Shown here piece after piece: positions 1 through 37,519 of a DNA stretch of 37,519 nt. Position numbers and translations under genes: made by a program. The stretch's first letter is position 1, and every line of letters begins with the position of its first letter. This stretch comes from Balneolaceae bacterium (lineage in GTDB: Bacteria > Bacteroidota > Rhodothermia > Balneolales > Balneolaceae). The notes beneath the pieces were generated by a model. That model saw nothing but the letters and a program-made list of their open reading frames with translations. It had not been told where the DNA came from and searched no databases. The stretch spans positions 1 through 37,519 of the forward strand of contig RECI01000192.1 of NCBI GenBank assembly GCA_007694095.1. The letters run 5' to 3'.

Positions 1-144
1 GAAAAGTTTGGTTCAGATCCAAAATCATTTGTTGACATCGGGCTGTCGCATCCTGTTATCAGGAATATGCCCAAAAATATGGTGTATGCTAAATATTTGG
101 TTAGTGTAATTTGTGTTCTCATTGTTTTATCCAGTAGTGTTTAA
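1..144 (+). CDS. Possible C-terminal end of an unidentified protein (5' truncated)
   Basis: Frame 1 is open from the first base to a TAA at 142-144, giving 47 residues that end in a hydrophobic stretch (KYLVSVICVLIVLSSSV). It could be the end of a membrane-anchored protein that starts outside the window. I recognise no family. An open frame of this length can arise by chance in AT-rich DNA, so the call is tentative. Confidence 0.3.
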   Translation, partial: EKFGSDPKSFVDIGLSHPVIRNMPKNMVYAKYLVSVICVLIVLSSSV

Positions 145-762
145 TGCCAAAGAGCCGCTTGTTTAATCATAGGCGGGAACTGCGTATACCCCTTTGCATT
201 ACTTGTAGTTATTGATTGACTTCGAGCCAATTGTTTCATATAAATTAACAAATCTTAATTAAATAAAAAAACTTAATATTAAGATATTTTAATATAATTA
301 AAGATAAGCTCTCACTTTCTTATACTGAATAAATTCAATGAGATAATGCTCTAATGGGATAAATCGGAACGGGCTAAACTATTAAATTCCGGATCGAAAA
401 GATTTCCAATACGTTCAGCGAATGGAAATAATTCTGCGAACGAGGTTTTGGATTATTTATGAAAAACCAACGTCAATTGACCATTAACACAGTGGAATTC
501 AACACTTCCGGGCCTTCCGATACCCCCGTACCTCACCACACCACCACCTGCTGTTTACCACGAAGCCAGGAAGTCACAAAGGGTTATAATGAGGGATGGA
601 GTGAAAAGAAGTTCTCGCGTGATGAAATGATATACATTCCTGTTACCAACATATTTGTATTGTTTTGAGCCCCCGAGCCTTCGTGGCAGTTGGCAAAAGG
701 TTGAAAGCTGATACTATTCAAATAAGCCAATTACAGTTCCACAATTCTACAGTTCCACAATT
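145..762. other. Gene-free intergenic stretch with palindromic and tandem repeats
   Basis: No convincing gene lies here. Positions 558-581 carry a CACGAAG-type repeat (ACCACGAAGCCAGGAAG...) and 677-688 the inverse (GCCTTCGTGGCA), so the two can pair. Positions 732-746 and 748-762 are two copies of TACAGTTCCACAATT, directly beside the end of the K+ channel gene. The two short ORFs that can be drawn here (459-668 and 665-916) run through these repeats and look spurious. Confidence 0.6.
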
Positions 763-1485
763 TTACCCTTCGTCATTCTCAGCTTCTTTTGCGATCCCTT
801 TTGTAAGGGCCGAGGCAATCAATCCGGTAGGGACAGAAATTAAGCCCAGGCCAATCATCAGAATCACAAACGTAAATACTCTGCCACCGAACGTAACCGG
901 GTACACATCTCCATAACCCACCGTTGTAAGTGTAGCAACAGCCCACCACAGGCTATGGAACACGGATCGAAACGATTCCGGCTGAACTGGGTTTTCAAAG
1001 TAATAGATTCCAATGGCGGAGATATAAAGCAGGAAACTTATCAATATCAGGAATATAACCAGCTCTTGTTTGATGGATGTAAATGTATTTGCCAAACGGT
1101 TCATGGCGGCGTTGTAGCGGCCAAGTTTCATGATACGAAGCAGTCGCAGCAGCCTGAATACCCTGAGGGAACGGAGGTCGAAACCCAGGGTTAGGTAAAA
1201 AGGGAGAATGGCCAGCAAATCGATTATCCCGTAGAAACTGAAGATAAATTCCCTTTTTTTATTGGCCGCATAGATTCTGAAAAGGTATTCCACCGTGAAG
1301 ATAGCTACAGAGAAAACTTCAAATTTGTTGAGAATTCTTTTGAACAAAGGATCGATATCCGGCAGGGTCTCCAGGGAAATACTGATGAGTGACAGTACAA
1401 TGAGTGCTTTAATAAACAGGTTAAAACCCCTGCCGGTGGATGTTTCCTCGCCAACAAGATTTTGAATACGTGCTTTCATTGACAT
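763..1485 (-). CDS. Voltage-gated-type potassium channel (ion transport family)
   Basis: The 240-residue inner-membrane protein has six hydrophobic segments, as expected of a single Kv-type subunit that would assemble as a tetramer. The S4-like helix at about residues 104-123 carries regularly spaced arginines (LRSLRVFRLLRLLRIMKLGR). The pore loop holds the K+ selectivity signature TVGYGD at 188-193, followed by the last helix. A short acidic C-terminus (about 15 residues) leaves no room for RCK/TrkA-N or cyclic-nucleotide domains. The length is typical of compact bacterial Kv channels. Two in-frame start codons (residues 1 and 3) are equally possible. The gene is alone on its strand, and the next gene upstream ends about 275 bp away. 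K+ selectivity follows from the filter; voltage gating is inferred from S4. Confidence 0.93.
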   Translation of the reverse strand: MSMKARIQNLVGEETSTGRGFNLFIKALIVLSLISISLETLPDIDPLFKRILNKFEVFSVAIFTVEYLFRIYAANKKREFIFSFYGIIDLLAILPFYLTLGFDLRSLRVFRLLRLLRIMKLGRYNAAMNRLANTFTSIKQELVIFLILISFLLYISAIGIYYFENPVQPESFRSVFHSLWWAVATLTTVGYGDVYPVTFGGRVFTFVILMIGLGLISVPTGLIASALTKGIAKEAENDEG

Positions 1486-1760
1486 GATATCTGTTTATTT
1501 AAATTGATCTCAATAGTGGCCAGAGAGCGAATGTATCAAAATATTGAATTTTTATCGACATAAAAGATATCGGCCTTTTGTTTTTGCCACTAAGACTCCA
1601 AGTCACGAAAGTACACGAAGTATAGTAAAAACAGATGAATATCCTTTGTAAAATTTTTGTGTCCTCGTGTCTTCTCCCATAGCGGGTGGCCCAATCTCCC
1701 CGTCTCTCCGTCTCTCCGTCACTCCATCCCTCCGTCTCTCCCTCACTCCGTCCCCCGCCC
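1486..1760. repeat. Intergenic CACGAAG inverted repeat and CT-rich 8-bp minisatellite
   Basis: Positions 1586-1620 (GCCACTAAGACTCC... with two CACGAA units) and 1655-1674 (TTTTGTGTCCTCGTGTCTTC) form an imperfect inverted repeat. Positions 1696-1752 are a degenerate tandem array with a period near 8 bp built on CTCCGTCT, immediately downstream of the asparaginase-family stop codon. I see no gene here. The repeats may act as transcript ends or may simply be slippage products. Confidence 0.6.
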
Positions 1761-2771
1761 CTATTCCCAGATCCTCACCACCTGTTCGCCGAGTGAATTG
1801 ATGGAGCCACGATACATTCCAAGGGTATTCATCTGCATGGAAATATTTCCGTCGCGGTCAACGGCCACAAAACCGGCATCACCGGGATTGAGCCGTTGAG
1901 TTAGGACAAAATTGATGGCCTCTTCGAGTGACGAATTCCGGAATTCCATGTAGTTGGCGATGGTATTGGCGGATACATTCCGCATAATCTGCTCACCCCA
2001 GCCGGTAGCTGAAATTGCAACGAAGTGATTGGCAAATGTTCCGGATCCGATGATTGGAACATCACCCACGCGGCCAAACTGCTTGTTGGTCATGCCGCCG
2101 GTTGATGTGGCCGCGGCAAGGTTACCGTCCACATCGAGAGCCACTGCTCCCACAGTACCGTATTTGTCACCTTCGAGCCACCCATCCGGCAAGAGTGACG
2201 CTTCATCCGGCCGGGTTCGCTGCCATTGCCTGTACCGGGTTTCGGTATGGAAGTAGCTGTTCTCAACACGCTCAACGCCGGTCTGGTTGGCAAATTCTTC
2301 GGCACCCGGGCCCGAGAAAAAGATATGGGGCGATTCTTCCATTACGATACGAGCCAGCGAGACCGGGTTTTTAACAGTGGTGAGGCCGGTTAAAGCACCG
2401 GCAGCAAGAGTGCTGCCATCCATGATGGCGGCATCAAGTTCGTGTTTGCCGTCTATTGTAAATACAGATCCGCGCCCCGCATTAAAAAGGGGGTTATCCT
2501 CAAGGTTTCGAACCACCATTTCCACCGCATCAAGAGCCGATCCTCCGTCCTTCAGGATAATTTCACCAACGCGCAGTGCTTGTTGCAACCCGTCATAATA
2601 CTGCTGCTTTAATGAATCGGGCATATCCGGTGAGATTGTTCCTGCACCGCCATGCAGCGCCAGTGCCCAGACTGTTTGATTACCGGGATTGTTCTGGGTT
2701 TTACCACAAACACTCATCAGAAGGAATGTAAGCAGGATGATTGTGACTGGGAGATAGATATTAGATTTCAT
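1761..2771 (-). CDS. Isoaspartyl peptidase / plant-type L-asparaginase (Ntn hydrolase), exported
   Basis: The enzyme belongs to the N-terminal-nucleophile asparaginase_2 family, which hydrolyses isoaspartyl dipeptides and L-asparagine after autocleavage into alpha and beta subunits. The N-terminal signature ALHGGAGTI lies at residues 38-46. The autocleavage site is GTVGAVA, so Thr206 would become the catalytic nucleophile of the beta chain. The following TSTGGMTNK and the IIGSGTFA stretch at 240-247 match the substrate-binding part of the family. The protein starts with a hydrophobic signal ending LLMSVC-G. Cys22 could be lipidated, although Val at -1 makes a poor lipobox. The length of 336 residues is normal. 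It is divergent from a sodium:solute symporter 288 bp away. A role in recycling damaged or external peptides is inferred. Confidence 0.92.
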   Translation of the reverse strand: MKSNIYLPVTIILLTFLLMSVCGKTQNNPGNQTVWALALHGGAGTISPDMPDSLKQQYYDGLQQALRVGEIILKDGGSALDAVEMVVRNLEDNPLFNAGRGSVFTIDGKHELDAAIMDGSTLAAGALTGLTTVKNPVSLARIVMEESPHIFFSGPGAEEFANQTGVERVENSYFHTETRYRQWQRTRPDEASLLPDGWLEGDKYGTVGAVALDVDGNLAAATSTGGMTNKQFGRVGDVPIIGSGTFANHFVAISATGWGEQIMRNVSANTIANYMEFRNSSLEEAINFVLTQRLNPGDAGFVAVDRDGNISMQMNTLGMYRGSINSLGEQVVRIWE

Positions 2772-3059
2772 TTTATTAGTCTTTGGTCTTGAGTACTTGA
2801 TTGTAGGTACTCAAAATAGGTTGACATTAATTTATACTCAAAACTAATTATCTTAAGTCAAAAAAATATCTTCGGCAACACCGATCATTTTCCACTACCT
2901 TTCAAAATTAATTTGAATTTATGTAACAAATAGGTGCAATTGATACTTAGACTGCAACCTTGAACCTTAATTTTTGAGCCTTGAACCCGGACCCTTACCG
3001 CATAGCGATCCCTTTGGAAAAGGTGCTATGCACGCTTTAAGGTCCTGAAACCCTGAACC
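2772..3059. other. Divergent intergenic region with CCTTGAACC repeats and an embedded repeat fragment
   Basis: This region separates the divergent peptidase and symporter genes and should hold both promoters. Positions 2957-3059 contain several degenerate copies of CCTTGAACC, interrupted at about 3000-3043 by a segment containing GGTGCTATGCACGCTT. That segment closely matches GGTGCTATCGCACGCTT just left of the 90-bp repeat at 21.5 kb. CATAGCG and its near-inverse GCTATG flank a short hairpin at 3001-3030. I cannot assign promoter boxes with confidence. Confidence 0.5.
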
Positions 3060-4526
3060 ATGTCCATCTATTTCTGGATTGTTATTTTCTACCTTGTTCT
3101 TTTGATGAGCATCTCAATTTGGAAAAGCCGTGCCATTAAAAACCAGGATGATTTTATGGTGGCCGGACGCAAAGTGCCTACCTATAAACTTGTGGGTACG
3201 TTGCTCTGTACCTGGCTCGGCTCAGGTACGCTGCTTGCGGGTGCAGGGCTTGCAGCCCGTATAGGTATCTCGGAGTTGTGGCTGGCAGCAGGAGCATGGA
3301 TCGGTATCATCATTATCTTTTTTCTTGCCGGCAGGGTAAGGCGTATTGCTCAATATACAGTACCTGATATCCTTGAGCTGCGGTATAACAAATACGCCCG
3401 CATTCTTGGTACCATCGTCATAGTGATTGCTTATACAACCATTGTTGGATACCAATTCCGGGGTGGTGGGTTTGTACTGAATTTGATAGCCGGAATACCT
3501 GAGTGGCAGGGCGTACTGTTAACTGCGGCTTTTATCATATTTTTTACTGCATTTGCCGGGATGATGTCCATTGTGTCGGTAGATATCATTAATGGAGCGG
3601 TGATTACACTGGCGATTATCATTGCAGTGCCGCTTATTTTGATTCATCTCGGTGGTGTTGAATATGTGACGGACGAACTGGATTCAAGACTTTTTGACCC
3701 GCTTGGAGGTCATAACTGGATTTGGGTGATGGGGGTTTTCTTCCCGACATTTCTGCTTCTGTTGGGTGAATCGAACATGTACCAGAAATTTTATTCGGCA
3801 AAAAACGAAAAATCTGCAAAAAATGCTGTTATAATATGGGTTATTGGTACCGTTATTATAGAAACAGCAATCGCATCACTTGCAATACTGGCATTCAGCC
3901 ATTTTAATGCATTGGATCCATCGGGTATTCTTCACCTTGCAGTGGAAGACAGTGAAAGGGTAATTCTTCATACAGCGCGTTATGCTACAGAAGTGGGAAT
4001 TCCACTTGCCGGTGGTTTATTGCTCATCTGCGCGTCAGTAGCAATCATCACTTCAACCGGTAACAGTTTTTTACTGACACCCTCGACGAATCTTACCCGT
4101 GACATTTACCAGCGGTTTATAAATCCAACAGCATCTGAAAAAAAGATCATCCTTTTCCAAAGGATCATGATCCTTCTGCTTGGAATTGTTGCATGGTTAC
4201 TATTAACTCAATTCAGAACCATTCTCGATATGGCATTCACAGCCTATACTATGATTGGTGCAGGACTTACACCTGCATTGCTGGCTGCATTTCTTTGGAA
4301 ACGGGTTACAACTGCCGGTGGTGTTGCCTCCATCGCAACCGGAATGGGAGTTACGCTGTTCATTACGATTGTGAATTCAATTCGGCCCGAGCCACTTATA
4401 GCCTTTGACTATATCGTACTCCCAGCTGCGGGGTTATCAATTTTTGTATTAATAACGGTTTCTTTACTTACCCCGCCTGATCCAAAAGATAAGTGGGCAA
4501 AATTTTATGAAAGTGACCCATCGTAA
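3060..4526 (+). CDS. Sodium:solute symporter (SSS family)
   Basis: The 488-residue protein is almost entirely membrane-spanning, with about 12-13 predicted helices. It has the SSS hallmarks: a first helix followed by DFMVAGRKVP (residues 31-40), a glycine-rich second helix (TWLGSGTLLAGAG), TVPDILELRYNKYARILG, and a TM8-like segment VAIITSTGNSFLLTPSTNLTRDIY. Its Ser/Thr residues correspond to the Na2 sodium site of the family, and the DIY after it is characteristic. It would couple inward Na+ flow to uptake of an organic solute. The substrate cannot be deduced, and sugars, proline, pantothenate and others all occur in this family. It is divergent from the isoaspartyl peptidase, so import of an amino acid or peptide breakdown product is possible but unproven. 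Confidence 0.93.
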   Translation: MSIYFWIVIFYLVLLMSISIWKSRAIKNQDDFMVAGRKVPTYKLVGTLLCTWLGSGTLLAGAGLAARIGISELWLAAGAWIGIIIIFFLAGRVRRIAQYTVPDILELRYNKYARILGTIVIVIAYTTIVGYQFRGGGFVLNLIAGIPEWQGVLLTAAFIIFFTAFAGMMSIVSVDIINGAVITLAIIIAVPLILIHLGGVEYVTDELDSRLFDPLGGHNWIWVMGVFFPTFLLLLGESNMYQKFYSAKNEKSAKNAVIIWVIGTVIIETAIASLAILAFSHFNALDPSGILHLAVEDSERVILHTARYATEVGIPLAGGLLLICASVAIITSTGNSFLLTPSTNLTRDIYQRFINPTASEKKIILFQRIMILLLGIVAWLLLTQFRTILDMAFTAYTMIGAGLTPALLAAFLWKRVTTAGGVASIATGMGVTLFITIVNSIRPEPLIAFDYIVLPAAGLSIFVLITVSLLTPPDPKDKWAKFYESDPS

Positions 4527-4616
4527 AAAAAATTACATATAAGGCTGATTCAATACCACGATTGTTCAGTCTGCAATATAAATTTTAAAAATGCCCTGAG
4601 ACAGTTCACATTCTAA

Positions 4617-4868
4617 CTATTTTTCCCTGTAAAAATAGATTTTTTTATTCACAGCATCCTTGCCGCTCTTAATTTTTACATTGTTTTCCTGGTTATATTG
4701 GTAGACTGCAGTACGCATAGAGTTTACGCTTTTTTCATTTGTGTAAGAAACTTCAACAGCCTGACCTCCGGGTTCCAGTTTATCCAGAGCATCCATAAGA
4801 GGTTTGAATTTCGATGAACGCCTCTTGCTCGATTTAATTTGTGATCGTTTAACAAATTTAATGTTCAT
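4617..4868 (-). CDS. Small basic protein of unknown function (83 aa)
   Basis: The frame encodes a lysine- and arginine-rich N-terminus (KRSQIKSSKRRSSKFK) followed by a compact segment with a plausible helix-turn pattern (MDALDKLEPGGQAVEVSYTNEKSVNSMRTAVYQYNQ), ending in KIYFYREK. Codon use and composition look coding, and no overlapping frame is better. I recognise no family. The basic N-terminus and mixed alpha/beta C-terminus resemble small nucleic-acid-associated proteins, but that is only an impression. The gene is isolated and followed to the right by about 270 bp of very AT-rich DNA. Confidence 0.6.
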   Translation of the reverse strand: MNIKFVKRSQIKSSKRRSSKFKPLMDALDKLEPGGQAVEVSYTNEKSVNSMRTAVYQYNQENNVKIKSGKDAVNKKIYFYREK

Positions 4869-5140
4869 ACTATCATTTTTTTCAGATTATCTATTTTCAG
4901 CAAACAGACCTTAAATACAGATTGCAATTTTTTTACAATTGAATATAAAAAATAATATTTTCAAATATCTATTTCAAGGGCTGTAATTTAAAATAGTCGA
5001 TTTTAATCTATAGTTTATTTTTTGATCTTATAATATTTTTTTACAGATATGACTTTTCTGTTGTACAATATTTTTAATTTCAAATCATCTTTTCAATGAA
5101 TCTGTTTATCTTATATTTAAATTATCATTCATCTTGATTT
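4869..5140. other. Very AT-rich intergenic region
   Basis: The stretch is rich in A/T runs and contains no convincing ORF, hairpin or repeat. It lies between the divergent small basic protein and the small membrane protein and probably contains both promoters. Confidence 0.5.
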
Positions 5141-5530
5141 ATGCTAGAAACCACACGACATAATTACAGGCTCATCACAATTTTTATATCCATGATTGCT
5201 GCAGGTTTGCCCTTATGGACCAGTGATATACGTCAGTTAGATTTTAACAGCATAAACTTCCTGGTTTTATGGGTATTCATCGGAATTGCCGCCTCATTTA
5301 TTGTTCAATTTGTAGTTAACCTGAAACCGAGAGATATTATCGGAAGTTTTGCGATCGGGTATGTGAGTGCCGTTGTACTTCATTTTGTGGGTACCATTAT
5401 GGTCTCAAGCTACGTGCAGGCCCGGTTCGAAATTTCCCTGCTCCTCGCACTTCTTGCAGGCATCTCATCCGGGTGGATTGGTTCTGCGTTGTGGAGCAGC
5501 GTAAAACGAAAAAGGCCAAAAAAGAAGTGA
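5141..5530 (+). CDS. Small integral membrane protein of unknown function (129 aa)
   Basis: The protein has four hydrophobic segments (about residues 11-25, 36-60, 70-92 and 98-118) and a strongly basic C-terminal tail, KRKRPKKK, which by the positive-inside rule would be cytoplasmic. I recognise no family. The gene is convergent with the barrel gene at 5534-6427, with three bases between the stop codons, so it lacks its own downstream terminator space. The start at 5141 is the only ATG that gives the full first helix. Confidence 0.65.
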   Translation: MLETTRHNYRLITIFISMIAAGLPLWTSDIRQLDFNSINFLVLWVFIGIAASFIVQFVVNLKPRDIIGSFAIGYVSAVVLHFVGTIMVSSYVQARFEISLLLALLAGISSGWIGSALWSSVKRKRPKKK

Positions 5531-5533
5531 CGG

Positions 5534-6427
5534 CTACCTGATACTTCCCACAGTCATAATTCGCAACCCGATGCCGATCAGAGTCACGCTTTTTGGGTTG
5601 ACCGGGATGCCGCTGTCGCCCAGGTATTCGGTATGAAGCCCGAAGCGCACCTGACCTGCCGCGGTTTCAGCACCCACTTCTGCACGAAATTGCCCGTTCA
5701 CCCATGAATCATCTTTCAGCAGGGTTCCCATCAGGTAGCCATCAAGGTAGAAATGGGCATTGCCATTCAGAGGGCGCTGCCAGGCTGCGTTGATTTTGAA
5801 CGAATTGATCAGTTCATCCCAGTTAAATGCCCCGTTTTGAAATGTGTTGGGGGTCCGTTTTTCCCAGGTGATGGTATAATGGTCATATTGCAATGCCAAA
5901 AGGGTATCATCAGTGGAAAAGAGTGAGAATGGCAGCACCAGCCGTGCCAGTGCACTACCAAATACCATGGTCCGCTCCTCACCGAACCTGAAATTATCGA
6001 TATCATGCTTGCAGCGGTGGTAGTACCCAAACTGGATAAACGGCCTGCCGATGCGGCGGGTATACAGCAGCCCTTCCTCCCAGAAAATCGCCCGCGGACT
6101 AAAATTGATATCGTTATTCGTATCGGCAATAAATTCGATCTGCCCGGTAAAGGCCAGGCTTGATTCATTACCCCTGCGGTAAAGTTCAAAATACGCCCCC
6201 AGGTGCTGGTACCAGGCATGGTTGTCATCCCCGTACAATCCGTAACTCCCGAACGAACCCCATCCTCCCACCTGAGTAAACCAGGCTACCTCATTTGAGG
6301 GGGTGTCTACATTCGGATTCTGTAGCGGGTTCAGAATCATACCCCGTTCGATGAGGCGCTGGGCATCTGCCGAAATGTTAAATAAGACAAGCATCAAAAA
6401 TGATATAACTGTAGAAAACTTTTTCAT
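5534..6427 (-). CDS. Predicted outer-membrane beta-barrel protein of unknown function
   Basis: I place the start at 6427, where MKKFSTVISFLMLVLFNISADAQ gives a typical signal peptide. The longer frame from 6457 would put ten unlikely residues before it. The mature protein (about 275 residues) has alternating aromatic and polar strands with glycines, for example LGAYFELYRRG, FIQFGYYHRCKHDIDNF and VTLIGIGLRI, as expected of a barrel. It contains one YYHRCKHD motif with histidines that could bind metal. No family name is secure. It is convergent with the small membrane protein. Confidence 0.7.
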   Translation of the reverse strand: MKKFSTVISFLMLVLFNISADAQRLIERGMILNPLQNPNVDTPSNEVAWFTQVGGWGSFGSYGLYGDDNHAWYQHLGAYFELYRRGNESSLAFTGQIEFIADTNNDINFSPRAIFWEEGLLYTRRIGRPFIQFGYYHRCKHDIDNFRFGEERTMVFGSALARLVLPFSLFSTDDTLLALQYDHYTITWEKRTPNTFQNGAFNWDELINSFKINAAWQRPLNGNAHFYLDGYLMGTLLKDDSWVNGQFRAEVGAETAAGQVRFGLHTEYLGDSGIPVNPKSVTLIGIGLRIMTVGSIR

Positions 6428-6777
6428 GATACTTAAATTTACAGCAACCGGTACCAATAATGATCTTTATTAATAAAAATGAATTTCCTCTCAATTTATT
6501 GGATAGACCGGTGAAATGTGACAGACAATATGGAGAATAAAATGGCCTTATAGCTTATTTGCGATGATGTAAATACCATGTAAACAGAACCACAATGACA
6601 CGAGGGCACAATGGTGCACCATATACTGGCTCATAGAGCTTCCCAAAAGATCAGTAGATGGCATTAAAATTTCTGCATGATCCTTTATGTCATCGTGACT
6701 TCGTGGTTGCCACGGCATTAAGCAAATGTCAAATGCTTCTATTGAGGAGAGCATAACATTATCATACAGGCATGTAG
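6428..6777. repeat. Intergenic region with a CACGAAG-family imperfect inverted repeat
   Basis: I see no supportable gene. AACCACAATGACACGA at about 6587-6602 is a degraded inverse of TCGTGACTTCGTGGTT at about 6694-6709, which matches the CACGAAG repeat family found elsewhere in the window. ATAAATACCATGTAAAC at about 6567-6583 weakly resembles the inverted-repeat ends found at 21.3-22.3 kb, but I do not count it as a member. Confidence 0.45.
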
Positions 6778-9261
6778 TTATTCTTCCGGGTTGCTGTTTG
6801 TGTCTTCTTTCTTTTGATCCTTTGGTATCTCAAGGGCGGGCGTTTCCGCTTCTTCCTTCGCCCTTTTCGCGCTTTCACTGTGGGGCAGTACGAGGCGTTT
6901 TACTTTACTCTCAATTTCTGTGTAGCTGGCAAAATCCCCGTTTTCAAGTCCAAAAAGTTCTTTCAGGTTTATAGTGTTTTTTTCAGATGTCACACTCTCG
7001 TTTGGTAAACAGGCAGCCAGGGAACCGGCATTCTGATTATCAATACACAGTTCGATTTTTGCCCGGATTTCCTGTTGTTGAGCATATAAAAATTCCAGCC
7101 AAAACAGCATGGCCATTTGTCGTTTCCAATCCTCTTCTGTGAGTCTGTAAATCCGTTTCAAAAGACGATAGCAGTTTCTCAGCCGAATAAGCTGCCGCGG
7201 ATTGTGCAGGCCAAAAAGTTTACACATCTTACTGAAAAATAGTTTCTCCTCACCCGTTTCGCCCATTTCGTCCATTTCGGCGGCAGGATTTGCCGCCATT
7301 GGTTTCACTGCAGTACTTTCATCGGAAATGGTTTCCTGTTGTTCTTTCACAGGATTCTGGTCTTCCGGATCATCCCCATCCTCAGTACCCAGCGATTTTT
7401 TCGGCGTTGTTTTTTCACTTTCACCACTCTTGCCATCTTTCTTTGGATCCGTCCCGGATGCCGGTATTTGCCCCGTCACATTTTCAGTTTTTTGATCTTC
7501 TTTCACCGGGGGATCTTCCACACCTTTAAAGAGTGAGTTTGAAATAAAATTTTGCAATTCGTTTTCACCCGGTTGATTCAGCATCACCGGAAGCTGGATG
7601 ATTTTTCCCAGATAATCCCGGGCAATATCGGCAGAGGTACGCTCGTCATCGGCCAGATCCACATATTGTTTCTCGACGGCGCGGAAGGCGATGCGGTGGT
7701 CAATCCCGATGATCACCACCACATTTTCGATATCCATCACCAGGCGGATGGCATCCAGTGTTTTGGAGATTGCCTGCGGTTCGCACCGGTCGAGGTCGTC
7801 CACGAAAACGATGAGGCGATTGGGGTTGCCCTCATCCGGAGTGATGATAATATCGCTCAAAATTTTCAAATGTTTTTTGAGCATGGGGATGGTTCCAAGG
7901 TGAACTGCATAGCTTGGCAGCTTAAGATAATTATTTACTTTTGCTGTTAAGGGGTGTTCAAGAATGGTAAAAATATGTTTGATAAAACCTGCGATCAAAA
8001 CCGATGATACACCAAAAGCAGCAATCCATCCCTGGGAATCCCCCAAAAAAATCATAACCAGAGAGAGGATAGCAACAACAAAGACAGCGATTAAAATGAA
8101 GGGGAGTAATACTCCATTTTCCTGTTTCCCAAACTTCCATTTAATGACGAATTTCTGCCAGGATGATTTTCTCTCCAAAAAGCCTTTCAGCACCTCCTGT
8201 GCCACACCCGCCGCCATATTATCGGTGTGTTCATACTCCCACGCGTTAAAATCGGCAAAATAGAACCGCTCTTTATCTGCGCGTTCACTGAGGGCTATTC
8301 TGAGCAGATGCATCACATTGCTCTTGCCGGAGCCCCAGTCGCCCAGAAGGCCAATCGTAAACGGGGTATCCTGCCCAGGTGAGGCGATCATGGCTGCAAG
8401 AGAATTCACCAGGTTTTCACGGCCAAGCAGGTCAGTGTCCGACATTCCGCTGCCCAGCGAAGAAGGTGCCCCATCTGTATTGAGTGATGGCATTTCTGGC
8501 ATGGCACTTTCCTCATCAGATGATTCCCCTGCATCATCAGCTTCTAAATGAGCCAGCCACTCGCGTACTTCTGTTTCAATTTCGTGCCAGGGGATTTCGC
8601 CATGCCGTCTTGCATCAAAAAAATGCCAATAATAAATAGGGAACGTCTCTTCACTTTCGGTTTGTATTCTCTCTATCCACTCGCCAACAGTTTGGTCAAT
8701 TTTAGAGAGATTGGATTCGTCAAGATGTGTCCATAGTGGTTTCGAGTAAAAATCTTTGTCAATGGGACGATCCGTGCCTTTATACCTTTTGATTAAATCT
8801 TCAAAGTCGGATCGAATTTCGAGAATTGCATCATCAGTCAAATTTGACTCTTTATTTGATATGGATTCTAACATCGCCACAGAAACTAAGCGAGCTTGCT
8901 TTGCAGAAGCGTCTATTTCCGTTATTTGAAGGTCAGAAGCAAGAAAGAACGTGGCTCTTATTGCCTGAGAAGTGTGAATTGCAAACTTCTGATTATAATC
9001 TGTAGATCTATTTATAACACTTTTTATTCTTTTAAAATGTTTCTTTGTGTCTGAGCCGTTTTGAGTAAATGAACCTGTCGAATAGAGAGTACAAAATTGT
9101 AGAGCATCTTGAAATAGTAATGTTGTTTCAATCGACTCTCTTAAAAATGGTAATACCCGTAGTGCGCATCGAATTGAAATTGTTAAAATTGCCGATCGTG
9201 AAAGCTTCCCCAGTTCCTCTTCCGTAGGCAATTCGATCTTCTGTTTAGGTGGTTCGGCCAT
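6778..9261 (-). CDS. KAP-family P-loop NTPase with unassigned N-terminal region
   Basis: The 827-residue protein belongs to the KAP group of STAND-like P-loop NTPases. Walker A is GDWGSGKS (307-314). It is followed by the KAP-typical FNAWEYEHTDN (338-348), Walker B LIVFVDDLDRCEP (483-495) and IIGIDHRIAFRAV. Two adjacent membrane helices (about 384-405 and 411-432) are inserted between Walker A and B, as in many KAP ATPases, so it should be inner-membrane anchored with the NTPase in the cytoplasm. Residues 580-685 are a charged, low-complexity linker, followed by a helical C-terminal region (about 686-790). Residues 1-275 form a helical region I do not recognise. KAP NTPases include PifA of plasmid F, which excludes phage T7. 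There is no defence partner gene nearby, so a defence role is only inferred. Confidence 0.88.
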   Translation of the reverse strand: MAEPPKQKIELPTEEELGKLSRSAILTISIRCALRVLPFLRESIETTLLFQDALQFCTLYSTGSFTQNGSDTKKHFKRIKSVINRSTDYNQKFAIHTSQAIRATFFLASDLQITEIDASAKQARLVSVAMLESISNKESNLTDDAILEIRSDFEDLIKRYKGTDRPIDKDFYSKPLWTHLDESNLSKIDQTVGEWIERIQTESEETFPIYYWHFFDARRHGEIPWHEIETEVREWLAHLEADDAGESSDEESAMPEMPSLNTDGAPSSLGSGMSDTDLLGRENLVNSLAAMIASPGQDTPFTIGLLGDWGSGKSNVMHLLRIALSERADKERFYFADFNAWEYEHTDNMAAGVAQEVLKGFLERKSSWQKFVIKWKFGKQENGVLLPFILIAVFVVAILSLVMIFLGDSQGWIAAFGVSSVLIAGFIKHIFTILEHPLTAKVNNYLKLPSYAVHLGTIPMLKKHLKILSDIIITPDEGNPNRLIVFVDDLDRCEPQAISKTLDAIRLVMDIENVVVIIGIDHRIAFRAVEKQYVDLADDERTSADIARDYLGKIIQLPVMLNQPGENELQNFISNSLFKGVEDPPVKEDQKTENVTGQIPASGTDPKKDGKSGESEKTTPKKSLGTEDGDDPEDQNPVKEQQETISDESTAVKPMAANPAAEMDEMGETGEEKLFFSKMCKLFGLHNPRQLIRLRNCYRLLKRIYRLTEEDWKRQMAMLFWLEFLYAQQQEIRAKIELCIDNQNAGSLAACLPNESVTSEKNTINLKELFGLENGDFASYTEIESKVKRLVLPHSESAKRAKEEAETPALEIPKDQKKEDTNSNPEE

Positions 9262-9748
9262 GATTTCCCTGTGGTTATAATGTGCTCTCTAAAGAAAACT
9301 TTTCTCAGGCAGGAAAGCAACGGGGAACAGGAGGGAATTTCTTTACTTACAGGAGGTAAAAAGGAGGCTCTGAAGTGTTTATTATCATAAAAGTTTCACA
9401 ATAGAATTAATGATACTGCCGGGTGAATGAGCTCATCTTTTGTACGCGCTGCGCTCATCTTTTGTACGTGTAGCGCTCCGAGCGTAGCGATTCCCACGAA
9501 GTGAAACCTCCTTGTAATGGGTCGTCCCCAGCTCTGGGCTCATCTGTTCCCCGCTGGCGGCGATGGATAAACCAGGCAAACCGTATTATTTACTCGCCGC
9601 CGGTGGCCAAAACGCTCCCTGTCATCCCGAGTGAACCCGACAGAGTTATATTCCTAATAAGGCCCCGGTCTCATTCTGTCGGGTGAATCGAGGGATCTCC
9701 CTGCTATTGTTCCGCACCTGATACGGGACTGAGAACGATTCGGCCCGA
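9262..9748. repeat. Intergenic region with 22-bp direct repeat and TCATCCCGAGTGAA-type palindrome
   Basis: No gene is visible. GCTCATCTTTTGTACG occurs at 9431-9446 and 9453-9468 (period 22 bp). TGTCATCCCGAGTGAACCCGACAG at about 9620-9643 and CTGTCGGGTGAATCGAGGGATCTC at about 9676-9699 form an inverted pair. This resembles the short intergenic palindromes often seen in Bacteroidota genomes. GC content is higher than in the neighbouring intergenic DNA. Confidence 0.5.
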
Positions 9749-10585
9749 TTATTCTATACCCAATCCCCTGTAAAACTCGGCCAGCGCCTCACGGTACTGG
9801 CGGAAGCGGGGAAGGTCGGTATGTTTGGCGCCAGCTATTTCAACAAGACGTTTTCGTGAAGAGGCAGAGGCCTCGTGCAGTTCTGTTGCCATACGGAATG
9901 GTGTAACATCATCAAACGCGCCGCCGGTAATAAGTAACGGTTTGTTGATTTGGGCCACTCTCTCCAGGTTGTTTTGTTCCTGGATGGGCTGATCAATCCT
10001 GAAGCGTACAAACGGCCGGGCAATCCACGGCACCAGCCGGCGGGTCCACTGCCTTACCTCTGTAATGGGGCTTTCAAGGATGTAGCCAACAACTTCGTTC
10101 TCTTCGGCAATCATTGCCGCCAGGAATGTACCCATTGCGTGGCCGTGTACAATAATGGTTGACTGCGGTGAGGGTGCACCGCTCAGGGCGTAATTATAAG
10201 CCACACGTGCATCGGTTTGCAAGCCTCTAACCGATGCTGTTCCGGTACTGCGTCCATATCCGCGGTAATCAATCAGCATAATGTTAACAGGGATATCCCG
10301 GTATGCTTCAATCAGCGAACGGGAGGTTACCATCAAAAAGCTGTTGCCGCCAAAATAAACCACTGTGGCCTGTGCATTATTGTGCTCAAGAAACCATGCA
10401 TCCAGATCTACGCCGTCTTCCGTTCCGAGGGAGACGTTGTGCAGGTTGTACTCCTCAAAGTGGAAAGTTTCGGGGGTAATGGTACGGTGGGCATCAAACG
10501 CATCGCGCTCGGTAATATCAATGGTTGCGCAGGATGCAATTAATAGAGAACACAAAATTGTGAATAAGGTGACAGAACTTTTCAT
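9749..10585 (-). CDS. Alpha/beta-hydrolase-fold lipoprotein with Ala at the nucleophile position
   Basis: The 278-residue protein has a lipoprotein signal (LCSLLIASC, Cys19) and the alpha/beta-hydrolase layout. An oxyanion-type turn VVYFGGN is at 75-81, MLIDYRGYGRSTG at 103-115, the nucleophile elbow at 148-152, an acid segment GGAFDDVTP with Asp225 in the expected place, and the His segment AGAKH with His255. The elbow reads G-H-A-M-G instead of G-x-S-x-G, so the expected serine is Ala150 (codon GCA). This predicts loss of standard esterase or peptidase activity while the fold and the other two triad residues remain. The closest general type is the BEM46/YfhR-like hydrolases. The gene is monocistronic as far as can be seen. 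Confidence 0.85.
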   Translation of the reverse strand: MKSSVTLFTILCSLLIASCATIDITERDAFDAHRTITPETFHFEEYNLHNVSLGTEDGVDLDAWFLEHNNAQATVVYFGGNSFLMVTSRSLIEAYRDIPVNIMLIDYRGYGRSTGTASVRGLQTDARVAYNYALSGAPSPQSTIIVHGHAMGTFLAAMIAEENEVVGYILESPITEVRQWTRRLVPWIARPFVRFRIDQPIQEQNNLERVAQINKPLLITGGAFDDVTPFRMATELHEASASSRKRLVEIAGAKHTDLPRFRQYREALAEFYRGLGIE

Positions 10586-11098
10586 AGAATTTAGTTTTTA
10601 AAGTGGATTAGTTGCTTATTCCGGCCAGATGTAACGGCTTTTAGGTGACCAACTAAGGTTTTTGAAGTGATAACAATACACTATTACCTCACAAGGTAAT
10701 ATATGTTTCAGCCGGGTATTTTCCATATCTGCTTACGAATCCGTAGATCAAGACTGTCAACACCAACCGGATCCGAGATCAACCTGTCAGCACCAACCGG
10801 ATCTGACAGCGTTGATCGGGCTTTACTTTCTGACTCTTTCAGGAGCTGGCGCACGCATCAAAAGCAAAGATGAGCGTCTCGCCTGCCCCTTTGGGGTTTA
10901 CCCCTGCGGGGCTTGTGCCATCATTCCTGGTTTGATGGATTAATATTCAACAAACCGGCTATTCAATGGCATTCCTTTTTTCAGCATCTTTCCCTTCCGG
11001 CTCAGCCCCGACGGGATGCCCATGGTGCGAGCCGTGCTACGGTACTCCGACTCTGTCAGGAGGCCCGAAAAACGCGGGCCACTCTGACAGGTCTCCTT
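10586..11098. repeat. GC-richer intergenic region with repeated CTGTCAG hairpins
   Basis: No gene is supported. Positions 10754-10776 and 10784-10806 are two near-identical 23-bp direct repeats (CTGTCARCACCAACCGGATC, 30-bp period). CTGTCAG at 10784-10790 pairs with CTGACAG at 10803-10809. The same pair of words recurs at 11053-11059 and 11084-11090, enclosing an inner GGCCCG/CGGGCC stem (11062-11067/11075-11080). That nested palindrome lies just beyond the end of the DUF4159 gene and may act as its transcript end. CCCCTTTGGGGTTTACCCCTGCGGGG at about 10888-10913 forms another short hairpin. Confidence 0.55.
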
Positions 11099-11773
11099 TC
11101 AGGGATGGGTAAACGCATATACCAGCAAATTCACGCCAAACTCGAGTGCCGCTCTTGTGATTTCTTCGGGGTTTGCATGTTCATCGAATGCCCATCCGTC
11201 GGCGGGATTTGACTCGTATGTATAGAGCAATACCATGCGGCCGTTCCGGTAGACAGCAAATGCCTGGGGTGGCTTGCCATCATGTTCGTGTACTTTTGGC
11301 GGACGTCCCTCCGGAAAGTTGTATACGATATTGTAGATGGGATGACTGGCTGGAAGTTCAAAAAAGGATTCTTCCGGAAAAATATTCCGGAGAATTGGCC
11401 GCACATACTGATCGAAACCATAATCATCGTCTACAAATAAAAAACCTCCATTCTCAAGATAATTTCGCAGGTTTTGCATTTCAGCATCGTTTACGGAGAT
11501 ATTTCCGTGGCCGGTCATATACAAAAACGGGTAGTTAAAAATATCGCGGCTGCCAAGCTGTACATCGTCATAACGTTCACTGATACGGATGGGCACCCTC
11601 TCTTTGGTAAACCGAATCAGGTTGGTGAGTGCGGTGGGTGAGCTGTACCAGTCGCCCCCGCCGCGATACTGGATTCGTGCAATCCGGAATTCATCACTGC
11701 CGCTCTGCGCTTCCAGGACGGGAACCAGTACAAAAGGGAGGCAAAAGATAAAAACAGCGAGAAGATGTTTCAT
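11099..11773 (-). CDS. DUF4159-domain exported protein
   Basis: After a signal peptide (MKHLLAVFIFCLPFVLVPVLEAQ) comes a single DUF4159 domain covering the rest of the 224 residues. Recognisable pieces are FRIARIQYRGGGDWY near the N-terminus, FLYMTGHGNI, LRNYLENGGFLFVDDD and PPKVHEHDGKPPQAFAVYRNGRMVLLYTYESN, and the end VNLLVYAFTHP. The domain has a GATase/flavodoxin-like Rossmann fold in related proteins, but its biochemical function is unknown. In other genomes it is often near MoxR-AAA and VWA genes; here it stands alone between the hydrolase lipoprotein and a metal transporter. The end falls next to the nested palindrome at 11053-11090. Confidence 0.85.
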   Translation of the reverse strand: MKHLLAVFIFCLPFVLVPVLEAQSGSDEFRIARIQYRGGGDWYSSPTALTNLIRFTKERVPIRISERYDDVQLGSRDIFNYPFLYMTGHGNISVNDAEMQNLRNYLENGGFLFVDDDYGFDQYVRPILRNIFPEESFFELPASHPIYNIVYNFPEGRPPKVHEHDGKPPQAFAVYRNGRMVLLYTYESNPADGWAFDEHANPEEITRAALEFGVNLLVYAFTHP

Positions 11774-11961
11774 AAATGGTCTTAAAACTTTTTGCTGACT
11801 CTAAATGAAGAAATTACCAAATTCCAATATCCAAATGGTTATCATTGACTACTATACAGGTTCGTGATAAAAAATTGGAATTTGGAAATTGTGATTTGGA
11901 ATTTAAAAATTCCGTTTCCAGATAAAACAAACGCACTAACCCGAAACCTGTTGTCTGGCTT

Positions 11962-12897
11962 CTAAACAAACTCATCCAACCCTTTTTCTTTATTTGCCCC
12001 ATCAAGGATAGAGTGAGACTCGTCATGTGCTTTGTCTGGCTCCAGGTGAATAGTAATAACGGCATCGGTTTTAAGTGCGTCAATCATGCGCCTTTCCACA
12101 AGGGTTGCGTCATCATGTGCTTTTTTCAGGTTGATTTCATCATCAAAAACGAGGTGAAGTTCTACCCATGTGGTATTCCCTGAAGTTCTGTGCCGCAGGT
12201 GATGCCAGTCTTTCACGGTTTTGGGAAGATTGTTTTCCAGAACATGAACCAGTGCCTGATCGACCTTGGGATTTCTGGTATCCATCAAACCCCGAACCGA
12301 AAAAACCAACAACTTGTAACCTTCATACATGATATAGGCTGCCATCATGAAACTTACCACAACATCCATGAAAAGCCATCCGGTATAATGAATCAAAACC
12401 AATGCTGTCACAACCCCGCCGCTGGTCCATACATCGGTAAGGGTGTGTTTCCCGTTGCTAACAGCTATCATATTGTTGTGCTTTCTGCCAATGCGCAACA
12501 CATACGACCCTAACACCAGGTTAATTAAAGCGGCAATGATCAGCATAATGATACCGGCGTTTATATTGCTGATTTCAATGCCCGTGATAGCACTATCCAG
12601 TGCATGGTAGATAATGGTGATTCCTGCCACCAGTATGATGGCCCCTTCGGCACCAACCGAGAGAAACTCAACCCGTTCATGCCCATATCGGTGTTCTTCA
12701 TCTGCCGGCTTGCGGCTCAGGTAGTATCCATACACTACAAACATTACAGCAAAAAAATGCACTACCGATTCGGCAGCATCGGATAGTGCGGCTGTTGAAC
12801 CGGTAATAGTAAACGCACCGATTTTAACCGACAAGCTGACCGCCGAAACCACCAGGCTGATAAGGAGGGCCTTTTTTACAGGGTCTTTGGTTTTCAT
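11962..12897 (-). CDS. Cation diffusion facilitator (CDF) metal transporter
   Basis: The 311-residue inner-membrane protein has six membrane helices in residues 8-190 and a CDF cytoplasmic C-terminal domain (about 210-295), which ends in acidic and histidine-containing segments. The TM2 metal-site signature is ALSDAAESVVH (37-47) and the TM5 signature NGKHTLTD (148-155) gives His151 and Asp155. Where many zinc CDFs have H/DxxxD in TM2, this one has Glu43-x-x-x-His47, which may change metal preference. It would export a divalent metal such as Zn2+, Mn2+ or Fe2+ against protons. It is divergent from the outer-membrane/mgtE operon, hinting at a metal-homeostasis neighbourhood. Confidence 0.92.
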   Translation of the reverse strand: MKTKDPVKKALLISLVVSAVSLSVKIGAFTITGSTAALSDAAESVVHFFAVMFVVYGYYLSRKPADEEHRYGHERVEFLSVGAEGAIILVAGITIIYHALDSAITGIEISNINAGIIMLIIAALINLVLGSYVLRIGRKHNNMIAVSNGKHTLTDVWTSGGVVTALVLIHYTGWLFMDVVVSFMMAAYIMYEGYKLLVFSVRGLMDTRNPKVDQALVHVLENNLPKTVKDWHHLRHRTSGNTTWVELHLVFDDEINLKKAHDDATLVERRMIDALKTDAVITIHLEPDKAHDESHSILDGANKEKGLDEFV

Positions 12898-13028
12898 TAT
12901 TGGAATTTAATGATGCTGTAACAAATTACTGAATGATTTTTTTGATAAACCATTTCCGTATGGCAATTCATCAGGAATTACTAAATATTTTCACTTGATA
13001 TACACAAAAAAAAAACCTTATCCTTATG

Positions 13029-13036
13029 TAGCTTTG
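13029..13036 (+). promoter_or_regulatory. Candidate Bacteroidota -7 element (TAGCTTTG)
   Basis: TAGCTTTG fits the Bacteroidota sigma-ABfr -7 consensus TAnnTTTG exactly. Transcription would start around 13042-13045, about 30 bases before the micro-ORF at 13073. No well-placed -33 TTTG is present (the nearest upstream TTG, 12995-12997, is too far), so this is a moderate candidate. Confidence 0.4.
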
Positions 13037-13072
13037 AAAAAGCGCACAACCAAAACAAAATTCTAATTAAAA

Positions 13073-13135
13073 ATGGACGAACCCGGTAGTAGTTGCATAT
13101 TATCGAAAACTGCTGAATCTTTAGCCGAGATATAA
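13073..13135 (+). CDS. Candidate 20-aa leader peptide or micro-ORF (MDEPGSS...)
   Basis: ATGGACGAACCCGGTAG opens a 20-codon frame ending in TAA at 13133-13135 (starts MDEPGSSCIL). It follows a -7 promoter match and is followed by a terminator-like hairpin at 13162-13198. The same 11 bases ATGGACGAACC start a second micro-ORF ahead of mgtE at 14085. Agreement in sequence, reading frame and position upstream of two neighbouring genes suggests function. Its small size means a non-coding element remains possible. Confidence 0.4.
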   Translation: MDEPGSSCILSKTAESLAEI

Positions 13136-13161
13136 GCCCGGGCCTCTCTCTTTTCACAGAT

Positions 13162-13198
13162 GCACCGGTTGCTTTTCTTCGGTGCTGTTTTATTTTTT
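13162..13198 (+). terminator. Intrinsic terminator-like hairpin (possible attenuator)
   Basis: GCACCG (13162-13167) pairs with CGGTGC (13180-13185) and is followed by a T-rich tract TGTTTTATTTTTT. It lies between the MDEPGSS micro-ORF and the promoter candidate of the outer-membrane gene. It could end a small independent transcript or attenuate read-through. The loop is rather long (12 nt). Confidence 0.55.
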
Positions 13199-13218
13199 AA
13201 TTGATCTGATTCAACATG

Positions 13219-13245
13219 TTGCCTATGTATTGGCAATTAGCTTTG
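13219..13245 (+). promoter_or_regulatory. Candidate Bacteroidota promoter for the outer-membrane gene
   Basis: TTG at 13219-13221 and TAGCTTTG at 13238-13245 match the -33 and -7 elements (TTTG / TAnnTTTG), with a spacer of 16 bases, slightly short. Transcription would begin near 13252, leaving an 80-base leader before the start at 13330. The same TAGCTTTG word precedes the micro-ORF at 13073. Confidence 0.45.
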
Positions 13246-13329
13246 TACCGATGAATAAATAAGACGTTGCTGTTTTCATCAGTTCTCAAACTGTATGTTC
13301 ACTGATGCCACCAAAAAGAGGTGATATTC

Positions 13330-14058
13330 ATGCTGAAATCAAAGAATTCAATCAAAAAATACCTGAAAATTATTGCCCTGTTGGCAGTATTTATACTTGT
13401 AATTCTTCATCAAAACAGTAACGCCCAGCAAATGTTTGTGGATGATGCTGCTGTAACCACAACCAACTCTTTTCAGTTAGAAACATGGTACGGTTCCAGG
13501 GAATCCTGGTTTTTGCCAGCTGTAAGCCCGGTACTAGGTCTTGAAATTGGTACAGGAATCGGTTTTGATTCACGTGAAGGCCTTGAACCCACAAACTGGA
13601 TTTTTGAGATGAAATTTGTGCCCGGCGACCTTGAAAAAAATGGCTGGGCCCTTGGCGTAGCAGCCGGCCTTTTGTACGATTTTGATGGCAATTTTGAAGA
13701 ATTTTTTTTGATGGTCCCTTTCAGCCGTATGATTTTTGGAGACACATCGCAACTTCATTTCAACCTGGGTTTAGACGCCATTTACGAAAATAACAACGAA
13801 ATGGAGACTGATCCCGACTGGTCGTATGATGTGATTAAAGGAATCCGCGGAGATTTTGGTTTAACGGACCGCTTTACCATTCTTTCGGAAATTGCGGCAG
13901 CAAATTTTGACAATATTTTTTTCCAGGGCGGCCTCAGGATATCCGTACTTCCTGGCCTGCTCGAAATGGACATTACCTATGGGGAAGGTTTTCGCAGGAT
14001 GGAAACCGCACCCGGTTTTAATATTGGCTTAACATTTACACCAGATTCACTCTGGTGA
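13330..14058 (+). CDS. Predicted outer-membrane protein of unknown function, upstream of mgtE
   Basis: I choose the ATG at 13330 because AAGAGGTGA at 13316-13324 is a good ribosome-binding site for it. A GTG at 13321 would start inside that site. The 242-residue product begins with a basic, hydrophobic signal peptide ending SNAQQ. The mature part (about 210 residues) shows barrel-like alternation (FQLETWYGSRESWFL, VLGLEIGTGIGFD, LHFNLGLDAIY, FNIGLTFTPDSLW) and ends in an aromatic residue, typical of outer-membrane barrels. It is 150 bp upstream of mgtE on the same strand and probably co-transcribed, since no mgtE promoter is obvious between them. A CACCAGA/TCTGGTG hairpin overlaps its stop codon (14039-14057). 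A role in ion passage is a guess from context. Confidence 0.75.
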   Translation: MLKSKNSIKKYLKIIALLAVFILVILHQNSNAQQMFVDDAAVTTTNSFQLETWYGSRESWFLPAVSPVLGLEIGTGIGFDSREGLEPTNWIFEMKFVPGDLEKNGWALGVAAGLLYDFDGNFEEFFLMVPFSRMIFGDTSQLHFNLGLDAIYENNNEMETDPDWSYDVIKGIRGDFGLTDRFTILSEIAAANFDNIFFQGGLRISVLPGLLEMDITYGEGFRRMETAPGFNIGLTFTPDSLW

Positions 14059-14084
14059 TCAACCGTAACTAATCAATCAATAAT

Positions 14085-14165
14085 ATGGACGAACCTCCAA
14101 GTCGAAGCTTTTATCAACAAAAATTTCAATCCTGTACAGGGCAGAAATCAATAATTTTCATCTGA
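14085..14165 (+). CDS. Candidate leader peptide of mgtE (MDEPPSRS..., 26 aa)
   Basis: ATGGACGAACCTCC opens a 26-codon frame (starts MDEPPSRSFYQQ) with its TGA at 14163-14165, 42 bases before the mgtE start. The Asp-Glu-Pro-Pro start recalls the acidic/proline-rich start of enterobacterial MgtL (MEPDPTPLP), where such residues destabilise the translating ribosome at low Mg2+ and so switch expression of the Mg2+ transporter mgtA. The stop lies 12 bases before a hairpin (14177-14206) abutting the mgtE start. The resemblance is seen; the mechanism here is inferred. Confidence 0.45.
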   Translation: MDEPPSRSFYQQKFQSCTGQKSIIFI

Positions 14166-14176
14166 GAAAATGTTGC

Positions 14177-14206
14177 GTTCTGTCATGTACCCAAACTTGA
14201 CAGAAC
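14177..14206 (+). promoter_or_regulatory. Nine-base-pair hairpin abutting the mgtE start codon
   Basis: GTTCTGTCA (14177-14185) is perfectly complementary to TGACAGAAC (14198-14206) with a 12-base loop. The second arm ends one base before the ATG at 14208, so the structure would cover the whole initiation region. No U-tract follows, so it is not a terminator. It fits translational control by the preceding micro-ORF. Confidence 0.55.
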
Positions 14207-14207
14207 T

Positions 14208-15605
14208 ATGACAATACAAAACTACGATATTAATCCATTTCTGCGTGCCCTGAAAGATCAGGACATGGATAAACTAAAATTTCTGATTGCCAATCTGAAT
14301 CCGGCCACCCTGGCCGAATTGCTGGCTGAAATTGATTCAACAGACCACAAAACCATTTTCCTGCTGCTCAATACCGAAGATCAGGCCGACATCATGAAGT
14401 ATCTTGATTTTGATACTCAGATCGGACTTATTCATTCTCTGGATCAGGGAGATATAAAAAATCTTGTTGAAGCGATGCCCCACGACACACGTGTTGACCT
14501 GCTGAACCGGCTGCCTTCAGATGAACGCAAAGATATTCTCCGGCATTTGGCAAAAGTGGAACGAGACGATATTCTCCAGCTCTCCAAATTTGAGGAAGGC
14601 ACCGTTGGGTCTATTATGACCTCCGATTATGCAATCCTTCATCCTGATCAGTCAGCACATCAAGCCATCGAAAAACTCCGTGTAGAAGCACCCGACCACG
14701 AAATGATCTACTACGCGTATGTTGTTGATAAGGAGAGAAAACTGATTGGCACCGTTTCAATGCGGGCACTCATTATTTCTGACCCGAGTACAAAAATCAG
14801 CGAAATTCTTACCTCGGATGTTGAAAAAGTAAACGTAAACGAACCCGAAGAGATAGCATCAAGAAAACTGAAACAGCTCGATCTCCTCGCACTGCCTGTG
14901 GTTGACGATAATGACAGGTTAGTTGGAATGATCACATTCGATGATGCAATGCAGGCAATTGAAGAGGATGTTTCAGACACCATGTATCAAAAAGCAGGTG
15001 TGATGACCGGAACAAGTTCCCGCGATAAAGCCCGTGATGTTCTCTTCAGCAAAAGACTCACTCAGGGAAATATTCTCTATCCGGTGAAGCTCAGAATCAC
15101 ATTCCTGTTCGTAACACTAATCGGTGGCTTTTTGGTTGGCGGTGTCATCGACCGTTTCGAAGAGCTGCTTTCTGCCATTATTGTAGCTGCAGTTTTTATC
15201 CCTGTAATTATGGATATGGGTGGTAATGTGGGTACTCAGTCCACAACAATATTCGCACGCGGGCTGGCACTCGGTCACATCAAGCTTGAGAATATATATA
15301 AGCATATTGGACGTGAAATGGCTATTGGCGCCATGATCGGATTAATTCTCGGTGTGCTTGCAGGAACCGGGGCTTATTTCTGGCAAGGTTTGCCGAACGA
15401 TCTGCCGCAAATCGGCCTGGCCGTTGGCCTGTCCCTTATGATAGTTTTACCCCTGGCAAGTTTCCTCGGCTTTTTTATCCCGTATATGCTTCTCAAGATG
15501 GGCTGGGATCATGCTCCGGGCGCTGACCCGTTTATCACCACAATTAAAGACTTTGTTGGACTTACTCTCTATTTTTCCCTGGTAAGCGTGATGATTGGTA
15601 TATGA
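14208..15605 (+). CDS. mgtE: Magnesium transporter MgtE
   Basis: The 465-residue protein has the complete MgtE architecture. A cytoplasmic MgtE_N superhelical domain covers about 1-130 (repeats such as LLNRLPSDERKDILRHLAKVE). A CBS pair covers about 135-255 (VGSIMTSDYAIL, LIGTVSMRALI, DRLVGMITFDDAMQAIEED). A plug helix is followed by a five-helix membrane domain from about 285 to the end. The conserved pore segment MGGNVGTQSTT is present, and the last helix carries DPFITTIKDFVGLTLYF with the family's conserved aspartates. It is a Mg2+-gated, Mg2+-selective channel of the inner membrane in which the N and CBS domains sense intracellular Mg2+. It is preceded by a candidate leader peptide and hairpin and followed by a strong hairpin at 15615-15659. 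Confidence 0.97.
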   Translation: MTIQNYDINPFLRALKDQDMDKLKFLIANLNPATLAELLAEIDSTDHKTIFLLLNTEDQADIMKYLDFDTQIGLIHSLDQGDIKNLVEAMPHDTRVDLLNRLPSDERKDILRHLAKVERDDILQLSKFEEGTVGSIMTSDYAILHPDQSAHQAIEKLRVEAPDHEMIYYAYVVDKERKLIGTVSMRALIISDPSTKISEILTSDVEKVNVNEPEEIASRKLKQLDLLALPVVDDNDRLVGMITFDDAMQAIEEDVSDTMYQKAGVMTGTSSRDKARDVLFSKRLTQGNILYPVKLRITFLFVTLIGGFLVGGVIDRFEELLSAIIVAAVFIPVIMDMGGNVGTQSTTIFARGLALGHIKLENIYKHIGREMAIGAMIGLILGVLAGTGAYFWQGLPNDLPQIGLAVGLSLMIVLPLASFLGFFIPYMLLKMGWDHAPGADPFITTIKDFVGLTLYFSLVSVMIGI

Positions 15606-15614
15606 GAGCTTGAT

Positions 15615-15659
15615 GCCGCAGAAACTCAGAAACTGATTTTGATTCTGAGTTTCTGTGGC
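15615..15659 (+). terminator. Long perfect hairpin after mgtE
   Basis: A 17-base stem (15615-15631 with 15643-15659, one G-U pair, core CAGAAACTCAGAA/TTCTGAGTTTCTG) follows the mgtE stop by about ten bases. There is no clear T-run after it, so it may terminate weakly or protect the 3' end. It separates mgtE from the lipoprotein gene at 15694. Confidence 0.65.
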
Positions 15660-15693
15660 TCATTTAACTATCTGAATTCGTATTTTAAGGCCG

Positions 15694-17382
15694 ATGATAC
15701 AGTCAGGCAGGTTTATTATCGTTTTTGTGTTCCTTACAGCATGGATCACCGGATGTTCTATGGAAGAACCAGGGAGCGAAAAATCCCGTTTTCATCCTGA
15801 CACACAGTATATTTTCACTATTTCGGTAGCGCATCACGAGAGTACGGCAATTTCACCGGCTGCACTTTATCTATTCGATCCGGAACAGGAACACAACAAT
15901 ATTCCTGACGCTCTATTTACGGATGAAGGTAATGGTACAATAACGGCAATTCTGGAGAAGAATACTCCTTATGTTGCAGAAATCCATTCAGCATGGCATA
16001 AACCGCTGCAACTTTTCCTGCCCTCATTTTCCGGTGATCAAATCGAAGTATCGATTCAGCCGGAGCCTCTCGCCATATCCCGTGGAACGCAACCCGCTGT
16101 AATCGGAAACTTCAACCATTATGACGATTTCAGTTCGTTTCCGATGATACCTGGCGATGACGGCATGTGGCATGCCGTAGTAGAAGCAGAACCCGATACC
16201 CTTGCCTATGTTATTGTTGGTATGAGTGCAGTTCCCCACACTCATGGCACAACGGGGAGTCTTCGGCCAATTGGCAAACACTCCTCTGGAATGCCCGGAA
16301 TTGAATCAATCATGATGAATGAAGGCTCAAACCGTTTTGTAATCACGTTTGATCCTTCCTTATTTCCTGCCGGTGAAGAAACCCCGACCATACATTTTGA
16401 CAAGGATACACCCGTATCATTTGCCGGTATTGCAACAGCTTATTCTGCCATGGTTCGGCAGGCTGAAAAAGTACGAAACATGATAAAACGGGGGGAGTCA
16501 GTTTCTGCAACTCACTTTGACACATTTCATAGAGAACTCCAGAAAATAAGAGAGGCATATCCTCATCCGGAAACTGACCAGGCCATATGGCTGGCAAAAG
16601 CAAATTTCAGCGAATACCTGAATCCTAAGGATGAGTCGGCTGACAGGCTCATTGCAGAAATTCCGCCAAATTCTGAACTCTGGCTGTTCTATATCCCGGT
16701 TTTGTCGGAACTCTACGACCATTCGAGCCGGATGGAGCAGGTAAGCCGTAATCTTTGGGATATTTATCGCCAGCACAACCACCGGTCAGTACAGGGGGAA
16801 GCATTGTTTAACCTCCTCCGTTTCCATTACGAACGCGGTGAAGACGAGGAGTGGCATCAGGCTCATTTTGATCTTGTACGAGAGTATCCCGGTCATCCCC
16901 GAATCAATTATTCTTACAAAAGGGGCTATGCACCCGAAGCCGTTGTCCATGTAGGGCGCTATTTCCCCAGACTTCAGTTTAGTCCTCTTTTTGATGGTGA
17001 GCCAAAAGTTACACCTGCCGATAATGATGCACCTGTAACAATTCTCTATTTCTGGAGTGTTGAAAACGAAGAAAGCCGTGATCATATCGAAGAGCTTCTT
17101 CAACTTCATGAACTGTATTCAGACATTGGTCTTGAGATCAGCACCATAGCCCTGGGCAATAAGCGTGAACGGGTACAGCGGTTTCATGAGCAGAGTCAAC
17201 TGCCATGGCAATCCGGTTTTGAACAGTTTTCGAGCCCGGTTATTCAATCCATTGGCATTACCGAAGTTCCTTATACAATTGTTCTGAACCTGGAGAACCG
17301 CGTTCTGGTTTTAGATGAGGAATTTCTGAGCAACCGTAATGTAATTGAATCTATCGGTACATATCTTCGGAACAGCTTATGA
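15694..17382 (+). CDS. Lipoprotein with C-terminal thioredoxin-like domain lacking catalytic cysteines
   Basis: The 562-residue protein has a lipoprotein signal (FLTAWITGC, Cys21). Residues about 130-180 contain a beta-rich segment (AVIGNFNHYDDFSSFPMIPGDDGMW) resembling the early-set/glycogen-binding-like domains of starch-related proteins. A helical middle region (about 250-410) looks TPR-like. The C-terminus (about 448-562) has a TlpA/AhpC thioredoxin-like fold: beta strand VTILYFW, helix, GLEISTIALG, and ITEVPYTIVL with the cis-proline at about 526. In place of the usual CxxC after FW the sequence reads SVENEES, so thiol-disulfide chemistry is not expected. It begins 88 bases after mgtE and is followed 19 bases later by crcB, so it may be the first gene of a crcB operon. 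Function unknown. Confidence 0.75.
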   Translation: MIQSGRFIIVFVFLTAWITGCSMEEPGSEKSRFHPDTQYIFTISVAHHESTAISPAALYLFDPEQEHNNIPDALFTDEGNGTITAILEKNTPYVAEIHSAWHKPLQLFLPSFSGDQIEVSIQPEPLAISRGTQPAVIGNFNHYDDFSSFPMIPGDDGMWHAVVEAEPDTLAYVIVGMSAVPHTHGTTGSLRPIGKHSSGMPGIESIMMNEGSNRFVITFDPSLFPAGEETPTIHFDKDTPVSFAGIATAYSAMVRQAEKVRNMIKRGESVSATHFDTFHRELQKIREAYPHPETDQAIWLAKANFSEYLNPKDESADRLIAEIPPNSELWLFYIPVLSELYDHSSRMEQVSRNLWDIYRQHNHRSVQGEALFNLLRFHYERGEDEEWHQAHFDLVREYPGHPRINYSYKRGYAPEAVVHVGRYFPRLQFSPLFDGEPKVTPADNDAPVTILYFWSVENEESRDHIEELLQLHELYSDIGLEISTIALGNKRERVQRFHEQSQLPWQSGFEQFSSPVIQSIGITEVPYTIVLNLENRVLVLDEEFLSNRNVIESIGTYLRNSL

Positions 17383-17401
17383 TCATATGTAACCTGTTTT
17401 T

Positions 17402-17788
17402 ATGACGGAACTTCTTGCAGTTGCAATCGGTGGGGCTATTGGTGCGGTACTTCGTTACCTGTCAGGCATCATACTGATTCGGATCATGAGCCGTTCCGAT
17501 GTTATCAACGGAACAGTTTTTTCTAACCTTCTAGGGTGCTTTTTGGCCGGTATGGCATTGGCCTGGATTGCCAATACAGCCATCCTTTCACCGGAAATTA
17601 CACTATTCCTCACCGTCGGAATTCTCGGGTCTCTTACAACCTTTTCAACTTTTGCACTGGAAACCTATCAGCTGATCGGGAAAGAGACAAAACCACAACT
17701 CGCAGCTTACCTCTCACTCCAGTTAATAGCAGCTTTTCTGTTGACTGCAGCCGGATATTGGCTCATACACACTTTTGGAGGTTTGTGA
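17402..17788 (+). CDS. crcB: Fluoride exporter CrcB/FluC, first subunit
   Basis: The 128-residue protein has four membrane helices and the Fluc signatures: GGAIGAVLRY (10-19), NGTVFSNLLGCF (36-47) with the pore Asn42, and GILGSLTTFSTF, in which Phe81 and Phe84 correspond to the phenylalanine box lining the fluoride pore. Fluc channels are dual-topology dimers that let F- leak out of the cell. The start lies 19 bases after the upstream lipoprotein gene, and the second crcB follows at once. I saw no fluoride (crcB-motif) riboswitch before it. Confidence 0.92.
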   Translation: MTELLAVAIGGAIGAVLRYLSGIILIRIMSRSDVINGTVFSNLLGCFLAGMALAWIANTAILSPEITLFLTVGILGSLTTFSTFALETYQLIGKETKPQLAAYLSLQLIAAFLLTAAGYWLIHTFGGL

Positions 17789-17791
17789 TTT

Positions 17792-18193
17792 ATGAAACAA
17801 AAACCTCATTTAAGTGATATAGCATGGGTTGCTTTTGGCGGCATGATCGGGGCTTGTATGCGGCACTTTACCAACCTTTTTGTCGCAAATATATCAGATT
17901 CACCTTTCCTGATCACCGCAACTGCCATTGAGAATATCCTCGGCTCCTTTTTAATCGGATTGATTTTTACTATCCTGAAGAAACGTGCCGATAAGAGCCC
18001 TCAGATGAGTCTTTTTTTACTAACCGGCATCATAGGCAGTTATACCACATATTCCGGATTTATGATTGAGGCCTTTATAAATACCGGAAACTCCATTTAT
18101 ATCATGCTGATGTATATGTTTACCCAGATACTTTCTGGAATTATTGCCGTTATGGGAGGAATATACCTTGCAAAGAAAATGATGCGTTCATGA
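17792..18193 (+). CDS. crcB: Fluoride exporter CrcB/FluC, second diverged subunit
   Basis: The gene starts three bases after the first crcB stop, with GGAGGT at 17777-17782 as a ribosome-binding site inside the end of crcB1. The 133-residue product has the same four-helix plan: FGGMIGACMRHF, ENILGSF with pore Asn48, and GIIGSYTTYSGF. The phenylalanine box is altered: the first position is Tyr87 and the second Phe90. Two adjacent, diverged copies are the pattern of heterodimeric Fluc channels known from Gram-positive bacteria, where opposite orientations are fixed in the two subunits. No other gene follows closely, so this probably ends the operon. Confidence 0.9.
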   Translation: MKQKPHLSDIAWVAFGGMIGACMRHFTNLFVANISDSPFLITATAIENILGSFLIGLIFTILKKRADKSPQMSLFLLTGIIGSYTTYSGFMIEAFINTGNSIYIMLMYMFTQILSGIIAVMGGIYLAKKMMRS

Positions 18194-18218
18194 AATGGGC
18201 TGAAGAGTTTTCTGTTGC

Positions 18219-18280
18219 CAAAGTTGACTCAGATTAACACAGAGCTTTATCTGTGGCATCTGTGGCATCTGTGGCAATAA
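18219..18280. repeat. TGCCA...TGGCA inverted repeat with 9-bp tandem (ATCTGTGGC x3)
   Basis: ATCTGTGGC is repeated three times at 18249-18275. The final TGGCAATAAAAAAAC can pair with TTGCCA near 18219, and a run of seven A's follows. It lies 25-85 bases after crcB2 and could act as a transcript end. It is related in style to the CACGAAG intergenic repeats. Confidence 0.5.
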
Positions 18281-18319
18281 AAAAACAAACTTTATTTATT
18301 ACTTACTAGTTATACCCAA

Positions 18320-18943
18320 ATGAAAAACCTAACCTATTATAAAACCATTTTATGGGATTTTGACGGTGTTATCCTTGATTCCGTAGCCATCAGGGATGAA
18401 GGTTATTGGCATACCCTAAAAGAATATCCGCGGGAACAGGTTCAAAAACTAATCCGCTATCAGCAATTGAACGGAGGAATTTCCCGCTATGTAAAGTTCA
18501 GGTATTTTTATGAAGAAATTCTGGGTAAAGAAATTTCAGACAAAAAAGTAAACATGTTTGCCAAATCGTTTTCCGATTTTATGATTGAAAGGCTTACAAA
18601 CAGGGAGTTGTTAATTGAAGAAACCGTCTGGTTTATTGATAAGCACTATACAACCATTCCAATGCATATTGTGTCGGGTTCCGATCAGGAAGAACTTCGT
18701 TATTTGTGTAAAAAACTGGGAATAGATCATTATTTCAAATCCATTCACGGTTCACCAACTCCCAAAATAGAACTTGTTGAACAATTACTAACCCGTGAAA
18801 AGTATACCCCCGAAGATGCTGTATTGATTGGTGATTCCATAAATGATTACGACGCCGCCCGGCTGAACGGGGTACATTTTTACGGTTATAACAATCCGGA
18901 TTTAAAGGCCAGGGTTGAACAATATTTAAATGGATTTGGATGA
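18320..18943 (+). CDS. HAD-superfamily phosphatase, phosphoglycolate phosphatase-like
   Basis: This 207-residue cytoplasmic hydrolase has all four HAD motifs. Motif I is WDFDGVILDS (nucleophile Asp13 and acid/base Asp15), motif II HIVSGSDQEEL, motif III the lysine of SPTPKIELV, and motif IV VLIGDSINDYDAA. A helical cap lies between residues 20 and 85. The overall form fits the phosphoglycolate phosphatase/beta-phosphoglucomutase-like subfamily (HAD-IA). The physiological substrate cannot be predicted from these motifs. The gene stands alone: 126 bases separate it from crcB2, and a 390-base gap follows it. Confidence 0.88.
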   Translation: MKNLTYYKTILWDFDGVILDSVAIRDEGYWHTLKEYPREQVQKLIRYQQLNGGISRYVKFRYFYEEILGKEISDKKVNMFAKSFSDFMIERLTNRELLIEETVWFIDKHYTTIPMHIVSGSDQEELRYLCKKLGIDHYFKSIHGSPTPKIELVEQLLTREKYTPEDAVLIGDSINDYDAARLNGVHFYGYNNPDLKARVEQYLNGFG

Positions 18944-19022
18944 TATTGGATTTTTGTGATGGGGAGTTTTTAGTGTTTAGTTTTGAGTTTTTAGTTTACC
19001 AGTCGAGTTATCGGGACTGCCA

Positions 19023-19112
19023 GCTTTTCATCCCGACAAGCATGTCGTGACTGTCACTATCGCTCCAGCTTTTTTACCCATTAAATTACTGGTAGAACCA
19101 ACAATTAATTAG
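19023..19112. repeat. 90-bp dispersed repeat, copy 1
   Basis: This segment matches 21551-21641 over its whole length with about ten differences (shared words CATCCCGACAAGCATG, CTATCGCTCCAGC and GAACCAACA). The two copies lie in the same orientation on either side of the S9 peptidase gene. The copy carries no ORF of its own and no obvious terminal inverted repeats. Confidence 0.75.
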
Positions 19113-19125
19113 CAATTCATCATAG

Positions 19126-19311
19126 ATTAGCCAGGACACATATAAAGAGTATGATTATTCAGGATCAGTATTTCAGGTTACTTTGAGAGGTTGGGATAAT
19201 ATATATAAACTGGATTCTTTTAATGGAGAAGAAAATCATCCCGAAAAAAACTATTTTCCCATATTTAAATCTATTTTTGGGCTTATTTTATACTTATCTA
19301 CTTTTTTTTAA
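19126..19311 (+). pseudogene. Possible remnant of a gene 3' end (no start codon)
   Basis: The frame after TAG at 19123-19125 stays open for 61 codons to TAA at 19309-19311 and reads like protein (QDTYKEYDYSGSVFQ, TLRGWDNIYKLDSF), ending in a hydrophobic tail. No in-frame ATG exists; a TTG inside it would leave about 40 residues. It begins right at the edge of repeat copy 1. I recognise no family. It could be a chance frame. Confidence 0.25.
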
Positions 19312-19332
19312 ACAACAACTGCCACATTCGCA

Positions 19333-21318
19333 ATGAATCTAAAAAAATATCACTCCCTATCCCTCTTTTTGATCCTCTGTTTTGCAATTACTTTTCCCTC
19401 AATTATTTTTGCCCAGGGCCTTACCCCCGATGATGTAGCCAATATCCAGACGGTTACTTCGGTTTCCATGAGTCACGACGGTGAATTGATTGCCTATACC
19501 CTGAGTGTACCGCGAACAGATGAGGAACCGGTTGGCAGAAATTATTCGGAGTTATACATTATCCCTGTTTCAGGTGGAGAACCGGTTCAGGTATCGGTAA
19601 AACCAAATTCGGCATTTTCACCACAATGGGGACCAGAGGGACGCCTTTATTTTATGTCTCGTATTGCCGAACATCACAACCAGCTACAGGTTTATTCTGT
19701 GAGCCGCAGTGGAAATGACCTGCAAAAACACACTGATGCCGAGTACGGTTTAAACAGCTATTCCTGGAGCGCAGACGGATCCGCCATTGCTTATACCGCA
19801 ATGGAGCCGGTATCTGCAGAGAGGCAAGACCAGATCAATCGCGGATATGATATGATTGTTTATGGCGAAAATCATCGCTACATGAGGCTCTGGATTCAAC
19901 CAAATTATGGTGAGGCGTACATCGTTACACCGGACAACCTGTATGTCTGGGAATTTGCATGGGCGCCCGATGGCACCCGGCTGGCTCTTCGTATTAGTGA
20001 TGAACCGGGGGCAGATATTGACCAGATGTATACCCGGTACGCAGTAATAAACCCGGATGGTACCGGTTTAAGAAATATTATGACATCCCCCCGGAAAAAA
20101 ACATCGGTCAGGTGGTCGCCCGATGGCAGCAGGCTGGCGGTGCTTGCCGGGAAAGTATACAGCGACCCACTGCCTCAGCGAATCTGGGTTCTTGATGTGG
20201 ATAGCGAAAACAAGCGCGATATAACCCCTTTAGGCTGGGAAGGGACGCCTGAATGGATTTCATGGATGGATGATTACACAATTCTTTTTAATGCCGTAGA
20301 ACGTTCCGGCACGTCTCTCTTTACTCTTCGCACCGACCGGGATGTAATAACAAGGATTGCAGGCAATGGCTCTGAAATATTCAGAAGTGTGAGTATGGAT
20401 GCAAGTAACCGTGCATTTGCTGCACCCGTTAATACCTTCGAGCATCCCGGTGAAGTCTATACAGGAGATGTGAGGCGGGGCGAACTTCAAAGACTAACCC
20501 ACCATAATCCCTGGCTTGCCGAACGTGAATTTGGTGAGCAAAGATCAATTACTTGGAGTGGCGCTGATGGATGGGAAATTGAAGGTATTCTCGTGAAACC
20601 TGTGGATTATCAGGAAGGGGTGCGTTATCCGCTTGCCATACTTCCACACGGCGGGCCAGAGGGTACCAGTATGAATGGCTGGAATACGAGCTCACTATAT
20701 CCATCACAGGTTATGGCTAATGAGGGTTATGTGGTGTTTAAACCGAATTACCGGGGCAGCGGCGGACGCGGTACTGCATTTGCTTCTGCCAACCACCGCG
20801 ACCTGGGCGGCAAGGAGTTTGATGATGTCCTTTTAGGTATCGACCACCTCGAAGAAATCGGGTTAATTGATCCTGACAGGGTAGGTATTTCCGGCACATC
20901 CTACGGGGGTTATTTTGCTGCCTGGGCAGCTACAAGGTACAGCGATCGTTTTGCAGCCGGAATTACGTTTGCCGGCCTTTCCAACTGGATTTCGTTTACC
21001 GGTACAACCGACATACCACACGAGATGAGTGTTGTTCACTGGAATCTTTACTGGTTCGATAACCCCGGCCAAAATTGGGAGCGGTCACCCGTGGCCTGGC
21101 TCAAACATGCTGACACGCCACTACTGGTTGCTCACGGGCTTGCTGATGACCGCGTTCATCCCGAACAATCCATACAGCTTTACCAGTTTTTAAAAATGCT
21201 GGATATACCCACGGGTTTGGTAATGTACCCCCGTCAGCCGCACGGTCTCACAGAGAGGGCACACCAGCTCGATTTTATGAACCGTGTCATTCACTGGTTT
21301 GGGGAATATGTGAAGTGA
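19333..21318 (+). CDS. Secreted S9-family prolyl oligopeptidase-like serine peptidase
   Basis: The 661-residue protein has a signal peptide (LFLILCFAITFPSIIFAQ), then a beta-propeller of PD40/WD40-like repeats from about 30 to 390 (blades such as WSADGSAIAYT, WAPDGTRLALR and WSPDGSRLAVL). The catalytic alpha/beta-hydrolase domain covers about 400-661. The nucleophile motif is GISGTSYGGY with Ser523. The acid lies in HGLADDRVHP (Asp605 by alignment to the family spacing), and the His is in RQPHG (His637). LPHGGPEG (about 438-445) is the usual oxyanion-side loop. Enzymes of this type (dipeptidyl peptidase IV / acylaminoacyl peptidase-like) trim short peptides in the periplasm or outside the cell. 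The gene is flanked by a dispersed repeat on both sides and stands alone. Confidence 0.95.
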   Translation: MNLKKYHSLSLFLILCFAITFPSIIFAQGLTPDDVANIQTVTSVSMSHDGELIAYTLSVPRTDEEPVGRNYSELYIIPVSGGEPVQVSVKPNSAFSPQWGPEGRLYFMSRIAEHHNQLQVYSVSRSGNDLQKHTDAEYGLNSYSWSADGSAIAYTAMEPVSAERQDQINRGYDMIVYGENHRYMRLWIQPNYGEAYIVTPDNLYVWEFAWAPDGTRLALRISDEPGADIDQMYTRYAVINPDGTGLRNIMTSPRKKTSVRWSPDGSRLAVLAGKVYSDPLPQRIWVLDVDSENKRDITPLGWEGTPEWISWMDDYTILFNAVERSGTSLFTLRTDRDVITRIAGNGSEIFRSVSMDASNRAFAAPVNTFEHPGEVYTGDVRRGELQRLTHHNPWLAEREFGEQRSITWSGADGWEIEGILVKPVDYQEGVRYPLAILPHGGPEGTSMNGWNTSSLYPSQVMANEGYVVFKPNYRGSGGRGTAFASANHRDLGGKEFDDVLLGIDHLEEIGLIDPDRVGISGTSYGGYFAAWAATRYSDRFAAGITFAGLSNWISFTGTTDIPHEMSVVHWNLYWFDNPGQNWERSPVAWLKHADTPLLVAHGLADDRVHPEQSIQLYQFLKMLDIPTGLVMYPRQPHGLTERAHQLDFMNRVIHWFGEYVK

Positions 21319-21333
21319 GTATTTCAAAAAAGA

Positions 21334-21432
21334 AAACATGGTATGTTTATTCAATATCAGATCATCGAACCACATCAAATCGGTGATTAGAGAACGTAAC
21401 TGAGTATATCCTCATATAAACATACCATGTTT
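21334..21432. repeat. Inverted-repeat element 1 (99 bp)
   Basis: The 16-base end AAACATGGTATGTTTA (21334-21349) is perfectly inverted at 21417-21432 (TAAACATACCATGTTT). It has the same ends (AAACATGGTAT...) and nearly the same length as elements 2 and 3. The interior shares words such as ATCAGATCA and ACATCAAA with element 3. Confidence 0.75.
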
Positions 21433-21550
21433 GTACCGTGGCTTTTGCGGTTTCTTCCCCACAACGATCCTTCACGGAGCAGTATTCGGCATTCTATCTA
21501 TATTTTCCCAAATCCGCTCAAACGCTTGGAGGTGCTATCGCACGCTTCAA

Positions 21551-21641
21551 GGTTTTCATCCCGACAAGCATGACGGGACTGTCGCTATCGCTCCAGCTTT
21601 TTTACCCATTACATTTGTGGTCGAACCAACATATTGATTAG
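21551..21641. repeat. 90-bp dispersed repeat, copy 2
   Basis: Same orientation and about 88% identical to 19023-19112. Just to its left, GGTGCTATCGCACGCTTCAAGGT (about 21530-21553) recurs in nearly the same form at about 3021-3043 beside the symporter gene. A TCCCG/CGGGA stem lies inside this copy. On the minus strand a 73-codon frame (21777-21556) crosses it; I regard that as spurious. Confidence 0.75.
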
Positions 21642-21675
21642 AGAAGGCACACCCAAAGCTCAAAAGGAGCGCAAT

Positions 21676-21708
21676 CAACAGCATAGCGCACCGCGCTATG
21701 AGTTGTTG
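21676..21708. repeat. Strong two-part hairpin
   Basis: CATAGCGC (21682-21689) and GCGCTATG (21693-21700) form an eight-base stem with a three-base loop. It is extended outward by CAACA (21676-21680) pairing with TGTTG (21704-21708). No T-tract follows on either strand. It could be a protein-binding or structured-RNA element within the repeat island. Confidence 0.6.
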
Positions 21709-22127
21709 CAGCATCAGGTAGTAAGCCCCGAAGAGGGCGTAATCCGACTGATTTTTGCTCATAAGTCTTCTTTTCATTAAGCCCCATTTTGTGGAGTCAT
21801 ATTTATATCAAGTGGTCCTTGATTAACTATAAAGGATGGTAAAATCAAATACCAGGGATAGTTCATCAACAACGCCAAATCTATCATCGGGAACAGCCGG
21901 CAGAGGCAGATCATTCTGGCTGCGGGGCGTTGACCAAGATTTTCCCTTGCATCATCGGAATACCTCTCACACCTTTGGCCGGTTCACGGCCGATGATGGG
22001 TTTGGGACGTTTTATCCCCGGGTTCCATGCGATAAATCGCTGTGCGATTATCGGCATTCACCCGGGGTTACAAAATCTATCACCCCGCCGGGGTGGTTTT
22101 TTGGAATTAATATGGAAATGGCTGGAA

Positions 22128-22223
22128 AAACATGGTATTTCTGTAGTTACCATAACTCAGACACACATCGAACCCTTTTACGACGCAGAACCACGAGCAA
22201 CCGCGAATAGAAATACCATGTTT
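22128..22223. repeat. Inverted-repeat element 2 (96 bp)
   Basis: AAACATGGTATTTCT (22128-22142) is perfectly inverted at 22209-22223 (AGAAATACCATGTTT). The interior aligns with that of element 3 (shared ACTCAGA, ACATC, AACCC, TTACGA and CACG in the same order) at about 60-65% identity, so the arms are more conserved than the middle. Confidence 0.8.
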
Positions 22224-22245
22224 GATCCCGATCCCATCCCCTTAT

Positions 22246-22341
22246 AAACATGGTATTTCTGTTTTTCCATGCACTCAGATCAACATCAAACCCGCTTACG
22301 ATCCATAAACACGTTCCAATCCTAATAGAAATACCATGTTT
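22246..22341. repeat. Inverted-repeat element 3 (96 bp)
   Basis: It has exactly the same 15-base arms as element 2 (22246-22260 and 22327-22341) and exactly the same length, and lies 22 bases further on in the same orientation. It ends 12 bases before the stop codon of the CRTAC1-like gene on the minus strand, so it lies in that gene's 3' untranslated region. Confidence 0.8.
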
Positions 22342-22353
22342 GCGAGCAAGGTT

Positions 22354-24084
22354 TCAATCTTCAAAAGGAATAATCCGGACGATTTCTGCCGGTGCACCGG
22401 TACTTTCGCCTTCCCTGATTTGAATGATGTGATTCACCGGCAAATCATTCAATACATCCCTGTTTCCCGAGGGCCATTCGATAATCAATTCTTTTATGAC
22501 GGATTGCCCCAGGCCGAAAATAAGTGATTTACTGCTGGAACTTTGGTATGAATTTCCAGCCTTTAAAATCTGGTTTTGAACCAGGCCGTCTTCCCGTTCA
22601 ATATAAACCCTTGAACCTATGGCATCCCTGTTAGAGATCACTCCTTCCAGATCGAGACGGATTCTGTTATTGCCGTTTCGTGTTTTATTCAGCAGAAGCT
22701 GCATCTGTGACCCGTCTATGTTTGAAATTACCAGGTCTGGCAGCCCATTATTTTGAACATCCAGGTACGCCATTCCCCGTGAAATCACATCATTCGGAAA
22801 ATGGACCACTGCTTCGCTTACATTTCTGAACGACCCGTTTCCGGTATTCCAGAAAAATATATTCTCATTCTCCCTCTCCTTTTGCAGCGCCTGCAGCAAA
22901 GCCCCATTCGCCACCACAAGGTCAAGGTGGCCACTCATATCAAGATCAACAAACAGGATTCCCCAGCCTGAACCCCGCCCGCTGGGTATCAATCCTGTTG
23001 ATGGTGTAACATAGTCAAACCGAAAATTCCCGTAATTTCTATGAAGGGAGACCATATCTCCTTCAAGGTTTGTCGTGATCAAATCAAAATGACCGTTGTT
23101 ATTAAAATCAGCTGTATCGATTCCCATGCTGCTTTTAAGTTCTGCGACACCAGCGGAGACTGCAATTTCCCTGAATGTACCATCCCGGTTATTGATATAA
23201 AGGTGGTTTGGGGTTGTATCATTTGCGATGTATACATCAGGCCAGCCATCATTATTAACGTCTGTCCATACTGCCGATAACCCTTTACCATCATTTCCAT
23301 GCCGCCACACATCTTTATTGGTCAAACCGGCTTCTTCAGATACATTCGTAAACGTTCCGTCACCATTATTTCTGAAAAGAAATACAGGCTGTGCCTGATA
23401 TTTAAACGGAAGCGTTGCTGGAAGGCCATATCCAGTTTCATCATCAGGGTTCCAGCTTACATTGTTCACAACCAGCAAATCGAGGTACCCGCTTTTATTA
23501 TAATCCGTTGCAGATGCAGCAGCGGCCATGCAGGGCAGGCGACCGCATAGTCCATCAAGGCTAAGGCCTGCTTTCTCAGTCACATCAACAAAGTTGCCGC
23601 CCCTGTTTTCATAAAGCTGGCCTCCGTCAAAACCTGCCACATAAAGATCCTGCAGCCCATTATTATTATAATCAAAAAAGAGAGCTCCCATGGGAAAACC
23701 TTTAAGAGCATCAAGCCCGGCTTCTTCAGTAGCATTCAAAAAGGTACCATCGCCCTGGTTGCGAAAAAGTGCCGATACATAATCGGTAGTTGATTGAGGA
23801 TCGAATGAAGGCATAGTCGCGAAAAAAATATCTTCGAACCCATCACCGTCAAAATCCCCGACAGCAACTCCTCCGCCCATAATTTCAAGATAGGACGGAT
23901 TTTCATTGAAAATCTCCGGATGCCTGTGTTCATGTAACCCGGCAGTTATAGTGGCATCAATGAAATAAAAAGGTTCTGTGCTTTTTGGGAATACACTGAT
24001 GATACCGGTTTGATATAGCAAAAATATGGCAGCTATTAGAATTGCTGTCAAAATCAGTATCAGTCTTATTTTGCCCATTAGCAT
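22354..24084 (-). CDS. CRTAC1-like FG-GAP/VCBS repeat protein with ASPIC/UnbV domain
   Basis: The 576-residue protein has one N-terminal membrane helix (about 7-24) without a lipobox, so it is exported and probably membrane-anchored. Residues about 60-470 hold a beta-propeller of FG-GAP/VCBS repeats with Ca2+-binding-like loops (GDFDGDGFEDIFFAT, FDYNNNGLQDLYVAG, ATDYNKSGYLDLLVVN, WTDVNNDGWPDVYIAN, TADFNNNGHFDLITTN). The last about 90 residues are an ASPIC/UnbV domain (DAIGSRVYIE, KSLIFGLGQ, LIIEWPSGN). Such proteins bind calcium and probably glycans or other surfaces; no enzymatic activity is established. It lies 326 bases downstream of the 1227-residue relative, on the same strand. Two cysteines in LCGRLPCMAAA may form a disulfide. 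Confidence 0.9.
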   Translation of the reverse strand: MLMGKIRLILILTAILIAAIFLLYQTGIISVFPKSTEPFYFIDATITAGLHEHRHPEIFNENPSYLEIMGGGVAVGDFDGDGFEDIFFATMPSFDPQSTTDYVSALFRNQGDGTFLNATEEAGLDALKGFPMGALFFDYNNNGLQDLYVAGFDGGQLYENRGGNFVDVTEKAGLSLDGLCGRLPCMAAAASATDYNKSGYLDLLVVNNVSWNPDDETGYGLPATLPFKYQAQPVFLFRNNGDGTFTNVSEEAGLTNKDVWRHGNDGKGLSAVWTDVNNDGWPDVYIANDTTPNHLYINNRDGTFREIAVSAGVAELKSSMGIDTADFNNNGHFDLITTNLEGDMVSLHRNYGNFRFDYVTPSTGLIPSGRGSGWGILFVDLDMSGHLDLVVANGALLQALQKERENENIFFWNTGNGSFRNVSEAVVHFPNDVISRGMAYLDVQNNGLPDLVISNIDGSQMQLLLNKTRNGNNRIRLDLEGVISNRDAIGSRVYIEREDGLVQNQILKAGNSYQSSSSKSLIFGLGQSVIKELIIEWPSGNRDVLNDLPVNHIIQIREGESTGAPAEIVRIIPFED

Positions 24085-24410
24085 ATCTTTTGGTTTTATG
24101 TTACGATGTGTTTAGAAGATGCTGGATGCTGGATGCTGGATGCTGGTAAGGTAATTTTTGAAATAAATTTTTGTAAGGCAAACTCGATTTTTGGTTCATA
24201 TCCAAACAGTTTGATGAAACGAAAAATAATTATGAGTTATAAAAAATCTGGAATATGAATGGTAGTGTTATAACTACAAAGTTCGATGATTCGCAAAGTA
24301 TAACTTGATAGTATTTTATATGATAAAAAAACCATGACACACTTCATTGAACACTACCACTATGAATTCAATATCCAGTTACCCGTATCCAGCATCCAGC
24401 ATCCCAGAAT
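24085..24410. repeat. Intergenic region bounded by inverted GATGCTG minisatellites
   Basis: GATGCTG is repeated four times at 24118-24145, and the inverse CAGCATC occurs in tandem at about 24389-24403, so the two sets could pair across about 240 bases. The middle is AT-rich and holds GTAGTGTT (about 24262) and the inverse AACACTAC (about 24350). I see no gene. The structure would sit between two co-oriented FG-GAP genes and may separate their transcripts. Confidence 0.6.
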
Positions 24411-27400
24411 TCAATTTCCATATACAATTTCATAGTTCAATTGTCCGGGAACAATATCAACCATATCCTTTTTTCCATCCGGCCATGTAACCTCAATTTG
24501 TAATGCACCCGGTCGCATGCCCAGAACCTGGGTAAAGCTGTTTTGAGACCAATAACCAGAAGCAGTCTGAATCGTTCTGCGCGGGCCAAAAGAACCATCA
24601 TCATAAATGATTCGAAGGGTTGACCCCACCGCGTTTTTGTTTTCCTCAGTGCCGGTCAATGTTACCCTTATTCCTTCTCTTTCCGCATTGTTCAAGAATA
24701 ACCGCGTGGCTCCGCTATTCTGTGAAACTGCAAGATCGATTCTGCCATTTTGGTTTACATCTGCCAGTGCAGCGCCCCTATGTTCACCATTAATAATTAT
24801 TCCGCTTTCCATTCCTGTTAACGGCTCAAAACTCCCGGTACCGTCACCCAGCAGCAACAGCCCCCGCCCGGCATCCTGGATTGGTATGTGTCTCGGAAAA
24901 GCATACAGGTTTTGGCTGATGAACAAATCTTCATTTCCATCATTATCAAAATCAGCAACCAAAGCAGAAAAACCTGTTGTAAATTGAGTTTCAGCGGGCA
25001 ACAATCTTGCTTCAAAACTTTCACCGGTATTGATAAATATTTTATGCTGCAGTGTATTGACCTCTTTATATGGAACCCTGGCAAAACTCTGCCCGAATAT
25101 CCGTTCAATTCTCGCTTCAGAAAAATCACGATGGGTGGATACCTGTTGAAGAATGGTGGAAACAGATGCAAAATCGTGCAATTTTCTCATGGGAACGTAG
25201 CCGCCAACGCTTTCTGAGTAATAGGTTTCAAGAATATTCAGCCTGCCGTCCCAGTTAAAATCTTCATAATACATCCTTAATGGCCTTTCATTCCTGATTT
25301 GATAGGGACTATTTCTACCCATGTTTAAAGCCACGATATCCATAAACCCATTATTTGTAAAGTCTCCTACTGCCACGCTGTTCCACCAGCCGTGATAACC
25401 GGACAATCCCCATTGCCCGGAAACTTCTACAAAACGGCCATTGCGATTTTCAAACAGCCGAATTGGCCCCCATTCGGTACTTATCAATAGATCCTGGTTT
25501 CCATTACCGGTTATATCTGCAAAAAGTGCCCCGGTTACCAGGCCGGCTTCCTGCAGCAACGCTGAATTTCTTTCATCAAGAACAAACCTGTCTCCTTCGT
25601 TGATAAACAGCCTCGATTCTGCCGATACGGGATACTGTCCCGGTTTATGTCTCCCTCCGATAAACAGATCCGGGTAGCCGTTTCCGGAATAATCGGCAGC
25701 CGCAACCGGGCCGGTCGTCGACAAAACACCGGGTATTTCTTCTGTGGCAATGACTGATCCGTTCTGCAAGGTATATATGTAAGCAGATGGTGCTGACGGA
25801 TCGCCCTGCTCGTAATTAGCACTTCCAACCACAATTTTCGATGCACCATCCTGACGCCATCCGATCACAGCGGTTTGGTCACCAGGTGCCTCTTGAGTTA
25901 ACGGTCCGGCTTCAACCGCACGGGTAATACCATTTTCCGTGATGGCTAAAACCCCGGTGGATCCGTCTCTGCCTGAAGTTATGATGAGTTCGTCTTTTCC
26001 GTCACCATTCATATCAAACCATGCAACTCCCGGGCCTAACCTGCTAAGTTTTAATGGCAGCAGCGGACTGAACCGAAAATCATCATATTCATTTTCATGA
26101 TGATTATGATTTAGCTGATGTGTAATATCCTCAAATAAAGGTTTTATGTTTTGATGTTCAGTGTAACGCCTGACCTGGTTGCGGGCTGATGACTGATGAA
26201 TCTCATAGATCCGGTTAGCCTGTACATTTTCGATGACACTCATGTTGCCGTCTGGCCATTCAACGATTATCGTATGGGCCGGATTATCACTGTCGGCGGC
26301 AAAAACTGCCTGGTATTGTGACCCTGACAGGTAAGTTCCCCCGGAATAAATCTGTTTGCTCTGTTCAACAGGCGCACCGCGAAGAATAATATTTGCACCG
26401 ATACCGTGTGTATTCGATGAATCACCTTTTAATCGAACCGCAATACGGGGCGCGTTTGTCCTGTTTTCATAAACCAGGGCTTTATCATCCATTCGGTTAA
26501 TGATTACATCCGGCACTCCGTTGTTGTTCAGATCTGCCAGTGCCATGCCATGTGCAATATCGATCGTTTCAAAACCCCATTCACTGCTCACATCTGTGAA
26601 TGTCAAATCCCCGTTATTTCTGAAAATTTTGTTTCTTGTCTTTAATTCAGGATATCCCATTACATCTCCGGTACCGGGAGTGAGGCCTGAATCATATTCG
26701 TAAAGTGCGATTTGAGTATCCATGTCCTGGTAATCGTTTGGAAAACCGTTTGTTATTACCAGGTCCTCGTAACCATTGAGGTCGATATCCAGAAACGCGG
26801 TAGCCCAGGACCATTCAGAAGCCTCCAGGCCGGAATAGTAGGCGATTTGGGCAAATGTGTTATCACCCCGGTTCAGGTATACAGAATTCCTGTTGTAGAG
26901 ATATCTCCCTTCATAATTGGTCATAATTTGGGAGAACTGCCTTAAACGCATTTCGTGTACCGCACTAAGCATTTCTGTCACAACAATATCGGTTTTGCCG
27001 TTTCTGTTGATGTCAGAAAAATCAACACCCATTGAGGAGTAACTGAAGTTTTGAATTCCATCTCTCCCGAGAATTCGGAAAGTTCCGTCTCCCTGGTTGA
27101 TCCAGAAGCGGTCGGGGGTCCAGAAGTCGTTGGCAACATAGAGGTCTGGTTTGCCATTTCCGGTAACGTCCCGGAATGATGCGCTCAATCCCCAATCTTC
27201 CGGAAGATTGGTAAACGGCTTACCTTCTTCATCGAAGAAAAAACGGTATACATCAGCCTTTTCAAAAACACCATTTCCCATGTTGAGGTAAAGTTCATCT
27301 GAACTCCCTCTTTCATTGAGGAAAGGACCTCCTTCAGCCTCGGTAATCACATAGTATTGATCAAATGGTTCACGGATGACATAAGCACCATCCACTACTT

Positions 27401-28094
27401 CAACCATATTTAAAGGCTCAAGATCATCCGGTCCAAAAATATCCCGTGCTGTGATGATATTATAATTTACGATATAAAGATCCGGCAAGCCATTTCCGGT
27501 AATATCGGCCAGGGTCATACTTTTGGAACCACTGCTTTCGCCTAAACCGCTATCTTTCTTGTGAGTGAACTTTCCGGTTCCGTCATTGATATAAAGAGTA
27601 TTCCCTTCCTGCAGGGATGTTATGAGTAGGTCGGGGAAACCATTTCCGGTAATATCTGCGAAAACCACTCCGGTAGAACTGTACCCTTCATGGTCCAGGC
27701 CTGCCTGTTCTGTGATATCCCTGAAACGGAAATTTCCAAGATTTTCATAGAGTCTGTTTGACCCGTCGAGGGCTGCAAAATAGATATCGATCAAACCGTT
27801 CCCATTAATATCGGCCACGGCTACACCTGAACCATTCAGGTAATTACGGTTACTTCTTTTAATTTCCTCTCTTACATCGTTGCTGAAAAGGATATTTGTA
27901 CGCTTTGAAGGTACTTCCCTGAAGCCGGTATTTCCGCGCAAACCGGGCTGTAATTCAGCCCATCTGTATCCATCTGCATCCTGCCAGGTAAGTTCTGCAC
28001 TTTTTTGGCATCCGGATAAAATGAATGTAAGGGATGAAAGTAACAGTACTGTTTGTATACGGTAATTAAACACAGTTTTTGAGAAACACTTCAT
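24411..28094 (-). CDS. Large lipoprotein with duplicated FG-GAP/VCBS propeller and ASPIC/UnbV modules
   Basis: The 1227-residue product has a clear lipobox (TFILSGC, Cys29). Residues about 80-540 form FG-GAP/VCBS repeats (ADINGNGLIDIYFAA, ADITGNGFPDLLITS, RDVTGNGKPDLYVAN, SDINRNGKTDIVVTE, LDIDLNGYEDLVITN, ADLNNNGVPDVIINR). An ASPIC/UnbV domain follows at about 550-635 (HGIGANIILRG, IIVEWPDGN). A second set of repeats covers about 690-1135 (FDMNGDGKDELIITS, ADITGNGNQDLLIST, ADFDNDGNEDLFISQ, ADVNQNGRIDLAVSQ), and a second ASPIC/UnbV domain ends the protein (1142-1227, NAVGSTLRII, IEVTWPDGK). It should be an outer-membrane lipoprotein with two Ca2+-stabilised propellers. It follows SusD, after an intrinsic terminator, and this gene type is frequently found beside SusCD pairs. 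Confidence 0.92.
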   Translation of the reverse strand: MKCFSKTVFNYRIQTVLLLSSLTFILSGCQKSAELTWQDADGYRWAELQPGLRGNTGFREVPSKRTNILFSNDVREEIKRSNRNYLNGSGVAVADINGNGLIDIYFAALDGSNRLYENLGNFRFRDITEQAGLDHEGYSSTGVVFADITGNGFPDLLITSLQEGNTLYINDGTGKFTHKKDSGLGESSGSKSMTLADITGNGLPDLYIVNYNIITARDIFGPDDLEPLNMVEVVDGAYVIREPFDQYYVITEAEGGPFLNERGSSDELYLNMGNGVFEKADVYRFFFDEEGKPFTNLPEDWGLSASFRDVTGNGKPDLYVANDFWTPDRFWINQGDGTFRILGRDGIQNFSYSSMGVDFSDINRNGKTDIVVTEMLSAVHEMRLRQFSQIMTNYEGRYLYNRNSVYLNRGDNTFAQIAYYSGLEASEWSWATAFLDIDLNGYEDLVITNGFPNDYQDMDTQIALYEYDSGLTPGTGDVMGYPELKTRNKIFRNNGDLTFTDVSSEWGFETIDIAHGMALADLNNNGVPDVIINRMDDKALVYENRTNAPRIAVRLKGDSSNTHGIGANIILRGAPVEQSKQIYSGGTYLSGSQYQAVFAADSDNPAHTIIVEWPDGNMSVIENVQANRIYEIHQSSARNQVRRYTEHQNIKPLFEDITHQLNHNHHENEYDDFRFSPLLPLKLSRLGPGVAWFDMNGDGKDELIITSGRDGSTGVLAITENGITRAVEAGPLTQEAPGDQTAVIGWRQDGASKIVVGSANYEQGDPSAPSAYIYTLQNGSVIATEEIPGVLSTTGPVAAADYSGNGYPDLFIGGRHKPGQYPVSAESRLFINEGDRFVLDERNSALLQEAGLVTGALFADITGNGNQDLLISTEWGPIRLFENRNGRFVEVSGQWGLSGYHGWWNSVAVGDFTNNGFMDIVALNMGRNSPYQIRNERPLRMYYEDFNWDGRLNILETYYSESVGGYVPMRKLHDFASVSTILQQVSTHRDFSEARIERIFGQSFARVPYKEVNTLQHKIFINTGESFEARLLPAETQFTTGFSALVADFDNDGNEDLFISQNLYAFPRHIPIQDAGRGLLLLGDGTGSFEPLTGMESGIIINGEHRGAALADVNQNGRIDLAVSQNSGATRLFLNNAEREGIRVTLTGTEENKNAVGSTLRIIYDDGSFGPRRTIQTASGYWSQNSFTQVLGMRPGALQIEVTWPDGKKDMVDIVPGQLNYEIVYGN

Positions 28095-28265
28095 TGAAAA
28101 ACGGACTTATGCCCGTTAAATAAAATATAATGCTTAACGGCAGAGGTGGCAGAAAAAATTTTTAACGGTAAATTGTTTAGGGGCCACAAATGCACGATGA
28201 CACAACGAAGAATGAATGATTCGATTGTTGTGTTATCGAAATCAGCACTACTATAACTGCCATAC
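28095..28265. other. Short intergenic region with a CACGAAG-family element
   Basis: GGCCACAAATGCACGATGACACAACGAAG at 28182-28210 is a diverged copy of the CACGAAG repeat family. The rest is AT-rich and probably holds the promoter of the 1227-residue lipoprotein gene. Confidence 0.45.
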
Positions 28266-28308
28266 AAAAAAATAAGCTGTTGCCTCTCACATTTGAGGCA
28301 ACAGCTTA
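28266..28308 (-). terminator. Intrinsic terminator of the susCD transcript
   Basis: TAAGCTGTTGCCTC (28273-28286) and GAGGCAACAGCTTA (28295-28308) form a perfect 14-base stem with an eight-base loop. On the minus strand the stem is followed directly by seven T's (28272-28266). It lies 55 bases after the susD stop codon and should uncouple susCD from the FG-GAP genes downstream. Confidence 0.9.
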
Positions 28309-28363
28309 CTGTTGTTTCACCTTTCCGATAAATGGTTATCCGCATTACTTGCGGAAATGTTCA

Positions 28364-30124
28364 TTAGTAACCGGGGTTCTGAACTAAAAGGCTGTTTCGG
28401 TTCATCTCATCGAATGGAATCGGAGAGAAGTAATGGCTGTCGTTCCATCCTCTTTGCTGAACCAGCCTGTCAACAGCATAGGTATAGCTGTGATAGGTGC
28501 TTCGGTCTCTTCGGTCAGCCGCCTGAGCGGTAATAGTTATTCCAAATGCATCCCGCATCACCTGCGGAGCAATTTTCCATCTGCGAATATCGAAATACCT
28601 GTGTTCTTCACCAAACAGCTCAACACGTCTTTCATTCTGATAACGTCGAACCAAAGCTTCTCCACTGTCGGTAACATCCGGCATACCGGCTCTTTGCCGT
28701 ATCATATTCAGGTAGGAACGAGCTTCCTGCTCATTGCCAAGCCCGATGTTAGCTTCCACATAATTCAGGATTATTTCAGCATACCGGAAGTACGGATATG
28801 GTGTTTCCTGACGCTGCTGCGGAGGCATTGTCGGGTCGATAAACTTCCTCAGGTAATAACGTGAGTAGCTTCCGTTCCAGTCCTCAATGGGGCCGTTACG
28901 TGTATCCACACCCGGAAATGATCCAGCGGGTGTTGTTACACTTTGGAATGTCTGAATATGCCCAAATGCATCATGTGGTTCGCGGAAAGAAGGCGGAGTT
29001 ACCCATGGAGCACCGTCAAACAGGATGGATGCATATAAACGGGGATCACGGTTTTCGTATGGAGCTGCTGCGTGTGCCGGATTGTTCCAATCAAAAGCAG
29101 AACCATCAGCCATTTCATAGGCATCAACAATCGCCTGAATCGGTGTATTACCGGCCCATCCACGGTATCCGTTCGGACCATTGAACTGGTGAGGCAGCCA
29201 GCGGTCGTTCCAGTCTCGTGAGCCTACGAAGTAACGGGCAAGGATATTCTCTTCATGGTCTTCGTTTACGATGAAGATCTGCTCGTAATTTAAAGCAGGA
29301 TCATCATGCCTGGTGAAGAGTTCATAAACTCCTAGATCCATAACAGCTTTTGCGGCATCACGTGCGCGCTGATGTCTCGCCTCCTGGCTTCCTGATGTGT
29401 AACCAGTAAGCTCCGGGTTTGAACCTGTTGGATTGGAGTACAGTTCACTGGCAGCAAATGTAAGAATTCTTGACTTAAGGGCAAGAGCTGCACCGCGAGA
29501 CGTTCGTCCAAGGTCTCTTGGAACAAGCGGAAGTAATGCAGCCGCTCTTTCAGCTTCTTCAACCACAAAATTTACACTTTCTTCGAATGTATTCCGGGCA
29601 ACCTCGAAATCATCATCAAGGCGGTAAACCTGGGTGATAATCGGTACACCACCATAAGCACGAACAAGATTGTGATAGAAATAAGCTCTCAGAAAATGGG
29701 CTTCACCCTTAACATTATTTCTGAAGGTTTCTGGCACATCTGCTGTTTCCATATTTTCAAGCATGATATTCGTCTGCCTGATAGCCGTATACAGGTGCCC
29801 CCAACGGAAATGCTGAAGGTCGCCGCGGCTAAATGCGCCAATATTGCTCGCGCTTGAAATACCCTGAACGATTTGTTCGGTGCCATAGCCATGAATAAAG
29901 TGTGAATTGTCTGTCAGAGATTCCAGCATCACTTCATCTAATCCATGGTGCATTCTGCGATAAATGTCAGCCAGGTAAAGATCTATCAGGGCAGCATCAT
30001 TCCAGACGGCATCATCTGAAAGCTGGCCTGATGGGCTCACATTCAACATATCAAAATCACAAGCCGAGAATACAAAGAACCCGGCAAGTAATAAGAGAAT
30101 TATTTTTTTATATAAAACTTTCAT
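28364..30124 (-). CDS. susD: SusD/RagB-family outer-membrane nutrient-binding lipoprotein
   Basis: The 586-residue lipoprotein (LLLAGFFVFSAC, Cys22) has the SusD-like N-terminal region (DMLNVSPSGQLSDDAVWNDAALIDLYLADIYRRM) and TPR-type helices with the family signature AEAHFLRAYFYHNLVRAYGGVPIIT (here GEAHFLRAYFYHNL). The C-terminal RagB/SusD part includes YRYAEIILNYVEAN-like PYFRYAEIILNYVEANIGLG, LNMIRQRAGMPDVT, and RRVELFGEEHRYFDIRRWK, all diagnostic. It sits on the cell surface as the lid of the SusC transporter and binds substrate. It is co-directional with susC, 111 bases downstream, with a hairpin between them. The ligand cannot be predicted. The gene symbol is used as a family name. Confidence 0.96.
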   Translation of the reverse strand: MKVLYKKIILLLLAGFFVFSACDFDMLNVSPSGQLSDDAVWNDAALIDLYLADIYRRMHHGLDEVMLESLTDNSHFIHGYGTEQIVQGISSASNIGAFSRGDLQHFRWGHLYTAIRQTNIMLENMETADVPETFRNNVKGEAHFLRAYFYHNLVRAYGGVPIITQVYRLDDDFEVARNTFEESVNFVVEEAERAAALLPLVPRDLGRTSRGAALALKSRILTFAASELYSNPTGSNPELTGYTSGSQEARHQRARDAAKAVMDLGVYELFTRHDDPALNYEQIFIVNEDHEENILARYFVGSRDWNDRWLPHQFNGPNGYRGWAGNTPIQAIVDAYEMADGSAFDWNNPAHAAAPYENRDPRLYASILFDGAPWVTPPSFREPHDAFGHIQTFQSVTTPAGSFPGVDTRNGPIEDWNGSYSRYYLRKFIDPTMPPQQRQETPYPYFRYAEIILNYVEANIGLGNEQEARSYLNMIRQRAGMPDVTDSGEALVRRYQNERRVELFGEEHRYFDIRRWKIAPQVMRDAFGITITAQAADRRDRSTYHSYTYAVDRLVQQRGWNDSHYFSPIPFDEMNRNSLLVQNPGY

Positions 30125-30194
30125 TTAGTAATGGTTATATATTTTTTTGATTGAATTACCTGCTTAAATACTAAACGACTCCAAGCAAGTTAAC

Positions 30195-30219
30195 CGGCCG
30201 AAAATGAAATTTCCGGCCG
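30195..30219 (-). other. Hairpin between susC and susD
   Basis: CGGCCG (30195-30200) and CGGCCG (30214-30219), with adjoining AAA/TTT pairs, form a stem of about ten base pairs in the 111-base gap between susC and susD. No T-tract follows on the minus strand. It may be a processing or stability element that sets different susC and susD mRNA levels, or a weak terminator. Confidence 0.5.
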
Positions 30220-30235
30220 TTTTCAGCTTTTCTTG

Positions 30236-33200
30236 TTAAAAGACCATTGACACACCGAAATTAAAGATCCGCTTCTGTGGATAAAAATGTCCACCAGCGT
30301 TCCTTGCTTCCGGGTCGAGCCAGAAACTGCTGAACGTAAGCAGGTTAAATCCATTCGCATATACCCTTACTCTCTCAACACCTAATGTGTTTGTCAAAGA
30401 AACGGGCAGGTTGTAACCAAACTCTAAGTTCTTTAATCTCAAATAATCCGTACTCATGTAAAAATGAGTATTCGCATTAGACATCCAGTACTCTTCATTC
30501 CTCTGGAATGCTCTTGGCTGAGATGCATTTATGTTATCTGGTGTCCAACGGTTATTGGCAAATTCTGCAATGTAGTTACCAAAATCACCCGATTGAGTGG
30601 AGATATATTGTGATGCACCGGCAGCTCCCTGGAAGAAAATCAGGAAGTCAAAGTTTTTAAACTGGCCGTTGAATGTGAGGCCGCCATTCCATTTCGGAAG
30701 TCCGGTTCTTTCAATCCGTACCCTGTCGTTGGCATCAATCACACCATCGCCGTTCACATCTTCAAATATGATATCACCAGGACGGGCACCAGGCCAACTT
30801 GGCATGCTGTTCACATGAGCTTCGTCTCTGAATACACCAATTGCCCTGTAGTAAAGTCCGGTATTCATTTGACGGCCTGTAGATTGCTGCCACTCGGGTG
30901 CTCCCGGGGGTTCATCCCAGTTGATAATTTTATTGTTTGCATAACCGCCATTAAGGCTGATATTCAACATAAAATCTGTACTGAACTGGTTTCGCCATGA
31001 TATGCTTCCGTCAAAACCCCATGCTTCAACCTCACCGATGTTTTCCCTCGGAAGGCTGATACCTGCTGATTGCGGAACAGAGGCATTTCTCCACCAAAGG
31101 ATATCTGTGCGGTTTTCCCTGAAATAATCAATTTCAAAAGCAAATGAGTTATTAAACATGGATGCTTCAATACCCACATCAAACTGTGTGGCTACCTCCC
31201 AGCTTACGTTTTGGTTAGGTGTTGCACCAGGAAAGATGCTCTGGCCTGGCGTATTATTAAAGATGTAACCGCCACCATTTTGGAACGTATTGATAAACTG
31301 GAAAGCTTCAATCCGGTCGTTTCCGGTTTGCCCGAGTGATGCACGTAATTTCAGTTCATCAAATAATCCTGTAACATCTCTGAACCAGTCTTCCTGTGTA
31401 AGTCTCCAGGCTGCAGAAATGGAAGGGAAGAATCCGAACCTGTTATCTTCCGGGAAGATATAAGATCCGTCATAGCGGGCAATCACTTCCACCATGTATT
31501 TACTTCGGAAATTATAATTCACACGGCTAAAGAAGTTCAGCCTAGTAGCTTCGGTTGGGAAGTCAAGCTGACCACCCAGAGAAGAGGGTCCGCCACCGAT
31601 CCGCTGCTGATCCTCACCACCAAATGAGAGTTCGTCAATCTGTGTGGATACGAAATATCTCCGGAAAGCATTAAACCCGTTATTGGTAATCCGCTGGCTT
31701 TCCGTTCCAAGCAAGAAATTAAATGAGTGGTTTTGGGTGTCCACACGGTATGTACCGATCAGGTTCAAAAGAATATTTCTTCCGGTATCAGACCATTGCT
31801 GTAAATTAGCATCCTGGTTAGGAACCAAACTTGAATTAAAGATAGGCTCACCTGATGCATCAAAGCCTTCAAGGTCATAGAGTGTCCATGGTGTTTGCCA
31901 TCTTTTTCTATCGCGAAACATTTGATCAAATACAGCAGTTCCTGTAAAGCCAAGTCCTTCAATTTGAGGTACTTGAATATTCAATCTTGCACTGCTTTGG
32001 AAGAAGTATCTTTCATCGTTATCGTAACCAGTTGCATCGGTTCCGGTGACCACGGGGTTGGTTCCGTTTTCAATATCCGGTGCGGGAAGTCCATTTGGCC
32101 AGAAAGCATGCTCATTCGGCTTGCCGCGCATCAGCATCCTGAATGTAGCACCTGCACTTTCGGTCGGGAAGTTCCTGTCTTCAAAACGGCCTAAAAGGTC
32201 AACAGAAAGAGTAACATTTTCTGAAAGCTGTCCATCCAGATTACTTCTGAAACTGTACTCGTTATATCGCGTGCTGCTGTTACGATAGTAACCGTCTTCG
32301 GTTAAACCGCTGAAAGAGAGGAAGTATCTCATCGATTCGCTTCCACCTGAAACAGACATGTCTGCCCTTGACTGCATGGAAAGGGGCTTCAGAGCTTCAC
32401 TGAACCAATCGGTGTCAGGACATCTCCATGGATCTTGCTGAAGTCTGTGACAGTCAATTTCTGCCTGGGTAAACCGGTCGCCAAGTCCGCGATAATTATC
32501 AATTTCATTCAGCATCTGCATGTAGGTATTCGCATCTGCCATTTCGGGAACACGGGTAGGCTGGTTAAAGCCCTGATTTAGATCAAGAGTAAAACGTGGT
32601 GCGCCTTCGCGTCCGCGTTTGGTAGTAATGAGGATCACACCATTCGCTGCCCGGGAACCGTAAATCGCTGCAGAAGCATCTTTTAGGATAGATACGCTTT
32701 CAATGTCGCGCGGATTAATACGGTCAAGGCCACCGGCACGATCTGGTACACCGTCAATTACGATAAGCGGCTGGTTGTTGTTCAGAGTGCTTTCACCCCT
32801 GATCCTGATCAAAGCGCCATCATAACCCGGTTCACCACTTTGGTTTACCGTTACAATACCGGGCAAATTACCTGTAAGGGCATTAGCAAGGTTTGTTACG
32901 GGAATCTGCTCCAGCCTTGGCCCCTGTATACTGCTGACAGACCCGGAAAGTGTTTCCCGTCTCTGAACACCGTAACCAACTACGACCAGCTCATCGCCGG
33001 ACACAACAGCCATCTGGATCTCAACATTTATTTCAGTTCTTCCATTTATTGGGACTACCAGCCTTTGGTATCCTACGAATGAAAAAACAAGAACTTCATT
33101 CAGTGAGGGTACATTTAGTTCATAGGAACCATCTAATCCGGTCGATGTACCAATAGTGGTACCTTCGATAACCACGTTTACACCCGGCATGGTTTCTCCG

Positions 33201-33307
33201 GTTGCAGCATCTGTTACTGTACCCCTTACTACATCCTGCGCGTGAGCCAGGGTGGTAAAGGCAAATAACAAACACAATGCAAACATCAAATTGTATTTGT
33301 ATATCAT
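30236..33307 (-). CDS. susC: SusC/RagA-family TonB-dependent outer-membrane transporter
   Basis: The 1023-residue protein has a signal peptide ([14 protein letters not shown]). A carboxypeptidase-regulatory-like domain follows at about 25-105 ([31 protein letters not shown]), then a TonB-box-like [11 protein letters not shown] (about 107-117). The plug (about 115-235) holds [57 protein letters not shown], the hallmark of the family. A long beta-barrel ends in FNFGVSMVF with a terminal aromatic. It imports a substrate too large for porins with TonB energy, in complex with SusD. Its 5' leader contains a hairpin. The specificity cannot be inferred. Confidence 0.97.
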   Translation of the reverse strand: [1023 protein letters not shown]

Positions 33308-33702
33308 ATTGTGTGTTTGGTTAAAAGGTATCTGTTTTTAAAAAGCGATTACTTTTAAAGATACCATCGTTATGGGTTATGGTAATATGCCGGAAGCGCT
33401 TTTATAGCGTGGGATAGGAAGCCTCCTATTTTCAACATCTTACTACGAGAGAACTAAATTAATCCCAAATTCACACTTAAGCCCTTGTCGACAACTTGCA
33501 AATACTGAATAAATCGGTTTATTGTCAAGAAAAAATAAAAAATTTGTAAAAAAAATTTCCTTTTTTTTTCTTCGATTTCAATCATTTCATTGAAAGCACC
33601 GTCCAAAAAAAGGTAAAAAAACAGTAAACGAAAGAAAACAAAAAAATTTTTACAGTATATAAAACATTAAGCATCAAGGTTTAACTACTAAACCGGATTA
33701 AA
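33308..33702. other. AT-rich susC upstream region
   Basis: Apart from the hairpin near the start codon, I see long A- and T-runs at 33520-33660 and no gene. No clean match to TAnnTTTG is present on the minus strand, so the promoter may use an alternative sigma factor or lie in a degenerate form. Confidence 0.4.
33327..33365 (-). promoter_or_regulatory. Hairpin in the susC 5' untranslated region
   Basis: On the minus strand GGTATCTTTAAAAG pairs with CTTTTTAAAAACAGATACC. The outer arms are 33359-33365 and 33327-33333, and the inner TTAAAAG/CTTTTTAA extends them with small bulges. The structure ends about 20 bases before the susC start codon at 33307. It could limit ribosome access or be a binding site for a regulator. 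Confidence 0.45.
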
Positions 33703-36700
33703 TTATTTTAATGTTGAAATATACTCAACGAGGTCCCTGATTTGGTTCCGGGTCAACAGATCTGCCATCGACGGCATTGCCGAAGGAGACTGCTCGCGGG
33801 ATACAATCTCCTGCTTAGGAATGTTTACCTGTTCCCCCCCTGACACCAGTGAAAGGTGAACGTCTGTTTCATCCTGGTAAATTCCCCGAATGGTTTCCCC
33901 ATTCTGTTTGGTGATCGTGATTACCGTAAATCCTGACACAGGCTGGGCTGACGGGTCTACAAGCGACAACAACAACTGTTCACGTGTGAGCCTGGATGCT
34001 ATCTTGGTAAGTTCAGGGCCTACATCTGTACCCCGTTCATCAACTACATGACAGCGAATGCACTGGGCTGCCACATCCATATAAAAAATTCTCCGGCCAC
34101 TGTTTACATTGCCCCCATACAGCGATTCCTGAAATTGTGCGAGTTTATCCCCTTCAGGTTTTTGCGACTGGTATTCCCGGATAACCTGGCGCACATGGTC
34201 TGACTCGCTGGTTTCCATGGCAATCACCAGGTCAAGGTGTACCTCCGGAATCAGCTCTCCTGTACGCAGCTGTTCGAATTCGAGAAGAAGTAAATCGTGT
34301 GCTGAAGGAACATTCATTCTCGAAAGTGCCTCATAAGCCGGTTTTTTTTCATCTACGCTACCCTCAGCAAGAACGGAAGCCATCATGGCAACTTTGGTTT
34401 CTACCGGAAAATCGGCATCCACCAGCAATCCAAGCGCGTTCATCCTCACTTCACTGCTTTGATCTTCCAGTGATACAGCCAATACATCTTCAAGGCCTTC
34501 GTAGCTGAGTGCCGCAAGAGTGTTCAGGGATGTAATTCTTACCTGATCAGGACCGGCATTATGCACCAGGTCCAGGAGCCCCGGAATGGCATCCGTTACA
34601 CCAAGTGTACCCACGGCATTGATAGTTGCCAATTGGAGTGCTGTTTCACCGGACTTCATATACCGGTCTATGACTGATGCAATTGCATTTCTCCCTTCCT
34701 GAACAGGGTAATGAATTTCACCCCGGTACCATCCGGTTACACGGTCAAAAATGGATGGCTCTTCCCAGTGTTCCAGTGTATTGATGGCTTCTATTCTCAG
34801 GTTCGCGGGAATATCGTTTCGAAGAGCAAATCTTGCTAAACGGTTAGCCTCTTCCTGCCCGCCAACATAGAGGGCGGCGTTTATTGCGCGGCGCATCAAA
34901 GGTTCATTGATTACCCTGTTTTGATCGAGCATTCTTGCAAGCGCCGGAAGCGCCTCTTCAATGAAAGCATCATCACTGATAGCACGGGAGGCTTCTGTAA
35001 CGATGAAATCATCGGCGTCATCAAGAAACCTTGCAGCTCCGGGATGAACCAAACGCTTCAGGGCAACGATAGCACCGATACGTACGGCACGCGAAGGATG
35101 TGTAGCAAGGTTTGCCACGACTTCTCCGTCTCCGATTCGTTCCAAAGCAATTGCCCCGGCATGCCTCAGGTAAACATCTTCATCGTTATTGGCCTCCAGC
35201 ATGGCTACGATACCATCGAAAGCGGGCCTGTGTGCCATTCTACCAAGAGCTTCAGTGGCAAAAAACCTTACACGGGCATTTTCATCCTGCAGAAGCGGAA
35301 TGAGATCGTTTGCCGCAGGTGCATACCGCACATCCCCCAACATTTTTGCTGACTGTGCTCGGATTTCGGGATCCGTATCACCCAGAAACCTGCGCAATGG
35401 ATCAATGGTGTCCGGGTTCCGGCGGCTGATCTGAGCCACACCCCAGATTCCGTGAATCCTTGCAAGCTGGTTTCTGCTTTGTTCAACGGCCGAAAGAAGA
35501 TCGTTTGCTGCATCACGCCCGGCAAGCTCGAACTGGGCTTTTTGACGTACACGCATATCTTCATGCCCCAGCAGCTGCACCAGTTCCTGCCCGGTGCGTG
35601 AACTGAAGTCTTCGGCAAGCAACTGTTTTGTTTCTGCACGCAAGGCAGCGTTGGCATCCTCCGGGGTATCCAGTTTCCAGATTCTTCCCTGCTGATTGCG
35701 CGACCATCCCTGGATCCAATCGTTGAAATAAAGAGCGCCATCGGGGCCAAATGCCAGCCCTACAGGTAAAATACCCCGCATGATTTCCGTATCTGATTTA
35801 AGCCTGAATGAAGCCCCTTCCTCTTCAAGGGTGAAAGCAAATATTGGTGAATTCGCTTCCGAGCCTCTGAAGGAAACGATAAAGAAATGGTCTTTCCACT
35901 CTTCACTAAGTGCCGTTCCCGGATTGTACCTGAACCCGGTAGGGCCGGCATGGTACTCGTCGAGCGGCGGAAGGATATAAGCGGCCTGGCCTTCGAAACG
36001 GGGTGAATAAAAACGCTCATCCATCAGCACCTTGTAGCTGTTGTTTTTGGGATCATCATATTTGCCAAACTGCCAGTTGATCCTCCAGCCGCTGTCTGAT
36101 CCGTTTACAAGGTACATTAATCGCTCGTGTTCTCCGGGATGGTCACCATCGTTATCCACTGTTATCAGGTTCCCATGCTTATCAAAATCAAATTCATGTG
36201 TATTTCTCAGGCCTGAAGCAAAAACTTCAAAATTGCTGCCGTCGGGTTCTGACCGCAGTATGGCCCCTTCATTCGGGTAATACCAGTGATTTCCCTCTTT
36301 GTCGATCACATTGAAGCCCATATCCCCGATTCCCCAGTACACCCTTCCATCCGGGCCAACCCGCAATCCCGACATACCATGACCACTGAACCCAATATGT
36401 ACATTATATCCATGACTGATGGATTCTTTCCAGTCGGCCATTCCGTCACCGTTTGTATCCCTCAGCCTCCAGGTATCGGGCCCGACAACCACAAACACTT
36501 CATCATTATAATAGAGTACCCCCCCGGCAACATCTGTAACCTCATCATTAAAATCCCTGATAAACAGCTGCGCACGATCAGCAAGCCCGTTACCGCTGGC
36601 ATCCTCAATCCTCCAAACTTCTTCTTTTACAACGGCAAGGTCGCGCCAGTCGTGCAGGCCGTCTTCATTGCGGTCGGGGATCCACGTATTCTGCTCACTC

Positions 36701-37131
36701 TTTTCCGGTGCCAATACCCGGTGCAGAAAATTCCGGCGGTCTTCCACCGACTGCCATTGAATAGATTCAATTCTCCAGCTGTTATCCACTCCACGAATAT
36801 CAAACTCTGAACCACTATTGCTCCGGTGTGTTACAGTGATCAGCGCACGCCCGTGATTATCAATGTCAATAGCTATGGGATCGCCAAGAAGCTTCTCAGA
36901 TGCCCACAGTGAAAGTTCGAATCTGTCATGAATTTCCGTTTCCACCTGAGATCTTATTCTTTCAGCATCGGCAGATGCCTCCTGATCAGTGAGAGTTATA
37001 ATTTCAGGTTCGATGACTTCTGCTTTTTTACATGATTGCAGCAGCAAAAAGGAAAACATTATAAAAAAGGCAGGCTTTAGGAAAAGATAAATTAAAAGGT
37101 TACCAGGATGGAGAGTTGATAAAAAGTTCAT
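33703..37131 (-). CDS. PVC-type membrane-bound dehydrogenase with HEAT repeats and c-type haem domain
   Basis: The 1142-residue lipoprotein (FSFLLLQSC, Cys34) has three parts. Residues about 60-500 are a beta-propeller of the planctomycete-type membrane-bound dehydrogenase family. It resembles soluble glucose/sorbosone dehydrogenases (LWASEKLLGDPIAIDIDNHGRAL, GLRVGPDGRVYWGIGDMGFN, FASGLRNTHEFDFD) with Ca2+-like loops such as RDTNGDGMADW. Residues about 515-1000 are HEAT repeats (LLGHEDMRVRQKAQFELAGR, FLGDTDPEIRAQSAKMLGDV, ALGRMAHRPAFDGIV). The C-terminal 120 residues form the Planctomycetes-type putative haem-binding domain: CIRCH at 1024-1028, GPELTKIASRLTREQLLLSLVDPSA, and a likely axial Met in SAMPSM. 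The family is thought to oxidise sugars or alcohols and pass electrons to haem. It lies 395 bases upstream of susC on the same strand. The substrate is unknown. Confidence 0.93.
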   Translation of the reverse strand: MNFLSTLHPGNLLIYLFLKPAFFIMFSFLLLQSCKKAEVIEPEIITLTDQEASADAERIRSQVETEIHDRFELSLWASEKLLGDPIAIDIDNHGRALITVTHRSNSGSEFDIRGVDNSWRIESIQWQSVEDRRNFLHRVLAPEKSEQNTWIPDRNEDGLHDWRDLAVVKEEVWRIEDASGNGLADRAQLFIRDFNDEVTDVAGGVLYYNDEVFVVVGPDTWRLRDTNGDGMADWKESISHGYNVHIGFSGHGMSGLRVGPDGRVYWGIGDMGFNVIDKEGNHWYYPNEGAILRSEPDGSNFEVFASGLRNTHEFDFDKHGNLITVDNDGDHPGEHERLMYLVNGSDSGWRINWQFGKYDDPKNNSYKVLMDERFYSPRFEGQAAYILPPLDEYHAGPTGFRYNPGTALSEEWKDHFFIVSFRGSEANSPIFAFTLEEEGASFRLKSDTEIMRGILPVGLAFGPDGALYFNDWIQGWSRNQQGRIWKLDTPEDANAALRAETKQLLAEDFSSRTGQELVQLLGHEDMRVRQKAQFELAGRDAANDLLSAVEQSRNQLARIHGIWGVAQISRRNPDTIDPLRRFLGDTDPEIRAQSAKMLGDVRYAPAANDLIPLLQDENARVRFFATEALGRMAHRPAFDGIVAMLEANNDEDVYLRHAGAIALERIGDGEVVANLATHPSRAVRIGAIVALKRLVHPGAARFLDDADDFIVTEASRAISDDAFIEEALPALARMLDQNRVINEPLMRRAINAALYVGGQEEANRLARFALRNDIPANLRIEAINTLEHWEEPSIFDRVTGWYRGEIHYPVQEGRNAIASVIDRYMKSGETALQLATINAVGTLGVTDAIPGLLDLVHNAGPDQVRITSLNTLAALSYEGLEDVLAVSLEDQSSEVRMNALGLLVDADFPVETKVAMMASVLAEGSVDEKKPAYEALSRMNVPSAHDLLLLEFEQLRTGELIPEVHLDLVIAMETSESDHVRQVIREYQSQKPEGDKLAQFQESLYGGNVNSGRRIFYMDVAAQCIRCHVVDERGTDVGPELTKIASRLTREQLLLSLVDPSAQPVSGFTVITITKQNGETIRGIYQDETDVHLSLVSGGEQVNIPKQEIVSREQSPSAMPSMADLLTRNQIRDLVEYISTLK

Positions 37132-37395
37132 AGACGAAGAATAAATGTAGCTGATATATTTTCAGAATGATGAATGTAAAAAAAGAAATCGAATCAATCC
37201 TGCCTTAAATTGGCAATCCATTGATAATAATTGATGCGAAACAATTGTAAAAAGCAACGCTGATTCTGATAAGTCAACGCGATTTTCGAAGGACGCCAAA
37301 GTTTATTTCTGTGCAAACATGTAACTGGTAATAAATCAGATAAATACAGATATTTATTTCCCAGCAAAAAATTCCTCCAACAATGAAATTTTAAC
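37132..37395. other. Divergent AT-rich intergenic region
   Basis: The region lies between the start of the dehydrogenase gene (minus) and the start of the edge gene (plus) and must hold both promoters. I see no ORF with support and no strong hairpin. Confidence 0.45.
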
Positions 37396-37519
37396 ATGAG
37401 TTTTAAAAAACTATTCTATATGATAAGAATCCTGTCTGTTTATGCGGTCTTTTTTATTTTTTCATGTGATGCTTTTTCGCAAATAAACAGGATTGACATC
37501 ATCCGGTCTGATGCCCCCG
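37396..37519 (+). CDS. N-terminus of an exported protein (truncated by the window end)
   Basis: ATG at 37396 opens a frame that runs off the window (41 codons). It has a basic start (MSFKKLFY), a hydrophobic core (LSVYAVFFIFSCDAFSQ) and a likely signal-peptidase site after FSQ. Cys in FIFSCD could alternatively be a lipidation site. A second ATG at 37420 would leave a similar signal. Too little is present to name the family. It is divergent from the haem dehydrogenase. Confidence 0.65.
   Translation, partial: MSFKKLFYMIRILSVYAVFFIFSCDAFSQINRIDIIRSDAP

Follow-up and report, generated by a model that had tools for sequence, protein, structure and literature searches.

A short reading frame that opens with acidic and proline codons and ends just ahead of the gene for a Mg2+ transporter raises the question of whether ribosomes translating the small frame control expression of the large one, and by what means. 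The arrangement lies in the window, the whole 37,519-nucleotide stretch of Balneolaceae bacterium contig RECI01000192.1, whose source genome (G000) is Balneolaceae-like and 4.56 Mb in size. The answer that we favour, at a confidence somewhat above even, is a cis-acting translational switch by which the stability of ribosomes on the acidic/proline leader would govern mgtE expression.

The leader ORF and its conservation

The gene at 14208..15605 of the forward strand encodes a Mg2+ channel/transporter of 465 aa, and the Pfam scan, which found MgtE_N, two CBS stretches and MgtE, bore out its initial annotation as mgtE. The leader ORF lies on the same strand at 14085..14165 and comprises 26 codons (MDEPPSRSFYQQKFQSCTGQKSIIFI, beginning MDEPPSRSF) followed by a TGA stop at 14163-14165. 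Re-translation reproduced exactly the 26-codon frame, the Met-Asp-Glu-Pro-Pro start and the 42 nt to the mgtE ATG at 14208 that had been reported for it. Codons 2-5 (14088..14099, forward strand), encoding Asp-Glu-Pro-Pro, are the proposed ribosome-destabilising stretch; MDEPP has two acidic residues, which places it below strong laboratory destabilisers, and MgtL (Glu2/Asp4) and MgtQ (Asp2/Glu5) likewise have two. Dinucleotide shuffling of the intergenic region (4000 shuffles) gave an ATG-initiated ORF with Asp, Glu or Pro at all of residues 2-5 and a length of 8 aa or more only once. The 14-base leader pattern ATGGANGANCCNCC was rejected as remarkable by itself, with 3 matches in the 4.56-Mb genome versus 2 for a reversed control pattern; the motif is notable for its position and conservation, its sequence alone being unremarkable.

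Upstream, a conserved gene without a Pfam match (13321..14058, forward strand) ends 26 nt 5′ of the leader ATG and is probably co-transcribed with mgtE. Its C-terminal end, FTPxxLW followed by the stop, precedes mgtE in many relatives, and an FTPxxLW gene also lies directly 5′ of mgtE in other Balneolota, in Bacteroidales L079 and in Gemmatimonadetes L080 (as WTPRPLR), so that this gene and mgtE form a two-gene unit conserved across distant groups. Shortly 3′ of the mgtE region are two adjacent crcB-like genes of the fluoride channel family (17402-17788 and 17792-18193), a pair resembling two-subunit Fluc channels. Sigma-70 promoter and terminator scans of the window returned no matches.

Orthologues of the window's MgtE (about 50-80% identity) were present in 17/129 genomes of the order, the window's own counted; these are Balneolaceae metagenome assemblies, for many of which the sample names point to soda lakes. 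Conservation within this family, f1, was assessed among eight close species, again metagenome assemblies, with MgtE 65-100% identical to that of the window. In the seven further species the ORF starts 126-129 nt before mgtE, compared with 123 in the window, and the leader peptides read MEDPPDCCNKIK, MDEPPSCFYLNK (two species), MEEPHSCSKALN, MEDPPDCCNQIK, MDEPPSSGSIQI and, with ATA instead of ATG, IEEPPDCYCHII. The starts across the eight species are thus MDEPP, MEDPP, MEEPH or IEEPP. Loss of the start or of the acidic and proline codons in close relatives had been named at the outset as the finding that would speak against the element; instead, acidic-acidic-Pro was kept in 8/8 species and ATG in 7/8. 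Synonymous change, which had likewise been sought, was found in codons 2-5, where third positions vary in 4/4, first in 0/4 and second in 1/4 (p = 0.01). The free exchange of Asp and Glu indicates that acidity is conserved rather than the codon. In the species with ATA (L035 about 3873, L034; genome G077), Glu-Glu-Pro-Pro-Asp-Cys is intact and the start-proximal hairpin is lost, which could reflect joint decay, an unusual start, or a sequencing or assembly error. The mgtE gene itself is interrupted, through stops or a frameshift, at L009/L031/L045 (G011) and at L123 (G097); the halves in G011 are 65% and 91% identical, suggesting a chimeric assembly or recombination, and the G097 gene has two in-frame TAA codons.

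The 3′ part of the leader drifts within f1 in length (19-27 aa), in the position of the stop (-42 to -68) and even in reading frame, which changes between L041 and L045. Pairwise identity along the alignment peaks at 0.86 at the leader start, falls to 0.33-0.58 over the remaining leader and rises again at the hairpin. A drifting 3′ part behind a fixed start is expected if only the N-terminus of the leader matters, and from sequence comparison the pattern fits a leader whose N-terminus would be important and whose remainder would serve merely for ribosome passage. It fits less well with the idea that the ORF encodes a small functional trans-acting protein, with MgtE as one conceivable target, in the manner of MgtR and MgtS. 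Such a protein would account for the conserved start and for the frequent Cys at position 7 or 8, but the variable length and frame of its C-terminal half, the lack of any apparent long hydrophobic segment and the overlap of the ORF with the conserved RNA switch described below make it quite improbable.

Mutually exclusive helices before mgtE

The perfect nine-base-pair hairpin placed by the initial annotation one base before the mgtE ATG (14177-14206) is exact: GTTCTGTCA (14177-14185) and TGACAGAAC (14198-14206) form an inverted repeat that ends one base 5′ of the start codon. Among the 4000 shuffled intergenic sequences, a 9-bp hairpin whose end lay no more than 3 nt from the start occurred 3 times. 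In the fold, the stem is lengthened by pairing of UGUUG (14171-14175) with UGACA (14209-14213), and the mgtE start codon is thereby partly buried. The suggested conservation of the hairpin was found, with some compensatory change; what had been overlooked was this extension over the start codon, an additional segment A and, with it, the competing helix, A:B, that allows a mechanism to be proposed. Segment A (GUACAGGGCAGAA, 14134..14146, forward strand) lies inside the leader ORF and forms 12/13 pairs with B in the window, a pairing that shows covariation; across the loci compared, A falls either within the leader ORF or at its end. Segment B (GUUCUGUCAUGUAC, 14177..14190, forward strand) can pair either with A, through 14178-14190, or with C, through 14177-14185, as indicated by sequence, covariation and folds. 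Segment C (UGACAGAAC, 14198..14206, forward strand) pairs with B in the start-proximal hairpin, by which the mgtE start is hidden, according to covariation and folds. Between A and B, the sequence contains an inner hairpin, AUUUUC/GAAAAU (14154..14171, forward strand), with the leader stop codon in its loop; its stem covaries in five relatives, and the window's version is at a shifted position.

Sharing B, the A:B and B:C helices are mutually exclusive, one of them hiding the mgtE start, and both show compensatory change. For A:B with the inner stem in seven species, 89.5% of cells were paired versus 34-48% when slid, with 8 doubly changed pairs and a covariation of 0.429 versus a shuffled mean of 0.235 and at most 0.106 for slid pairings. 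For B:C, 85.7% of cells were paired versus 31-44% slid, with 3 doubly changed pairs; these pair counts were taken on alignment A1, segment A being misplaced in alignment A2. The covariation score of B:C exceeded that of shuffles by no more than a modest margin, as one would expect of a segment B that has to serve two partners. These observations bear on the possibility that the inverted repeat acts as a DNA operator or as a hairpin affecting mRNA stability, the ORF being incidental. A perfect 9-bp inverted repeat beside a start could be a repressor site, but an operator would preserve its letters, and here the letters differ among species with pairing kept, and the 5′ arm in addition retains its pairing with A, so we regard this reading as very improbable.

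The energies of the two forced states (A:B minus B:C) ranged from -6.3 to +3.4 kcal/mol; in the window the two folds differ by 0.6 kcal/mol, and the minimum-energy fold has B:C, not A:B. In folds with A hidden, B:C formed in the f1 species except L035. With A free, A:B won in L041, L045 and L052, and minimum-energy folds of the longer segment had B:C in the window, L036, L037 and L038. Removal of A in the A:B-preferring species lowered the unpaired fraction of the start region from 0.39 to 0.15, from 0.52 to 0.14 and from 0.64 to 0.30. A covariance model built on f1 gave a single confident match (E below 1e-12) in each of 7/129 genomes, always before this mgtE, and those seven are the genus genomes having the leader. 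An extra match in G092 (L189, E 7.7e-4) adjoins no recognised transporter and is probably due to chance.

Covariation of both helices and the near-equal energies of the two states would also be expected if the RNA itself sensed Mg2+ or temperature, with the ORF merely keeping ribosomes off or on region A and the peptide irrelevant. Against such a plain RNA switch stand the conservation of the acidic/proline start at the codon level, with Asp/Glu exchange at third positions, and the lack of a match to any Rfam family, the M-box included; it is unlikely, though it deserves consideration. In the window, neither an M-box nor another Rfam RNA was found at the gathering threshold, and matches at E up to 10 were only noise. 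The M-box (RF00380) was also absent upstream of mgtE in 15 Balneolota loci, in a scan that detects it in Bacillota, Spirochaetota and Nitriliruptoria.

A proposed ribosome-dependent switch and its known counterparts

Comparison of the related loci establishes the conservation of an ORF beginning M-(D/E)-(D/E)-P, selection on codon type, both exclusive helices and their position. From these we infer translation of the leader, ribosome drop-off, Mg2+ as the signal and the direction of control. With ample Mg2+, ribosomes would finish the leader and cover or unfold A, leaving B to pair with C, so that the mgtE start would be hidden and mgtE OFF. At low Mg2+, ribosomes would drop off at the acidic/proline codons near the leader start and A would be left free; A:B would then form, C would be released and mgtE would be translated (ON). 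A ribosome at the leader stop codon of the window would reach no further into A than its 3′ edge, and occlusion would thus depend on passage of ribosomes or unfolding of A:B, not on a parked ribosome. No intrinsic terminator was found in the window, and the position of B:C, abutting the mgtE start codon, points to control at the translational level. The window's genome encodes ribosomal protein L31; in Salmonella this protein counteracts drop-off of the kind proposed.

The chemistry has precedent in E. coli, where nascent chains that are acidic near their start make the ribosome unstable, an effect that is weaker at high Mg2+ (PMC9718836). In the literature found, Mg2+ sensing through acidic nascent chains is described for the leaders of enterobacterial Mg2+ transporters. 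The leader of the window has the main structural parts of one of them, mgtQ of the Salmonella mgtC-mgtB intergenic region (PMC8092293), in which Asp2 and Glu5 bring about a change between stem-loops that conceal the ribosome-binding site of mgtB. Both place a short ORF with early acidic codons (in mgtQ, Asp2 and Glu5 are needed) in front of a Mg2+ transporter gene and have two alternative stem-loops of which one hides the start region of the transporter, and mgtQ acts at translation (PMC8092293), the level proposed for the switch in the window. They differ in that mgtQ precedes the P-type ATPase MgtB, in another phylum, and consists of 8 codons behind a strong Shine-Dalgarno site, whereas the leader here has 26 codons and precedes MgtE. 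In addition, mgtQ uses four RNA segments, stems 1:2 and 3:4 being the alternative to 2:3; only three segments are clear in the window, and a single fold of the window's leader revealed no partner, equivalent to stem 1:2, that would capture A when the leader is untranslated. With three segments only, an untranslated leader should leave mgtE ON in the window, in contrast to OFF for the four-segment mgtQ.

MgtL of E. coli and Salmonella (MEPDPTPLP...), which senses Mg2+ for mgtA through EPDP (PMC11282234), also places acidic and proline residues directly after the start codon and before a Mg2+ transporter, and its RNA conformations depend on completion of the leader, as is predicted here. MgtL differs in acting through Rho-dependent transcription termination, whereas the pairing partner in the window is the mgtE start itself, and by inspection the two leaders show no evident sequence homology beyond composition. 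A third point of comparison is offered by mycobacteria, where Mg2+-transport genes with an M-box (ykoK) also have a uORF, uORF2/Rv1805A (PMC12810186); these systems differ in that neither the window nor the Balneolota relatives examined have an M-box. Rv1805A of M. tuberculosis is described as specific to mycobacteria and as having no assigned role, and ribosome destabilisation is not proposed there (PMC12810186). In M. abscessus, a uORF before mgtE was detected by ribosome profiling (PMC4974804).

Acidic leaders in other Balneolota and other phyla

In other families of the order, which have diverged past alignment, the layout recurs with different leader sequences of the same character: MENSDLNTGLESGPDPEPEP, MESHLCKGSEAPADPDPEP and MDDSSHLCSHS. 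The leaders of L116 (MENSDLNTGLESGPDPEPEPAF...) and L119 (MESHLCKGSEAPADPDPEPYLF...) alternate Asp/Glu with Pro as MgtL does, and competition between the A:B hairpin and pairing that reaches the mgtE start is clear in L119 and weak in L116. In L120-L122 (MDDSSHLCSHS...), a perfect 9-bp hairpin, GGTTTCACC/GGTGAAACC, abuts the ATG, and mutual exclusivity of A:B and B:C is equivocal there. No recognisable acidic leader was present at L115, L117 or L118, and none was recognised at the paralogous mgtE genes of the same Balneolota genomes.

MgtE relatives at about 33-44% identity occur in many phyla, and acidic-start ORFs, which carry strong Shine-Dalgarno sites, precede the related mgtE genes in 21/39 cases (20 different loci) versus 12/227 background ORFs (p = 1.2e-12, only a guide, since related loci are not independent). 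The criterion for a Bacillota leader had been set once the first loci had been looked at. The leaders read MDSDPGSYSR, MDADPDPYRQ and MDPDPGSYRN in Spirochaetaceae, MESDSDVPNWG, MESDNDGPFEG, VANDDDDSVPW, MSDDPGSKQG and MDEPSRRGCHQ in Bacillota, and VPDDGEQPSR in Nitriliruptoria. Those of Phycisphaerales (MTDDPGPSRL) and Hydrogenedentota (MDDPSSSRHK) come from a sister group of the Balneolota clade. In nearly all of the Bacillota, Spirochaetota and Nitriliruptoria loci tested, the leader ORF lies between an M-box and mgtE; the M-box scan was negative for L058 and L108, and L108 has a perfect 11-bp hairpin abutting the mgtE ATG. A second M-box lies just 3′ of mgtE on the same strand in L081 (5342-5510), L047 (5356-5527) and L046 (5347-5449), each probably followed directly by another Mg2+-regulated gene. 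The acidic ORF of about a dozen Bacillota, most of them alkaliphilic, crosses the mgtE start and terminates about 40-75 nt into the gene in another frame, and full translation of such a leader would physically block mgtE initiation. Overlapping acidic ORFs with strong Shine-Dalgarno sites were seen at L046-L054, L059, L060, L062, L069, L070, L081 and L082.

This range of leaders also bears on what is sensed. A leader responding to the supply of proline or prolyl-tRNA, or to polyproline stalling relieved by EF-P, would need no role for acidic residues or Mg2+. The Pro-Pro pair in MDEPP and MEDPP would suit it, as would the response of Salmonella mgtL and mgtP to proline (PMC8092293). Pro-Pro is, however, absent from MEEPH (L036) and MDDSSHLC (L120-122), acidic residues are kept in all, and Bacillota leaders are often acidic without an early Pro; sensing of proline instead of Mg2+ is accordingly unlikely. 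Sensing of Mg2+ through ribosome destabilisation on acidic residues remains the reading that we prefer for the window's leader.

In a tree of 115 MgtE proteins, the leader-bearing rows cluster (19 changes versus a shuffled mean of 32.6, with 0/500 shuffles as low), a count in which leader labels were partly hand-set and which near relatives inflate. A supported clade of 70 rows includes 35/39 leader-bearing rows, and the paralogous MgtE groups of Balneolota include 0. Among 30 mainstream Bacilli mgtE loci, an acidic start was found in 2/6 Shine-Dalgarno-preceded ORFs (L158 and L151, the latter being L046's own gene), a rarity indicating that the leader is a trait of particular MgtE lineages and not universal. 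Wider samples of Spirochaetota and Clostridia, meant to replicate the enrichment, added new loci in numbers too small for a count, L201 (MDSDGS) and L202 (MVPLSTDPDPH), and the Alkalispirochaeta relatives in the wider sample were without the leader. In L201 (G1115), the acidic start (MDSDGSKGNN) has a strong Shine-Dalgarno site and shares the mgtE reading frame; instead of encoding a leader of its own, it could extend the N-terminus of MgtE, with translation also starting at a second, internal site.

The suggestion that the element represents an independent use of this chemistry in Bacteroidota proved too narrow, as several other phyla also have acidic leader ORFs ahead of related mgtE genes. 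From its distribution, the leader may predate its arrival in Balneolota; most simply, it would have travelled with its mgtE, with losses, although mgtE leaders may instead have arisen repeatedly. Judged by conservation, the element in the window would represent MgtL/MgtQ-type logic on an unrelated transporter family in another phylum, and the mgtE leader switch is probably widespread. The fullest form of this proposal, for and against which we see the evidence as evenly balanced, is that acidic/proline mgtE leaders are old, phylum-spanning Mg2+ sensors that act by ribosome destabilisation, usually together with an M-box, in many Bacillota by crossing the mgtE start, and in Balneolota, where the M-box is absent, through a covarying translational RNA switch. 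A search of a library of 5.4 million papers, with a minority of subscription papers and preprints covered, found no paper joining mgtE to ribosome destabilisation. If the proposal is true, the chemistry of acidic leaders is no enterobacterial peculiarity, and the ribosome itself would be a common Mg2+ sensor, alongside or instead of a riboswitch. Where an M-box and a leader occur together, one mRNA would then carry two independent Mg2+ sensors, and this would suggest a role for the uORFs near M-boxes.
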